A DNA stretch of 64,000 nucleotides from Alphaproteobacteria bacterium (GTDB lineage: Bacteria; Pseudomonadota; Alphaproteobacteria; UBA8366; Aestuariispiraceae), in contig JAWPMN010000001.1 in the NCBI GenBank assembly GCA_033344895.1, positions 3,790,001 to 3,854,000 on the forward strand. Direction: 5' to 3'. The notes under the pieces are model-generated. The model saw nothing but the letters and a program-made list of their open reading frames with translations. It did no database searches and was not told where the DNA came from. The position numbers and the translations under genes are program-made. Shown here piece after piece: positions 1 through 64,000 of this stretch; position 1 is the first letter of the stretch; every line of letters begins with the position of its first letter.

Positions 1-147
1 GATCGATTCACAAGCTCGATTCGCAGTGCGATGTCGGTGGATCGCGATGGCGCACCCGTCTTCCTGGCGCGGAACTATTGGGAACTGAACCACCAGACTC
101 AGAACAATCCGAAAATTCGGTTCTCCAAGACAAGGGAACGGTCGTAA
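1..147 (+). CDS. C-terminal fragment of an unrecognised protein
   Basis: An open frame runs from the first base to a TAA at 145-147, giving a 48-residue C-terminal piece. Its codons are G/C-rich at the third position like the neighbouring genes. The sequence contains the stretch RNYWELN near its middle and ends in a basic tail (KTRERS). I do not recognise the family and the start lies outside the window. The following 110 bases up to the next start codon hold no other gene that I can support. It could be a chance open frame, but its length, codon pattern and co-orientation with the next gene favour a real gene end. Confidence 0.45.
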   Translation, partial: DRFTSSIRSAMSVDRDGAPVFLARNYWELNHQTQNNPKIRFSKTRERS

Positions 148-257
148 GTCCGCCAAAATTCGGAATATTGATCCTGATCATCGACTTCGGCGACCAGTTG
201 GGCGAAGATCGCAACCGCCCAAGAGACATGGCGTACCGAACACGAGGAGGTTGATCC

Positions 258-1214
258 GTGTCTGGTGAGTTATCCATCGCCGATCAGCGAGACCGATTCC
301 TGGCATTTGCCTTTGCCGCATCGGACGTCCTGATCGAAGTGGACGACAGCGGCACCGTTGTCTTCGTGGCCGGATCGGTCAAGAGCCTGTTCGGCCTGTC
401 GCCGGACCAGTTGATGAATGGAGATGTCGCCCGGATTGCCGATCAGGGCGACAGGGTTCTGTTGGGTGAATATCTGAAAAAGCTGATTGCAACCGGCCGT
501 GCCTCTGATCGCCTAATTACCGCCGCGGCGGAAGCGGATGGCAGGAAGCTGCAGATCAGTGTGTCGGGCATGTCGAGCCCGCAGCGCAAAGGCATTCATC
601 ATCTTGCTGTGAAGCGGGTGCCATTGGCTTCCCGGCCTGCGCAGAAGCAGGCTCCGGCAAATCCCATGGGGGTTCTGGATTTCGCGAACAGCGCAGCGAT
701 GCTCTCCGGCGAAGCCCGGGACGCGGGCGAAAAACTGAACTTCGCCATGTATGATGTCGGTTGGGAGAAGGTCGAATCCCAGGTCGACAGCACGACTGCC
801 GAGACGCTGAACGAGAATCTCGTCCAGACACTTCGGGCCTGGGCTTCGGGCGGCAGCGGTGTCGGACAGGTCGGGCAGGGCAAGTATTCGCTGCTGCTCG
901 ACGAAGGGATTGACCCGGAAGTTCTCAAGAAGCGTATCGCCGATGTTGCCCGGGAAACGGATGACAAGCTGGACCTGGACGTCAACCATGCCGCGCTCGA
1001 TGTGAACGATGTCATCGACACTGACGATTTCGGTGCCTTCTTCGAACAGGCGATGGAGCGCTTCGACGCGGTCGGCGGCGAGAAGTTCGATCTGATGTCT
1101 TTCAGCGAACTGCCCGGATCCAAGCCCCAGAAACCGGAAGTCCCGCCCCCGTCGGACATTCATCCGGCACGGCGCATGGCCCGTCGGAAGGGGACGACCG
1201 AAAGCTGGGGGTGA
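258..1214 (+). CDS. PAS domain protein with degenerate GGDEF-like domain
   Basis: A 318-residue cytoplasmic protein starting at GTG 258, which has a strong ribosome site (GAGGAGG at 244-250) eight bases upstream. Residues about 12-110 look like a PAS sensor domain (VLIEVDDSGTVVFVAGS, then FGLSPDQL). Residues about 135-260 resemble a GGDEF fold in layout (LNFAMYDVGWEKVES, then GVGQVGQGKYSLLLDEG), but the GG(D/E)EF catalytic signature is absent, so cyclase activity is unlikely. In related signalling proteins this arrangement is often followed by an EAL domain. Here the protein ends at a proline- and arginine-rich tail and no EAL-like sequence follows. There is no membrane segment or signal peptide. 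Likely a sensory or scaffold protein in cyclic-di-GMP or related signalling; the exact role is unknown. Confidence 0.7.
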   Translation: MSGELSIADQRDRFLAFAFAASDVLIEVDDSGTVVFVAGSVKSLFGLSPDQLMNGDVARIADQGDRVLLGEYLKKLIATGRASDRLITAAAEADGRKLQISVSGMSSPQRKGIHHLAVKRVPLASRPAQKQAPANPMGVLDFANSAAMLSGEARDAGEKLNFAMYDVGWEKVESQVDSTTAETLNENLVQTLRAWASGGSGVGQVGQGKYSLLLDEGIDPEVLKKRIADVARETDDKLDLDVNHAALDVNDVIDTDDFGAFFEQAMERFDAVGGEKFDLMSFSELPGSKPQKPEVPPPSDIHPARRMARRKGTTESWG

Positions 1215-1318
1215 CGGTAGGCCCTTTTCTAACACTTTCGTGAGCGACCTTCGGTCGGACTTGGCATCTCCGACTGACGCTCTGCATAGTCTTCCGGATG
1301 CAAGACCGGAGGGTAGTC

Positions 1319-1786
1319 ATGCTTGGCCCGTTTGCCCTTGTTGGGCGCTCTGCGCTTCTGAGCCTGTTGATCTGGCTGTCCGCACCTGCCGTGGCTCTGG
1401 CCGGTGCGGTAAACGCGACGACATTCGGCAATGTCGCCATCGACGGTGCCGATCCCGTGGCATATTTCCAGGACGGTCGGGCGGTGCTGGGGTCGTCCGA
1501 CTTCGAACTGGAGTGGAACGGCGCGGTCTGGCGCTTCGCCAATGCCGCAAACCGTGCCGCCTTTGAGGCCGATCCGGAACTCTATGCCCCGCAATACGGG
1601 GGATATTGTGCCTGGGCGGTCAGCCAAGGCTATACGGCGTCGATTGACCCCGAAGCCTGGAAGATTGTCGATGGAAAGCTTTACCTGAATTACTCGAAGG
1701 GTGTGCAGCGCCGCTGGGAGGAGGATATTCCGTCGCGGATCCGTGAGGCGGACGCGAACTGGCCCTCGCTCAAGACACAGGAATAG
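1319..1786 (+). CDS. YHS domain-containing secreted protein
   Basis: A 155-residue protein with an N-terminal signal peptide (hydrophobic run up to the Ala-rich segment near residue 28) and a YHS-type domain. The core contains GADPVAYFQDGRAVLGS, then WRFANAANRAAFEADPELYAPQ, YGGYCAWAVSQG and a C-terminal KLYLNYSKGVQ, the pattern typical of periplasmic YHS proteins of proteobacteria. I chose ATG 1319 over ATG 1298 because GGAGGG (1308-1313) sits at proper distance before it and the signal peptide then starts cleanly. YHS domains are associated with metal-handling proteins, but this subgroup has no firm function. It is monocistronic and converges with the Sel1-repeat gene. Confidence 0.85.
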   Translation: MLGPFALVGRSALLSLLIWLSAPAVALAGAVNATTFGNVAIDGADPVAYFQDGRAVLGSSDFELEWNGAVWRFANAANRAAFEADPELYAPQYGGYCAWAVSQGYTASIDPEAWKIVDGKLYLNYSKGVQRRWEEDIPSRIREADANWPSLKTQE

Positions 1787-1816
1787 GCATAGAGGGGCAT
1801 TGGATCAGGGGAAGTC

Positions 1817-2647
1817 TCAGTAGACGGTTGCCCGTCGCGGCACAAAGGCATCGGCACGGGCACCGGCTTCCGCCCGTTGATCCTCCGAGAGTTCCGCGGA
1901 AAGTTTCTCCGCCTTCTTGGCGGCACCGCTATGCCCCTGTTCGGCGGCCAGGGTGAACCATTTCAGGGCTTCGACCGGATCCTTGGCGATGCCTTCACCG
2001 CGCATATAACGCGTGCCGATATGGTTCTGTGCCTTGGAATACCCCTGACGGGCGGCTGCCAGGAACCAGCGCGCGGCCATTTCCAGGCTCTTGTCGACCC
2101 CGTTCCCGTCCCGGTAACGCTTGCCCATATTGTACTGGGCGCGGTCAAACCCGGCGATGGCGGCGCGTTCGATCCACAGGGCGGCGCGAATTTCGTTTGA
2201 ATCCACTCCCAGGCCGTATTCATACATCTTGCCCAGGGAATACTGGGACCGGACAAGCCCGTGATAGGCGGCCCGTTCAAGCCAGCCATAGGCGCGGTCA
2301 TAATTCTGTTCCACCCCATCGCCTTCGATATAGGCGAGGGCGAGGTTATGCATGGCCTGAGCGTGACCGGCTTCCGCGGCACGGCTCCACCAGTTGATGG
2401 CCTTCTTGCGGTCGACGGCGACACCGCGCCCTTCATCGTACAAAACGCCGATATTGAACATGGACTTGGCGCTTCCGGCCTCGGCCAGGGGGGTCCAGAT
2501 CGACATGGCCTTGAGGAATTCGCCGCGCTGATAGGCCGCCCAGCCGTCCGAGAAATCCTGAGCAAGGGCAGGGGTCGTAATCGAAAGCCCGCCTGCAAAC
2601 GCGACGGCGAGCACGATACGACGGGTTCGTCTCGTCTCAGCGAACAT
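1817..2647 (-). CDS. Sel1-repeat (TPR-like) secreted protein
   Basis: A 276-residue protein with a signal peptide (basic RRTRR, hydrophobic core, cleavage near ALAQ) followed by about five to six Sel1-like repeats of roughly 36 residues. They carry signatures such as SMFNIGVLYDEGRGV, AMHNLALAYIEGDGV, SQYSLGKMYEYGLGV, AQYNMGKRYRDGNGV and AQNHIGTRYMRGEGI. Such proteins form alpha-helical solenoids that mediate protein-protein contacts, here presumably in the periplasm. ATG 2647 is preferred over the upstream TTG at 2662 because GGAGGGAGG lies just before it. The C-terminal 35 residues are Ala/Glu-rich. The specific partner is unknown. Confidence 0.85.
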   Translation of the reverse strand: MFAETRRTRRIVLAVAFAGGLSITTPALAQDFSDGWAAYQRGEFLKAMSIWTPLAEAGSAKSMFNIGVLYDEGRGVAVDRKKAINWWSRAAEAGHAQAMHNLALAYIEGDGVEQNYDRAYGWLERAAYHGLVRSQYSLGKMYEYGLGVDSNEIRAALWIERAAIAGFDRAQYNMGKRYRDGNGVDKSLEMAARWFLAAARQGYSKAQNHIGTRYMRGEGIAKDPVEALKWFTLAAEQGHSGAAKKAEKLSAELSEDQRAEAGARADAFVPRRATVY

Positions 2648-2725
2648 GTGGCCTCCCTCCAACCAACTGAATCATTATGATCCGATTGGGATTGATGAAC
2701 AAGGGGGCGACGTCAGAGTGATCGA

Positions 2726-3328
2726 TCAGCCCTGAGCGGAGTATTTGGAGATCTTAAGTCGCAGGAGCTGCAGCAGGCCGCCGATATCCTCACGCGCGAT
2801 GATCGAGGCGAATTCGCGCTTCTGAGTCAGGGTCATGCTCTTGCCGTCAATGACGACATCCAGAATCCGAATGGCATTGTCCCGCTTGCGAACCAACCAA
2901 TCGATTTTGATGTCATCCGTCCCCTCCTGAACGATCCTGGTGGAGACCAGTGCCAGTCGTTCACGATAGACCTTTGCCTCCTCAATCGTGAGCGTCTGTC
3001 CCGAATAGCCGCCAAGGCGCTTCGTGTAGGTCTGCAGGACGTAGTTCGAGAACAGGTCGAGATATTCGGAGCGTTCTTCCGCGCTTGCCCGTTCCCAGGC
3101 CTTATCGAGCACGAACCGGCCGATCTCCTGGACCTCAAAACTGCCGGCGACGATGTCGCGCAGTTTTGCTTCGCGCTCCTCCAGGGAGATTGACTGGTCC
3201 TGAAGAACTTCGACGGCGCGGTCCCCCAGGCCCTCGATAAAGGCGGCCGCCTCGTCCGGAGGCGTTTCCGCCAGGGCCGTTGCCGGGAGCAGGAACAAGG
3301 CAAAAATAGCGGCAATCATACGCGGCAT
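2726..3328 (-). CDS. mlaC: MlaC/Ttg2D-family periplasmic phospholipid-binding protein
   Basis: A 200-residue protein with a signal peptide ending near ALAE, then an MlaC-type fold. Visible signatures are LRDIVAGSFEVQEIGRFVLD, WERASAEERSEYLDLF, YVLQTYTKRLGGYSGQTL and a C-terminal VIDGKSMTLTQKREFASII. MlaC shuttles phospholipids between the outer-membrane MlaA complex and the inner-membrane MlaFEDB ABC transporter. The start is ATG 3328 (MPRMIAAIFALF); the upstream frame extension lacks a signal peptide. Neither mlaA nor mlaFED lies nearby, so this copy is detached from its usual operon. A hopanoid-associated HpnM paralogue is the main alternative, as it belongs to the same family. Confidence 0.8.
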   Translation of the reverse strand: MPRMIAAIFALFLLPATALAETPPDEAAAFIEGLGDRAVEVLQDQSISLEEREAKLRDIVAGSFEVQEIGRFVLDKAWERASAEERSEYLDLFSNYVLQTYTKRLGGYSGQTLTIEEAKVYRERLALVSTRIVQEGTDDIKIDWLVRKRDNAIRILDVVIDGKSMTLTQKREFASIIAREDIGGLLQLLRLKISKYSAQG

Positions 3329-3442
3329 CTGGCGTCTCCGGACGATAGTCAGGCAGCGAGTTACATACGAATATCGAGATGCGGAAGCAAGGTTACGCAT
3401 GCCCCAATGCTGCACCTACCGTCGTTGCGGGTTGCAAATATG

Positions 3443-4417
3443 TCACCGTTTGAGGCGCCGCACCATCTGATCCAACGGCAGAACCGTCGCAAGGCCGAAG
3501 GTGATCAGCAGCAGTCCTGCCAGTTCGACCGGACCGAAGGGTTCGCCGAGAAACAGAAAACTCAGAACCTGGCTCATCATCGGGACGGTAAGGACTGCAA
3601 TGGAGGCAAATGCCATATCCGTCAGTTTCAGGATCATCGACCAGCACCACAGGCCAAATGCCTGACTGATCACGGTGACACCTGCTGCGGCCGCGATGAC
3701 CGGTGCGGAGACGGTGGCGACCCATCCGGTGTCTTCAGACCCGAGAGCGAGCGCCATGAGAGGAAGCGAGCCGAGGACAAACTGCCATGCGACGAGCGTC
3801 GTGACCGGGGTCTTGAAGTTGAACTGTTTCTGAAGTGTCGAGCCCACGCCCCAGGTCAGGGCGGCGAGAAGTATGGCGACGATTCCGACGGGAAAGCCGG
3901 CCTGCCCTGCGGCGCCAAGGTCATCCCAGGCAAAAACAAGCACGGCGCCAATTCCCGCTGCGACTCCCACGCAGCGCCGGGTGGTCAGCCGTTCCTTCAG
4001 GAACATGACACCGATCACGAGGGCCCATAGCGGCATCGTATAGGCAAGGAGAGCGGCCCGGCCGGCCGGGAGATACGTCACCGCCAGGGCCGAGAGGAAA
4101 AACCATAAGGAAACGTTGACCCCGGCGCAGAGGATGACCTTGCGCGCTTCTCCCGCGGCGGGGCGCAGGGCCAGTCCGGTTGCTGCGGCGACACAGAGCA
4201 TGATGGTGCCGGCGCAGGCCGCAGATCCGGCCCGGAAAGTCAGGAGGGGAATTTCGGTCAGAGTCAGCTTCATCAGGGGCCACATCGCGCCCCAGGCGAA
4301 GGTCAGGCAGATCAGCAGGACCCAGGCCGTGCCGGGAACCGCGCGGGGGGATGCCCCGGCGGCCGCAGCCGCCGGGACGTCACTCTCCGCAGGGGGCGGT
4401 ACCGCCGCCCGTGTCAC
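3443..4417 (-). CDS. EamA/DMT-family transporter
   Basis: A 324-residue integral membrane protein with about ten hydrophobic segments arranged as two EamA halves (first about residues 30-165, second about 175-315). The second half has the typical glycine/proline pattern ([12 protein letters not shown], then [15 protein letters not shown]). Members of the drug/metabolite transporter superfamily export amino acids, metabolites or drugs; the substrate cannot be read from sequence. The GTG start overlaps the TGA of the upstream gcdH by four bases (GTGA), which suggests translational coupling. The first 25 residues are Pro/Ala-rich and probably a cytoplasmic extension. Confidence 0.85.
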
Positions 4418-5604
4418 ATGAAGGCCTGAATGCCGGTCTGGGCACGCCCCAGGATCAGGGCGTGAACGTCGTGCGTGCCTTCATAGGTATTGACGGCTTC
4501 CAGGTTCATGACGTGGCGAATGACGTGATACTCGTCCGAAACGCCGTTTCCGCCATGCATGTCGCGCGCCGTGCGTGCGATTTCCAGCGCCTTGCCGCAG
4601 CTGTTGCGCTTGATGAGCGAAATCAGTTCGACCGGGCACCGGTCCTCGTCCTTCAGGCGACCGGCTCGCAGGCAGCCCTGAAGGCCCAGCGAGATTTCGG
4701 TCTGCATGTCCGCCAGCTTTTTCTGGATCAGCTGGTTGGCAGCCAGCGGGCGGCCGAACTGCTTGCGGTCCATCGTATAGCTGTGCGCCTGGGTCCAGCA
4801 GAACTCCGCCGCGCCCAGCGCGCCCCAGGCAATACCGTAACGGGCATTGTTCAGGCATCCGAAAGGACCTTTCAGGCCCGAGACGTTCGGCAGCAGGTTT
4901 TCTTCCGGAACGAACACCTCGTCCATCATGATCATGCCGGTGATGGAGGCCCGAAGCGAGAACTTGCCTTCGATCTTCGGCGTCTCGAACCCTTTCATCC
5001 CGCGTTCCAGGATAAAGCCGCGGATCACGTCGTCCTCGGTCTTGGCCCAGACAACCGCCACATCGGAGATCGGGGAGTTGGTGATCCAGTTCTTGGACCC
5101 CGACAGCTTGTAGCCGCCGTCGACCTTCTTGGCCCGCGTGACCATGGAGCCGGGGTCGGAACCATGATCCGGCTCGGTGAGGCCGAAACAGCCGACCCAC
5201 TCACCGCTGGCGAGCTTCGGCAGAAACTTGCGGCGCTGTTCTTCGGACCCGTAGGCGTTGATCGGGTGCATGACCAGCGACGACTGTACCGACATGGCGG
5301 AACGATAGCCGCTATCCACGCGTTCGACTTCGCGCGCAACCAGGCCGTAACTGGTGTAGTTGACGCCGGCACCGCCATATTCGGGGTCGACGGTCATGCC
5401 GAGAAGGCCCAGGGCGCCCATTTCGGTCATGATTTCGCGATCGAACTTCTCGTGGCGGTTCGCCTCGAGAACCCGCGGCATGAGCTTGTCCTGGCAGTAG
5501 TCTCTGGCCGTGTCGCGGATCATCCGCTCTTCTTCGGTCAGCTGATCTTCCAGAAGGAACGGGTCCTGCCATTCGAAATGCGCACGGCTCTGTCGGTCGC
5601 TCAT
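4414..5604 (-). CDS. gcdH: Glutaryl-CoA dehydrogenase
   Basis: A 396-residue acyl-CoA dehydrogenase that oxidises and decarboxylates glutaryl-CoA to crotonyl-CoA in lysine, tryptophan and benzoate-type catabolism. The glutaryl-specific signatures are present: [19 protein letters not shown] in the FAD/substrate region, [18 protein letters not shown], and the C-terminal [20 protein letters not shown], whose Glu is the expected catalytic base. ATG 5604 is chosen because GAGGA precedes it by seven bases; the upstream TTG at 5634 has no such support. Length matches the family. It is co-transcribed and overlaps with the downstream EamA exporter. Confidence 0.95.
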
Positions 5605-5759
5605 GGTTGTTTCCTCAATCGGTTCTCGGGTCAAACTGCATGCCAGGTGGCAGTGCTACGCCGGTCTGTCCAAGGTGTAAAGATTTATTTTAAGCTTAAA
5701 ATAATTTCCGGACGCAGCAACTGCTTGGACAGGTGCGCGACGCATCCTAGAATGTCGTT

Positions 5760-6056
5760 ATGAGCCAACCTGTCCCGCCCAACAATAGAACAATTCTGCC
5801 GCAAGGGGCCCTGATCGAATTTGTCGTTCAGGGGAGCTATGTGAAGGTCTCCGCCGTCGATCCGGTTACCTATATCGAAGTTTCGATCGTCGGCGACCCG
5901 ACGGCAGGGGAGAAAGTTCTGACGCAACAGGTTTTGCGCAAGCTGGAACGCATTGTTTACAAAAGAAAATATGACAAGGAAACACTGGGGCGTGAGGCCG
6001 ACAAGGTCGTGCCGCGCGGAAAGCGTCAGGAGTTTCCGAGTGGATGGGATTTATAA
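5760..6056 (+). CDS. Small conserved alphaproteobacterial protein (DUF6898-like)
   Basis: A 98-residue cytoplasmic protein. The core GSYVKVSAVDPVTYIEVSIV, followed by GDPTAGEKVL and a basic helix (LRKLERIVYKRK), resembles a small conserved protein family of alphaproteobacteria that I associate with DUF6898; the family name is from memory. No enzymatic motif, signal peptide or membrane segment is visible. It is divergent from gcdH and convergent with mucR, with only 21 bases between the stops and no clear terminator in between. Function unknown. Confidence 0.75.
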   Translation: MSQPVPPNNRTILPQGALIEFVVQGSYVKVSAVDPVTYIEVSIVGDPTAGEKVLTQQVLRKLERIVYKRKYDKETLGREADKVVPRGKRQEFPSGWDL

Positions 6057-6077
6057 GTCTGACGACCAGAAACCGGT

Positions 6078-6536
6078 TCAGCCGCGGCCACCGCGCCCGG
6101 TCGTTTTTCCAAGGCCGATCTGTTTGGCAAATTTGGACCGCTGTGCCGCGTAGTTCGGTGCGACCATCGGATAGTCGGGCGGCAGACCCCACTTGGCACG
6201 ATACTGTTCCGGCGTCATGCCATAGGCGGTCCGCAGATGCCGTTTCAGCATCTTGAGCTTCCGACCGTCTTCCAGGCAGACGATGTAATCGGGCTGAACG
6301 GAGTCGCGTATCGCGGCCGTCGTGGTCCGGTTCGCGCGTAGCGGGCGGGCCGGCGTCTTGGGCGGGTCCTGATTCAGCGCGGAAAACTTTCCGAAAACCG
6401 TACCGATCACGCCACTGATGTCAGCCTTGGCGACATTGTTATGGCCGACATATGCCGATACGACTTCAGCGGTCATATGCAACAGTTCGCCACGGCTGGC
6501 AGACGGCTTGATCTTGCTTTCTTCGCGGCGACTCAT
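6078..6536 (-). CDS. MucR/Ros-family transcriptional regulator with degenerate zinc finger
   Basis: A 152-residue regulator. The N-terminal half has the MucR oligomerisation-like region (LHMTAEVVSAYVGHNNV, then VIGTVFGKFSAL). The C-terminal half has the DNA-binding signature (CLEDGRKLKMLKRHLRT, TPEQYRAKWGLPPDYPMVAP, then YAAQRSKFAKQIGLG). Classical Ros binds zinc through Cys2His2; here the second Cys is Asp (CLED) and the second His position reads AY, so canonical zinc coordination is not possible. Zinc-free family members are known. MucR proteins bind AT-rich DNA and often act as global silencers and autoregulators. The AT-rich gap directly upstream is a plausible target. Confidence 0.92.
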   Translation of the reverse strand: MSRREESKIKPSASRGELLHMTAEVVSAYVGHNNVAKADISGVIGTVFGKFSALNQDPPKTPARPLRANRTTTAAIRDSVQPDYIVCLEDGRKLKMLKRHLRTAYGMTPEQYRAKWGLPPDYPMVAPNYAAQRSKFAKQIGLGKTTGRGGRG

Positions 6537-7211
6537 CCCCGACGCTCCCCCTGAAGCCTAGGCTTCGCAAATGCCCCGCAGACGAAATATTGATAACAGC
6601 GAGGGCAAGCAAAGGAATTTAATCAAACTACCGTAAGTGAATCAATAAAGATTCAGTACAGACCTGTTTTGTCTTGAGAGATGTATTGAGTGTTTTAGAT
6701 ATTACCACAATTTGTTGATGCCGATCCGGCGGATAAATACCATATGGAGTGCCTGCCTAATACTTATTGGACACGCACGGTTTGGGACCCGAGGCAGGTG
6801 ATGCGAAAATGCACCGCTTCGCAGGGCCTGGGCGACGGATCGATTGCGCTCGAACGGAGGCAGTTCCGCCGAAACGGGCTCGCGTCGCGTGTCGAGCGAA
6901 ACCGATTGGATTGAAAGAAATACTATTTTTAACAATTAGATGATTAGTAATATTAATTTTAATTGTTTGTTGATGGACCTAATGAATTGTTTTTTATGGT
7001 ATAAGGTAATTTGGATTTGCCGGGTTCATACCGTTGGGGCGTTTGGTTCAACACTATCCATTGGGGGAGAGGGCTGGCGAGCCCACATCATTTTCGCTGA
7101 TTTACGGGTTTGAGGTGTGTTTGGCTGGAATTTCCCAGAGGGCTATGATACATCCCGCCCAATCCTGCCGATAGAGGCTTTCTGCCAGAGACTCGAAAGG
7201 GGTTTGTTCGG
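6537..7211. other. AT-rich intergenic region between mucR and rpiB
   Basis: This 675-base gap is the only long non-coding stretch in the window. Bases about 6590-6715 and 6905-7020 are strikingly AT-rich compared with the GC-rich surroundings, with many T and A runs and TpA steps. The middle part (about 6720-6900) returns to normal GC and holds a possible 56-codon frame (6744-6914), which I cannot support as a gene. The last 200 bases look like the leader of rpiB and include a short hairpin GGGCT-GGCG-AGCCC. It probably holds the divergent promoters of mucR and of the rpiB-glyA block, and candidate MucR binding sites. Confidence 0.6.
6997..7005 (+). promoter_or_regulatory. Extended -10 promoter element candidate for rpiB
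   Basis: The sequence TGGTATAAG (extended -10, TGnTATAAG) lies in AT-rich DNA about 200 bases before the rpiB start. No good -35 hexamer is found at 17 bases, which is typical of extended -10 promoters. If used, it would give a leader of about 200 nucleotides. This is a motif match only. Confidence 0.35.
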
Positions 7212-7673
7212 GTGTCCGATCCATCAAAAACCGTCGTTCTTGCCAGCGATCATGCCGGCCTCGGCATGAAGCGTGCCTTGGTGCCTGTTCTGGAAGAAAT
7301 GGGCCTGACCGCGTTGGATCTTGGTACGGATACGACAGATAGCGTCGATTACCCCGATTTTGCCGATCGGCTGGCGGACGCGCTGGCACAGGGCCGTGCG
7401 GAACGCGGCATTCTTGTATGCGGCTCGGGCATCGGCATTTCCATCGCCGCCAACCGGCATAAGCATGTCCGGGCAGCATTATGCCACAATTCGACCGATG
7501 CGCGGCTGTCGCGTCAGCACAATGACGCAAACGTCATTGCTTTCGGCGCGCGCACGATGGGCGACGAAGTGGCGAAGGAGTGTGTTAGGGCGTTCCTGAC
7601 CACGGGCTTTGAGGGAGGGCGGCATGAACGCCGCGTCTCCAAGATGTCGCCCGGCCGGCCGGGTTCCGCTTGA
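7212..7673 (+). CDS. rpiB: Ribose-5-phosphate isomerase B
   Basis: A 153-residue RpiB/LacAB-family isomerase interconverting ribose-5-phosphate and ribulose-5-phosphate in the pentose phosphate pathway. Seen are the N-terminal LASDHAG signature, [16 protein letters not shown], the active-site loop [18 protein letters not shown] with its catalytic Cys, and [18 protein letters not shown]. The C-terminal 20 residues are basic and diverge from the family. The GTG start at 7212 is supported by AAAGGGG about ten bases upstream and by alignment of the DHAG motif near residue 13. It heads the block that continues with glyA, an order common in alphaproteobacteria. Confidence 0.95.
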
Positions 7674-7755
7674 GACGGCGTTCGCTTGTGACCTATGGCC
7701 CGTCCCGCGTAGACCTCGGGCGCGGCGGACCGCAACGTGGAAGGACCCTGAGGAT

Positions 7756-9066
7756 ATGAGTACTGCAGAGAAACAAGAACTTTACGGTTACACCGGTTTC
7801 TTCGACGCGAGCCTGGAGGACAGCGATCCTGCGGTTCATGCCGCGCTTGAAGACGAACTGCGCCGCCAGAATGACGGGATCGAACTGATCGCGTCGGAAA
7901 ACATTGTCAGCCGCGCCGTTTTGCAGGCCGTCGGCTCCGTGAATACCAACAAGTATGCGGAAGGCTATTCCGGCCGTCGCTACTATGGCGGCTGCGAACA
8001 TGTGGATGTTGTCGAGACCCTCGCAATCGAACGGGTCTGCAAACTGTTCAACTGTCAGTTCGCGAATGTTCAGCCGCATTCGGGCGCCCAGGCCAACCAG
8101 GCGGTCTTCTTTGCGTTGCTGCAGCCGGGAGACACCTATCTGGGCCTGTCCCTGGCATCGGGCGGACATCTGACCCATGGCGCGGCCCCGAACCAGTCGG
8201 GCAAATGGTTCAACGCCGTCCAGTACGATGTGCGGGCGGAAGACCACCTGATCGACTTCGATCAGGTAGAGCGATTGGCGAAGGAGCACAAACCGAAGCT
8301 GATCGTTGCCGGTGGATCCGCCTATCCGCGCATTCTCGACTTCAAGCGTTTCCGTGAGATCGCCGATTCCGTCGGCGCCTACCTGATGGTCGACATGGCG
8401 CATTTCGCCGGTCTGGTCGCGGGCGGTCATCATCCGAATCCGCTGGAATACGCCCATGTCGCGACGTCGACCACACACAAGACCCTGCGCTGCACGCGCG
8501 GCGGCATCATCCTGACCAACGACGAGGCTCTGGCGAAGAAGTTCAACTCCGCTGTGTTCCCCGGTCTGCAGGGTGGTCCGCTGATGCATGTCATCGCCGG
8601 CAAGGCGGTTGGCTTCGGCGAAGCGCTGCGCCCGGAGTACAAGGCCTACACCGGTGCAATCGTCCGAAATGCCAAGGTGCTGGCGGGAACGCTGATCGAG
8701 GGGGGCCTGGACATCGTGTCCGGCGGTACCGACACGCATCTGATGCTGGTCGACTTGCGGCCGAAGGGGCTGACCGGCAACATCGCCGAGAAGAGCCTGG
8801 AACGGGCTGGCATTACCTGCAACAAGAACGGCATCCCGTTCGATCCGGAAAAGCCGATGGTCACCAGCGGCATTCGACTGGGCACGCCGGCGGCGACGAC
8901 CCGTGGCTTCGGGGAGGCGGAATTCCGCGAAGTGGGGCAGATGATCGTCGAAGTGCTGGACGGACTGGCACAGAATCGGGAAGACAATAGCGCGGTCGAA
9001 AATGCCGTGCACGCGCGGGTGAAGACCTTGTGCGAACGGTTCCCGCTATACGCATCGGCTTACTGA
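7756..9066 (+). CDS. glyA: Serine hydroxymethyltransferase
   Basis: A 436-residue PLP enzyme that interconverts serine and glycine with transfer of a one-carbon unit to tetrahydrofolate. Seen are [44 protein letters not shown], the PLP-lysine motif STTHKTL and [11 protein letters not shown]. The usual LRGPRGG after the lysine reads LRCTRGG here. ATG 7756 (MSTAEKQ) is the right start by family length; AAGGA lies ten bases before it. The longer in-frame extension back into rpiB would add 49 non-conserved residues. It supplies one-carbon units to the purine, thymidylate and methionine pathways. Confidence 0.96.
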
Positions 9067-9093
9067 GGCCTTGCGAAGCGGTGGTTAACGAGA

Positions 9094-9120
9094 CCCGGGA
9101 CGGGACCGGCCCGTCCCGGG
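9094..9120. repeat. Perfect 11-bp inverted repeat between glyA and nrdR
   Basis: Arms CCCGGGACGGG and CCCGTCCCGGG flank a five-base loop. The very stable stem lies 27 bases past the glyA stop and 25 before the nrdR start. No T-run follows, so it is not a classical intrinsic terminator; it could be an mRNA-stabilising stem or partial attenuator. Confidence 0.6.
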
Positions 9121-9145
9121 CGCTTACACAAGGGGCGGTGAAGCG

Positions 9146-9613
9146 ATGAAATGTCCGTTCTGCGGTCACGACGACACCCAGGTTAAGGATTCCCGGCCGA
9201 CGGAGGACAATTCCGCGATCCGCCGGCGGCGGATGTGCCTGAACTGCGGGGCGCGTTTCACCACTTTCGAACGCGTTCAACTGCGCGAACTGACTGTCGT
9301 GAAGAAGAACGGTCAGCGCGAGCCGTTCGATCGCGACAAGCTGATCCGCTCGATGCAGATCGCCTGCCGCAAGCGGAATGTCGAGCTGGATCGCATAGAG
9401 CGGATCGTGAACTCCATCGTCCGGCGCCTGGAAAGTTCGGGCGAAAACGAGATTCCGGTCTCCACGGTCGGCGAGATGGTCATGGAAGCGCTGCTGCAGC
9501 TTGATCAGGTCGCCTATGTGCGATTCGCGTCCGTATACCGGAATTTCCGTGAGGCGAAGGATTTCACCGATTTCGTCCAGCGCGACGTTTCGCGGCTCGA
9601 AGACGAAATCTGA
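9146..9613 (+). CDS. nrdR: Transcriptional repressor NrdR
   Basis: A 155-residue ATP-cone regulator of ribonucleotide reductase genes. The N-terminal zinc ribbon is complete (KCPFCG, then CLNCGARF), preceded by the RRRRMC-like basic stretch IRRRRMC. The ATP-cone domain follows ([20 protein letters not shown] to [11 protein letters not shown]). NrdR senses dATP/ATP and binds NrdR boxes upstream of nrd operons. Length and motifs match the family exactly. ATG 9146 has AGGGGCGG upstream. It sits between glyA and ribD, the usual alphaproteobacterial place. Confidence 0.97.
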
Positions 9614-9622
9614 TTCCGGGCC

Positions 9623-10753
9623 ATGGCCCTTCCATCTCACCGCACAGACGACGCACGCTGGATGCGTGCGGCGCTTTCGCTTGCGCGGCGGGGCCTTGGC
9701 CGGGTCGCACCCAATCCGGCGGTCGGCTGTGTTCTTGTCAGGGACGGTCGGATCGTCGGGCGGGGCTGGACCCAGCCTGGGGGGCGTCCGCACGCAGAAA
9801 CGGAGGCACTGGCACGGGCGGGAGACGCTGCGCGGGGCGCGGTCGCCTATGTGACCCTGGAACCTTGTTCCCATACCGGCCAGACCGGACCTTGTGCCGA
9901 TGCGCTGATCGCTGCCGGTATCGTGCGGGCCGTCGTGGCAATGCCCGACCCGGACCCCCGCGTGTCGGGTCGCGGTCTGGACCGATTGCGGGCATCCGGC
10001 ATTGACGTGACCTTGGGCCCAATGGAGACGGAAGCGGCACGACTGAATGCCGGGTTTCTGTCCCACAGGTTGCGCGGCAGACCCATGGTCACCCTGAAAC
10101 TGGCAACCAGTCTGGACGGCAAGATCGCCACAGCGAGCGGCGAAAGTCAGTGGATCACGGGTCCGGAAGCCCGCGCCGACGCCCATCTTCTGCGGATGAC
10201 CCATGACGCCGTTCTGGTCGGCATCGGCACGGCTTTGGCGGATAATCCGTCCCTGACCTGTCGGTTGCCGGGGATAGACGCCAGGGGCCTACGGGTCGTC
10301 CTCGACAGCCGGGGACGCCTACCGGCCGATGCTGCACTGTGCGACGGAACCGTTCCCACACTGCAGATTGTAGGGCCACAGCCGCAAATGCCGACCCCGC
10401 CGGGTGTCAATCGCCTTTCCGTCGGCCTCGGCAAGGATGGTCGTCTGGATCCGGCAGAATGCCTGTCCGCGCTTGCGGAAGCGGACGTTACCCGCGTGAT
10501 GATCGAAGGCGGCGGGTCGGTTGCGGCATCTTTCCTGGCAGCGGGCTTGGTCGACCGTGTCGTCTGGTACCGTGCACCAATCGCGATTGGCGGCGACGGT
10601 CGGGACGGTGTGGCCGCATACGGCCTTGACCGCCTGTCGGATGCGCGATCTTTTCTGCCTGTTTCGGTCCGCACAGTTGGGGCGGATCGTGTCGAAACCT
10701 ACGAAGCGGGGGATTTTTCGGCATGGCGCGAATGGGGTGGTTCAGCGCTCTAG
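9623..10753 (+). CDS. ribD: Riboflavin biosynthesis deaminase/reductase RibD
   Basis: A 376-residue bifunctional enzyme performing the second and third steps of riboflavin synthesis. The N-terminal deaminase domain (about residues 10-150) has the zinc motifs HAE (GGRPHAETEA) and PCSHTGQTGPC with its two cysteines. The C-terminal reductase domain (about 155-365) starts at RPMVTLKLATSLDGKIAT and contains GIGTALADNPSLTCRLPG and MIEGGGSVAASFL. It starts nine bases after nrdR and its 3' end overlaps the next gene by 31 bases in another frame, suggesting co-transcription. Confidence 0.96.
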   Translation: MALPSHRTDDARWMRAALSLARRGLGRVAPNPAVGCVLVRDGRIVGRGWTQPGGRPHAETEALARAGDAARGAVAYVTLEPCSHTGQTGPCADALIAAGIVRAVVAMPDPDPRVSGRGLDRLRASGIDVTLGPMETEAARLNAGFLSHRLRGRPMVTLKLATSLDGKIATASGESQWITGPEARADAHLLRMTHDAVLVGIGTALADNPSLTCRLPGIDARGLRVVLDSRGRLPADAALCDGTVPTLQIVGPQPQMPTPPGVNRLSVGLGKDGRLDPAECLSALAEADVTRVMIEGGGSVAASFLAAGLVDRVVWYRAPIAIGGDGRDGVAAYGLDRLSDARSFLPVSVRTVGADRVETYEAGDFSAWREWGGSAL

Positions 10754-11601
10754 TTCTGTCCGCCACGGCCCTGGCAGCCTGTCAGTCCAACGGAGGACTG
10801 AGCGGCCCGATGACGACGTCGGGGCAATGCTGGTGGGGGCACACCTGCTTCGATGTTTCAAAAACGGCGGACAGGCGTGTCGCCAGAATCGTGCTGGATT
10901 ACAAAGGGTCCGAAGAACCCTTCACGGTTCGGATCCGAACGGACGTCTCCGGGATGGAAGGTACCTGGGTCGAGCGGGAAACTTTCGTCCTGAAAGACCC
11001 TCATCGGGTGGAAATCCTGAATGTCCGTGCCCGCGCGACCGGATCCTGGGACTGGCGCTGGCATTTCGACCTGCATCCGGGGGCGATGCCGGCAGCCCAT
11101 GACGACAACAATCTGTATCGGCTGCCGTATCGCGACGGCGAGACCTATGAGGTCATTCAGGGGTATGGCGGCGATTTCAGCCACATGGGCGACAACTTTC
11201 ATTCGATCGATTGGGCTATGCCGGCAGGGACGGAGGTGCTGGCGGCCCGGGGCGGCGTCGTGGTGGCGGTCCGGGGGGACTCGAACCGGAAGGGGCAGGG
11301 CTGGGACAACCACATCATCATCCGGCATGACGATGGAACCTACGCCTGGTATCTGCATCTGAAATACGACGGCGTGACGGTCGAAACCGGGCAGATCGTG
11401 CAGTCCGGCGACCTGATCGGACTTTCCGGGGATACCGGGTTTTCGTCGCGACCGCATCTTCACTTTCAGGTCTCCTCCCTGTCGCCGGACCCGGACGTCT
11501 TCTACAGGTCCTTCCCGACCCAATTCTTCACGTCGCGCGGCGTGGTGTCTCAACTACAGGAGGGCGGGCGGTATACCGCCGAACCGCTGCCTTCCGGCTG
11601 A
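10723..11601 (+). CDS. M23-family peptidase-like lipoprotein
   Basis: A 292-residue protein with a lipoprotein signal (hydrophobic segment ending in the lipobox LAAC), then about 120 residues without recognised motif, then an M23/LysM-associated peptidase-type domain (about residues 150-275). Visible are DNFHSIDWAMPAGTEVLAA, YAWYLHLKYDGV, GQIVQSGDLIGLSGDTGFS and RPHLHFQV. The HxH zinc pair is present (HLHF). The usual first ligand motif HxxxD reads HSID, one residue short, so catalytic activity is uncertain. The start overlaps ribD; ATG 10732 is an alternative. It probably acts on peptidoglycan, or as a non-catalytic cell-wall regulator at the outer membrane. Its place inside a riboflavin cluster is unusual. 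Confidence 0.82.
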   Translation: MARMGWFSALVLSATALAACQSNGGLSGPMTTSGQCWWGHTCFDVSKTADRRVARIVLDYKGSEEPFTVRIRTDVSGMEGTWVERETFVLKDPHRVEILNVRARATGSWDWRWHFDLHPGAMPAAHDDNNLYRLPYRDGETYEVIQGYGGDFSHMGDNFHSIDWAMPAGTEVLAARGGVVVAVRGDSNRKGQGWDNHIIIRHDDGTYAWYLHLKYDGVTVETGQIVQSGDLIGLSGDTGFSSRPHLHFQVSSLSPDPDVFYRSFPTQFFTSRGVVSQLQEGGRYTAEPLPSG

Positions 11602-11695
11602 CCCCACTTTGTTGACATGGCGCAATGCGGGGCAGCGCCCCTGGTCGTAGTCTCCACATTATAGATTTCGAATTTTGGGTAAGGAGATGCAGCCA

Positions 11696-11929
11696 ATGAC
11701 GCACACGCCCCACGAACTGATCCAGGAATTTCCCGAATGCGGCGACCGGATCCACTTTCTCAAGGAACAGGATGGTCATTTCAGAGAACTGGCGGACAGC
11801 TACCATGAACTGAACCGCGAAATTCATCGCGGTGAGACGGATGTCGAACCGATGGGCCAGTTTCATCTGGAAGAACTGAAGAAGCGCCGGCTCGCTCTGC
11901 TGGATGAAATCGGCGGATATCTGCGTTGA
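11696..11929 (+). CDS. DUF465 (YdcH-like) small helical protein
   Basis: A 77-residue protein matching the YdcH/DUF465 pattern: an N-terminal HELIQEFPE segment, HFLKEQDGHFRELADSYHELNREIHR and a C-terminal helix LEELKKRRLALLDEI. The family forms short coiled coils and has no settled function. ATG 11696 is chosen because AAGGAG (11681-11686) lies nine bases upstream; ATG 11687 is too close to it. It stands in the gap between the M23-like lipoprotein and ribE. Confidence 0.85.
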   Translation: MTHTPHELIQEFPECGDRIHFLKEQDGHFRELADSYHELNREIHRGETDVEPMGQFHLEELKKRRLALLDEIGGYLR

Positions 11930-12051
11930 TCCGAGCGGCGCCGTCCTGTCGTACTCTGCTCTGAAAGAGTCGCAGTCTTGGTTTGCCTTATCGGGTGATA
12001 AGCGTAATACATCGGCCGATTTGGCACCGAGACAGGAAAGTGGGGCCGCCC

Positions 12052-12657
12052 ATGTTCACCGGCATCGTAACGGACCGCGGACGGGTTTCCGCGCGACAGG
12101 ATCGCGGGGATACGCGCTTCGTGCTGGAAACAGCCTATGAGGTCGAAAGCATCGATCTCGGGGCCTCGATCTCCTGCAACGGTTGCTGCCTGACCGTCAT
12201 CGAAACCGGGCGCACTGCGGACGGGCAGGGGTGGTTCGCGGTGGAGGCCTCGACCGAAACGCTCTCCAAGACCACGCTCGGCGCTTGGCAGGCCGACACC
12301 CTGGTCAATCTTGAACGGGCGTTGCGCCTTGGCGACGAACTGGGCGGGCACTTCGTTCTGGGGCATGTCGACGGTGTGGCAGAGATCGTTTCCCGCGCCG
12401 AGGAAGGGGATAGCATCCGCTTCACCTTCCGCCCGCCGCCCGCACTCATGAAATACATCGCACCAAAGGGGTCAGTGGTTCTTGATGGAGTATCGCTGAC
12501 GATCAATGAGGTCGAAGGCGATACATTCGGGGTTAACATCATTCCCCATACATCTGCGGTTACCGGATTTGGCGCAGCCAAGGCCGGAGACCGCGTAAAC
12601 CTTGAGGTCGACGCGCTCGCCCGATATGTTGCGCGCCTTCTCGGGAAGGAAGGGTAA
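12052..12657 (+). CDS. ribE: Riboflavin synthase alpha subunit
   Basis: A 201-residue enzyme that dismutates two molecules of 6,7-dimethyl-8-ribityllumazine into riboflavin. It shows the two-fold lumazine-binding repeat: [12 protein letters not shown] at the start, [13 protein letters not shown] and [11 protein letters not shown] in the first barrel, [11 protein letters not shown] at the junction, and [14 protein letters not shown] with [16 protein letters not shown] in the second. The start at ATG 12052 is fixed by the universal MFTGI N-terminus. I looked for an FMN riboswitch in 11930-12051 and see none of its conserved boxes. Confidence 0.96.
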
Positions 12658-12664
12658 GGCCCTG

Positions 12665-13819
12665 ATGAGCAAGGACGAACTCGCAACGGTATCGAAGCAG
12701 GACATTGCCCGGGCATCGGGCGATCTGGCGTTTCTGTCACCGATTGAGGAAATCATCGACGAGGCGCGGAACGGTCGGATGTTCATTCTGGTCGATGATG
12801 AAGATCGCGAGAATGAGGGCGATCTGGTCATTCCGGCGCAGATGGCGACGCCGGAGGCCATCAACTTCATGGCGAAGTATGGTCGCGGCCTGATCTGTCT
12901 CGCCCTTCCGGGAGACCAGGTGTCACGCCTGGGCCTGGAACTGATGCCGCAGAAGAACGCCAGCCGTTTCGGGACTGCCTTCACGATCTCCATTGAAGCG
13001 CGGGAAGGTGTTACCACCGGTATTTCCGCCCCTGACCGCGCCCGCACCATCGCGGCGGCCATTGCGCCTGATGCGACGCCCGCGGACATCACGACGCCGG
13101 GCCATATTTTCCCCCTTCTGGCGCGCGATGGTGGCGTTCTGGTGCGCGCCGGCCACACCGAGGCGGCAGTCGACCTGTCGCGTTTGGCCGGGCTGAATCC
13201 GTCCGGCGTGATCTGCGAGATCATGAATGACGACGGCGATATGGCGCGCCTGCCGGATCTGATCAAATTCGCCCAGTATCACGGCCTTAAGATCGGTGCG
13301 ATTGCGGACCTCATTGCCTATCGCCGGCGCTATGATCACATCGTGGAGCGCTCGGAATCGACCACGCTGGAATCCGTCCATGGCGGCGCGTTCGATATGC
13401 ACGTATACGTCAATCAGATTTCCTACGCCGAACATGTGGCCCTGGTGAAGGGGGACCCGACGGAGGGCGGACCTGTGCTGGTGCGCATGCACGCGCTGAA
13501 CGTTCTGGATGATGTCCTGATGGACAAGGTCAGCGGCAAGGCGGGGGATCTGCAGAAGGCGATGGATCGGATCGGAGAGGCGGGACGCGGCGTCGTCGTC
13601 CTGATCCGCGAGCCGCATGCGAAGGCCCTGTCCGACTGCGTCCGTGTACGTGAGAACAAATCTGCCGGTGGCGCGGAACTGCGTGACTACGGCATCGGCG
13701 CCCAGATCCTGACTGACCTGGGCGTAAGCGAAATGATTTTGCTGTCCAACACGGAGAAGACCGTGATTGGCCTGGACGGCTATGGCTTGAAGATCGTCGA
13801 TCGCCAGCCGCTGGATTGA
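12665..13819 (+). CDS. ribB: 3,4-dihydroxy-2-butanone 4-phosphate synthase with degenerate GTP cyclohydrolase II domain
   Basis: A 384-residue RibBA-like protein. The RibB domain (about residues 20-225) is intact: [19 protein letters not shown] with acidic metal ligands, [27 protein letters not shown], and [17 protein letters not shown]. The C-terminal part (about 235-380) aligns with Rib[11 protein letters not shown], then RMHALN. The three zinc cysteines of GTP cyclohydrolase II (normally CxxGD...CDCG) are missing, and the region reads [17 protein letters not shown]. So this protein should make the four-carbon precursor but not open GTP; a separate RibA is expected elsewhere. It follows ribE by seven bases. 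Confidence 0.93.
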
Positions 13820-13840
13820 TCGCGAGATAAGGAAAAGACA

Positions 13841-14290
13841 ATGCCCCATATTCTGGTGGTAGAGGCGCCGTATTATGCGGACATCACCGAAGAACTGACC
13901 CGCGGCGCCCTGGCCGAACTGGATGCGCAGGGGGCGACCCATGAGCGCGAGACGGTGTTCGGGGTCTTTGAACTGCCGGCCGCCATTTCCATGGCAAAGT
14001 CCGTGCGGAACGCCGATGGCACGCCGAAATATGATGGTTACCTGGCGCTGGGCTGTGTCATCCGGGGTGAAACAACGCATTACGACTATGTCTGCAACGA
14101 AAGCGCCCGGGGCTTGATGGACCTGTCGGTGCGCGATCATCTTGCGATCGGGTATGGCGTATTGACGGTCGAGAACGAGGATCAGGCCTGGGCCCGGGCG
14201 CGCGTGAATGAAAAGAACAAGGGCCGCGATGCGGCCGCGGCCTGCCTGCGGATGATCGAAATGCGTCGCGGCTTTGGCCTGTCGATCTGA
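13841..14290 (+). CDS. ribH: 6,7-dimethyl-8-ribityllumazine synthase
   Basis: A 149-residue lumazine synthase condensing the RibD product with the RibB product. Seen are VVEAPYYADITEEL at the N-terminus, VFGVFELPAAISMA, YDGYLALGCVIRGETTHYDY with the substrate loop, and a C-terminal NKGRDAAAACLRMIEM. The usual His of the general-base region lies in RDHLAIGYGVLTVEN. AAGGAAAAG precedes the start. It lies 21 bases after ribB and 12 before nusB, so the three genes are one transcription unit. Confidence 0.95.
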   Translation: MPHILVVEAPYYADITEELTRGALAELDAQGATHERETVFGVFELPAAISMAKSVRNADGTPKYDGYLALGCVIRGETTHYDYVCNESARGLMDLSVRDHLAIGYGVLTVENEDQAWARARVNEKNKGRDAAAACLRMIEMRRGFGLSI

Positions 14291-14302
14291 TCGGGACGAG
14301 AG

Positions 14303-14794
14303 ATGAGCGGAAAATCCAGCAATAAGCCCAGCCGCGCAACACGCCGCCGCGCCGCCAGATTGGCCGCGGTGCAGGCCCTGTATGACATGGAAGTGTCCGG
14401 CCACAATGCGCTGCAGGTCATAGACAGTTTCCGTCTTCGCGGGGGTACGGCGGATCTCGACGGGGAAATGATCCTGGCCGACGGGGAATTCTTTACCGAA
14501 CTGGTTCGCGGCGTCAGCGCATCGTCGGACGATCTGGACAGCATGATCGCATCGGCGATCGATTCCAGCCGCAAGGTGACGTCCCTGGAGACGGTCCTGC
14601 GGGCAATTCTGCGTGCCGGCGCCTATGAAATGTCGCGTCGGGACGATATCGATCCGCCTGTGGTCATCAGCGAATACCTGACCGTGACGGCCGCATTCTA
14701 CGATCCGGCGGAAACGGGTTTTGTGAACGGCATTCTCGACCGTCTGGCCAAGGTCCTGCGCGGCGACGATCTGCCGGACGCGGATAACGGCTGA
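14303..14794 (+). CDS. nusB: Transcription antitermination factor NusB
   Basis: A 163-residue all-helical protein that joins NusE/S10 on boxA of rRNA leader transcripts. The N-terminal RRRAARLAAVQALYDMEVSG, the central FFTELVRGV, the helix LETVLRAILRAGAYEM and the end VISEYLTVTAAFYDPAETGFVNGILDRLAK are diagnostic. A basic N-terminal tail of about ten residues is typical for alphaproteobacteria. It is placed between ribH and thiL with short gaps, as in many proteobacteria. Confidence 0.96.
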   Translation: MSGKSSNKPSRATRRRAARLAAVQALYDMEVSGHNALQVIDSFRLRGGTADLDGEMILADGEFFTELVRGVSASSDDLDSMIASAIDSSRKVTSLETVLRAILRAGAYEMSRRDDIDPPVVISEYLTVTAAFYDPAETGFVNGILDRLAKVLRGDDLPDADNG

Positions 14795-14799
14795 CGGCG

Positions 14800-15777
14800 A
14801 TGTCGGGCGGCGCGGGCGGATCGGGCGAATTCGACCGGATCGCGACCTATTTCGCGCCGCTGGCCCGCGGCTCGGAAGCATCCCTCGGACTGACCGACGA
14901 TGCTGCTTTGCTCTCCATACCGGAGGGGATGGAGCTGGCCGTCACCGCCGATACTCTGGTCGAATCCATCCATTTCTTCGGGGACGAGCCCGCCGACGCC
15001 CTGGCCCAGAAATCGGTCCGGGTGAATCTTTCCGATCTCGCGGCCATGGGTGCGAAACCACACGGATATTTCCTGTCGATCAGCCTGCCCGGCCGGATTG
15101 ACGACGAGTGGATTGCAGCCTTCTGCAAGGGACTGGAGCGGGATCAGGCGGCTTTCGGATGGCACCTGATGGGCGGCGACAGCACATCGACGCCGGGGCC
15201 GATTTCCATTGCGGTCACGGCGCTGGGACTGGTGGAGAAGGGGCGCGCGCTGCGCCGGTCGGGCGCACGGCCTGGTGATGCGGTCTTCGTGTCCGGCACG
15301 ATCGGCGACGGATTTCTGGGACTGTTGGCTGCACAGGGACGTCTGCCCTATGGACCGGAGGCGGAGGCCGTCCAGCAGCGTTATCACAGGCCGGAGCCAC
15401 GCGTTTCCCTGGGCATGGCGCTGGCAGGAACGGCCCATGCGGCGATGGATGTATCCGATGGTCTTGTTGCCGATCTGGCACATATCTGCGCGGCCTCCGG
15501 GGTCGGGGCGGAGGTCGACGCGCGGTCCGTCCCCCTTTCCCAGGCGGGCGCGGAACTGCTGGCAGGGGCGCCGGATCTTTTCCCGGAGATTCTGACCGGC
15601 GGTGACGATTACGAACTTCTGGTCACCGGGCCGGAGGATGCGATCCGCGCCGCCGCAGCGTCATGCGATACGCGCCTGACCCGCATCGGGGTAATCCGGG
15701 AAGAGCCGGGTGTGGCGGTTCGCGATGGCGACGGGAATCTGCTGGAGTTTGCGCAGACCGGTTTTCGGCACGGCTGA
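14800..15777 (+). CDS. thiL: Thiamine-monophosphate kinase
   Basis: A 325-residue kinase that phosphorylates thiamine monophosphate to the active cofactor thiamine diphosphate. Seen are GLTDDAALLSIPEG (metal-binding acidic pair), ADTLVESIHFF, KSVRVNLSDLAAMGAKPHGYFLSISLP, MGGDSTSTPGPISIAVTALG, the later MDVSDGLVADLAHIC, and the C-terminal TGGDDYELLV. All belong to the AIR synthase-like ATP-binding fold of ThiL. It begins only five bases after nusB and ends the cofactor block. Confidence 0.95.
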   Translation: MSGGAGGSGEFDRIATYFAPLARGSEASLGLTDDAALLSIPEGMELAVTADTLVESIHFFGDEPADALAQKSVRVNLSDLAAMGAKPHGYFLSISLPGRIDDEWIAAFCKGLERDQAAFGWHLMGGDSTSTPGPISIAVTALGLVEKGRALRRSGARPGDAVFVSGTIGDGFLGLLAAQGRLPYGPEAEAVQQRYHRPEPRVSLGMALAGTAHAAMDVSDGLVADLAHICAASGVGAEVDARSVPLSQAGAELLAGAPDLFPEILTGGDDYELLVTGPEDAIRAAAASCDTRLTRIGVIREEPGVAVRDGDGNLLEFAQTGFRHG

Positions 15778-15849
15778 ACGCTATTTATTTCAATAGTTTG
15801 CTGCATCGCGTAAACTCCCGCCGGGTTGAATTGCTGCGGGTCCCCGCTG

Positions 15850-16287
15850 ATGAAGAAGTTACTGATCATTCTGCTCTTGCTGCTGATTCTCGGCGGTGGC
15901 GGCGGCTATTACTATTTCTTCATCCTGGCGGCGGAGCAGGAAAGTGCGGAACCCGAACCACCCCCGCCGCCGGACAATCGATTCGTGGAAATGAAGTCGC
16001 TGCGCATTCCGGTCATGCGCGGGGGCGTCGTCGTGAACTATGTCGTTCTGCACCTCACCCTGGAGACGGTCGGCGCGGATAACGAGGAACTGGCGCGTTC
16101 GCTCCTGCCGCGCCTCAGAAATGCGTTCCTGACCGATCTGCATGGCTATTTCGCAACGGTATCGGTCGAGGATCGATTGATGGTCAAGGCCCTGAAAAGG
16201 CGACTGCAAATCATCAGCAACAGGGTGTTGGGCCCCGGTACGGTCAATGAGGTTCTGATCCAGAAGGCGTTCAAGCAGAAAGGGTAG
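15850..16287 (+). CDS. FliL-like membrane-anchored protein
   Basis: A 145-residue protein with one N-terminal membrane anchor (a leucine/isoleucine-rich run followed by glycines and YYYFFIL), a Pro/Glu linker (EPEPPPPPD) and a periplasmic domain of about 105 residues. The domain pattern NYVVLHLTLETVG, LLPRLRNAFLTDL and VNEVLIQKAFKQ resembles flagellar FliL, which surrounds the stator in the basal body. Similarity is by layout rather than strong motif. ATG 15850 begins the hydrophobic segment; no strong ribosome site is seen. MotA/MotB genes are present elsewhere in this window but flagellar basal-body genes are not. Confidence 0.6.
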   Translation: MKKLLIILLLLLILGGGGGYYYFFILAAEQESAEPEPPPPPDNRFVEMKSLRIPVMRGGVVVNYVVLHLTLETVGADNEELARSLLPRLRNAFLTDLHGYFATVSVEDRLMVKALKRRLQIISNRVLGPGTVNEVLIQKAFKQKG

Positions 16288-16404
16288 GCGGGGCCGTGTT
16301 GCCGGGCGGTATTACCAATTTGCGCTAGCCTTCCGGGGCGAACGGATTATTGTCAGGTCCGTCACGCCCCATGTTCATCTCTGAAAAACCGGGACTGAAA
16401 ACCG

Positions 16405-18000
16405 ATGAGAAATCTCGAGCTTCCGGGCCGTTCGCCCGTTCATGCCCCCAACGCCATGGCGTCCACGTCGCATCCGCTGTCGACCCAGGCGGCAATCCGA
16501 ATTCTGCTTTCGGGCGGCAACGCGATGGATGCCGCTATTGCGGCCTGCGCCGTGCAATGCGTCGTGGAGCCGGGATCGACGGGAATAGGCGGTGACAACT
16601 TCTGCCTCTATGCGCCGCAGGGCGGGGATGAGATCATCGCCTTCAACGGCTCCGGCAAGGCACCGAAGGCGGCCAATGCCGCCTGGTACAAGGAGCGCGG
16701 CTATACCGAGATTCCTCGCGACGTTCATGCCGTCACGGTCCCCGGCGCCGTCGATGCCTGGTGCAGACTGCATGCGGATCATGGGAAGTTGCCCTTCGCT
16801 GAGGTGCTGGCGCCCGCGATCGGATATGCCTGTGACGGATTCCCGATCTCTCCGCGGGTCCATCGCGACTTTGCAGCTGAGTTCGACCTGATTTCCGCGG
16901 AACAGTCGACCGCCGAGGCCTATCTCATCGACGGGAAGGTGCCAGCCGTCGGTGCGCGTCTGGCGCTGCCGAAGCTGGCGGCGACGTTGCAGAAGATCGC
17001 GGATCAGGGGCGCGCCGGCTTCTACGCCGGGGATGTCGCGGACGACATGGTGTCCTATCTGCAGTCCAAGGGCGGCCTGCACACGACGGAGGATTTTTCG
17101 GCCGTCAAAGGTGACTACGTTACGCCGATATCCGCCGAATATCGTGACATGACGGTTTGGGAATGCCCGCCGAACGGCCAGGGGGTTATCGCCCTGCTGC
17201 TGATGAAGGCCATGGCGCGGATCGAGGCGGATCGGGCAAAAGGTCCGATCACGGCGGACCGCATTCATTACGAAATCGAAGCCTGCCGCATGGCCTATCG
17301 GGCGCGAAATCTCTATCTGGCCGACCCGGCCTTCGCAGATGTGCCGGTCGATGCATTGATGTCCGACGCCTATGCCCAGTCGATTGTGGATGCCATCGAT
17401 CCGCAGCGCGCCGGCGACCCGCCGAAGGACCTGGCCCTGCCGAAACATCGCGACACGGTTTATATCACCGTTGTCGACAGCGACCGGAACGCCTGCAGCT
17501 TCATCAACACCCTGTTCTACGGCTTCGGCAGCGGCCTGACCGCCCCGCAATCGGGTGTGCTCCTGCAGAACCGCGGTATGGGCTTCTCGCTGGAGGAGGG
17601 GCATCCGAACGTGATTGAGGGCGGCAAGCGCCCGCTGCACACGATCATTCCCGCCATGGCGACGCGGGACGGCAAGGCGACCCTGTCTTTCGGTGTGATG
17701 GGCGGTCATTATCAGGCGATGGGACAGGCCCAGTTCATGAGCCGCCATTTCGACTACGGCCAGGATATCCAGGAAGCCATGGATACGCCGCGTTTCATGC
17801 CCGATCCGTTCAACGGGGAGGTCGAGATGGAAGGCGCCGTTCCGGAGGAAATCCAACAGGAACTGCGTGCCAGGGGCCATCGTCTGGTGACGCCGCGTGC
17901 CCCGGTCGGCGGATCCCAGGCGATCGAGATCGACTGGGAGCGCAATCTCCTGACCGCTGGGTCGGACCCGCGCAAGGATGGCTGCGCCATCGGCTACTGA
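16405..18000 (+). CDS. Gamma-glutamyltransferase family protein without signal peptide
   Basis: A 531-residue Ntn-hydrolase-like protein. Signatures are HPLSTQAAIRILLSGGNAMDAAIAA, VEPGSTGIGGDNFCLY, AVTVPGAVDAW, and the autoprocessing region with candidate nucleophile Thr in HRDTVYITVVDSD. The C-terminal part has GKRPLHTIIPAMATRDG and FGVMGGHYQAMGQAQ. Classic GGT is periplasmic and cleaves glutathione; this protein starts directly with the catalytic fold and has no signal peptide, so a cytoplasmic role with another gamma-glutamyl or acyl substrate is likely. The GG motif near the C-terminus reads MGGHYQ. Monocistronic by spacing. Confidence 0.88.
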   Translation: MRNLELPGRSPVHAPNAMASTSHPLSTQAAIRILLSGGNAMDAAIAACAVQCVVEPGSTGIGGDNFCLYAPQGGDEIIAFNGSGKAPKAANAAWYKERGYTEIPRDVHAVTVPGAVDAWCRLHADHGKLPFAEVLAPAIGYACDGFPISPRVHRDFAAEFDLISAEQSTAEAYLIDGKVPAVGARLALPKLAATLQKIADQGRAGFYAGDVADDMVSYLQSKGGLHTTEDFSAVKGDYVTPISAEYRDMTVWECPPNGQGVIALLLMKAMARIEADRAKGPITADRIHYEIEACRMAYRARNLYLADPAFADVPVDALMSDAYAQSIVDAIDPQRAGDPPKDLALPKHRDTVYITVVDSDRNACSFINTLFYGFGSGLTAPQSGVLLQNRGMGFSLEEGHPNVIEGGKRPLHTIIPAMATRDGKATLSFGVMGGHYQAMGQAQFMSRHFDYGQDIQEAMDTPRFMPDPFNGEVEMEGAVPEEIQQELRARGHRLVTPRAPVGGSQAIEIDWERNLLTAGSDPRKDGCAIGY

Positions 18001-18154
18001 TAGGGCACGGTGGCGCGGTTTGCGCGCTTTCAGGCCAAAAATCCTGTGACGGTTTGAGGCCTTGGCCCGACCGGTCGACAGGCGTATTCAGGAGACGAAA
18101 CGAATTCGTCCGGCATCCGCGCGCCGGCTGATCTGAGGTGAAAGGACATTTCCG

Positions 18155-19423
18155 ATGGGGATTGAGACCGGCACGGGCGCGGGAATTCTGAAGGATCCAT
18201 CCAAAAGGAACACACTGCTTCTCTGCGCGGCCCTTGCACTCAGCAATACCGGCGCAGTTCTGGTCATGACGGTGACGGCCCTGTCCGGCGCCTATCTTGC
18301 ACGGGAAGGGGTGACTTACTGGCTGCCGCTGATCGGGGAGTTCCCGGAAAAGGCACTGTCGACGCTGGCTTTGTCGATGATGTTTGTTGGCACTATGGCC
18401 TCCGCGCCGCCGGCGGCACTTCTGATGGCACGGATCGGCCGCCGCGCGGGCTTCACCATCGGCCAGATGATCGGTGTCGGCGGGGCTGCGCTTTCCGTCC
18501 TGGCGCTGGTGGAACAGCATTTCTGGATGTTCTGCGCCGGCGGATTCCTGATCGGCGTTCACGCGGCGTTCTGGCAGCAATACCGATTTGCGGTCGCAGA
18601 TACGGCCTCGGAGGAATTCCGGCCGAAGGCGGTCTCCTATGTCATGATCGGCCCGCTCGCTGCAGGGATTTTCGGCCCGGAAATCGCTCTCTATTCCAAG
18701 GACCTTCTGGCGCCGGTCCAGTTTGCCGGTGCTTATGGTGCGATTGCGGTCCTGTCGCTGTGTGCCATGACGTTGCTGCAGTTCATTCGGATCCCGACAC
18801 CGCCGCGGCGGAAAAAGGGCGACAGTAGCGGCCGACCGTTCAAGGAACTGGTACGACAGCCGAAATTTGTCATCGCGGTGCTTGCCGGCATGGTGGGGTA
18901 TTCCACGATGTCTTTCCTGATGACGGCCACGCCGCTGGCGATGATCGATTGCGGCCATGTCTTCGACGATGCGAAATTCGTTATCCAGGGACATGTCATC
19001 GCAATGTTCGCCCCCAGCTTCTTCACCGGCAGTCTGATCGGCCGTTTCGGTGCGCCGCGCATTATCCTGACCGGTGCGCTGTTGTACCTGTGCTCGGTCG
19101 CGATCAACCTGACCGGCGTTGAGGTCGCCCAGTTCTTTGCCTCTCTGGTTCTGGTCGGCGTGGGTTGGAACTTCATGTTTGTCGGTGGCACGACCATGCT
19201 GACGGAATTCGCCGGCGCGGAGGAGAAGGCCAAGGTGCAGGGCGTGAACGACTTCCTGGTCTTCGGGTCGGTGACGATCGCCAGTTTCCTGTCCGGCGCG
19301 CTGCAGCAGGCCTATGGCTGGGAGGTTGTCACGCTGACCATCGCCGGTCCGGTCATCCTTGCCGGTGCCTGCGTTCTGTTCCTTCAGGGTCGGGTAAACC
19401 GCCATGCGGTAGCGGCGGAATAA
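18155..19423 (+). CDS. MFS-family transporter
   Basis: A 422-residue major facilitator with about twelve hydrophobic segments. The loop between segments two and three reads ARIGRRAGFTIGQ, the usual basic MFS loop, and a long basic cytoplasmic loop (RIPTPPRRKKGDSSGRPFKEL) divides the two halves. The second half has a matching SLIGRFGAPRIILTG loop. Substrate cannot be inferred. GGTGAAAGGA precedes the ATG. The 154 bases upstream, after the gamma-glutamyltransferase-family gene, hold no recognisable RNA or terminator. Confidence 0.85.
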   Translation: MGIETGTGAGILKDPSKRNTLLLCAALALSNTGAVLVMTVTALSGAYLAREGVTYWLPLIGEFPEKALSTLALSMMFVGTMASAPPAALLMARIGRRAGFTIGQMIGVGGAALSVLALVEQHFWMFCAGGFLIGVHAAFWQQYRFAVADTASEEFRPKAVSYVMIGPLAAGIFGPEIALYSKDLLAPVQFAGAYGAIAVLSLCAMTLLQFIRIPTPPRRKKGDSSGRPFKELVRQPKFVIAVLAGMVGYSTMSFLMTATPLAMIDCGHVFDDAKFVIQGHVIAMFAPSFFTGSLIGRFGAPRIILTGALLYLCSVAINLTGVEVAQFFASLVLVGVGWNFMFVGGTTMLTEFAGAEEKAKVQGVNDFLVFGSVTIASFLSGALQQAYGWEVVTLTIAGPVILAGACVLFLQGRVNRHAVAAE

Positions 19424-19499
19424 GGCGCAATCGTTCTACGATATCTTGCGCTTCCGGTGCCGGTGAATACAATATCCGGTGAAGCCTGAGGAGATTTAG

Positions 19500-21731
19500 A
19501 TGTCCGAAGATACTGCGGCGCAGGATGTCCGCCCGACCCCGCTTGCGGACGCGTTGAGCACCCGTTACCTGGCCTATGCCATGTCCACCATCACGTCCCG
19601 GTCCTTGCCGGACGCGCGGGATGGGCTGAAGCCGGTTCACCGGCGGCTGCTCTATGCGATGCGCGAACTGAAGCTGAACCCGGATTCCGGCTTCAAGAAA
19701 TGCGCGCGCATCGTCGGGGATGTGATGGGTAAGTATCACCCGCACGGCGACAATGCGATTTACGATGCCATGGTGCGCCTGGCCCAGGAATTCGCGGTGC
19801 GATATCCGCTGGTCGACGGCCAGGGCAATTTTGGCAATGTCGACGGCGATAACCCGGCGGCCATGCGCTATACCGAAGCGCGCCTGACGCAGACCGCGAA
19901 CCGGCTGCTGGCCGGTATCGACGAGAATGCCGTCGACTTCCGCGCGACCTATGACGGTGAGGGGGCGGAACCGGTCGTTCTGCCCTCCGCCTTCCCGAAC
20001 CTTCTGGCCAACGGCGCCGCGGGAATCGCTGTGGGTATGGCGACCTCCATTCCGCCGCACAATGTGGCGGAGCTGTGCGACGCCCTGGGTCACCTGATCA
20101 AGCACCCCAACGCGTCCATTCAGAAGCTGACCGAGTTCGTGCCCGGACCGGATTTTCCGACCGGTGGCATCCTGGCGGAGAGCGCCGAAGCGATTGCCGA
20201 AGCCTATGCGACCGGTCGCGGGTCCTTCCGCATTCGCGCCCGTTGGGAAGTCGAGAAGCTGAAGGGCGGTCTGTGGCAGATTGTTGTGACGGAAATCCCG
20301 TATCAGGTTCAAAAGTCGCGACTGATCGAGCGGATCGCCGAACTGATCCAGGACCGCAAGGTGGCGATCCTGGGGGATATTCGCGATGAATCCGCAGAGG
20401 ACGTGCGCATCGTCATCGAACCGAAGTCGCGCAATGTCGAGCCGGAAATGCTGATGGAAAGTCTGTTCCGTCAGACGGATTTGGAAACCCGGTTCGGCCT
20501 GAACATGAACGTCCTGGTCGAGGGCGGAAAGATCCCCAAGGTCGTCAATCTGCGCGAGGCGTTGCAGGAATTTCTGGATCATCGTCATGACGTGCTGATC
20601 CGCCGAAGCGAGCATCGGAAGGAGCAGATCGAGCGCCGGATGGAAATTCTTGAAGGCTACATTGTCTGCTATCTGAACATTGACGAGGTCATCCGGATCA
20701 TCCGCGAGGAGGACCATCCGAAGCAGGTGATGATGGAGCGTTTCGGGCTGACCGAACTCCAGGCGGAATCCATCCTGAACATGCGGCTGCGCAGCTTGCG
20801 CAAGCTGGAAGAGTTCGAAATCCGCAAGGAGCGTGAGGCCTTGGCGGAGGAACTTGCCGCATTGGTTGATCTCCTTGGTAACGAGGAATTGCGTTGGAAA
20901 CGCGTCGCGGAAGAAATTCGCGACCTGAAGAAGGCCTATGGTCCGGAGACCGAGCTGGGGCGTCGCCGCACCGAAATGGGTGAGGCACCGAGCGCTGTCG
21001 TGGTGCCGCTGGAAGCCATGATCGAGAAGGAGCCCGTTACCATCGTCTGTTCGGCGAAGGGCTGGATTCGGGCCATGAAGGGGCATCTGGGGCCGGATGC
21101 GGATATCAAATACAAGGAAGGCGACAGCGGTCGTTTCGTTCTGCCGGCCCAGACGACGGACAAGCTTCTGGTTTTCTGCAGCAATGGGCGTTTCTATACG
21201 CTTGGGGCCGACAAGTTGCCCGGCGGCCGGGGCAATGGGGAGCCGTTGCGCCTCATGATTGACCTGCCCAACGATCATGAGATCGTGTCGATCTGTGTCC
21301 ATGATCCGGAGCGCCGCCTTCTGGTCGCGTCCTCCGACGGCCGCGGTTTCGTCGTCGCCGAAAAGGACGTGGTTGCCCAGACCCGGAACGGCAAGCAGGT
21401 CCTGAACGTCAGTGGCAAGGTCGAGGCTGCGATCTGCCGGCCGGTCGGCGCCACGGATGACAGTGTCGCCGTGATCGGCAAGAACCGGAAGCTGCTGGTT
21501 TTCGGTCTCGACGAACTGCCGGAAATGGGACGTGGCCGTGGGGTAATGCTGCAGAAGTATCGCGACGGCGGCCTCAGCGATATCAAGACCTTTACCCGGT
21601 CGCAGGGATTGTCGTGGCAGATCGGTGACCGGACCCGCACGGAAACGGACCTGACGACATGGGTTGGCAAGCGTGCCGCCGCGGGTCGCATGCCGCCGGC
21701 CGGGTTCCCGAGGTCCAACAGGTTCGATTGA
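19500..21731 (+). CDS. parC: DNA topoisomerase IV subunit A
   Basis: A 743-residue type IIA topoisomerase subunit that decatenates daughter chromosomes with ParE. Seen are [20 protein letters not shown], the quinolone region [39 protein letters not shown] with the DNA-cleaving Tyr in RYTEARLTQ, and the central coiled-coil hinge. The short C-terminal beta domain (blades such as [10 protein letters not shown] and [10 protein letters not shown]) and total length fit ParC rather than GyrA. Position 80 (E. coli ParC numbering) is Asn instead of Ser. GAGGAGA precedes the ATG. Confidence 0.94.
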
Positions 21732-21742
21732 CCCTCAAGGCA

Positions 21743-22141
21743 ATGACCATCGATCCCACCGGCCGCTGGCGTTTGAACCGGCTGGTGGCGGATGGCGTCG
21801 CGCGTCGCCTTGTTCGCGGCAGCGGCGTGCTGGTGGCCACACCTGGATCCCCCGGCACATGGCGTCTGGTCGAAACACTGACATTCGACGGGTATGACGG
21901 CCGGCGCGAATCCCTCTGGCGGATTTCCGGGGATTCCCTGGATATCTGTTATGCCGACGGTGCGCCCCTGGTCCGTTTTGATTTGGAGTTGGCGCGGCCG
22001 GACGCCGTGCATCTTTGCGCACCGGATCGCTATGAGGCGCGGCTGAGAAACGGATTCCCGGACCGGTTTGCCCTCGGCTGGCGTGTCGTCGGACCGCGCA
22101 AGGACTATGCCATGGTGACGAATTACCAGCGTCTCGGCTAG
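21743..22141 (+). CDS. DUF6314-like protein
   Basis: A 132-residue cytoplasmic protein with a beta-rich pattern: DPTGRWRLNRLVADGV at the start, GRRESLWRISGDSLDICYADGAPLVRFDL in the middle, and HLCAPDRYEARL followed by GWRVVGPRKDYAMVTNYQR at the end, a signature of DUF6314. ATG 21743 is chosen with AAGG five bases upstream. A TTG at 21728 that overlaps the parC stop is an alternative. Tight coupling to parC suggests co-transcription. Function unknown; the fold may be lipocalin-like. Confidence 0.8.
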   Translation: MTIDPTGRWRLNRLVADGVARRLVRGSGVLVATPGSPGTWRLVETLTFDGYDGRRESLWRISGDSLDICYADGAPLVRFDLELARPDAVHLCAPDRYEARLRNGFPDRFALGWRVVGPRKDYAMVTNYQRLG

Positions 22142-22163
22142 ACTGTCCCGAAACCGGACGGGG

Positions 22164-22538
22164 ATGGACATGAAGCTTGGTATTCAGCACGCGAAAGACG
22201 GTCACTTTGACGACAAGGGGCTGCGTTCCTTCTTTCAGTACAGGGACTTGGGCATCGATGCCGCGACCGACGGCCGTTTTCATGCGCAGGTGATCCGCGC
22301 GGCTGAGGCCTGCACGAATGGAACCGGTCGACACACCCATACCCTGGATTTTCAGATGGTCTACGTGCTGAAGGGCTGGGTGAAGTTCTGGTACGAGGGC
22401 GAAGGGGAGGTCGTGCTGGAGCAGGGCGCCTGCGTGCATCAGCCTCCGGGAATCGCGCATGAACTGATGGCCTGTTCCGACGATTGCGAGATGCTGGAGA
22501 TCACATCGCCGGCGGTGTTTGAAACACATGACGCCTAG
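22164..22538 (+). CDS. Cupin domain protein
   Basis: A 124-residue single-domain cupin. Motif one is seen in GRHTHTLDFQMVYVLKG (metal-binding histidines) and motif two in HQPPGIAHELMACSDD. The glycine-rich strand FWYEGEGEVVLEQGACV joins them. Small cupins act as metal-dependent oxygenases, isomerases or sensors; no specific substrate is evident. The start has GGACGGGG just upstream; ATG 22170 two codons later is equally possible. It is 22 bases behind the DUF6314-like gene, in the same direction. Confidence 0.85.
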   Translation: MDMKLGIQHAKDGHFDDKGLRSFFQYRDLGIDAATDGRFHAQVIRAAEACTNGTGRHTHTLDFQMVYVLKGWVKFWYEGEGEVVLEQGACVHQPPGIAHELMACSDDCEMLEITSPAVFETHDA

Positions 22539-22542
22539 GGTT

Positions 22543-22555
22543 TTATCGGCTATAA
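22543..22555. promoter_or_regulatory. Short TTAT/ATAA palindrome before bioY
   Basis: TTAT-N5-ATAA lies 55 bases upstream of bioY. Alphaproteobacterial BioR regulates biotin genes through TTAT...ATAA-type palindromes, but the usual spacing is tighter, so this is only a weak candidate operator. It may instead be part of the promoter (TTGAAA at 22519-22524 with TTTTAT at 22541-22546). Confidence 0.25.
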
Positions 22556-22610
22556 GCGCCGTGACCCCAACAAATCAACAGACCACAGTGCAGCAAAGGG
22601 AGTTGCAGAT

Positions 22611-23225
22611 ATGTCCAATGCGGTCGCAACTATGCCGACTCTGGCCGACACGCTCTGGCGTGCAGAAGGTCAGGCCCGGTGGGTTCGAAATGCGGTCCTG
22701 ATCCTCGCCGGTTCCGCCCTGATGGCGATTGCCGCCAAAATCAATGTTCCGATGATCCCGGTGCCGATGACGATGCAGACCTTCGCGGTTCTGGTCATCG
22801 CGATGGCTTATGGCTGGCGTCTGGCCGGCGCAACCCTTCTGGCCTATCTCGCCGAAGGCGCTGTCGGGATCCCGGTTTTCGCGGCCGGTGGCGGCCTGGC
22901 CTATATGGCTGGCCCGACGGGCGGCTACCTGGTCGGCTTCTTCGTTGCCGCCGTTACGGTCGGCTGGCTGGCTGAGCGCGGCTGGGATCGCGGTCCGGTC
23001 GGCACGTTTGCCGCCAACACGATCGGCACCTGCCTGATCTTCCTGTTCGGCGTTGCGTGGCTGACCTATCTGGTCGGCATGTCCGGTGACAAGACGCTCG
23101 CGGAAGCCTTTGGCGTTGCCGTTGCGAACGGCGTGACGCCCTTCCTGATCGGTGCGGTTACCAAGATCGCTCTGGCGTCCATCGCATTGCCGCTGGCGTG
23201 GAAGACGTTCGGCAAGTTGCGCTAA
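22611..23225 (+). CDS. bioY: Biotin transporter BioY
   Basis: A 204-residue membrane protein, the substrate-binding S component of biotin ECF transport. Six hydrophobic segments and the BioY pattern are visible: AAKINVPMIPVPMTMQTFAVLVIA, LLAYLAEGAVGIPVF, and the biotin-pocket stretch GPTGGYLVGFFVAAVTVGWLAE. No bioM/bioN energy genes are adjacent, so it works either alone or with a shared ECF module. AAGGGAG precedes the ATG by nine bases. A strong terminator follows. Confidence 0.95.
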   Translation: MSNAVATMPTLADTLWRAEGQARWVRNAVLILAGSALMAIAAKINVPMIPVPMTMQTFAVLVIAMAYGWRLAGATLLAYLAEGAVGIPVFAAGGGLAYMAGPTGGYLVGFFVAAVTVGWLAERGWDRGPVGTFAANTIGTCLIFLFGVAWLTYLVGMSGDKTLAEAFGVAVANGVTPFLIGAVTKIALASIALPLAWKTFGKLR

Positions 23226-23252
23226 GCGCCTGTCAAAAGCGTGAGTTTCGGG

Positions 23253-23283
23253 AAAGGCCCGGCCGCTGTGCCGGGCCTTTTCC
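23253..23283. terminator. Bidirectional intrinsic terminator between bioY and dctM
   Basis: A perfect 11-bp stem (AAAGGCCCGGC and GCCGGGCCTTT) with a six-base loop, followed by TCC on the plus strand. A/T-rich ends on both sides let it serve both converging genes; it ends next to the stop codon of the minus-strand dctM. Confidence 0.85.
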
Positions 23284-25080
23284 TTATCCGAAGATGAGTT
23301 TGGGAAGCCAGGTGCTGAGCCCGGGCCAGATCCAGATCAGCACGATTGCGGCGATCTGAAGCCCGATAAAGGGCACGGCCCCGCGATAGATGTCCTGGGT
23401 CTGCAGTGCCGCCGGTGCCACGCCGCGCAGATAGAACAGCGCGAATCCGAAGGGCGGGGTCAGGAAACTGGTCTGAAGGTTCATCGCCATCAGGACACCC
23501 AACCAGATCGGGTCGATCTGTCCGGTCATCAGCAGGATCGGCGCCACGATGGGAACCACAACCAGCGCAATCTCGACGAAATCGAGGAAGAAGCCCAATA
23601 CGAACATGACGAGCATGACGGCTAGCAATGCCCAGAACCCGTCGCCCGGCAGGCTGCGTAACAGGCCGGCGATCAGGTCGTCACCGCCCAGCCCGCGAAA
23701 CACGAGGCTGAAGAGCGAGGCGGCGATGAGAATGGTGAAGATCATCGCCGTGATCTCGACGGTGCGGCGGTTCACATAGGGAAGAATACCGGCCGCGTGG
23801 CAGCGCCGAAAGGCGATGGCGATGCCCCATGCCGAGATGAGGCACAGCAACGCCGCCCCCGCCATGGCGATCGAGGTCAGACCGCCGCCATTCCCGCGAA
23901 GGTCTACGGCCAGGATCAGGCCCGCCAAAGCGATCAGGGACAGGCCCGCACAGTTGATCGGCATCTTCCCGCCCGGATCCAGACGTGCGGCGACGCGGCG
24001 CACGGCAGCGATCCGGGATAGCATAGGCAGGCCAAGGGCGCCGATGCAGGCAAAGAGCCCGGTCATGAAGAAGAACTGTCTTGTTCCGGCAAACAGGACG
24101 GCCCCCAGGATTGCACCCGCCAGAAATCCGCCGATCGTCCACCCCAGCTTCGTTGACTGCGGCTCTTCAGGGTCTGGATTGCCGGACATGGCCTGGGTGT
24201 TCCGCGCAGCCAGCAATGTCGCACCGACCGCGCCCACGGCTGCGGCTTCCCCCGGCGGCGCGATGCCAAGCAGGATCGATCCCAGAACGGCCAGGATCAG
24301 CAGAAGCGGCGCGACCAGCGCATTCAGGATGGCTATCCAATCTTGCGGATCGTCGGTCTCTTTCGTCGGGGGCAATGCTGCCGGGGTCAACGCGCCGCGG
24401 GCGAGCAGATAGGCAATGAACAGTCCGACGAGAAGCAGCCCAGGCAGCAGCGCACCGGCAAAGAGATCTCCGACGGACACGGCTTGCGGGGTAAAGTCCA
24501 TGTTCCCCTCGGCCCAGGCCTTCTGCTGCAGATGGCTTTGCGCCTCCTGATAGGCTGCTGAAATCTGATCGCCCAGGATTACCAGAACGATTGAAGGCGG
24601 TATGATCTGACCGAGAGTGCCAGCAGCACAGATCGTGCCCGCCGCCAGCGAGGGAGCATAGCCGCTGCGCAGCATGGTCGGCAGCGAGATCACCCCCATG
24701 GCAACCACCGTGGCACCGACGATACCGGTCGACGCCGCCAGCATTGCACCGACCAGGACAACTGCGATGGCCAGCCCTCCTGGCAGACGGCCGAACAGCC
24801 CGCTCAGCGCACGCAGCAGGTTTTCGGCAACCTGACTGCGTTCCAGCATGACACCCATATAAACGAACATTGGGACCGCGATCAGCGTTTCATTTGAGAT
24901 CGCGCTGCCGAAAATCCGGGCCGGGAGATTGCCGATGAGGCCTTCCAAACCGAACAGTTGGCCGAGAAACGAAAACAGCAGCGCGATGCCGGCCAGCGTG
25001 AACGACACGGGAAACCCCGCCAGCAAGGCACAGCAGGTCGTAGCCAGCATCAGGATGACGAGTAGGGCCGCCGGTTCCAT
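23284..25080 (-). CDS. dctM: TRAP transporter large permease (second copy, enlarged)
   Basis: A 598-residue DctM-family membrane protein. The N-terminal half has VPMFVYMGVMLERS, STGIVGATVVAMGVISLP and GTLGQIIPPSIVLVILGD; the C-terminal half has FVLGFFLDFVEIALVVVPIVAPIL and NLQTSFLTPPFGFALFYLRGVAP. Typical DctM has about 430 residues. Here a central region (about residues 300-450) adds roughly 150 residues containing further hydrophobic segments. The start codon overlaps the dctQ stop by one base (TGATG), so ATG 25080 is secure despite a longer open frame upstream. It is the last gene of the P-Q-M-Q-M operon. Confidence 0.93.
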   Translation of the reverse strand: MEPAALLVILMLATTCCALLAGFPVSFTLAGIALLFSFLGQLFGLEGLIGNLPARIFGSAISNETLIAVPMFVYMGVMLERSQVAENLLRALSGLFGRLPGGLAIAVVLVGAMLAASTGIVGATVVAMGVISLPTMLRSGYAPSLAAGTICAAGTLGQIIPPSIVLVILGDQISAAYQEAQSHLQQKAWAEGNMDFTPQAVSVGDLFAGALLPGLLLVGLFIAYLLARGALTPAALPPTKETDDPQDWIAILNALVAPLLLILAVLGSILLGIAPPGEAAAVGAVGATLLAARNTQAMSGNPDPEEPQSTKLGWTIGGFLAGAILGAVLFAGTRQFFFMTGLFACIGALGLPMLSRIAAVRRVAARLDPGGKMPINCAGLSLIALAGLILAVDLRGNGGGLTSIAMAGAALLCLISAWGIAIAFRRCHAAGILPYVNRRTVEITAMIFTILIAASLFSLVFRGLGGDDLIAGLLRSLPGDGFWALLAVMLVMFVLGFFLDFVEIALVVVPIVAPILLMTGQIDPIWLGVLMAMNLQTSFLTPPFGFALFYLRGVAPAALQTQDIYRGAVPFIGLQIAAIVLIWIWPGLSTWLPKLIFG

Positions 25081-25598
25081 CAGGCCTGTCTTCCGCACAT
25101 CAGGTGCAGGCAATGCCGCAGCGCATTCGCGCCGCCCTGCAATAGGAGCAGTATCGCGAAGAGCGGGATTGTTGTCTTCAGGACAAAGGTCAGCGGCAGC
25201 CCGGTGATTTCGCGGGAGCCTTCCAGAATCTGCCAACTGCTGACCGTGTAGGGCAGGGAGAGAATGAGGAGCACCAGGGCGAAGGGGATAAGCATCAAGA
25301 CCGAGCCGGCAAGGTCGATCCAGGATTTCTGCCTTTCCGTAAGTCCCCGATAGACGAGGTCGACCCGAACATGCCCGTCGCGCAGCAGCAGATAACCGGC
25401 CGCCAGCATGAAGATCATGCCGTGCAGATACAGCACGATGTCCTGAACCAGGATCAGGTTCTCACCAAAGACGAAGCGCATGAAAACGGCGCCGAACTGG
25501 ATGACGACCATGAAGGTCGCCATCCAGCCCGCGGCAATGCCAATGGCGCTGTTCAGCCTGTCAATCGCACCCGATATCCGGTCGACGAGTGCTGCCAT
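25080..25598 (-). CDS. dctQ: TRAP transporter small permease (second copy)
   Basis: A 172-residue membrane protein with four hydrophobic segments and the DctQ signature: QFGAVFMRFVFGENL, VQDIVLYLHGMIFMLAAGYLLLRDGHVRVDLVYRGL and a C-terminal pair of helices. DctQ pairs with DctM to form the proton- or sodium-driven membrane unit of a TRAP transporter. It follows the first dctM by 63 bases and overlaps the second by one base. Confidence 0.92.
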   Translation of the reverse strand: MAALVDRISGAIDRLNSAIGIAAGWMATFMVVIQFGAVFMRFVFGENLILVQDIVLYLHGMIFMLAAGYLLLRDGHVRVDLVYRGLTERQKSWIDLAGSVLMLIPFALVLLILSLPYTVSSWQILEGSREITGLPLTFVLKTTIPLFAILLLLQGGANALRHCLHLMCGRQA

Positions 25599-25661
25599 GG
25601 ACGTCTCCCTGTCCGGACAGGCGGTCCGCCGTACCGGTTATCGGCTACGTCAGCTCCCGGA

Positions 25662-28334
25662 TTAGAAGTACAGCGAAATGTCCCTGTGTCCGGAGTTGCA
25701 GGTGGCGACGTAAAGCGCAACGTTGCGGGGCAGGCGTTCCTGCTGACGCAAACCGATCGTATCGGAAATCGTTGCGATGTAAGTGTCAACCTCGGCCAGC
25801 AGCCGTTCGGAGACCGCGCTGCGCCAGGCCACTTCCTGGTCGAGAATCTGAAGGGCTTCCTCCAGCTTTGCCATGGCTTCCTGCGGGTCCGGAACGTTGG
25901 ATCCCCCGGACCGCATCGTACGGCGTGCCTTCGACAGGGCAGAGCGGATATCACCGGCATTTTCGACATCGCCGACACGGGATTCCACATCCTTGAACGC
26001 GTCGTCCAGGGCATCGCCCTCGGCGGTGCGAATGACCTCCTCCAGTCCAGAGACATCTCCACGAAGCGCCTCGAGTCGTTCACCACCGCGCAGGATGCGG
26101 GCAAAGACGACCATAGGCTCATATGCGCTGTCGACGGTTCGGCGATAGGCACCGGAGGCCTTCTTCTCTTCCATTACGACGGTCTTGAAGGTCTTTTGGG
26201 CCTCTTCCCAGTTCGACGGGATGGACGCCGTCAGGGCCGCGCGTTCCGCTTCAAGCTCTTCCAGGTCGGCCTTCGCCTTCGCAATTCCGCTTTCGTCGTC
26301 CGGGCTGTTACGCTCGAGGCGGGACAGTATCCGCTTGGTGTCTTCGAACTTCTCGGCATTGTCCGCCAGTTCACGTTCGATGGCGCGCACCTGCCGTTGC
26401 AAAGGCTGGTAGGCGGGAGCCGCGGTGTCGATGGCTGCACTTGCGGCACGGGCGGCTTCCAGCTCGGCTGGTGCTTCCGACGCCAGCTTCAATGCGCCCA
26501 GGACATCACGTGCGACATCCTTCGGCACGTCGGTCATATCCCAGTTCTGTGCCGATGCGATTGCCGCCCGAATGGCGTCGCCGTTCTCGTCGAACTGTTC
26601 GGAGATGTAGTCCTCGATACAGGCTTGCAGACGGGGGTTGGCCGGCGGCGGCGCTGTTTCGGACAGAAGCGACATGCGCAGCGGCAGATAGTTCACAAGT
26701 GCCGGGTTTGCGCCGACGATCACCAGGGCCAGCAACTGCAATGCGATGAAGGGAATGACCCCCTTATACATCTGAACCGTCCGGACCACAGACGGGGCGA
26801 CCCCGCGCAGATAGAACAGAGCGAAGCCGAAAGGCGGTGTCAGGAAGCTGGTCTGGATGTTCAGGCCAATCATGACGCCGAGCCAGACCGCCGTCACGTT
26901 GGCGGACGGGTCGGCCAGCAGGATCGGGGCAACGATGGGCACGACAACCACGGCGATTTCGATGAAGTCCAGGAAGAAGCCCAGGACGAAAATGACCGCC
27001 ATGACGATGATGAACTGGGTCCAGAAACCGCCGGGGAGGCCGTGCAGGAATTCCTTTACCAGTTCTTCGCCGCCGAAGCCACGGAAGGCAGCGGTCAGCA
27101 TGGCGGCGCCGAGGAGAATGATGAAGACGAGAGAGGTCGTCTTGGCGGTCTCGATGAGAACGCCCTGCATCGTGTTGTCGATCTTGAAGGAACGCCAGCC
27201 GCTCCAGACGACGGCAATCAGGAACAGCACCGTCGTGATCGATGCCAGGATGACGCCCAGCAAATCCGTGTTGTTCTGAATCGCCTTGATGTTCACGTTG
27301 AACACCGACGTGATGATCAGGGTCAGGGCAATGGAGACCGAGGCGAGGATCGCGGGCCAATAGGCGCGCGGACGACCTTCGTAGAGGCGATAACCGGCCA
27401 TCACCATGGCACCCACAGCGCCGACGGCACCGGCCTGGTTGACGGTCGCGATGCCGGAAATGATGGACCCGAGAACCACGAAGATCAGGGTCAGCGGCGG
27501 CACCAGGGCCAGCAGGATCTTGGCCAGAAACTTGCGGTCATACTTGCCTTCGAACGGCACCGGCGGCGCGATGTCCTTCTTCAGGAAGGCGACCACCAGA
27601 ATGAACACCATATAGACCGCTACCAGCACCAGACCGGGCAGCATGGCGCCCATGAACATGTCGCCGGCACTGGTGGAGACGACGCCGAAATCGCTCGGCA
27701 TCGAGAATTCGCCGGTGGCCTGCTTGTACATGGCCTGGCGGGCCGTGCTGGCCTGATCGACGGCGTTGGAAAGCTGGTCCGCCAGAATGATCAGAACGAT
27801 TGACGGCGGAATGATCTGTCCCAGTGTACCGGAGGCCGCGATCGTACCGGTCGAAAGCCAGTTGGCGTAATTGTTCCGCATCATGGCGGGCAGCGAAATC
27901 AGGCCCATCGCGACGACGGTGGCGCCGACGATGCCGGTGGTGGCGGCCAGAAGGGCGCCGACAAAGACAACGGAAATGCCCAGACCGCCGCGGACCGGGC
28001 CGAAGAGCTGCGCCATGGTGATCAGCAGATCTTCTGCGATCTTGGAGCGCTGCAGCATGATCCCCATGAACACAAACAGCGGAATGGCTATGAGAGTGTC
28101 TCGTTCGACCTCCCAATAGACCCCTCTGAAGTTCGTGACGCCCGCGCTCAGCCAGTTGCTGGCGCCGCCCTGGGCGAAGTAGACGTCGGGAGAGCCTTCG
28201 ACCAGATAGCCGGTGAGGGCGGCAATCGCGATGGTCAGAATTGCCGCGCCGGGCAGGGAGAAGGCCACCGGGAAACCCGAAGCCAATGCGCCTGCCATCA
28301 GGACGATCAGGAGGAGTAGAAAAAACAGTTCCAT
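25662..28334 (-). CDS. dctM: TRAP transporter large permease with C-terminal coiled-coil extension
   Basis: An 890-residue protein. Residues 1 to about 550 form a DctM-type permease, enlarged like its neighbour, with IPLFVFMGIMLQRS, TTGIVGATVVAMGLISLP, GTLGQIIPPSIVLIILAD, FVLGFFLDFIEIAVVVVPIVAPIL and NIQTSFLTPPFGFALFYLRGVAP. Residues about 555-890 are hydrophilic and strongly helical, with heptad-like coiled-coil stretches (QRQVRAIERELADNAEKF, KAKADLEELEAERAAL). This tail has no family I recognise. It contains two cysteines, near its start (LQACIEDY) and its end (VATCNSG). It is one open frame without frameshift. It probably works with the DctQ and DctP encoded just upstream. Confidence 0.9.
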   Translation of the reverse strand: MELFFLLLLIVLMAGALASGFPVAFSLPGAAILTIAIAALTGYLVEGSPDVYFAQGGASNWLSAGVTNFRGVYWEVERDTLIAIPLFVFMGIMLQRSKIAEDLLITMAQLFGPVRGGLGISVVFVGALLAATTGIVGATVVAMGLISLPAMMRNNYANWLSTGTIAASGTLGQIIPPSIVLIILADQLSNAVDQASTARQAMYKQATGEFSMPSDFGVVSTSAGDMFMGAMLPGLVLVAVYMVFILVVAFLKKDIAPPVPFEGKYDRKFLAKILLALVPPLTLIFVVLGSIISGIATVNQAGAVGAVGAMVMAGYRLYEGRPRAYWPAILASVSIALTLIITSVFNVNIKAIQNNTDLLGVILASITTVLFLIAVVWSGWRSFKIDNTMQGVLIETAKTTSLVFIILLGAAMLTAAFRGFGGEELVKEFLHGLPGGFWTQFIIVMAVIFVLGFFLDFIEIAVVVVPIVAPILLADPSANVTAVWLGVMIGLNIQTSFLTPPFGFALFYLRGVAPSVVRTVQMYKGVIPFIALQLLALVIVGANPALVNYLPLRMSLLSETAPPPANPRLQACIEDYISEQFDENGDAIRAAIASAQNWDMTDVPKDVARDVLGALKLASEAPAELEAARAASAAIDTAAPAYQPLQRQVRAIERELADNAEKFEDTKRILSRLERNSPDDESGIAKAKADLEELEAERAALTASIPSNWEEAQKTFKTVVMEEKKASGAYRRTVDSAYEPMVVFARILRGGERLEALRGDVSGLEEVIRTAEGDALDDAFKDVESRVGDVENAGDIRSALSKARRTMRSGGSNVPDPQEAMAKLEEALQILDQEVAWRSAVSERLLAEVDTYIATISDTIGLRQQERLPRNVALYVATCNSGHRDISLYF

Positions 28335-28407
28335 GGGCTTAGCTCTTTATCTGACCGCTTTGCCGCGGGATTTTTGCCGGCCGCTTCGCAGCCCGGAAAT
28401 CATTGGT

Positions 28408-28424
28408 GCGGAAACCGTTTCCGC
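28408..28424. repeat. Palindrome between dctQ and dctM
   Basis: GCGGAAAC-C-GTTTCCGC, perfect 8-base arms with a one-base centre, lies between the 350-residue dctQ and the 890-residue dctM. It could be an operator, or an RNA stem that tunes expression within the operon. No T-run follows in either direction. Confidence 0.5.
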
Positions 28425-28434
28425 CTCGAATGCG

Positions 28435-29487
28435 TCAGTGGGCGCCTGCTTGCGTGACTTCCCGCTTCCCGGGATCACCACGCCAGTCAGCCATGCCTTC
28501 GAACATGATGCTGACGAACTGCACCGCCATCGTCGCCGCGAAGACGCCCAGGAAGCCTGCCATCCAGAACTTCACATACATGCCGAACCCGGACTGGGAG
28601 ACCTCGTAGTTCACCAGCGGTGAGTTGATGATGCTGGACTTGTCCCACATGCCGAACACCAGGATCGTCCAGCACAGCGCGATGCCCATGAAAACGGCAC
28701 CCAGAGCATTCACCAGGCCCTTCTTGCGCTCCGAAAACCCGGAATAGAAGACGTCGACCCGGACATGGCCGTCATCGAACAGCGTGTAAGCGCTCGCAAA
28801 CAGGAACAGCGCGCCGTACCAGAAGCGCACAAGATCGCCCTGATAGGCCTGCTCATAAGAGAACACGAAGCGGGTGATCACGATCAGCAGTTCGGCCGAA
28901 ACGATCAGTAGGCCCAGCCACTGGAAGCCAAGATCCTTGATCTTGAGGGCGATCAGCAGGGAAAGGATGATCAGCGGGAAATGGACATAGGGCCCCCGGA
29001 AACGGGACCGTCCCAGTTCCGTCGTCATGTCTTCGCCGACAAAGGCTGCGAGAAATCCCTCGACCCGCAGGAAGGAGACCAGGGCGTCCACCAGTCCAAT
29101 CAGGAGAACCGACCAGAAGGCAGCCCGAATGATGAAGTTGGTGATGCTGGAAAGGGTATTGGCATCCCGGCGAAGGGCCCGTCCTGATGTCCGTTGGCAG
29201 AAGAAGAGCGCGACGAGAATGGCGGCGACATAGAACAGAAACTGCGCCACCGTCTTGGCGATGGCCGCACCTGTCTCAGGGGCACCGCGACCGGCCTCGA
29301 CAAGGCCGATCAACCCGTAAAACGGTGTCGCGCCAGGCCATTCCCACCAGACATTGAGGTAGTTGTTTACAATATAAACGAAGGAGCAAAGCACGATGGC
29401 CCAGCCGAACGCGCGCAGAAGCCAGACATTGGTTCCGGCGGCGTCGATGCCGTCATGAAATGCAGAAGTGTCAGATGATGAATTCAT
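28435..29487 (-). CDS. dctQ: TRAP transporter small permease, long form
   Basis: A 350-residue membrane protein with about seven to eight hydrophobic segments, twice the usual DctQ size. The C-terminal half carries the DctQ signature (VSAELLIVITRFVFSYEQAY, FLFASAYTLFDDGHVRVDVFYSGFSERKKGLVN), while the N-terminal half adds membrane segments of unknown role (GWAIVLCSFVYIVNNYLN, FLFYVAAILVALFFC). Long DctQ proteins of this kind occur with long DctM proteins in some TRAP systems. It is the second gene of the operon, behind dctP and a hairpin. Confidence 0.88.
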   Translation of the reverse strand: MNSSSDTSAFHDGIDAAGTNVWLLRAFGWAIVLCSFVYIVNNYLNVWWEWPGATPFYGLIGLVEAGRGAPETGAAIAKTVAQFLFYVAAILVALFFCQRTSGRALRRDANTLSSITNFIIRAAFWSVLLIGLVDALVSFLRVEGFLAAFVGEDMTTELGRSRFRGPYVHFPLIILSLLIALKIKDLGFQWLGLLIVSAELLIVITRFVFSYEQAYQGDLVRFWYGALFLFASAYTLFDDGHVRVDVFYSGFSERKKGLVNALGAVFMGIALCWTILVFGMWDKSSIINSPLVNYEVSQSGFGMYVKFWMAGFLGVFAATMAVQFVSIMFEGMADWRGDPGKREVTQAGAH

Positions 29488-29648
29488 TCCCGCCCCATAG
29501 TGTCAGAATGAATGGACAGGATCGGCCCCCTACCGATCGCGCCGGCGTGTCCAGCTTCACGCCTCTAGTCGCTGGTTCCGTCGCAACGGTGACGTTTTCG
29601 TCTTATCCGCTGCGGTAGTCGCAAACGCTGATCCGGCGCCTGCAAGAA

Positions 29649-29672
29649 GGACGGGGCCCGAAGACCCCGTCC
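29649..29672 (-). terminator. Hairpin behind dctP
   Basis: GGACGGGG and CCCCGTCC form a perfect 8-bp stem with an eight-base loop, followed on the minus strand by TTCTTGC. It sits 21 bases past the dctP stop and before dctQ. It probably causes partial termination or protects dctP mRNA, giving more binding protein than permease. Confidence 0.65.
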
Positions 29673-29692
29673 AATCTCGCAGAAGTTCTGGA

Positions 29693-30793
29693 TTAAACGC
29701 CCAGAACGCGGTTGCGCTGCGCCACGTAGGCCGCGTCCGCGAGGTTCTGCCAGCCACCGATATCCGAACGAGCGGCAACGAAGCTCTCGTGGATCCGGTT
29801 GGCCAGGTCGCTGTGCGCCCGTGCTTCTTCGAAGACCTCTTCCGAAGCTTCGCCGAAGGAGTCGTAGACGTCGTCGTTGAACTTGCGGACCTGAACGCCC
29901 TGCTCCTGGATGAGCTTGCGGAGATAGGTACCGTTGTTTGCGTTGAACTCGGACATCATGACTTCGTTTTCGACGGTCGCGGCCGACTCGATGATCATCT
30001 GATCGATCGTCGACAGGCCGTCCCACCAGGCCTTGTTCACGCCACAAGCCAGCATTGAGCCCGGCTCGTGGTAGCCCGGATAGTAGTAGTACTTGGCGGC
30101 TTCGTAGAACTTCATCGCGTAATCGTTCCACGGACCGACCCATTCCGTCGCCTCAATGGCGCCCGAAACGAGGTTTTCGTAGATCTGACCGCCCGGCAGG
30201 GAGACCGGCGAGGCGCCCAGCTTGGCCAGGACGTCGCCGCCCAGACCCGGCATACGCATTTTCAGACCCTTCAGGTCGTCCGCCGAGTTGATTTCCTTGT
30301 TGAACCAGCCGCCCATCTGGACGCCCGTGCTGCCGCACATCAGACCCTTGATGCCGAATTCGGCACCGAGCTCGTCCCACAGTTCCTGACCGCCGGCAAA
30401 GCGAATCCAGGCATTCATTTCCGTATAGGTCAGACCGAACGGAACCGCCGTGAAGTAAGCCCAGCCCGGGTGGCGGCCTTTCCAGTAGTAGTCCGCGCCG
30501 TGATAGGCCTGCGCGTTGCCGGACGCGACCTCATCGAAGGCGTCGAACGCGCCGACGCGTTCACCGGCCGCGAAGTATTCGACCTGGATGCGGCCCTCGG
30601 ACAGGTCCGAGATACGCTGCGCGAAACGCTGTGCGCCGGTACCCAGACCGGGGAAGTCGCGCGGCCAGGTCGAGACGATGTTCATCTCAACGCGGTTCTG
30701 CGCGATGGCCGGCTTGGCAAAATTCGAGGCGGCGGTAACAGCGGCCGCGCCTGCAGCAACCGTACCAGCTTTAAGGAAATCGCGACGTTTCAT
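29693..30793 (-). CDS. dctP: TRAP transporter substrate-binding protein (TakP-like)
   Basis: A 366-residue periplasmic binding protein with a twin-arginine-type signal (MKRRDFLKAG, then Ala-rich core and AIAQ). The DctP fold is clear: NIVSTWPRDFPGLGTGAQRFAQRI at the start, GKLKMRMP-like GLKMRMPGLGGDVLAKLGASPVSL, then GAIEATEWVGPWNDYAMKFYEAAKYYYYPGYHEPGS, the hallmark of the subfamily that includes the 2-oxoacid-binding TakP. A carboxylate such as a keto- or hydroxy-acid, bound with a cation, is therefore the likely ligand. Export folded through Tat is inferred. It is the only binding protein in an operon with two QM pairs. Confidence 0.93.
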   Translation of the reverse strand: MKRRDFLKAGTVAAGAAAVTAASNFAKPAIAQNRVEMNIVSTWPRDFPGLGTGAQRFAQRISDLSEGRIQVEYFAAGERVGAFDAFDEVASGNAQAYHGADYYWKGRHPGWAYFTAVPFGLTYTEMNAWIRFAGGQELWDELGAEFGIKGLMCGSTGVQMGGWFNKEINSADDLKGLKMRMPGLGGDVLAKLGASPVSLPGGQIYENLVSGAIEATEWVGPWNDYAMKFYEAAKYYYYPGYHEPGSMLACGVNKAWWDGLSTIDQMIIESAATVENEVMMSEFNANNGTYLRKLIQEQGVQVRKFNDDVYDSFGEASEEVFEEARAHSDLANRIHESFVAARSDIGGWQNLADAAYVAQRNRVLGV

Positions 30794-31003
30794 GATTCTC
30801 CCTCTTCGTGACGTCCCGTTCGTCTTTCCTGACCGCGACCTCGCGTCACGGTCAAAGCAGACGATGTTCTAGCCGTTTCAGTCCATTTCCGACCCTGCGG
30901 ACGGATTGATGTCCTGAATGCAGCCATTTTGTTCGATCCTGTCGCCAGAACCGCTTAACTTGACGTTATAACGCAAATTTGGCCGCCTGCAACAGCAACA
31001 GCA
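30794..31003. other. Intergenic region before dctP
   Basis: These 210 bases separate the dctP start from the end of bpt, both on the minus strand. The dctP promoter should lie here. AGGGAGAAT just ahead of the start provides the ribosome site. I see no clear sigma-70 hexamers, operator or RNA gene. Confidence 0.4.
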
Positions 31004-31765
31004 TCAATCAACCTTGCACCGCACAATTTCTGCCCAGTTGGCGGGATCGTCGATCTCTTGCCAGCCGCTGCGCGTGTAGCCCTCCAGGGGACGAAACCCC
31101 GCTTTGTAATCCATCTTCGGGCTGTCCGGGACCCAAAAACCCAGATAAACGAATGGCTTATCAGTATTCTTGGCCAAGTCCACCAGACTGAGAATCATAT
31201 GGTTGCCCAGGCTGCGCCGGTCGTCCTCCGGGTCGAAGAAGCTGTAGACCGCGGAATATCCATCTGCCAGACGATCGGTGATGCAGGTCGCCATCAACTT
31301 GCCGTCGTCACGCCTCCATTCCAGCAGGCGGGTGTCGACGGGGCTTGCGACGACGAGGTTCGAATAGTCCCGAATGGTCATTCCCGCCATATCGCCATCG
31401 CCATGGCGTGACCGAACATAGCGGCTGAACAGGCGGTACTGTTCCTGCGTCGCCATCTGACCGACATCGGTCATCGTCAGGTCGGCATTCCGGTTGCGCG
31501 TCTTTCGATACCTGCGCCGATCGTCGAAATCCCTAACCCGGATTCGCACCGGCACGCAGGCCTGACAGCCGCGGCAGGTCGGCCGATAGACGATGTGGTG
31601 TGATCGACGAAAACCGAACTGGCTGAGATGTTCGAACGTGTCCTGCGCATTTGGACCGCCCAGTTCCATGAACAACTGCTGTTCGACGAGGCCGTCCAGA
31701 TAGGGACATGACATCGGGCCTGAGCGATGGAACACGATTGGGGCAAGCGGGCGTTGGTGGCTCAT
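31004..31765 (-). CDS. bpt: Aspartate/glutamate leucyltransferase (arginyltransferase family)
   Basis: A 253-residue N-end-rule enzyme that adds Leu to proteins with N-terminal Asp or Glu, marking them for ClpS/ClpAP. Seen are MSCPYLDGLVEQQLFMEL, FRRSHHIVYRPTCRGCQACVPVRI with the cysteine cluster, RKTRNRNADL, YRLFSRYVRSRHGDGDM, YSAVYSFFDPEDDRRSLGNHMIL, and YLGFWVPDSPKMDYKAGFRPLE. Length and motifs match the bacterial Bpt group. GGAATCCTGAAATG context at the start shows no strong ribosome site. Confidence 0.94.
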   Translation of the reverse strand: MSHQRPLAPIVFHRSGPMSCPYLDGLVEQQLFMELGGPNAQDTFEHLSQFGFRRSHHIVYRPTCRGCQACVPVRIRVRDFDDRRRYRKTRNRNADLTMTDVGQMATQEQYRLFSRYVRSRHGDGDMAGMTIRDYSNLVVASPVDTRLLEWRRDDGKLMATCITDRLADGYSAVYSFFDPEDDRRSLGNHMILSLVDLAKNTDKPFVYLGFWVPDSPKMDYKAGFRPLEGYTRSGWQEIDDPANWAEIVRCKVD

Positions 31766-31808
31766 TTCAGGATTCCGTTCGGCCTGCTTTCAGTGCGAAA
31801 CGCCACGG

Positions 31809-32783
31809 TCACGCAGCGTTTTCTTCTTCCGGGTGACCGAAATAGGCGACCGCCATGGCGTTCGCGACTTCGATCAGGTCCAACTGCACGGCATCCAGAA
31901 ATTCATGCATGCCATAGGATATGATGGCATCGATATCCGTGTCCTCCAAGCGCCGATGGATGACGTCGACCGACGCGGCGACGCGATCCCCCCGCGTTAG
32001 TTGGAACGTATAGATCAACTGGGACAGCAAAGTTGAGATTTCGGCGATGCAATAGCGCACCGAACGGGGGAACCGATTGTTCAGAACCAGAAATTCGGCA
32101 ACTTTGATGGGCTCGATCCCGCGCGGGTGCACTCGTCGATAGGCGTGATACCCCGCCGCCGAGCGCAACAGCGCATTCCACTGGCTGAGATCGAGGATCG
32201 ATCCGACTTCGCTGATGTCCGGCAACAGGGTGTGGTATTTGACATCGACCAGGCGGGTCGTCTGATCTGCCCGTTCCAGATACTTGCCCAGTTGATAGAA
32301 ATACCAGCCCTGATCGCGATAGAAGGTTCCTTCGGTAATGCCGGAATGGGCCTGACACGCGGTCCGGACCCGATCGCAGAAGCGGGCGGTGTTGGGCACG
32401 GAGTTGGGCCCGGCCGATATCGCCGACAGCTCGTTGTAGAAGACATTCAGATGCGTCCACATCTCGGTCGAGATCAGCGGGCGCAGGGTGCGGGCATTTT
32501 CCCGCGCCGCCCGGATCGACGATACGATCGATGTCGGGTTCTCGCGGTCCAGCATGTAGAAATACGAAACATTGGTCGGCGAGGCAGCACCGTGCAGGTT
32601 TCGGAACCTGTCACGGTCCGAGTTCAGGTCGATGATGGCATCCCAGTTGTGGGCCCCGCGTCGGTCTCGCGTGAAGACCTCGTTGACCTCCAGCAGTCGT
32701 GCCAGATTGTCTGCGCGCTCCATGTAGCGGGCCATCCAGAAGATGTCTTCCGCATATCGCGCGAGGAGACTGTGCTGCGTCAT
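31809..32783 (-). CDS. Alpha-E domain protein
   Basis: A 324-residue, mostly helical protein of the DUF403/alpha-E family. Diagnostic are LLARYAEDIFWMARYMERADNLARLLEV at the N-terminus, RENARTLRPLISTEMWTHLN, and GWYFYQLGKYLERADQTTRLVDVKYHTLL. It follows the ATP-grasp gene by 21 bases; such pairs are very widespread in proteobacteria, often with a transglutaminase-like protein and a proteasome-type protease, neither of which is seen here. The pair is proposed to make or transfer a peptide tag, but its product is unknown. Confidence 0.92.
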   Translation of the reverse strand: MTQHSLLARYAEDIFWMARYMERADNLARLLEVNEVFTRDRRGAHNWDAIIDLNSDRDRFRNLHGAASPTNVSYFYMLDRENPTSIVSSIRAARENARTLRPLISTEMWTHLNVFYNELSAISAGPNSVPNTARFCDRVRTACQAHSGITEGTFYRDQGWYFYQLGKYLERADQTTRLVDVKYHTLLPDISEVGSILDLSQWNALLRSAAGYHAYRRVHPRGIEPIKVAEFLVLNNRFPRSVRYCIAEISTLLSQLIYTFQLTRGDRVAASVDVIHRRLEDTDIDAIISYGMHEFLDAVQLDLIEVANAMAVAYFGHPEEENAA

Positions 32784-32804
32784 GAAATCCGTCTCCTCCT
32801 TCGA

Positions 32805-34259
32805 TCAGTCCGTCAGGACCCAGGTGTCCTTGGAGCCGCCGCCCTGACTGGAGTTCACGACCAGCGAGCCCTTGCGCAGCGCCACGCGTGTCAGACCGCC
32901 GGGCAGAACCCAACTCGACTTTCCGGTCACACAGAACGGACGAAGATCGACATGGCGCGGTTCAACGGCCCCGTCGACCAGCGTGGGACAGACCGAAAGA
33001 TTGATCATGGGTTGGCTAATGAAGTTGGACGGGTCCGCCTTGATCTTTGTGCGGAACTCCGCCAATTCCTCCTTGGTCGCGCGCGGACCGATGAGAATGC
33101 CGTAACCGCCGGACTCCCCGACCGGTTTCACCACCAGCTCCTCGAGATGGTCCAGCGTGTAGGACAGTCCTTCCGCCTCCCGGCAGATATGGGTCGGGAC
33201 ATTGGCCAGGATGGCTTCCTCACCAAGAAAATACTCGATCAGCCGGGGCAGGTAGGCATAGACCGCTTTATCGTCGGCCACGCCCGTGCCGATCGCATTG
33301 GCCAGCGTGATGTTGCCTTTTCGATAGGCGTCGAAAATGCCGGGAACGCCCAGCAGACTGTCGGGCCGGAAAGCCCTGGGATCGAGGAAGTCATCATCGA
33401 TCCTGCGATAGATGCAGTGGACTTCTTCCTCGCCTTCCGTTGTTCGCATGAAGACGCGGTCGTCCTCGACACGCAGGTCACGGCCTTCGACAAGCGGCAC
33501 GCCCATTTCACGCGCCAGGAAGATGTGCTCGAAATAGGCGGAATTGTATGCGCCGGGGGAGAGCAGGACGACCTGAGGGTCCATCGGCCCGTCCGGGGCG
33601 ACATCCAGCATGGCCTGGAGCAGTTTCGGACCGTAATCGTCCACCGGCCGGATTCCGATATCATCGACCAGATCGGGAAAGGCCCGCTGCATCATATGCC
33701 GGTTTTCGACCACATAAGATACGCCGGACGGCGTCCTGGCATTGTCTTCGAGAACCCGAAAGTCGCCATTGCCATCGCGGACCAGATCGATGCCGGATAC
33801 ATGGACATAGGTTCCGCCCGGTACATCCACACCCACCATGCGCTTGCGATAGTTTTTGTTCCCGACAACCAGATCGGTGGGAATGATGCCGTCCTTCAGG
33901 CATTTCTGATCATGATAGATGTCCTGGAGGAACAGGTTGAGCGTCTTGACCCGCTGTTCGACGCCGCGTTCGATCGTCTCCCACTCCGATGCGCCAATGA
34001 CGCGGGGTAGCACATCGAACGGCAGGATGCGGTCGATCATGGTCCTGTCGGAATAGACGGTGAAGGTAATCCCGAGATTGTAAAGTTCCCGGGAGGCCGC
34101 ATCGGCCCTGTTGCTCAATTCTTTGGTTTCGATGCTGCGCAATCGCTCGACCACAGCCTGCGGAATGACGCCGCGTTCTGCCGCGGAGAGGATTTCGCAA
34201 AAGTAGCCCGACGGGTCGTAACCGTGTGCCGGTGCGTTCGAGTTGTCTGAGACTCCCAT
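32805..34259 (-). CDS. Circularly permuted type 2 ATP-grasp protein
   Basis: A 484-residue protein of the DUF404/DUF407 ATP-grasp family. Seen are FDVLPRVIGASEWETIERGVEQRVKTLNLFLQDIYHDQ, VHVSGIDLVRDGNGDFRVLEDNARTPSGVSYVVENR, LVEGRDLRVEDDRVFMRT, the ATP-binding VVKPVGESGGYGILIGPRA, and a C-terminal VNSSQGGGSKDTWVL. ATP-grasp enzymes ligate a carboxylate to an amine. It forms an operon with the alpha-E gene. The start ATG 34259 gives full family length. A palindrome lies about 110 bases upstream. Confidence 0.93.
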   Translation of the reverse strand: MGVSDNSNAPAHGYDPSGYFCEILSAAERGVIPQAVVERLRSIETKELSNRADAASRELYNLGITFTVYSDRTMIDRILPFDVLPRVIGASEWETIERGVEQRVKTLNLFLQDIYHDQKCLKDGIIPTDLVVGNKNYRKRMVGVDVPGGTYVHVSGIDLVRDGNGDFRVLEDNARTPSGVSYVVENRHMMQRAFPDLVDDIGIRPVDDYGPKLLQAMLDVAPDGPMDPQVVLLSPGAYNSAYFEHIFLAREMGVPLVEGRDLRVEDDRVFMRTTEGEEEVHCIYRRIDDDFLDPRAFRPDSLLGVPGIFDAYRKGNITLANAIGTGVADDKAVYAYLPRLIEYFLGEEAILANVPTHICREAEGLSYTLDHLEELVVKPVGESGGYGILIGPRATKEELAEFRTKIKADPSNFISQPMINLSVCPTLVDGAVEPRHVDLRPFCVTGKSSWVLPGGLTRVALRKGSLVVNSSQGGGSKDTWVLTD

Positions 34260-34370
34260 CGCGTCACTGTCTCGAACGACGGCTCTTGATGACCGGTCGT
34301 TCGCCCTTCGTACCGACCCCGCTGGCCAGCCTGTTCATCTCATTCTTATGGAGATAAGTATGAGGCGTTC

Positions 34371-34387
34371 TTGTTGAAATTCAACAA
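34371..34387. promoter_or_regulatory. Palindrome upstream of the ATP-grasp gene
   Basis: TTGTTGAA-A-TTCAACAA, perfect 8-base arms with one central base, in the gap between the RDD gene and the ATP-grasp/alpha-E pair. Its size and symmetry suit a dimeric repressor operator. It is placed to act on the minus-strand ATP-grasp promoter. No known consensus recognised. Confidence 0.45.
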
Positions 34388-34390
34388 CAA

Positions 34391-34418
34391 AGCCCCTGAT
34401 TGGCGGGAACCGGGGGCC
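34391..34418 (-). terminator. Weak terminator behind the RDD gene
   Basis: On the minus strand GCCCC and GGGGC form a short stem around a 16-base loop and are followed by TTTGTTGTT. The stem is only five base pairs, so the call is tentative. Confidence 0.35.
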
Positions 34419-34427
34419 TGAAACAGA

Positions 34428-34913
34428 TCAGGGCGACACTTTCCCGGCGTGGATGGTGCGCAAGCCGCTCAAGATATCATGCAGGAATCGGCTGCGGTCG
34501 TCGAAAAGGACATACAGCAGGGGCACGAAGCTGAAGGCGACACTGACATAGAACAGCAATGTCAGGATCAGGGCCTGGAGAACCGAGGGGACATGCCCGG
34601 TTTCCGCGTCGACCACCTTCAATCCCAGGGCAGACTGTCCGACTGTCGCGCCGCGTCCCGAAACCATTAGCGTATGATACGCGATTGGCGTAGCCGCCCA
34701 CAGAAGTGCGGTGATCGGGGCGAGCAGGCCGAAAGTCAGCGCTGTGATCAACCAGAGCGCCACTCCGATCGCCGCGAGCACACAGAAATCGATGAGGTAA
34801 CTCATCGTCCGCTTGAAGATCGTGCCGGACCAGTATTGCGGGTCCTCAAACTGGTCAGTGCCGCTTTTTCCTCGACCCCGCCCGGGTTCGATCTGTCCGT
34901 CCTGGTGTGACAT
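34428..34913 (-). CDS. RDD family membrane protein
   Basis: A 161-residue membrane protein with an Arg/Gly-rich cytoplasmic N-terminus and an RDD domain: KRTMSYLIDFCVLAAIGVALWL with the Arg and Asp that name the family, a second hydrophobic segment ending near AYHTLMVSGRGATVGQSALGLKVVDAETG, and a final segment followed by FDDRSRFLHDILSGL. ATG 34913 is chosen because GAAGGAATGGAG precedes it; more upstream starts lack such a site. RDD proteins are thought to be transporters or membrane organisers; the function here is unknown. Confidence 0.88.
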   Translation of the reverse strand: MSHQDGQIEPGRGRGKSGTDQFEDPQYWSGTIFKRTMSYLIDFCVLAAIGVALWLITALTFGLLAPITALLWAATPIAYHTLMVSGRGATVGQSALGLKVVDAETGHVPSVLQALILTLLFYVSVAFSFVPLLYVLFDDRSRFLHDILSGLRTIHAGKVSP

Positions 34914-35004
34914 GCGCTCCATTCCTTCGCTTTCCATGAATGTGTGCACGCCGCCGGTCTCGTTCAAGTTAGGTCGGATCGCGGGCAGGGGGCAACGGAC
35001 ACTA

Positions 35005-35880
35005 TCAGGGCGGCGCCGGCGCCTGGCGCAACAGTACGATTGTCATGCGCCGGTTCTGCGGAGAGGAAGGGTTTTCCGGGATCAGGGGGTCTGAATCCGC
35101 GACACCGATGACAGTTTCGAAGCGGACCTCGGGGATATTGTTCTGCCGCAAGCCGCGGCGGACAGAGTTGGCTCGATCCACGGACAGGTCCCAACTTTGA
35201 TCGCCCCCCTCGTCGCTGCCCGTGTGGCCGGTAATCGATATGGGATTGGGCAAATTGATTGCGATGTCAGAGAGCAGTTGAAGGCTGATGCGTGCGTGTT
35301 CCGTCAACTGCGCGGTGCCTTCCTGGAAGTTCGACTTGTCGCGACTGTCGACCAGTTGAATCCGCAAGCCTTCATCCGTCACGTCGATCTTGACGGTTTC
35401 CTTCAGGTCCTGGAGTTCAGGCGGCAATTCATTGATTTGCGTTTCCAGGTTCTGTTTAGCCTGGTTGAAACGCTTTTCTTCCTCATCGGCGTTGACTTCG
35501 CCGATGCTGCCGGTGCTGGTCACATCGTCCTTACCGGATTCGTCGTCGCTGGAATTCAGGTTCCCCTGCGAGGAGCCGTCGGTCGCGTCCGGGGATTCGG
35601 TCCGCTTGTCCTGCGTCGGGCCGGGCTGGTTGGGGGTGATGCCGCCGAACACGTTGTTTGAGCCGGAATCGGCCGAGGTCGTTCGCGTGGTCGGTGTGAA
35701 ATAGTTTGAGATGCCGTCCAGTACTTCCTGTTCGGTCGCATTCAGCAGCCACAGCAACAGAAAGAACGCCATCATGGCGGTAACGAAATCGGCATAGGCG
35801 ACCTTCCAGGCGCCACCATGGGCGCCTTCCTCGGGGACCTTTACCTTCTTCACGATGATTTGCTGCTCGAGATCTGCCAT
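35005..35880 (-). CDS. MotB-like stator protein, second copy
   Basis: A 291-residue MotB-type protein. The N-terminal GAHGGAWKVAYADFVTAMMAFFLLLWLLNAT contains the single membrane helix with the proton/sodium-binding Asp. A Ser/Asp/Thr-rich linker (about residues 65-135) follows, and the OmpA-like domain lies at about 150-285. In that domain the peptidoglycan motif reads TGHTGSDE, so the conserved Asp of GHTD is Gly, whereas the Arg of LSVDRANSVRR is kept. GGAGGG lies four bases before ATG 35880, which is 11 bases behind the first motB. It is co-transcribed with motA and the first motB. Confidence 0.88.
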   Translation of the reverse strand: MADLEQQIIVKKVKVPEEGAHGGAWKVAYADFVTAMMAFFLLLWLLNATEQEVLDGISNYFTPTTRTTSADSGSNNVFGGITPNQPGPTQDKRTESPDATDGSSQGNLNSSDDESGKDDVTSTGSIGEVNADEEEKRFNQAKQNLETQINELPPELQDLKETVKIDVTDEGLRIQLVDSRDKSNFQEGTAQLTEHARISLQLLSDIAINLPNPISITGHTGSDEGGDQSWDLSVDRANSVRRGLRQNNIPEVRFETVIGVADSDPLIPENPSSPQNRRMTIVLLRQAPAPP

Positions 35881-35891
35881 GGCGCCCTCCG

Positions 35892-36911
35892 TCAATTCTC
35901 GGGTAGGGGCGGCGGGGCAAGACCGCTCGTATCGCGTGCCGGTGCGGCGCCGGCGTCTCCGCTGCCTGGAACATCGTCCACGCCCGGCACGAAGACCTGC
36001 TGTTGCTTCTCCGGCGCATTCTGGCGCAACAACAGGATGGAAATTCGGCGATTCCGTTCATTCTCGGGATCACGAGGGTCAAGAAGGTCGGAATCGGCCT
36101 TGCCTTCGACCCGTACGAGACGGCTTGTCGGAAAGCCGTTGCGCTCCATCCAGCGACGGCTGGCCGCCGCCCGATCCCCGGACAACTCCCAGTTTCCATA
36201 GTCCGGTGTCGCGCCAGGCTGCGGCGCGGAATCCGTATGGCCCGTGATCGCGACATCATTGGGAAGCTGCACGATGATGCCGCTGATCAGTGCCAGCAGG
36301 CGAACGGCGCGCCGTGTCATCTGGTCGGTTCCGGGCTCGAACATCTCCCGTCGTTGATAGTCCAGTAGCTGGATCAGCAGCCCGTCCTCAGTGATCTCAT
36401 AGATAATGCTGTCCTGAAGATCACGGACACTGGGGTCTTCCTGAATGGACTGTTTCAGCTTTGCCAGAGCGTCATCCAGCATCTGCTGCTCCTGCTGCTC
36501 GGCAGTGGCGTCGCCCAGATTGACATTGGCAGCGTCGGGATCTTCCCGTTCCTCGCCGGTTTCCTTGCCGGACTCCTCCGAACCGTAGGAAGGGATCGCA
36601 ACGCTGGTAACCGGTGGGGACGATGCGGAACGCATTGCGCCCTCCAGAGAGGCCACGGCACCGGATAGGGCCTGACCGATGCCCTGGGAATCCTCCGCCG
36701 CGCTGGGCGGGGCGAAATAGTCGGACAGGCCGGTCATCTGCTCTTCGGTCGTGGCGTTGAGGAGCCATAACAGGAGAAAGAACGCCATCATGGCGGTCAC
36801 GAAATCGGCATAGGCGACTTTCCAGGCGCCGCCATGGGCCCCTGCCGGGATCTTGATCTTCTTTTTCAGGATCAGCGGTTCTATCGCTTCACCCTGGAGA
36901 CCTTCCGACAT
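35892..36911 (-). CDS. motB: Flagellar motor stator protein MotB
   Basis: A 339-residue MotB. The membrane helix region GAHGGAWKVAYADFVTAMMAFFLLLWLLNAT carries the ion-binding Asp and is nearly identical to that of the next gene. A variable linker of about 120 residues follows. The OmpA-like peptidoglycan-binding domain has the complete motif TGHTDSAPQ and NWELSGDRAAASRRWM. The C-terminus is Pro-rich. MotB anchors MotA to the cell wall and opens the ion channel. It lies 55 bases after motA. Confidence 0.93.
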   Translation of the reverse strand: MSEGLQGEAIEPLILKKKIKIPAGAHGGAWKVAYADFVTAMMAFFLLLWLLNATTEEQMTGLSDYFAPPSAAEDSQGIGQALSGAVASLEGAMRSASSPPVTSVAIPSYGSEESGKETGEEREDPDAANVNLGDATAEQQEQQMLDDALAKLKQSIQEDPSVRDLQDSIIYEITEDGLLIQLLDYQRREMFEPGTDQMTRRAVRLLALISGIIVQLPNDVAITGHTDSAPQPGATPDYGNWELSGDRAAASRRWMERNGFPTSRLVRVEGKADSDLLDPRDPENERNRRISILLLRQNAPEKQQQVFVPGVDDVPGSGDAGAAPARDTSGLAPPPLPEN

Positions 36912-36966
36912 CCGGCGTCAGTCCTCTCCTAAGGTCCTATCGGGTCCAGCGCACCGTCAAATTCAA

Positions 36967-37833
36967 TTAGCCGCTGACCGGCGGCAGGGATTCGACCGCG
37001 CTTTCCACCTCTGCGAAGGTCGGGCGGTTATGCGGCGCCAGAGACTTGCGGGCGAATTCCGTTGAAACCGCCGGTGCATATCCCGCGAGATGCGCCAGAA
37101 TGCCTGCCTTCATGCAGTTAAAGTAGGTTGCTTCCTCTTCCATGATCGCCTTTGCATTGCTGGCGAAGGGAGCGAAGAAACCATAGCACAGCAGAATGCC
37201 GAGGAAGGTACCCACCAGGGCGCCGCCGATCAGCCGGCCCAAGACTTCGGGCGGCTCGTTGATCGACCCCATGGTCTTGATGACCCCCAGAACCGCCGCG
37301 ACAATCCCGAGGGCAGGGAAGCCTTCTGCCATACCCGTCAGGGCGTGGGCGATCTGGTGATCGGTCTGGTGGTGCGTTTCCAAATCCGCATCAATCAGCG
37401 CCTCGACTTCATGCGGATTGTCTGTGCCCAGCGTCATGAGGCGCAGATAGTCGCAGAAAAATTCGATGGCGTGATGATCCTTGTGGAATTTCTCGAACGG
37501 CTCGAACAGTTTTGAATCGTGTGGATTCTCGACATGCTGTTCGACCGCCAGCGCGCCCTTCTGCTTGATCAACTTGAAGACCTGATACTGCATGGTCAGC
37601 AGTTCCAGATAGTCGGCCTTCTTGTATTTAGGGCCCTTGAAAATGCCGCCGAGACGGCTGACCGAGCCCTTCACGATGCGCATCGGGTTGGCGATGATGA
37701 AGGCCGAAGCCCCGGCGCCAAAAATCAGGGTGAATTCAAAGGGCTGGTTCAGAACGCCCAGTTTACCGCCCATGGCCATGTAGGAGCCCAGGACACATCC
37801 GATAACTGCGACAATTCCAATGATAACAAACAT
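36967..37833 (-). CDS. motA: Flagellar motor stator protein MotA
   Basis: A 288-residue MotA with four membrane helices. Seen are the N-terminal IIGIVAVIGCVLGSYMAMGGKLGVL, the cytoplasmic loop LRLMTLGTDNPHEVEALIDADLETHH, and the third and fourth helices with MAEGFPALGIVAAVLGVIKTMG (the conserved proline) and LVGTFLGILLCYGFFAPFAS. It forms a pentamer around two MotB chains. It is the first gene of motA-motB-motB2. The 137 bases upstream show no confident sigma-28 promoter. Confidence 0.95.
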   Translation of the reverse strand: MFVIIGIVAVIGCVLGSYMAMGGKLGVLNQPFEFTLIFGAGASAFIIANPMRIVKGSVSRLGGIFKGPKYKKADYLELLTMQYQVFKLIKQKGALAVEQHVENPHDSKLFEPFEKFHKDHHAIEFFCDYLRLMTLGTDNPHEVEALIDADLETHHQTDHQIAHALTGMAEGFPALGIVAAVLGVIKTMGSINEPPEVLGRLIGGALVGTFLGILLCYGFFAPFASNAKAIMEEEATYFNCMKAGILAHLAGYAPAVSTEFARKSLAPHNRPTFAEVESAVESLPPVSG

Positions 37834-37970
37834 AGAATGGGATGGACCTTCTGCCTATTGACGGTCTGCCTTGGAACCCACTCGGGCATTCACCGTCGAA
37901 ACTGCGCAACTTTAGTCGGAATCGAATACTTCTGTCCATCATCGCAGTGCGAAATCAACGCCTTTTGACC

Positions 37971-38747
37971 TCAGCCCATGTTCCAGAGCAGTAGGGCCGT
38001 TGCCCGACCGCTTTCGATCGGTACCCGTCTGTCCGGCTCATGGCCCGGAACTTCGAAGGAATTGCTGACAAAAACCGCACCTGACGACATCTCCCGAGAT
38101 GCCTTGTCATAAAGGGCGGCCATCGGGTGGGGGCTCAGGAAGGCATAGACGAGATTCCAGCCCTGAAGGTCGGTATTCCACAGCGACCCCCAGCGGATGT
38201 CGACGCGCCTGTCACGGGTCAGGAAGGAGCGTAGACGCGCGATCGCATAGGGTAGCGGCGCGTTTTCGACCCCTACAAAACGACTGTCCGGATTGTTTTG
38301 CCGACGTGCCAGGGCCAGGGGGACGCTGCCGGTACCGCAGCCGAGGTCGAGTACGGCAACAGGGGCATCATTCGGGAGCAGGTCCGACAGTCTGTCCACG
38401 GTCTCCGCATTGCTGAGGTAGAGCGGAACCCGGTCGCCGACGACATTCCGCAACAACAGGACCAGCACCAGCAATACTGCGCCCGGAATCCACACCGGCA
38501 GATCGATATAGAGCGCGGCCGCGAACAGTGCCGGAAGGGTCGCCATGAAGGCGATCCAGCCAAGCGCCGCCCGAAAGAGCGCCGAGGTCGCGGCCGCGGC
38601 TGATGAGGCTGCCGCGACCTTCACCCAGGTCGGTAAATCGGTGCCGGTCACATGAAAGTGGCCCTGAACGAGAAACAGCACCGCGATGACGGCGGCTCCC
38701 TGCGCTGCCACCGCCACCAGGATCGGTTTTCGTCCCCGCAGTGTCAT
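37971..38747 (-). CDS. Membrane-anchored class I SAM-dependent methyltransferase
   Basis: A 258-residue protein with about four N-terminal hydrophobic segments (residues about 8-100) and a C-terminal methyltransferase domain. Motif I is clear in VAVLDLGCGTGSVPLALAR, and later strands include VDIRWGSLWNTDLQGWNLVYAFLSP. A final Asn-rich VFVSNSFEVPGHEPDRRV follows. The fusion of membrane segments to a methyltransferase suggests a membrane-bound or hydrophobic substrate such as a lipid or quinone, but this is inference. It is divergent from the flavin reductase gene. Confidence 0.82.
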   Translation of the reverse strand: MTLRGRKPILVAVAAQGAAVIAVLFLVQGHFHVTGTDLPTWVKVAAASSAAAATSALFRAALGWIAFMATLPALFAAALYIDLPVWIPGAVLLVLVLLLRNVVGDRVPLYLSNAETVDRLSDLLPNDAPVAVLDLGCGTGSVPLALARRQNNPDSRFVGVENAPLPYAIARLRSFLTRDRRVDIRWGSLWNTDLQGWNLVYAFLSPHPMAALYDKASREMSSGAVFVSNSFEVPGHEPDRRVPIESGRATALLLWNMG

Positions 38748-38822
38748 CGTCCTCTCGCTTTCCCTCGCATACGCATCATGTTATGCCCGCAACGGCTTAA
38801 CTTACTAGAGGTCAGGACGTCG

Positions 38823-39323
38823 ATGGATAGCGACGACGAAGTGACATCGACGGTGTTTCGTACGGTTTGCGGACGGTTTGCGACCGGCGTGGCTGTGGCC
38901 ACGACCCGGGACGGGAAGGGCGCGCGCTGGGGGCTGACCGTCAACTCGTTTTCCTCGGTTTCCCTGGATCCGCCACTGGTTCTGTTCTCGATCGATCGGT
39001 CGGCGTCCTCGCATGATATCTTTCTGGGATCTCCACGATTCGGGATCAATATCCTGTCGGACCGCCAGAAGGCGCTTTCGGACCGGTTTTCCTTTCTCAA
39101 GGACGAGGATCGGTTCGACGGTATAGATCTGGTGTCCGGAAGGGAAGCCGACCCCCCGCTTATCGACGGTGCGATCGCGCATATCGTCTGTGATCTGGCA
39201 AATACATTTCCTGGCGGGGATCACACCATTCTGCTGGGACGTGTGCGTCACACCGCCGTATCAAAGGATACGACGGCTCGGCCGCTTCTTTACTATGCCG
39301 GAGGATATGCTGGCATTTCGTAG
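38823..39323 (+). CDS. Flavin reductase family protein
   Basis: A 166-residue FMN-binding split-barrel protein of the HpaC type. Seen are FRTVCGRFATGVAVATTRDG, WGLTVNSFSSVSLDPPLVLFSIDRSASSHDIF, FGINILSDRQKALSDRFS, DLVSGREADPPLIDGAIAHIVCDLA and DHTILLGRVRHT. These enzymes pass reduced FMN to partner monooxygenases or act as NAD(P)H flavin reductases; no partner is nearby. The start at ATG 38823 leaves out an upstream stretch that is antisense to the methyltransferase and not conserved in pattern. Confidence 0.88.
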   Translation: MDSDDEVTSTVFRTVCGRFATGVAVATTRDGKGARWGLTVNSFSSVSLDPPLVLFSIDRSASSHDIFLGSPRFGINILSDRQKALSDRFSFLKDEDRFDGIDLVSGREADPPLIDGAIAHIVCDLANTFPGGDHTILLGRVRHTAVSKDTTARPLLYYAGGYAGIS

Positions 39324-39410
39324 AAGCCGGCATGCGGCAATTTTGGCATTGTGTGCGATCTTCGTGTCACGCAGTGTCGTGCGCCGTAAGTCACTAGGTC
39401 AGCGGTTCCG

Positions 39411-39803
39411 ATGACGGCGAGCATCCGGACAATCAGGCTCTTGCGATTGCTGCCGGCCATATTGTGGCTGACGGCTCAGCTCGGCATGTCAGGTGTGTTC
39501 GGCGCGCAGACCGCGTCCGCCGCAACGGGCGATGGCGTCCGCAGCATCGTCATCTGTACCGCAGACGGATTCGCCAGGGTCGCATTGAACGCCGATGGTC
39601 AGCCGGTCGATCCGGCCAAGGCGATCGGAAGCCTGTGTGAATGGTGTCAGGCGTTCGGCGCAGTCGTGATGCCTGCGGCCCCGGCCGATGCCAGTATTCT
39701 GAACCTTGATCCGGTCGGCACCGTTGAAGTGTCCGCAGACCATGATCTGCGTGTCGGCCGCCCGTCCGACCAGCCTTATCCCATCCGCGGGCCACCTCTC
39801 TGA
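39411..39803 (+). CDS. DUF2946-like exported protein
   Basis: A 130-residue protein with a signal sequence or anchor (LLRLLPAILWLTAQLGM...) and a small cysteine-containing domain: VICTADGFARV, then SLCEWCQAFGAVV and a C-terminal YPIRGPPL. This matches the DUF2946 pattern of proteins often found beside metal or heme/siderophore uptake genes. The Cys-x2-Cys may bind a metal. It directly precedes the ABC importer and is probably co-transcribed with it. Confidence 0.75.
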   Translation: MTASIRTIRLLRLLPAILWLTAQLGMSGVFGAQTASAATGDGVRSIVICTADGFARVALNADGQPVDPAKAIGSLCEWCQAFGAVVMPAAPADASILNLDPVGTVEVSADHDLRVGRPSDQPYPIRGPPL

Positions 39804-39886
39804 TTTTCCAGTGCATCGATTGATTTCGCCGGCGTTCCGAGCATGGGACGGCGGAATGTTTGCCCGTGAAATGAGGGGGATACCCA

Positions 39887-41008
39887 ATGTTTTTTCGAAC
39901 GCTTTCCGTGGCGCGCGTCGCCGCGGCCGCCATTCTTTCCATCTACGCCTTGGCCGTTTCGGCCGCCTGTGCCCATGAAACCGTCGAGGTGACCGATGTC
40001 CTCGATCGGAAAGTGACCGTGCCGCATGGTGCGGAACGGGTTCTGCTGGGGTTCTACTTCGAGGACTTTCAGGCCATCGTCGGCCCCGGTGCCTTTGACC
40101 GTGTGGTCGCCATTTCCCGAGATACCTGGGAGGGGTGGCGCAATACGCAGTGGCAGGCCTACGTGAAGGTCCTGCCGCGCCTCGAAAGCCTGATCGACGT
40201 CGGGGAAGTGGATGCCGGGTCGTTCAACATCGAGGCGGCGGTGGCATCCAAGCCGGATGTCGCAATTCTGGCCGCGTGGCAGTTTCGCGGCCTGGGGGAA
40301 GCGGTCGCCAAGTTCGATGCGGCCGGCATTCCTGTTGTCGTGGTCGACTACAATGCCCAGACGGTCGAAAAGCATGTCGCCAGCACCCGCCTGATCGGCA
40401 AGATCATGGCAGTAGAGGATCGCGCCGAGAAACTCGCGATGGAATACAAGGCGGCTGTCGATGATGTGATGGCACGGGTTGCCGCGTCGGCGGAGGGCAC
40501 GAAGAAGGTCTATGTCGAACTCGGCAACAAGGGAGCTTCGGAATACGGCAATAGCTATTCCGGCACCATGTGGGCCGGTGTCGTCGACCTGGCGGGCGGT
40601 GAGAACATTGCCGAGGGTCGGATCGAAAATTGGGGACCGCTGAGCCCGGAATATGTCATCGCCAGCCGGCCGGACGTGATCCTGATCCCTGGATCGGGCT
40701 GGGCAGGCCGTGACAAGGCGGTTCTGATGGGGTTCGGAACCGACCCAGCGGTGACGCGCGATCGTCTGCGCCCCTATACGGAACGGGCAGGGTGGGCGAC
40801 GATTCCGGCGGTTCGGAACGGCGAGGTCCATTCCGTGTATCACGGCGGAGCCCGCACGCTCTACGACTACGCATTCCTGCAGTATGTCGCAAAGATCCTG
40901 CACCCCGAAGCCTTTGCGGATGTCGATCCTTTGGAGACCCATCGCCGCTTCTATCAGGCCTATCTGCCGATTTCGGCGGATGGAAGTTTCATGGTGAAGC
41001 TGGATTGA
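39887..41008 (+). CDS. ABC transporter substrate-binding protein (iron-siderophore/cobalamin type)
   Basis: A 373-residue periplasmic binding protein of cluster A-II/PF01497 type. A signal peptide ends near SAACA. The fold shows VTDVLDRKVTVPHGAERVLLG at the start, DVAILAAWQFRG, a long backbone helix, KVYVELGNKG, ENIAEGRIENWGPLSPEYVIASRPDVILI and VYHGGARTLYDYAFLQYVAKILHP. Such proteins deliver ferric siderophores, heme, cobalamin or similar chelates. GAGGGGGAT precedes ATG 39887. It is the first of three ABC genes; no TonB receptor lies nearby. Confidence 0.9.
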   Translation: MFFRTLSVARVAAAAILSIYALAVSAACAHETVEVTDVLDRKVTVPHGAERVLLGFYFEDFQAIVGPGAFDRVVAISRDTWEGWRNTQWQAYVKVLPRLESLIDVGEVDAGSFNIEAAVASKPDVAILAAWQFRGLGEAVAKFDAAGIPVVVVDYNAQTVEKHVASTRLIGKIMAVEDRAEKLAMEYKAAVDDVMARVAASAEGTKKVYVELGNKGASEYGNSYSGTMWAGVVDLAGGENIAEGRIENWGPLSPEYVIASRPDVILIPGSGWAGRDKAVLMGFGTDPAVTRDRLRPYTERAGWATIPAVRNGEVHSVYHGGARTLYDYAFLQYVAKILHPEAFADVDPLETHRRFYQAYLPISADGSFMVKLD

Positions 41009-41067
41009 TGGCCAATGGGCACCAGGGCCATGGCTCCGGTGCGCTCCGGATCTGAAAGGGACCGAAA

Positions 41068-42117
41068 ATGTCCGCAACCGCAAGTGCCGTAACGCATTAC
41101 GACATGATGCGTCGCCGCCGCATCGTGTGGCTCACCGTGGTCCTGGCTCTACTGTTCGCGATGGCAGTGACCGACCTCCTGATCGGGCCGGCGTTTCTGC
41201 CGCTTTTCGATGTTCTCGGTTCCTTCATTCCCCTTGGCGGTGAACTGGACCGGACGGTGGAGGTCATTGTCTGGAACATTCGTATGCCAATGACTGCGAT
41301 GGCCGTCGTCGTCGGTGCGTCGCTCGGGGTTGCCGGGGCGCTGATGCAGACCATTCTCGGGAATCCGTTGGCCAGTCCCTACACGTTGGGTTTCTCCGCC
41401 GCAGCGGGATTCGGCGCGGCCCTGGTGATCCTGATCGGCATAGAAATTCCCGCATTGCCGGGGCTGACCGTGCCGATTGCCGCCTTCTTGGCGGCCGCAG
41501 GCGCGACCGCGCTGGTGTATGGATTGGCGAGACGGCGAGAGGCATCTGCGGAAGTCATGATCCTGTCCGGGATCGCCACGCTGTTTCTGTTTCAATCGGC
41601 GCAGTCGCTGGTGCAGTACATGGCGGCACCGGAGGTATTGCAGGAGATCGTGTTCTGGCTCTTTGGCAGCCTGCTGAAGGCGACATGGCTGAGTGTCGGT
41701 GTGTCCGGCGGCATCCTGATCGTGTCCGCCGTCCTTCTGGCGCCCGATCTATGGCGGCTGACCGCTCTGCGCCTGGGAGATGACCGGGCGCGAAGTCTGG
41801 GGGTGAATGTGGAGAGGCTGCGCCGTCGAATTTTCATAATCGTGGCGCTACTGACCGCAGGCGCGGTCGCATTCGTCGGGACCATCGGGTTCGTGGGGCT
41901 TGTCGCCCCGCACATTGCCCGGTCAATGGTCGGCGAGGACCAGCGGCTGCTGCTGCCGGTATCTGCGGCAACCGGCGCGGTGGTGATGGTCACCGCGTCG
42001 GTCGTTTCGAAGGGCATTAGCCCCGGCGCCGTGGTGCCGATCGGAATCGTGACCGCCGTCGTCGGCGTCCCCTTCTTGTTCGGCCTGATCTTGAGAGGCA
42101 GGAGGTCCTATTGGTAA
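41068..42117 (+). CDS. ABC transporter permease, FecCD family
   Basis: A 349-residue permease with about ten hydrophobic segments. The FecCD/BtuC signatures are visible: WNIRMPMTAMAVVVGASLGVAGALMQTILGNPLASPYTLGFSAAAGFG near the N-terminus, the cytoplasmic coupling region DDRARSLGVNVERLRRRIF, and GTIGFVGLVAPHIARSMVGEDQRLLLPVSA. AAAGGGA lies before the ATG. Its last codons overlap the ATPase gene start by seven bases. Confidence 0.95.
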   Translation: MSATASAVTHYDMMRRRRIVWLTVVLALLFAMAVTDLLIGPAFLPLFDVLGSFIPLGGELDRTVEVIVWNIRMPMTAMAVVVGASLGVAGALMQTILGNPLASPYTLGFSAAAGFGAALVILIGIEIPALPGLTVPIAAFLAAAGATALVYGLARRREASAEVMILSGIATLFLFQSAQSLVQYMAAPEVLQEIVFWLFGSLLKATWLSVGVSGGILIVSAVLLAPDLWRLTALRLGDDRARSLGVNVERLRRRIFIIVALLTAGAVAFVGTIGFVGLVAPHIARSMVGEDQRLLLPVSAATGAVVMVTASVVSKGISPGAVVPIGIVTAVVGVPFLFGLILRGRRSYW

Positions 42118-42848
42118 GTGGAATATCCGCCCGCGGCGTCTCGGTCGCGATTTCCGGAACGCCCCTGATTGAAGACATTTCCCTGACCGTGAATGCCGGG
42201 GAAATGGTGGCCCTGATCGGCCCGAACGGCGCCGGAAAGTCGACGCTTCTGAAGGCGCTGTGCGGCATTGTTGCGTCAAGTGGTTCAATTGAAGGGGCCG
42301 GATCGGATGCTGCCTACATGCCGCAGGAGTCCGGGGTGGCCACTTCGCTGACGGTGATGGAGGCGATGCTGCTGGGGCGGGTCCGCACCTTGGGGATCAG
42401 GGTGTCGAGAAACGTGCTGAATGCGGCCTCGAGCGCCCTGTCGGGTTTCGGGCTGGCTGAACTGGCCGGCCGGCGGCTGGATACGCTCAGCGGGGGGCAG
42501 CGCCAGTTGGTGTTCTTGGCGCAGTCCGTGTTTCGAGAGCCGAATGCCCTGCTTCTGGATGAACCCACCTCGGCCCTCGATCTCCGACATCAGCTCATGG
42601 TTCTGGAATCCGTGCGGACTGTATGCCGGGCGCGCCGGATGGCGGTTGTGGTCGCCTTGCATGATCTTGGACAGGCAGCGCGCTTTGCCGACCGGATTGT
42701 CTGCATGTCAGACGGTCGCATTGTCGCCGATGGCGCCCCCGATCGTGTCCTGACGGAAGACAGGATACGTGCGGTCTACCGCGTCGAGGTGGAAATCTGC
42801 CGTACGGTACGGGGCGCGCTGAGCATTACCCCGATGACGGCTGCCTGA
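42111..42848 (+). CDS. ABC transporter ATP-binding protein (FecE-like)
   Basis: A 245-residue ATPase: Walker A GPNGAGKSTLLK, Q-loop YMPQESG, signature LSGGQRQLVF, Walker B ALLLDEPTSALD, and the H-loop in VVVALHDLGQAARF. It energises import by the adjacent permease and binding protein. TTG 42111 is the likely start: GGAGG lies five bases upstream at 42101-42105 and no better codon follows before the first strand. Confidence 0.95.
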   Translation: MVSGISARGVSVAISGTPLIEDISLTVNAGEMVALIGPNGAGKSTLLKALCGIVASSGSIEGAGSDAAYMPQESGVATSLTVMEAMLLGRVRTLGIRVSRNVLNAASSALSGFGLAELAGRRLDTLSGGQRQLVFLAQSVFREPNALLLDEPTSALDLRHQLMVLESVRTVCRARRMAVVVALHDLGQAARFADRIVCMSDGRIVADGAPDRVLTEDRIRAVYRVEVEICRTVRGALSITPMTAA

Positions 42849-42857
42849 CGACGGCGG

Positions 42858-44243
42858 TCAACATTCGACGACGTTGACGGCGAGGCCACCCTGGCTGGTT
42901 TCCTTGTATTCGGAGCGCATGTCGTCGCCGGTCTTCTTCATCGTCTTGATGGCCGCGTCCAACGGAACGAAATGCGTGCCGTCGCCCTTCATGGCGAGGG
43001 AACAGGCGTTCACGGCCTTGACCGCACCCATGGCATTGCGCTCGATACAGGGGATCTGGACCAAGCCCCCAATCGGATCGCAGGTCATGCCAAGATGGTG
43101 CTCAAGCGCGATTTCGGCCGCATTTTCGACCTGCATGTTGGTTGCCCCAAGCGCGGCGGCCAGGCCGGCTGCGGCCATGGCGGAAGCTGAACCGACTTCT
43201 CCCTGACAGCCGACCTCTGCGCCGGAGATCGACGCATTGTGCTTGATGATTCCGCCGATCGCGGAGGCGGCCAGAAGGAAGGTGCGAATGCCTTCCTGGC
43301 TGGCGCCCGGGATGAAGGCTTCGTAATAGCGGATTGTGGCCGGAATGATCCCCGCCGCCCCGTTGGTCGGCGCGGTCACGACGGTTCCGCCGGCGGCGTT
43401 CTCCTCGTTCACCGCGATGGCGTAAAGGCTGATCCAATCCATGATGTCGTGGTCAAAACGGCGGTTCGACTGCCGGTTTTTCTCCAGTTCCTGCAGGATC
43501 GCCTTGGCCCGCCGCTTCACATCGAGGCCGCCCGGCAGTCGGCCGTCCTGACCAAGTCCCCGTGTTATGCAGCTCCGCATGACACGCCAGAGGCGGTCGA
43601 GGCCGTCGATGACCTCCGCCTTGTCGCGCGCGGTACATTCGTTCTGAAGTTTCATGTCGGCGATGGAGAGGCCCGAGGTCTCTCCCATGGCCAACATCTC
43701 CTTGGCCGACTTGAAGGGGAAGGGGACCTCCGATTGCGGCAGGGAGCCGGCACCGGTCCTGTTGTCCAGTTCCTCAGGCGTCGCGACAAACCCGCCACCG
43801 ATGGAATAGTAGGTCTGTTCCGCCAGCAGGTCGCCGGCCGTGTCGAAGGCGGCGAAGATCATGCCATTGGCATGACCGGGCAGGGGCGGTCCGAAATCGA
43901 AGATCAGGTGGTCGTCGCGGTTGAAGGGAATGCGCCGCGTGCCCCCCAGAGAGATTTCAAGCTCGGCATCGATCTGATGAACCAGCTTGAAGGCGTCGTC
44001 AGGATCGATGGTGTCGGGACGCGCCCCGGCAAGCCCCAGGATCACGGCCCGGTCGCTGGCATGTCCCTTGCCGGTCCAGGCCAGGGACCCATGCAGACTG
44101 CACCGCACGGATTGAACGGTCTCGAAGCATCCGCGTTCATTCAGCATCTCGATGAAGCGCGACGCCGCAACCATCGGACCCACAGTGTGGGAACTGGATG
44201 GGCCGATGCCGATCTTGAAAAGGTCAAAAACGCTGAGGAACAT
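42858..44243 (-). CDS. sdaA: L-serine ammonia-lyase
   Basis: A 461-residue iron-sulfur L-serine dehydratase that converts serine to pyruvate and ammonia. Seen are [20 protein letters not shown] at the N-terminus, the [11 protein letters not shown] segment, and in the catalytic part the three cluster cysteines in [35 protein letters not shown]. It ends [20 protein letters not shown] with the C-terminal Cys typical of the single-chain form. The gene converges with the ABC ATPase gene, nine bases apart. Confidence 0.96.
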
Positions 44244-44273
44244 TTCGGACAGATCTCCTGTGAACGGGTCCGA

Positions 44274-46547
44274 TCATGGACGCAGATGCAATACGTCGCC
44301 GCTTTCTTCGCCGATATCGCCCGTGCGCCCGGGAATTCTGAAATAGCGACCGTCGCGCCACGGCTCCAGCAGATCATCGTAGTGTGGCGAAAAGGGATTG
44401 CCGGACTGACCGCCGGCCAGAGCGTACAGGCTGTTGTCGAGGTCCGACAGATCATAGATCGCCCGATATCCGGCGCCATGTATATGACGGAACGGATGCC
44501 GGCCGTCGCCGCCCCGGCTTTGGCCGCGGTTGATCGTATGATCGCCGCCATTGGTTTCCAGCGGACGGTTTCCGAGAGAGGAAAGGCCAGGCACGAGGTC
44601 CAGCAGGAAGTTTTCCATCGGCGCGGTGTGCAGATCGCCCCACCGCCAGGCCGATGCATCCGACCCATAGTCGTCATTCAGCACGAACACGGCGCGGTCC
44701 AGGGCAGAGGACAGCATCCAACTGCAATCCTCTTCGGGGTCCGTTCTAGTGTCGTCACACCAGTGCGGGGCGACGGTCAGCACTTCTTCAACGAAACGCG
44801 CATCGGCGCGCCAATAGGCTTCGAACGCGTCCGCACCCAGATCGTCTTCGGCAAGCAGACGGACCGCTTCATTCAGCATCGTCATATAGATCGCCGCCGC
44901 AGCCGAATCCCGGGTCATTCGATAATCCCAGTCGCGCAGAAGATTGCGGGCATCCCGGGCAAGGGGCGATGTCGGCGCCGCCTTCAGGAAATGGGGCACC
45001 AGCCGACGGGCCGCGTCGGACAGGACGTCATTCTGAATTCGCGCGCTGTCTTCGAGTGTGTGCGCTTCGGGAACCTCGGAAAGGGCCTCCAGAAGCCGAA
45101 CCGCGCGATACTCGTCGACAAAATCATGCGAAACATCGTTCGGATAATCGGCGCTGACGACGCGGTTGTTGGCGTTTGCAATCAGGCCGTTGGCCGGGTC
45201 CACCAGGCCCGGAAGGTCCTGAGACGGAAGAACACCCCGCCATGTGGCTTCCGGTTGGGCCGAATAATTCGGAACGGTACCGTCTCCGCCGTGCCGAACT
45301 GGCAGCCGTCCGGCGACTTTCATGCCGATCCGGCCGGCAGTATCTGCGTAGAACACGTTCTGTACCGGGTCGTCGAACAGGGCCAGCGCCCGCAGAAACT
45401 GGTCCCAGTCCTGCGCCCGATTAAGATGGTAAAGCGCCTGGACGGACCTTGGGAGCGTCTTCGTTCCCGTCCATTGCAGGGCCACCGGCGGATCACCGAG
45501 CCTGCTGAGGACAGGTCCGAATGCGGAATCCCGGATCGTAATCGTCTCGTCGGCTCCGAACCGGACCTGGATTGTCTCCTGTCGGACTTCCGACGCGTCG
45601 AACGCCTCCTGATCAAGGCGGACCGTGTCCTGATTGTCGGCGTGGGTCGTCGTGAGGCCCCAGGCGACCGTGCCGTTGTGACCTAGTATGTGAAACGGAG
45701 CACCGGGCGCGGTTGCGCCCGTCAGGGAAAGTTCTGGGGTCTGTATCCTGGCCAGATACCATTGGCCCGGCATGCGCAGCCCGAGATGCGGGTCATTTGC
45801 AAGGATCGGCTTGCCGGTTTCCGTCCGTTTGCCACTCAGCACCCAGGCGTTTGACGCGTCGTATTTGCCGATCCAGGCATCCCGATTGTCGTCGTTCATG
45901 GTCGACGGACTGGCGAGATTGCGGGGGAACAACTCCCGAACCCGTTCGGCGCCCACCAGGTCAATCAGGGCTTCGCGACGACCCTCCGAGAATCCGTTCC
46001 CCGACAGTTGAAGCGACATCAAGCGACCCCAGACAAGGCTGTCGGCGATGACCCAGGGATCGGGAGAATGCAGGGTTAGCTGGAACTCCACCGGCAAGGG
46101 GGCCTCAGTGTTTTCCAGAAATGCGTTTACCCCGTCGGCATACGCCTGAAGATCGTCGCGTTCGCTCTGGCTCAGCGCTTCGACCTGCTGCTCTGCCTGG
46201 CGGTAAAGACCGAGTTCCCGCATCATTCGGTCATAGTTCAACATCGGGGCACCGACGATTTCTGCCATGCGGCCGGCCCCGATCCGCCTGGTTGTTTCCA
46301 TCTGCCACAACCGGTCCCGGGCATGCAGAAATCCGAGCGCCCGATACGCATCGCGTAGGGATTCCGCCCGGATGACCGGAATGCCTCTGTCGTCGGTGAT
46401 GACGGTGACCTCCGCATTCAGGCCCGGTAGTGTCTCGTCGCCCGCAACATCCGGAACGCTGGCGACGCCCAGAATCCAGATCAGCGCGCCGCCCGAAAGT
46501 ACGATGACGGCAAGGACGATCAGCACAGATCTGAAAATGACGCGCAC
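44274..46547 (-). CDS. Penicillin acylase family protein (Ntn hydrolase)
   Basis: A protein of about 757 residues with an N-terminal membrane anchor or signal (VIFRSVLIVLAVIVLSGG). The alpha-chain part has VTVITDDRGIPVIRAESLRDAYRALGFLHARDRLWQME; the autocleavage site and nucleophile Ser lie in DASNAWVLSGKRT; the beta chain has NDPHLGLRMPGQWYLARI, GHNGTVAWGLTTTHADNQD, GLIANANNRVVSADY and the C-terminal GGDHTINRG. The family hydrolyses amide bonds in beta-lactams, acyl-homoserine lactones and related compounds, so quorum quenching or acyl-amide use is possible but unproven. GTG 46547 is preferred, with GGAG eight bases before it; TTG 46565 is an alternative. Confidence 0.9.
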   Translation of the reverse strand: MRVIFRSVLIVLAVIVLSGGALIWILGVASVPDVAGDETLPGLNAEVTVITDDRGIPVIRAESLRDAYRALGFLHARDRLWQMETTRRIGAGRMAEIVGAPMLNYDRMMRELGLYRQAEQQVEALSQSERDDLQAYADGVNAFLENTEAPLPVEFQLTLHSPDPWVIADSLVWGRLMSLQLSGNGFSEGRREALIDLVGAERVRELFPRNLASPSTMNDDNRDAWIGKYDASNAWVLSGKRTETGKPILANDPHLGLRMPGQWYLARIQTPELSLTGATAPGAPFHILGHNGTVAWGLTTTHADNQDTVRLDQEAFDASEVRQETIQVRFGADETITIRDSAFGPVLSRLGDPPVALQWTGTKTLPRSVQALYHLNRAQDWDQFLRALALFDDPVQNVFYADTAGRIGMKVAGRLPVRHGGDGTVPNYSAQPEATWRGVLPSQDLPGLVDPANGLIANANNRVVSADYPNDVSHDFVDEYRAVRLLEALSEVPEAHTLEDSARIQNDVLSDAARRLVPHFLKAAPTSPLARDARNLLRDWDYRMTRDSAAAAIYMTMLNEAVRLLAEDDLGADAFEAYWRADARFVEEVLTVAPHWCDDTRTDPEEDCSWMLSSALDRAVFVLNDDYGSDASAWRWGDLHTAPMENFLLDLVPGLSSLGNRPLETNGGDHTINRGQSRGGDGRHPFRHIHGAGYRAIYDLSDLDNSLYALAGGQSGNPFSPHYDDLLEPWRDGRYFRIPGRTGDIGEESGDVLHLRP

Positions 46548-46673
46548 GGCTAAGGCTCCGACCAATGAAGTTCGAATGATCGCCTCGTTCTAGCGCATGG
46601 CGAGATTGAATGCAGCCTTGGGGTTGGGCAATGTCAGGCCTGTTCAGTGCGTCAGGAAGATGGGAGCAATATT

Positions 46674-47528
46674 TTGCCATTCCGAATGAAGTCGGTTCGC
46701 TGCGCCAGCCAGGCCGGGTTCCACGAGATGGTCTATCGGGATTGGGGCCGGTCGGATGCGGCGAAAACGGTCGTTTGTGTGCATGGGCTGACCCGAAACG
46801 GGCGCGATTTTGAGCGCCTTGCGGATGCTTTGGCGTCGGACGGCCATCGGGTGCTGTGTCCCGATATTGTCGGAAGAGGGGCGTCCGACCGTCTGGGCCC
46901 CGGGGGGGCTTATGAGGTTCCGCAATATGTCGCGGACCTGACGACAATGTTGGCCGCCGAGGGGCTGCGGTCCGTCGATTGGATCGGTACATCGATGGGC
47001 GGCCTGATCGGCATGGCGATGGCTGCGATGCCCGGCGGCCCGATCCGCCGCATGGTACTCAACGATGTCGGGCCATTCATTCCCAAGGCAGCGCTGCAGC
47101 GCATCGGCGATTATGTCGGAGTGGAATGGCGTTTCGACACCTTTCAGAAGGCGGAAGCCCATATTCGCGCTGCGTATGCGCCCTTCGGCCTTGAGTCCGA
47201 TGAAGATTGGCGCTTCATGACGGAGATTTCGACCGCCCGTGATGAAGCCGGTTGCTGGGTCAATGCCTATGATCCGCGTATAGCGGACCCGTTTCGCGGC
47301 GATCAGATCGCGGATGCGGACCTCTGGTATCTATGGGATGCGATCCGAATACCGATATTCGTGATGCGCGGTGCGGAATCGGATTTGCTGACACCGGAAA
47401 TTGCGAAAGAGATGACGCGTCGGGGGCCCGGGGCGGAGGTTCTGGAGATACCTGGATGCGGCCATGCGCCCGCGCTCATGGACTCCCATCAGATCGGGGT
47501 TCTGCGAGACTGGTGCCGATCGGCGTGA
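46674..47528 (+). CDS. Alpha/beta hydrolase
   Basis: A protein of about 284 residues with the full alpha/beta hydrolase set: oxyanion region VVCVHGLTRNGRDFERLADAL, PDIVGRGASDRLG, nucleophile elbow DWIGTSMGGLIGMAMA (Ser), acid in VMRGAESDLLTPEIAKEM (Asp) and base in IPGCGHAPALMDSHQI (His). A cytoplasmic esterase- or C-C hydrolase-like role is likely; substrate unknown. The start is uncertain: TTG 46674 has GGGAG at good distance, GTG 46647 and ATG 46686 are alternatives without clear ribosome sites. Confidence 0.88.
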   Translation: MPFRMKSVRCASQAGFHEMVYRDWGRSDAAKTVVCVHGLTRNGRDFERLADALASDGHRVLCPDIVGRGASDRLGPGGAYEVPQYVADLTTMLAAEGLRSVDWIGTSMGGLIGMAMAAMPGGPIRRMVLNDVGPFIPKAALQRIGDYVGVEWRFDTFQKAEAHIRAAYAPFGLESDEDWRFMTEISTARDEAGCWVNAYDPRIADPFRGDQIADADLWYLWDAIRIPIFVMRGAESDLLTPEIAKEMTRRGPGAEVLEIPGCGHAPALMDSHQIGVLRDWCRSA

Positions 47529-47542
47529 CGAAAGGATTTGGA

Positions 47543-48055
47543 ATGACTGCAGTTTGGTCGATGCGCCTGACGCTGGCTGGTTTCGTCCTGTTGGCACTTG
47601 TCGGTGGCATGGCATCCGATGGCCGTGCTCAGGGCAGGGACAGGGCCCTGGAATCCGTTCGGGAACTGGCAGCCCGACTGATCGACAAGACCGAGGATGC
47701 CGCCACCCCGGAATCGCAGATCTGGGCCGGCGTGCAGGCCCTGACCGATGCGACCCGACGGTTTGCATTGGCAGAGACCGAAACGCGTGCCGACGATAAA
47801 GTTGCTTCACCGCCGCTGGCGTCCTTGCGGCCCGGCCAGGCCGAGAGCGTGACACTTGCCGGCGAACCGGGGGCCGAAGTGCCGTTGTCCGATGTCCCAC
47901 GGGATTGGTTCAACGCCAGAATCACTGACGCGCAGATTGCATTGAACGGTGCGCGTACCGCGATTGAACAAGGAGCGACCCGGGAGAGGATTGTCCGACA
48001 TCTGCGGGATTACGCCGCGGCCCTGGCCATCCTCGACCGACCACCGGCGTCGTAA
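47543..48055 (+). CDS. Unrecognised secreted protein
   Basis: A 170-residue protein with a clear signal peptide (MRLTLAGFVLLALVGGMASDGRAQG). The mature part is Ala-, Glu- and Arg-rich and mostly helical, with VRELAARLIDKTEDA, WAGVQALTDATRRFALAE and a C-terminal ITDAQIALNGARTAIEQGATRERIVRHLRDYAAAL. AAAGGA precedes ATG 47543 by eight bases, which rules out the much longer frame that would overlap the hydrolase gene. I do not recognise a family. A periplasmic helical protein is the most that can be said. Confidence 0.75.
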   Translation: MTAVWSMRLTLAGFVLLALVGGMASDGRAQGRDRALESVRELAARLIDKTEDAATPESQIWAGVQALTDATRRFALAETETRADDKVASPPLASLRPGQAESVTLAGEPGAEVPLSDVPRDWFNARITDAQIALNGARTAIEQGATRERIVRHLRDYAAALAILDRPPAS

Positions 48056-48085
48056 GAGTCTTGCCAGACTGCCTTTAAAGGAATG

Positions 48086-48116
48086 CGGCCGCTCCCGTTC
48101 TGGAAGCGGCCGTTTT
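48086..48116 (+). terminator. Intrinsic terminator behind 47543-48055
   Basis: CGGCCGCT and AGCGGCCG form a perfect 8-bp stem with an 11-base loop, followed by TTTT at 48113-48116. It ends the plus-strand transcript just before the convergent giant gene. Confidence 0.85.
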
Positions 48117-48139
48117 GACGCGTTGGTACGATGTGAGCG

Positions 48140-48760
48140 TTAGACGTTGCCGCTGCCGTCATCCTGATTCTGAATGATGTCGTTCACGTCCAGCCCGGTG
48201 ACGCCTTCCAGGGTTGCGACGGCTTCGAAGTTGTCGGAATTGCCGTCGCCGTTGGCATTGACCTTGACCGTGGTGTTGCCGGCATCGTCTTCCTCCAGCT
48301 TCAGGTAGTTCTGAAGCTGGTCGATATCGTCCATGTTCACCACGCTGGAGATATCCAGCATGTCGCCTTCGGCTGCGTTGAAGTCGGTAATCGTGTCGAT
48401 GCCTTCGCCCGGATTGCCAAGAACGAAGACATCAGCGCCCGCGCCTCCGGTCAGGTCATCGCTGCCGGCGCCGCCATCCAGACGATTCGCGCCGCTATCA
48501 CCGATCAAGGTGTCGTTGTGAGCCGATCCGACCATGTTTTCGAAGTTGGAGATATCATCCCCTTCCGCATGTCCGCCGGAGACCGTTCCGCTGCCGAAAT
48601 CGATGGTGACGGCCTCATCGCTTTCCGAATAGTCGATCGTGTCGATCCCGCTGCCGCCGTCAATCGTATCGGCACCTTCGCCCCCGATGACCGTATCGTC
48701 ACCGCTTCCAGCATCCACAGTGTCCGCACCGGCCGCGATGATTGTTGTCGAGTGATCGAC
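48140..48760 (-). other. RTX repeats and type I secretion signal of the adhesin
   Basis: Calcium-binding nonapeptides (ADTVDAGSGDDTVIGGEGAD, ANRLDGGAGSDDLTGGAGAD) are followed by the T1SS-target pattern VFVLGNPGEGIDTITDFN and an acidic C-terminal tail ending in DDGSGNV. This segment should carry the export signal read by a type I secretion ABC transporter. Confidence 0.9.
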
Positions 48761-51700
48761 CAGGGCATCGACACCGTTGTTCGACAGGTAGGAGATGTCG
48801 GTCGCGGACAACTGCTGATCGTAGAGCGCGATATCGTCGATTGCGCCGTCGAAATCGTCGCCTAAATCATCCCGGACCCCGAACCGCAGGGGCTCGGAGT
48901 TTGTATCGATTCCGTTTGTGACCGAGGTGTCGCTGTCGACCAGGCTGCCGTTCAAATACAGCTGCAATCCCTCTTCACCCCAGGTAACCGTGACATTGTT
49001 CCAGCTGTCCCAGCTGATGCTGCCGCCCTCGACGGTAACACTGTCCTCGTTCTCCTTCGTGAACTGGAAACGGATCTTCCCGTCGTTGCGTGTCGTCAAC
49101 TGGAACTGACCGGCACCGTCGCCATTGTCGCCCTTCGAGACCAGTGTGTTCTGCTGCTGGTCGCTCTTGAAATTGAAGGACAGGGAGCCGCTTTGAAGTT
49201 CCATTGAGCTGTCGTGAGCGACTTGAATGTAGTCGTTGCTGCCGTCGAAATCGGCGGCGCTTCCATGTCGGCCGGAGAAGTCCAGGACGGTGCCGCCTTC
49301 AACGGTACCGTCGTTGTCTCCGCGGCTGTCGACCACTGTGCTGCCGCTCGTTTCGTCCAGTTTCCAATGACTTACAGGAATGTTGTTATAGACCACTCCT
49401 TCGCTGTCGCCACCCAGGTGGATCACATCGTTACCGGTCCCGCCGGAGATTACGTCGTCCCCGTTGCCGGCATAGATCGTGTCGTCGCCTGCGCCGCCGT
49501 CGATCGTGTCGTCATCGCCGCTCGACGCGGAGGTGAGCGATATGGCGTCAAGGCGCATGCCGCGGCCATAGTCGACGTCGGTTCCGTTCTCGGCGAACTC
49601 GATCCGCTTGACGGTACCGTCTCCTACGAATTGGACAGTGACTTCCTGCCAGTCGTGATCCGATGCGTTGCTGAGATCGTGAGTGTACTCACCCAGGGTC
49701 TCGCCGCCGACTGAAACCTTCATTGCGTTGACGGTGTCGTCGAAACCGGGGCGCCCGGAATATTGGAACGTCAGACTGTAGACCTTGCCGGCTTCCGTCT
49801 GGATGTCGCGATAGATGTTGGATGCATCCGAGTAATTGTCTGACGGGTCGGTGTTCAGTTCGATGAACTTCGATCCGTCAGCCGCGGTGTGGGTGTTGCC
49901 CCAGACCTCAATCTTGTCGCTGGTCGTCGACCAGCCATCGGCTGTATCCACAAAGTCCGTCGGATCGTCCTCGAAGTCGGTTTCGAAAAGCGTGGTCTCG
50001 CTGCGACCGGCGTGATTCTGGACATAATCTGCGATACCACCCGATGCCAGGGTCGCGACCTGATCGGACGTCAATGCGCCGTCCAGGAGTGTGGGGTTGT
50101 CGATCCGGCCATCCAGATAGGTATGCAGATTGTCTGCGACGTCATCGCCGCTGGTCGTTTGGGACGCGCCGAAGGTCCAGGGGTTCTGGTTCGGTGCCAT
50201 GCTGTAATCGCTCTGAACGCTGTCGACTTCCGTCCCGTTGACATAGAGCGTGACCGTGGAACCGTCCCAGGTCACGGTCGCATTGTAGAAGTCCGAATAA
50301 TTGATATCTCCGCCCTTCAGGTAGAAGGACTCGTTTTCCGTCTGGACGCGCAGTTCCACCTCGCGGCTGCTGTTCACTTTGAGATCGAAATGCCCGCCAT
50401 CGTCGTAGTTCGACGAGTCTTTCGAAGCGATGGTCCCGTTGTTCCATGCCAGGAAGTCCACGGAGAAGGTACCGCTGTTCAGTTCCATCGCCGCGCTGTG
50501 CGGCACTTCGATATAGTCGCCGCTGCCGTCGAACTGCGCCGCGTCGGTGCCTTCGGTTCCGGACCCGGAGCCGGTTCCGCCCTTCGCGGTGCCTGTTACG
50601 CCATTGACGGAATCGGTGACCGTTTCGTTGCTGCTCCAACTGGCGTCTTCCAGTTCGAAGTGGAAGATCGCGTTCACGGCGTCGTCCGAGCCGACCGCAG
50701 GGTTGTCCCCGGTAATGACATCGTCGCCCGCACCGCCTTGCAGCGTGTCGCTGCCGGTGCCGCCGTCAATGGTCCGCCCGGCCACCTCCGGCACATCGAC
50801 CAAGGCGGTTTGCGTCGTGCTGGCCGTTGCGCCATTGGCATCGGTCGCCGTTGCGGTGACGGAAAGGTCGAAATCGTCCGCGCCCGCCGGTATGGTCAGG
50901 ACAAGGTTCGACAATTGGTCGGCGGTGAGGGTGGCCGATCCGTCCGAAACCTGGATCGCGGTTCCATCCGCGCTGAGGCTCGCCCCTTCGGGCAGATTGC
51001 CCAGCGAGATCGACAGGCTTTCCGAACCGTCGGAATCGAGGAGCTGTGCGCTGATCGTCAGCGGATACGCCGTGTCCGGATCAAGCTGCCCATCGACGGC
51101 GACATTGCTCCCAGATCCCACTGAGACGCTGACTGTCGGAGCGTCGGCAACCGCCGTTACCGAGACGGTGATCGTATCGCTGCTGGTCATCTCGAACTGG
51201 CCGTCGGTTGCCTTGGCGGTGACCGTCAGATCGAAATCGGCGTGACTGTTGGGCGGCGGGGTGATGGTTACCCCGGAAAGCTGATCCGCGCTAAGGGTGA
51301 CCGTGCCGTTCGTGACAGGCTGGGATACGCCGCCTACCGCGATGATCGCCCCGGTCGGAACGCCGGACAGTTCGACCGTGATGACGTCACCGGAATCGGT
51401 TGCCGCCGCAGAGAGGTCGAGATCGATAGCGCTGTCCTCGTTGCCGGAGGCATCGCTGACAGAGAGGGTCGGCGTTCCGGCGGTCTCCGGTACCGTGACC
51501 GTCAAGGTCTGGGTGATGCTCGCGGTGTCGGTTCCGTCCGTTGACGTGGCCGTTACCGAAAGGTCGAACGTGTCTGTACCGTTCGGCAGTGAAACGCTCA
51601 GCCCGTCCAGTTGGGCCGGCGTCAGCGTAACGGAACCGTCGCCGTTGACTGTACCGGCGGAGAGCACTGCCCCGGTCGGCAAGTTGCTGATGGTGACGGA

Positions 51701-54700
51701 CAGGGTCTCGGAGCCGTCCAGATCGATCAACGCCGCCTCGATTTCCAGCGCGGCAGTGAAGCTGGTGGCCTCCCCGGTCGAGAGGGTGTCCTGCGCGATT
51801 GCATTGCCCTCGGAATCCGTGACCGTCGCCGTAATTGCGTGGACGCCGCCATTGGGGAAGGTGACGGTCAGGTTGGCTGCATCGTCGGCAGCGACGGTCC
51901 AGGTACCGTCCTGATTTTGGGTTCCGGCACTTAGGACGGCGCCTTCCGGCAGGTCGGAGACAGTCAAGGTCGTCACGGTTTCCACGGTATCGGGGACGCT
52001 GTAATAGCCGCTGTCGTTGAGCGTCAATCCTTCGGGCACGCTACTGAACAGCGTGTTGCCGCCGAGCGTCGTGCCGTCCATCTTGACGAAGAGGTCCTGG
52101 TCGCCGCCATTTTCCCAGTAGACGATCTCGACCGGATAAAGGCCGTCCGTCTCGGCGACGAATGTGCCGTCGCTTGTCGCGGACGCGCGGTTGCCGTCGA
52201 ACTCGGTGACGGTTGTGCCGCCGACCTTCAGTCGGAAACCGTCGTCGGACGTTACCTGGAAACTGTGCGATCCCGCCTCGATGAAGACATAACCGGTCAG
52301 TTTGACGACGAAAGTTTCGGCGGACGCGCCGGTGGTACCGCTGGCGCTCGCGGCGTCATTGCCGAGGAATTGTCCAAGCGTCGAGCCACCGTCGTAATCG
52401 ACCGTGGTCGACGTGAACGTGACATCCGCGCCACCGGCTGCAATCAGGGCATCCGCATCGCTCAGATCCGACAGGGAACTGCCGGTGTCGTAGATTTCGC
52501 CCTGCAGGCCGGTTCCGGCCGGCAACTCATAGGGTTCGCTGGTATTGACCAGGGCATCCTGCAGGCCGGAAGGCAGGGCGATGGGGACGGTCACCGAATT
52601 CGCACTTGCCGTGGCGGCGCTTAGGTCAAGGGTCGGGGTGTCGGCCTCGGTATCGACCGTGACACTCAGCGTGCCGGATTGGGTTGCCGTATCGTTGCCG
52701 TCCGTTGCGGTCACGGTAACGGACAGGTCGAAGTCGCTGTCATCGTTGGTCGGCGGCTTGATCGTCAATCCGGATAGTTGGTCTTCGGTCAGGGTGGCGG
52801 AACCGTTTGTAACCTGAATGATTTCGTCACCGGATTGCAGGATGGCGCCAGCGGGAATGCCACCGATCTCGATCGAAAGAACTTCTCCGGAATCGGTACT
52901 GCCGGCCTGGATATTCAGGGCAATCGCCGCGTCCTCCGTGCCGGCCGCGTCGGCAGCGCTGAGCGTCGGTGTGTCGGCCACGGCGTCGACGGTGACCGGG
53001 ATCGTTCCGACGGTGGTCGCTGTGTCTTCACCATCCGTGGATGTTGCCGTGACGGTCAGGGTAAAGTCATCGCTGCTGTTCGGCGGCGGTGTGATTTCCA
53101 ACGCGTCGAGCTGGCTTGCCGTCAGGACCGCGACGCCTGCGGATACCGCGACGGCAACGCCGTTCGCGGTCAGGACCGCGCCATTGGGAATATTCGAAAT
53201 CTCGACCGTCAGGGTTTCGCTGTCATCGGTGAGTGCGGCGGAAATGTCGAGGGCGATGGCGCTGTCTTCCTCGCCGGATGCGGCGATCGTTGTCAGTTCC
53301 GGTGCGTCGGCCACGGCGTCGACGGTGACCGGGATCGTTCCGACGGTGGTCGCTGTGTCGTCGCCATCCGTGGATGTCGCCGTGACGGTCAGCGTAAAGT
53401 CGTCGCTGCTGTTCGGCGGTGGCGTGATCGTAAGATCGCTCAGCTGATTTGCGGTCAGGACGGCAGCGCCGTTGGAAACCGTTACTGTCTCACCGTTCGC
53501 CGTCAGGATTGCCCCCACGGGAATGCCTCCGATTTCAACTGAGAGCGTCTCCGACCCGTCGGTGTCGGTGAGCGCGGAGGTGATGTCGAGGGCGATGGCG
53601 CTGTCTTCGCTGCCGGCTGCGGCCTCGACTGCGAGGCTCGGCGTGTCGGCCACGGCGTCGACCGTGACATCCAGGGTCTCGGTCACCGTCGCCGTATCGC
53701 CGCTGTCGCCATCCGTCGTCGTCACCGCCACCGTCAGCGTGAAATCCGCATCGCTGTCCGCAGCCGGCGTGATCGTCAGACCTTCCAACTGTGCCGGCGT
53801 CAGGGTTACGGAACCATCGTCATTCACCGTGCCCGCGCTGAGGGTCGCACCTTCGGGGATGCCGGAGATGGTGACACTGGCACTGTCGCCATCGGCCACA
53901 TTGCTGACATCGATGTCGAGCGCGATCGCCGAGTCCTCGACGCCCGACGCCGCGGCCGTCCCGAGCGTCGCCTCATCCGCGACCCCGGTGACCGTCACCG
54001 GCAGTTCCGCCGTCTGGGTTGCGGTGTCGGTGCCGTCGGTCGAGGTTGCCGTGACGGTCAGCGTGAAGTCATCCGCACTGTTCGCCGCCGGCGTGATGGT
54101 CAGCCCCTCAAGCTGCGCCGGCGTCAGAGTGACGGTACCGTCCTCGTTCACCGTGCCCGCACTGAGCGTGGCACCCTCGGGAATCCCGGAGATGGTGACG
54201 GCCAGGGTCTCGGAGCCGTCGGTATCGGTGAGCGCCGAGGTGATGTCGAGGGTAATGACGCTGTCTTCGGCGCCGGCGGCCGCATCGACTGCGAGGCTCG
54301 GCGTATCGGCCACGGCGTCGACCGTGACATCCAGGGTCTCGGTCACCGTCGCCGTATCACCGCTGTCGCCATCCGTCGTCGTCACCGCCACCGTCAGCGT
54401 GAAATCCGCATCGCTGTCCGACGCCGGCGTGATCGTCAGACCTTCCAACTGTGCCGGCGTCAGGGTGACGCTGCCATCTTCATTGACGGTCCCGGCCGAG
54501 AGCGTCGCACCTTCCGGGATCCCGGAGATGGTTACCGACGCACTGTCGCCATCGGCCACATTGCTGACATCGATATCGAGTGCAATCGCCGAGTCTTCAT
54601 CACCGGAAGCGGCTGCGGTCGCCAGGCCGGCCTCATCCGCAACCCCGGTGACGGAGACGGGCAGGGAGGCGGTCTGGGTTGCGGTATCGGTGCCGTCGGT

Positions 54701-57700
54701 CGAGGTCGCCGTGACGGTCAGCGTGAAGTCTTCCGCGCTGTTCGCCGCCGGCGTGATGGTCAGACCTTCGAGCTGCGCCGGGGTCAGGGTGACGCTGCCA
54801 TCCTCGTTCACCGTTCCGGCCGAGAGCGTGGCACCTTCCGGGATCCCGGAGATGGTGACGGCCAGGGTCTCGGATCCGTCGGTGTCGGTGAGCGCGGAGG
54901 TGATGTCGAGGGCGATGGCGCTGTCTTCGCTGCCGGCGGCCGCCTCGACTGCGAGGCTCGGCGTATCGGCCACGGCGTCGACCGTGACGTCCAGGGTCTC
55001 GGTCACCGTTGCCGTATCGCCGCTGTCGACATCCGTCGTCGTCACCGCCACCGTCAGCGTGAAATCCGCATCGCTGTCCGACGCCGGCGTGATGGTCAGG
55101 CCTTCCAGCTGCGCCGGCGTCAGGGTGACGCTGCCGTCCTCATTCACCGTGCCAGCCGAGAGGGTTGCGCCTTCGGGAATGCCCGAGATGGTGACACTGG
55201 CGCTGTCGCCGGCATTGACGCCGGACACATCGATGTCCAATGCGATGGCGCTGTCCTCGTCGCCCGACGCCGAGGCTGTGCCAAGGGTTGCCTCATCCGC
55301 GACCCCGGTGACGGAGACGGGCAGGGAGGCGGTCTGCGTTGCGGTATCGGTGCCGTCGGTCGAGGTCGCCGTGACGGTCAGCGTGAAGTCTTCCGCGCTG
55401 TTCGCCGCCGGCGTGATGGTCAGACCTTCGAGCTGCGCCGGGGTCAGGGTGACGCTGCCATCCTCGTTCACCGTTCCGGCCGAGAGCGTGGCACCTTCCG
55501 GGATCCCGGAGATGGTGACGGCCAGGGTCTCGGAGCCGTCGGTATCGGTGAGCGCGGAGGTGATGTCGAGGGCGATGGCGCTGTCTTCGCTGCCGGCGGC
55601 CGCCTCGACTGCGAGGCTCGGCGTATCGGCCACGGCGTCGACCGTGACGTCCAGGGTCTCGGTCACCGTTGCCGTATCGCCGCTGTCGACATCCGTCGTC
55701 GTCACCGCCACCGTCAGCGTGAAATCCGCATCGCTGTCCGACGCCGGCGTGATGGTCAGACCTTCCAACTGTGCCGGGGTCAGGGTGACGGAGCCATCCT
55801 CGTTCACCGTGCCGGCCGAGAGCGTGGCACCTTCCGGGATCCCGGAGATCGTGACACTGGCACTGTCGCCGGCATTGACGCCGGACACATCGATATCCAA
55901 TGCGATGGCCGAGTCTTCATCACCAGAGGCGGCGGCCGTCCCGAGTGTCGCCTCATCGGCCACACCGGTGACGGAGACTGGCAGGGAGGCGGTCTGGGTT
56001 GCGGTATCGGTGCCGTCGGTCGACGTCGCGGTCACGGTCAGCGTGAAGTCGTCGGCACTGTTCGCCGCCGGCGTGATGGTCAGACCTTCCAGCTGCGCCG
56101 GTATCAGGGTGACGCTGCCATCCTCATTCACCGTGCCTGCGCTGAGCGTCGCACCCTCGGGAATCCCGGAGATGGTGACGGCCAGGGTCTCGGATCCGTC
56201 GGTGTCGGTGAGCGCCGAGGTGATGTCGAGGGCGATGGCGCTGTCCTCGCTGCCGGCTGCGGCCTCGACCGCGAGGCTCGGCGTATCGGCCACGGCGTCG
56301 ACCGTGACGTCCAGGGTCTCGGTCACCGTCGCCGTATCACCGCTGTCGGCATCCGTCGTCGTCACCGCCACCGTCAGCGTGAAGTCGGCATCGCTGTCCG
56401 ACGCCGGCGTGATGGTCAGACCTTCCAACTGTGCCGGGGTCAGGGTGACGGAGCCATCCTCATTGACGGTTCCGGCGCTGAGCGTTGCACCTTCCGGGAT
56501 GCCCGAGATCGTGACACTGGCGCTGTCGCCGGCATTGATGCCGGACACATCGATATCGAGAGCAATCGCTGAGTCCTCGTCGCCCGACGCCGCGGCCGTC
56601 CCGAGAGTTGCCTCATCCGCGACCCCGGTGACGGAGACGGGCAGGGAGGCGGTCTGGGTCGCCGTATCGGTGCCGTCCGTCGAGGTCGCGGTCACGGTCA
56701 GCGTGAAGTCTTCCGCGCTGTTCGCCGCCGGCGTGATGGTCAGACCTTCCAGCTGCGCCGGGGTCAGGGTGACGGAACCATCTTCGTTCACCGTCCCAGC
56801 CGAGAGCGTCGCACCCTCGGGAATCCCGGAGATGGTCACGGCCAGGGTCTCGGATCCGTCGGTGTCGGTGAGCGCCGAGGTGATGTCGAGGGCGATGGCG
56901 CTGTCTTCGCTGCCGGCGGCCACGTCGACCGCGAGGCTCGGCGTATCGGCCACGGCGTCGACCGTGACGTCCAGGGTCTCGGTCACCGTCGCCGTATCGC
57001 CGCTGTCGGCATCCGTCGTCGTCACCGCAACCGTCAGCGTGAAATCCGCATCGCTGTCCGCAGCCGGCGTGATCGTCAGGCCTTCCAGCTGCGCCGGCGT
57101 CAGAGTGACGGTACCGTCCTCATTGACGGTTCCGGCCGAGAGGGTCGCGCCATCGGGAATGCCCGAGATGGTGACACTGGCACTGTCGCCATCGGCCACA
57201 TTGCTGACGTTGATATCGAGCGCGATGGCCGAGTCCTCGTCGCCCGAGGCCGCGGCCGTCCCGAGAGTTGCCTCATCGGCCACACCGGTGACCGTCACCG
57301 GCAGTTCCGCCGTCTGGGTCGCCGTATCGGTGCCGTCCGTCGAGGTCGCCGTGACGGTCAGCGTGAAGTCGTCGGCGCTGTTCGCCGCCGGCGTGATGGT
57401 CAGACCTTCGAGCTGCGCCGGGGTGAGGGTGACGCTGCCATCTTCATTGACGGTCCCGGCCGAGAGCGTGGCACCTTCCGGGATCCCGGAGATGGTGACG
57501 GCGAGCGTCTCGGAGCCGTCGGTGTCGGTGAGCGCCGAGGTGATGTCGAGGGCGATGGCGCTGTCCTCGCTGCCGACGGCCGCCTCGACTGCGAGGCTCG
57601 GCGTATCGGCCACGGCGTCCACCGTGACGTCCAGGGTCTCGGTTACCGTCGCCGTATCGCCGCTGTCGCCATCCGTCGTCGTCACCGCCACCGTCAGCGT

Positions 57701-60700
57701 GAAATCCGCATCGCTGTCCGCAGCCGGCGTGATCGTCAGCCCCTCGAGCTGTGCCGGGGTCAGCGTCACCGATCCGTCTTCATTGACGGTTCCGGCGCTG
57801 AGCGTCGCACCTTCCGGTATGCCCGAGATCGTCACACTGGCGCTGTCGCCGGCATTGACGCCGGACACATCGATGTCTAGCGCGATCGCCGAGTCTTCAT
57901 CACCAGAGGCCGTGGCCGTCCCGAGTGTCGCCTCGTCGGCCACACCGGTGACCGTCACCGGCAGTTCCGCCGTCTGGGTTGCGGTATCGGTCCCGTCGGT
58001 CGAGGTCGCCGTGACGGTCAGCGTGAAGTCGTCGGCGCTGTTCGCCGCCGGCGTGATGGTCAGACCTTCGAGCTGCGCCGGGGTGAGGGTCACCGACCCA
58101 TCTTCGTTCACCGTCCCGGCCGAGAGCGTGGCACCCTCAGGGATCCCGGAGATGGTGACGGCCAGGGTCTCGGAGCCGTCGGTATCGGTGAGAGCCGAGG
58201 TGATGTCGAGGGCGATGGCGCTGTCTTCGCTGCCGACGGCCGCCTCGACTGCGAGGCTCGGCGTATCGGCCACGGCGTCCACCGTGACGTCCAGGGTCTC
58301 GGTCACCGTCGCCGTATCGCCGCTGTCGGCATCCGTCGTCGTCACCGCCACCGTCAGCGTGAAATCCGCATCGCTGTCCGCAGCCGGCGTGATCGTCAGA
58401 CCCTCAAGCTGCGCCGGGGTCAGCGTCACCGATCCGTCTTCATTGACGGTTCCGGCGGAGAGGGTCGCGCCACCGGGAATGCCCGAGATGGTTACCGACG
58501 CACTGTCGCCATCGGCCACATTGCTGACATCGATGTCGAGCGCGATCGCCGAGTCTTCATCACCAGAGGCCGCGGCCGTCCCGAGTGTCGCCTCGTCGGC
58601 CACACCGGTGACGGAGACCGGCAGGGAGGCGGTCTGCGTCGCCGTATCGGTACCGTCGGTCGAGGTCGCCGTGACGGTCAGCGTGAAGTCGTCGGCACTG
58701 TTCGCGGCCGGTGTGATGGTCAGACCTTCGAGCTGCGCCGGCGTCAGTGTGACGCTGCCATCTTCATTGACGGTCCCGGCCGAGAGCGTGGCACCCTCAG
58801 GGATCCCGGAGATGGTGACGGCCAGGGTCTCGGAGCCGTCGGTATCGGTGAGAGCCGAGGTGATGTCGAGGGCGATGGCGCTGTCCTCGCTGCCGGCCGC
58901 CGCATCGACCGCGAGGCTCGGTGTATCGGCCACGGCGTCCACCGTGACGTCCAGGGTCTCGGTCACCGTCGCCGTATCGCCGCTGTCGGCATCCGTCGTC
59001 GTCACCGCCACCGTCAGCGTGAAATCCGCATCGCTGTCCGCAGCCGGCGTGATCGTCAGCCCCTCGAGCTGTGCCGGGGTCAGCGTCACCGATCCGTCTT
59101 CATTGACGGTTCCGGCGGAGAGGGTCGCGCCACCGGGAATGCCCGAGATGGTTACCGACGCACTGTCGCCATCGGCCACATTGCTGACATCGATGTCGAG
59201 CGCGATCGCTGAGTCCTCGTCGCCCGACGCCGCGGCCGTTCCGAGTGTCGCCTCGTCCGCGATCCCCGTGACCGTCACCGGCAGTTCCGCCGTCTGGGTT
59301 GCGGTATCGGTCCCGTCGGTCGAGGTTGCCGTGACGGTCAGCGTGAAGTCGTCGGCACTGTTCGCGGCCGGTGTGATGGTCAGACCTTCGAGCTGCGCCG
59401 GTGTCAGGGTGACGCTGCCATCTTCATTGACGGTCCCGGCCGAGAGCGTGGCACCTTCCGGGATCCCGGAGATGGTGACGGCGAGCGTCTCGGAGCCGTC
59501 GGTATCGGTGAGCGCCGAGGTGATGTCGAGGGCGATGGCGCTGTCTTCGCTGCCGGCGGCCGCATCGACCGAGAGGCTCGGCGTATCGGCCACGGCGTCT
59601 ACCGTGACGTCCAGGGTCTCGGTTACCGTCGCCGTATCGCCGCTGTCGGCATCCGTCGTCGTCACCGCAACCGTCAGCGTGAAATCCGCATCGCTGTCCG
59701 CAGCCGGCGTGATCGTCAGCCCCTCGAGCTGTGCCGGGGTCAGCGTCACCGATCCGTCTTCATTGACGGTTCCGGCGGAGAGGGTCGCGCCACCGGGAAT
59801 GCCCGAGATGGTTACCGACGCACTGTCGCCATCGGCCACATTGCTGACATCGATGTCGAGCGCGATCGCCGAGTCTTCATCACCAGAGGCCGCGGCCGTC
59901 CCGAGAGTTGCCTCATCCGCGACCCCGGTGACCGTCACCGGCAGTTCCGCCGTCTGCGTTGCGGTGTCGGTTCCGTCGGTCGAGGTTGCCGTGACGGTCA
60001 GCGTGAAGTCGTCGGCACTGTTCGCCGCCGGGGTAATCGTCAGGCCTTCAAGCTGCGCCGGTATCAGGGTGACGCTGCCATCTTCATTGACGGTCCCGGC
60101 CGAGAGCGTGGCACCTTCAGGGATCCCGGAGATGGTGACGGCCAGGGTCTCGGAGCCGTCGGTATCGGTGAGAGCCGAGGTGATGTCGAGGGCGATGGCG
60201 CTGTCTTCGCTGCCGGCCGCCGCATCGACTGCGAGGCTCGGCGTATCGGCCACGGCGTCGACCGTGACGTCCAGGGTCTCGGTCACCGTCGCCGTATCGC
60301 CGCTGTCGGCATCCGTCGTCGTCACCGCCACCGTCAGCGTGAAATCCGCATCGCTGTTCGCCGCCGGCGTGATGGTCAGACCTTCCAGTTGCGCCGGGGT
60401 CAGGGTGACGCTGCCGTCCTCGTTCACCGTGCCAGCCGAGAGCGTGGCACCTTCCGGGATGCCGGAGATCGTCACACTGGCGCTGTCGCCGGCATTGACG
60501 CCGGACACATCGATGTCTAGCGCGATCGCTGAGTCCTCGTCGCCCGACGCCGTGGCCGTCCCGAGTGTCGCCTCATCCGCGACCCCGGTGACCGTCACCG
60601 GCAGTTCCGCCGTCTGGGTTGCGGTATCGGTCCCGTCGGTCGAGGTCGCCGTGACGGTCAGCGTGAAGTCGTCGGCGCTGTTCGCCGCCGGCGTGATGGT

Positions 60701-63700
60701 CAGACCTTCGAGCTGTGCCGGCGTCAGGGTCACCGACCCATCCTCGTTCACCGTGCCCGCACTGAGGGTGGCACCCTCAGGGATCCCGGAGATGGTGACG
60801 GCGAGCGTCTCGGATCCGTCGGTGTCGGTGAGAGCCGAGGTGATGTCGAGGGCGATGGCGCTGTCTTCGCTGCCGGCCGCCGCCTCGACCGCGAGGCTCG
60901 GCGTATCGGCCACGGCGTCCACCGTGACGTCCAGGGTCTCGGTCACCGTCGCCGTATCGCCGCTGTCGCCATCCGTCGTCGTCACCGCCACCGTCAGCGT
61001 GAAATCCGCATCGCTGTCCGCAGCCGGCGTGATCGTCAGCCCCTCGAGCTGTGCCGGGGTCAGCGTCACCGATCCGTCTTCATTGACGGTTCCGGCGGAG
61101 AGGGTCGCGCCACCGGGAATGCCCGAGATGGTTACCGACGCACTGTCGCCATCGGCCACATTGCTGACATCGATGTCGAGCGCGATCGCTGAGTCCTCGT
61201 CGCCCGACGCCGCGGCCGTTCCGAGTGTCGCCTCGTCCGCGATCCCCGTGACCGTCACCGGCAGTTCCGCCGTCTGGGTTGCGGTATCGGTCCCGTCGGT
61301 CGAGGTTGCCGTGACGGTCAGCGTGAAGTCGTCGGCACTGTTCGCGGCCGGTGTGATGGTCAGACCTTCCAGCTGCGCCGGTGTCAGGGTGACGCTGCCA
61401 TCTTCATTGACGGTCCCGGCCGAGAGCGTGGCACCTTCCGGGATCCCGGAGATGGTGACGGCCAGGGTCTCGGAGCCGTCGGTATCGGTGAGCGCCGAGG
61501 TGATGTCGAGGGCGATGGCGCTGTCTTCGCTGCCGGCGGCCGCATCGACCGCGAGGCTCGGCGTGTCGGCTACAGCGTCTACCGTGACGTCCAGGGTCTC
61601 GGTTACCGTCGCCGTATCGCCGCTGTCGGCATCCGTCGTCGTCACCGCCACCGTCAGCGTGAAATCCGCATCGCTGTCCGCAGCCGGCGTGATCGTCAGA
61701 CCTTCCAGCTGCGCCGGCGTCAGAGTGACGGTACCGTCCTCGTTCACCGTGCCTGCGCTGAGGGTCGCGCCATCGGGAATGCCCGAGATCGTGACGCTGG
61801 CACTGTCGCCATCGGCCACATTGCTGACGTTGATATCGAGCGCGATGGCCGAGTCCTCGTCGCCCGAGTCCGCGGCCGTCCCGAGAGTTGCCTCATCGGC
61901 CACACCGGTGACCGTCACCGGCAGTTCCGCCGTCTGCGTCGCCGTATCGGTCCCGTCGGTCGAGGTTGCCGTGACGGTCAGCGTGAAGTCGTCGGCACTG
62001 TTCGCCGCCGGCGTGATGGTCAGACCTTCGAGCTGCGCCGGGGTGAGGGTCACCGACCCATCTTCGTTCACCGTCCCGGCCGAGAGCGTGGCACCCTCAG
62101 GGATCCCGGAGATGGTGACGGCCAGGGTCTCGGATCCGTCGGTATCGGTGAGCGCCGAGGTGATATCGAGGGCGATGGCGCTGTCTTCGCTGCCGGCCGC
62201 CGCGTCGACCGCGAGGCTCGGCGTATCGGCCACGGCGTCGACCGTGACGTCCAGGGTCTCGGTCACCGTCGCCGTATCACCGCTGTCGGCATCCGTCGTC
62301 GTCACCGCCACCGTCAGCGTGAAATCCGCATCGCTGTCCGCCGCCGGCGTGATGGTCAGACCTTCCAGCTGCGCCGGGGTGAGGGTGACGGAGCCATCCT
62401 CATTGACAGTTCCGGCGCTGAGCGTGGCGCCTTCCGGGATGCCGGAGATCGTCACACTGGCACTGTCGCCGGCATTGACGCCGGACACATCGATGTCGAG
62501 AGCAATCGCCGAGTCCTCGTCGCCCGACGCCGAGGCTGTGCCAAGGGTTGCCTCATCCGCGACCCCGGTGACGGAGACGGGCAGGGAGGCGGTCTGCGTT
62601 GCGGTATCGGTGCCGTCGGTCGAGGTTGCCGTCACGGTCAGCGTGAAGTCGTCGGCACTGTTCGCCGCCGGCGTGATGGTCAGACCTTCCAGCTGCGCCG
62701 GGGTCAGGGTGACCGACCCGTCCTCGTTCACCGTGCCCGCACTGAGCGTCGCACCCTCGGGAATCCCGGAGATGGTGACGGCCAGGGTCTCCGACCCGTC
62801 GGTATCGGTGAGAGCCGAGGTGATGTCGAGGGCGATGGCGCTGTCTTCGCTGCCGGCCGCCGCATCGACTGCGAGGCTCGGCGTATCGGCCACGGCGTCG
62901 ACCGTGACGTCCAGGGTCTCGGTCACCGTCGCCGTATCGCCGCTGTCGGCATCCGTCGTCGTCACCGCCACCGTCAGCGTGAAATCCGCATCGCTGTTCG
63001 CCGCCGGCGTGATGGTCAGACCTTCCAGTTGCGCCGGGGTCAGGGTGACGCTGCCGTCCTCGTTCACCGTGCCAGCCGAGAGCGTGGCACCTTCCGGGAT
63101 GCCGGAGATCGTCACACTGGCGCTGTCGCCGGCATTGACGCCGGACACATCGATGTCTAGCGCGATCGCTGAGTCCTCGTCGCCCGACGCCGTGGCCGTC
63201 CCGAGTGTCGCCTCATCCGCGACCCCGGTGACCGTCACCGGCAGTTCCGCCGTCTGGGTTGCGGTATCGGTCCCGTCGGTCGAGGTCGCCGTGACGGTCA
63301 GCGTGAAGTCGTCGGCGCTGTTCGCCGCCGGCGTGATGGTCAGACCTTCGAGCTGTGCCGGCGTCAGGGTCACCGACCCATCCTCGTTCACCGTGCCCGC
63401 ACTGAGGGTGGCACCCTCAGGGATCCCGGAGATGGTGACGGCGAGCGTCTCGGATCCGTCGGTGTCGGTGAGAGCCGAGGTGATGTCGAGGGCGATGGCG
63501 CTGTCTTCGCTGCCGGCCGCCGCCTCGACCGCGAGGCTCGGCGTATCGGCCACGGCGTCCACCGTGACGTCCAGGGTCTCGGTCACCGTCGCCGTATCGC
63601 CGCTGTCGCCATCCGTCGTCGTCACCGCCACCGTCAGCGTGAAATCCGCATCGCTGTCCGCAGCCGGCGTGATCGTCAGCCCCTCGAGCTGTGCCGGGGT

Positions 63701-64000
63701 CAGCGTCACCGATCCGTCTTCATTGACGGTTCCGGCGGAGAGGGTCGCGCCACCGGGAATGCCCGAGATGGTTACCGACGCACTGTCGCCATCGGCCACA
63801 TTGCTGACATCGATGTCGAGCGCGATCGCTGAGTCCTCGTCGCCCGACGCCGCGGCCGTTCCGAGTGTCGCCTCGTCCGCGATCCCCGTGACCGTCACCG
63901 GCAGTTCCGCCGTCTGGGTTGCGGTATCGGTCCCGTCGGTCGAGGTTGCCGTGACGGTCAGCGTGAAGTCGTCGGCACTGTTCGCGGCCGGTGTGATGGT
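48140..64000 (-). CDS. Giant RTX-type adhesin, 5' end outside the window
   Basis: An uninterrupted frame of at least 5,286 codons that continues past base 64000, so the N-terminus is missing. From right to left the protein has: a periodic array of Ig-like repeats (53641-64000); several diverged repeats of the same kind (50790-53640) interrupted by a PA14-like domain (52040-52520); and a C-terminal region (48140-50790) with RTX nonapeptides, two LamG-like domains, a carbohydrate-binding-like segment and a type I secretion signal ([21 protein letters not shown]). This layout fits surface or released adhesins of the LapA/RTX class, exported by an ABC exporter and stiffened by calcium. No exporter genes are in the window. 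The repeats are extremely acidic. The in-frame GTG at 63898 is inside a repeat and is not the true start. Confidence 0.93.
   Translation of the reverse strand, partial: [5286 protein letters not shown]
48770..49390 (-). other. LamG/concanavalin-like domain (C-terminal copy)
   Basis: Begins at [19 protein letters not shown] and contains [38 protein letters not shown] and [18 protein letters not shown], the usual LamG strand pattern. Such domains bind glycans or other extracellular ligands. Confidence 0.85.
49395..49525 (-). other. Central RTX repeat block
   Basis: Short run of calcium-binding repeats ([28 protein letters not shown]) between the carbohydrate-binding-like segment and the C-terminal LamG-like domain. 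Confidence 0.85.
49530..50010 (-). other. Carbohydrate-binding-like segment
   Basis: A beta-sandwich-like stretch of about 160 residues ([67 protein letters not shown]) that resembles carbohydrate-binding or DUF642-like modules by layout only. Confidence 0.5.
50040..50690 (-). other. LamG-like domain (N-terminal copy)
   Basis: Starts around [18 protein letters not shown] and contains [38 protein letters not shown] and [19 protein letters not shown]. Same fold as the later copy but clearly diverged, so the two arose by an older duplication. A further RTX block (50690-50790) precedes it. Confidence 0.85.
52040..52520 (-). other. PA14-like domain of the adhesin
   Basis: About 160 residues beginning [14 protein letters not shown], with [30 protein letters not shown] and [24 protein letters not shown]. 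This is the PA14 beta-barrel pattern known from adhesins and glycosidases that bind sugars through calcium. Confidence 0.85.
53641..64000 (-). repeat. Tandem array of 660-bp coding repeats
   Basis: About 15.7 copies of a 660-bp (220-codon) unit. The same landmark, starting GCG-TATCGGCCACGGCG on the plus strand, recurs at 53641, 54301, 54961 and then every 660 bases up to 63541, with no insertion or deletion. Each unit encodes two related repeats of about 110 residues, one beginning [15 protein letters not shown] and the other [14 protein letters not shown]. Copies differ by scattered, often synonymous, substitutions. The array runs beyond the right edge. Confidence 0.97.
60156..61360 (-). repeat. 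Exact copy of 62796-64000 inside the array
   Basis: Bases 60156-61360 are identical to 62796-64000, a distance of 2,640 bases or four repeat units. The first mismatch to the left is at 60155/62795; to the right the match is cut by the window edge, so the true length is unknown. Other pairs of units in the array are less alike over this length. Confidence 0.9.

Follow-up and report, generated by a model that had tools for sequence, protein, structure and literature searches.

Two old, jointly kept MotB copies beside one MotA in an order of Alphaproteobacteria, with repeated change in their diaminopimelate pockets

The usual picture of stator B subunits is one of homodimers whose wall anchor is a strongly conserved diaminopimelate (DAP) pocket. 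The OmpA family has five conserved residues, corresponding to Gly161, Asp164, Leu179, Arg183 and Arg226 of H. pylori MotB, and the PAL counterparts of Asp164 and Leu179 contact DAP (PMC3080404); in TagL the DAP contacts are Asp, Asn, Leu and Arg (PMC8253398). Reported contacts of meso-DAP include the Asp of the GHTD motif, numbered 164 in H. pylori MotB, 198 in Salmonella MotB and 71 in PAL (PMC3080404, PMC8253398), and the loop between GHT and the following Trp is implicated in glycan as well as DAP contact (PMC3080404). Two B subunits for one A subunit have been described in Aquifex aeolicus, where the operon motA-motB1-motB2 encodes MotBs with 97% identity in their N-terminal/transmembrane (TM) regions and 23% in their periplasmic regions (PMC4525482).

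We analysed a stretch of 64,000 nucleotides from an alphaproteobacterial genome, referred to here as the window, whose minus strand carries motA, motB1, motB2 and an RDD-family gene in that order:

36967..37833, minus strand: motA, stator A subunit (TIGR03818, 364 bits against a cut-off of 303.8)
35892..36911, minus strand: motB1, 339 aa, PF13677 and PF00691, with GHTD...NWELSGDRA...NRR and 5/5 of the OmpA-family pocket residues
36231..36233, minus strand: GAT, codon of MotB1 D227, the canonical Asp of GHTD
35005..35880, minus strand: motB2, 291 aa from the ATG at 35880, PF13677 and PF00691, with 4/5 pocket residues
35218..35220, minus strand: GGC, codon of MotB2 Gly221, which occupies the position of H. 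pylori Asp164, the Asp that contacts DAP
35194..35220, minus strand: short loop GSDEGGDQS of MotB2, with a Glu at +3 relative to the absent Asp
34428..34967, minus strand: RDD-family membrane protein gene (PF06271), the downstream syntenic neighbour, possibly on the same transcript

A preliminary description of this DNA had noted motA followed by two motB genes, the first with GHTD and the second with GHTG, and in this the open reading frames, their phases and the motifs were all confirmed. The motA is the only MotA_N-type MotA of the genome (a single PF20560 match). An upstream TTG at 35895 had been listed as the motB2 start; the ATG at 35880 is the likely one, because it has a GGAGG Shine-Dalgarno sequence and lies 11 nt past the motB1 stop. 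MotB1 has the sequence ITGHTDSAPQPGATPDYGNWELSGDRA where MotB2 has ITGHTGSDEGGDQSWDLSVDRA.

Both products are MotB-like by several measures. MotB_plug (PF13677) and OmpA (PF00691) exceed their cut-offs in each; PRK09041, an NCBIfam equivalog, is still the best model for both, at scores (240.1 for MotB1, 212.5 for MotB2) below its curated cut-off of 277. The pair is encoded with a TIGR03818 MotA directly upstream, and each protein has a single N-terminal TM helix with the ion-binding Asp (AYADFVTAM), then the plug. The helices had been called nearly the same; the membrane segments are in fact identical over 31 residues (GAHGGAWKVAYADFVTAMMAFFLLLWLLNAT), with strong divergence outside them and identity at about 43% of the alignable positions. 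A 23-residue membrane segment is the same in both copies in 31 of 32 genomes. Gene conversion of this segment was considered and rejected: codon similarity within a genome is raised in the TM segment (families f1 and f2), but equally in the peptidoglycan-binding (PG) domain, so that shared codon usage explains it. The suggestion that stators are swapped according to ion supply is unlikely to be right, and switching of ion type was rejected, since a single MotA serves both copies and their membrane helices are identical.

To see how far the arrangement extends we examined 44 genomes of the order. MotB of this type is present in 33, and in all 33 the two copies are adjacent; in G035, one of these, an in-frame split of motB1 probably reflects an assembly or sequencing fault. 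Presence of the tandem follows that of flagella: 28 of the 29 FlhA-positive genomes have it, the one without (G036) is 84% complete, and FlhA and tandem are both absent from family f4. Genomes of families f1, f2 and f3 share the synteny motA-motB1-motB2-RDD-arginyltransferase, in the same order and orientation. No adjacent full-length MotBs were found among 100 MotB-matching Alphaproteobacteria genomes from outside the order, a search that a strongly diverged copy below E 1e-28 may escape, and each of the 79 other named loci has one MotB. In an unrooted tree of 33 MotB1s, 33 MotB2s and 29 single-copy MotBs, with no Aquifex sequence among them, the three sets form clean groups (100/99, 100/100 and 96/87). 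MotB1s and MotB2s being each a single clade, there was one duplication, and it preceded the separation of the order's families. The order drives its flagella with a single MotA gene beside two MotB copies that are old and have been kept together, probably as the main flagellar stator. From the motB1 stop to the likely motB2 start the distance is -8 to +36 nt in 33/33 genomes, a spacing like that of translationally coupled genes.

MotB1 of the window has all five pocket residues and MotB2 four, Asp164 being replaced by Gly, which weakens the case for standard peptidoglycan binding by MotB2 and not that for its homology to MotB. The earlier statement that GHTG lacks an Asp that contacts DAP is chemically right (PMC3080404, PMC8253398). 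This GHTG is constant in the genus, where all six MotB2s have Gly; elsewhere in the order the residue is G, A, S, T or D. With tandem and synteny recurring throughout the order, and Gly at the site in every one of these six genomes, the arrangement is more than a chance or local oddity. Over the 33 genomes the Asp164 site of MotB2 is occupied by Asp in 14, Gly in 10, Ala in 5, Ser in 2 and Thr in 1, with a deletion in the remaining one; in MotB1 the residue is Asp in 24, Asn in 4, Glu in 3 and Gly in 2. Five changes at the site are needed on the tree among MotB1s, five among MotB2s and one among single-copy MotBs, on the caulobacterial branch. Gly161, Arg183 and Arg226 are kept in 33/33 MotB2s; MotB1 has lost Arg183 in three genomes (G008, G011 and G013) and Arg226 in three of family f2. 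At the loci of the former three (L015, L013 and L017 respectively) MotB1 has Gln or Lys for Arg183 and MotB2 lacks the Asp, so that a different DAP contact is missing from each copy.

Taken by genome, the full five-residue pocket is found in both copies in 11, in MotB1 alone in 8 (including that of the window), in MotB2 alone in 3 and in neither in 11. The preliminary description had regarded relatives with an intact motif in both copies as evidence against it; the first of these classes supplies such relatives, and none of them belongs to the genus. All five residues are present in 61 of the 79 single-copy MotBs, and the other 18 are all from Caulobacterales. In these (rows within L053-L129, for example L056, L075 and L109) the pocket acid is swapped in 18/18. 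The 61 MotBs from outside Caulobacterales all keep the Asp, from which we take the site to be normally constrained. The DAP pocket has thus been altered repeatedly in both copies of the tandem, and the motor may therefore be anchored by two unlike subunits rather than an identical pair. Unusual wall chemistry as the cause of GHTG was ruled out: Pal of the same genome (GHADERGTDDYNLALSARRA) and several other OmpA-domain proteins retain the canonical Asp.

The loss of Asp is accompanied by changes nearby. At this locus 9 residues separate GHT from W in MotB2, against 14 in MotB1; in family f1 the MotB2 loop has 9-10, about 4 fewer than usual, against 12-14 in single-copy MotBs, and Asn175 is absent from MotB2 of most members. 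AlphaFold models, made as monomers without ligand, have confident OmpA-like domains in both proteins (pLDDT about 84-97 for the MotB2 PG domain), with the same order of elements in the MotB1 model; the helix starts four residues before W in MotB2 and one residue before it in MotB1. The best match to the MotB2 model among solved structures is Salmonella MotB (Foldseek E 2.9e-15). Three residues beyond the missing Asp, at +3, an acid (Glu224 in the window's MotB2) is found in 14 of the 19 MotB2s that lack the Asp and also in MotB1 of G014 and G019, and in 0/64 Asp-bearing rows from named loci. On independent contrasts the association is not significant (about 2 for, 0.8 against, 10 pairs); as proven compensation the relocated acid was accordingly rejected, and that Glu224 may stand in for the missing Asp is a lead only.

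The proposal that MotB2 is weakly anchored to the wall does not follow from the Gly alone, because Caulobacterales MotBs also lack the Asp and four of the five pocket residues are still present in MotB2; the shortened loop of f1 is a point in its favour. Nor is "one good anchor per dimer" a general rule, since 11 genomes have no full pocket in either copy. These 11 show that an altered pocket is tolerated, unless other stators substitute: extra MotA/MotB-like genes occur in most of these genomes and are few in G014 and G019.

Three further sites with MotA- or MotB-like genes were seen in the genome of the window. In the flagellar region near flhB and fliR (L162:9678-15054, genome about 4393677-4399053) a 268-aa MotB_plug+OmpA gene overlaps a 1187-aa AMIN-domain gene and a gene of 337 aa without a Pfam match; a weak second plug match lies beside the first, as it does in seven relatives. 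They are a possible stator-like or scaffold set of a kind not described before. A MotA_ExbB-family gene without MotA_N (L161:7311-8147, genome about 4443310-4444146) is flanked by fliN and a sigma-54 regulator immediately ahead of flhA, and most relatives have a similar match near flhA. A second MotA/MotB-like pair (L147:7043-8598, genome about 1962042-1963597), whose MotB has GHTSD and Gln for a pocket Arg, adjoins a metallo-beta-lactamase-fold gene; such MotA-like matches recur in f1 relatives.

The explanation we prefer, with a probability of about one half, is a mixed MotB1-MotB2 stator with relaxed or relocated wall contacts. A single ancient duplication gave a pair of B subunits that share the channel helix and differ in their periplasmic parts. 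Being made together, the two would join common MotA5B2 units, and one MotB1 with one MotB2 would be found in many or all of these, or at least in a large share. Mixing is favoured because the identical membrane helices offer nothing that would sort the copies, synthesis is joint and neither copy has been lost in 33 genomes; the mixed dimer raised in the preliminary description is thus plausible, supported by translational coupling and by retention of both copies throughout the order. If each unit has two unlike domains for binding the wall, selection on either DAP pocket would be relaxed or reshaped. MotB2 of the genus has lost the Asp that contacts DAP, together with some of the loop next to it, while retaining the Leu and both Arg; its wall binding would be altered rather than absent, possibly with the loop Glu as substitute for the Asp. 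A stricter form, in which the order's stator is an obligate MotA5-MotB1-MotB2 heterodimer with divided labour and one anchor working without standard DAP recognition, we put forward only tentatively.

Co-retention and coupling would also fit two homodimeric stators, MotA5(MotB1)2 and MotA5(MotB2)2, which share MotA, exchange at the motor with load and differ only in anchoring, a scheme near to the second idea of the preliminary description. One MotA for two MotBs with a common channel helix and unlike periplasmic parts speaks for it, and Aquifex MotA chimeras with either MotB N-terminal half are functional in E. coli (PMC4525482). It is nevertheless somewhat doubtful: if the two were alternatives, one might be expected to be missing from some lineages, yet no genome of the 33 has lost a copy; motB1 and motB2 are always tightly coupled; the identical helices provide no obvious way to keep the copies apart; and in 11 genomes the pockets of both copies are non-canonical. 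We also consider it unlikely that the Asp site is simply tolerant, MotB2 binding peptidoglycan normally through its remaining residues or a relocated acid and GHTG being functionally meaningless. The Caulobacterales MotBs, 18/18 of which have Ser or Asn at the site and an Asp before the conserved Trp, speak in favour of this idea, along with the frequency of the +3 acid in MotB2 and a fold that is intact in the models; it sits poorly with the constancy of Asp in all 61 other single-copy MotBs, and with an f1 MotB2 that has in addition a shortened loop and has mostly lost Asn175. That MotB2 is a decaying, non-functional copy is very improbable, and a pseudogene was rejected, for although it has lost a conserved pocket residue and has a longer stem branch than MotB1, it is kept in 33/33 genomes with intact frames and invariant Arg183 and Arg226, and dN/dS over six close genome pairs (0.03-0.11, against 0.03-0.12 for MotB1) indicates strong purifying selection on both copies.

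An order that has two unlike B subunits for one MotA, and the pocket altered in one or both, offers a natural experiment: it bears on the amount of wall contact that a stator requires and on whether different jobs can fall to two B subunits within one unit. A literature search, with subscription journals thinly covered, found no report of motA with two motB in Alphaproteobacteria and none of mixed or heterodimeric MotB.

Set beside the known systems, the locus shares with the single-motB stators of Salmonella and E. coli (2zvy, 2zvz, 2zov) the fold, the plug, the ion-binding Asp, and the pocket Leu and two Arg; there, however, the MotB is a homodimer, Asp198 is present and the loop has 14 residues against the 9 of MotB2. 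The MotBs of Caulobacterales, one per locus retrieved, resemble MotB2 in lacking the GHTD Asp, with Ser or, once, Asn in its place, but unlike MotB2 they have an Asp just before the conserved Trp and a loop of full length, and no tandem was present in the loci retrieved. The dual stators MotAB and MotPS of B. subtilis likewise provide more than one B subunit per cell and possibly a response to load or ions, but in that species every B subunit is paired with an A subunit and a channel of its own, whereas here one MotA and one channel helix are shared. Closest is Aquifex aeolicus, compared by its published description, which likewise has one motA and two tandem motB with near-identical TM and diverged periplasmic parts. 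It belongs to a different phylum, and a separate origin of the two duplications fits the split of MotB1 and MotB2 from single-copy alphaproteobacterial MotBs (96/87, unrooted). One motA with two motB is already known from Aquifex; what differs here is a pair traced with its synteny through a whole alphaproteobacterial order, with the DAP pocket altered in one or both copies.
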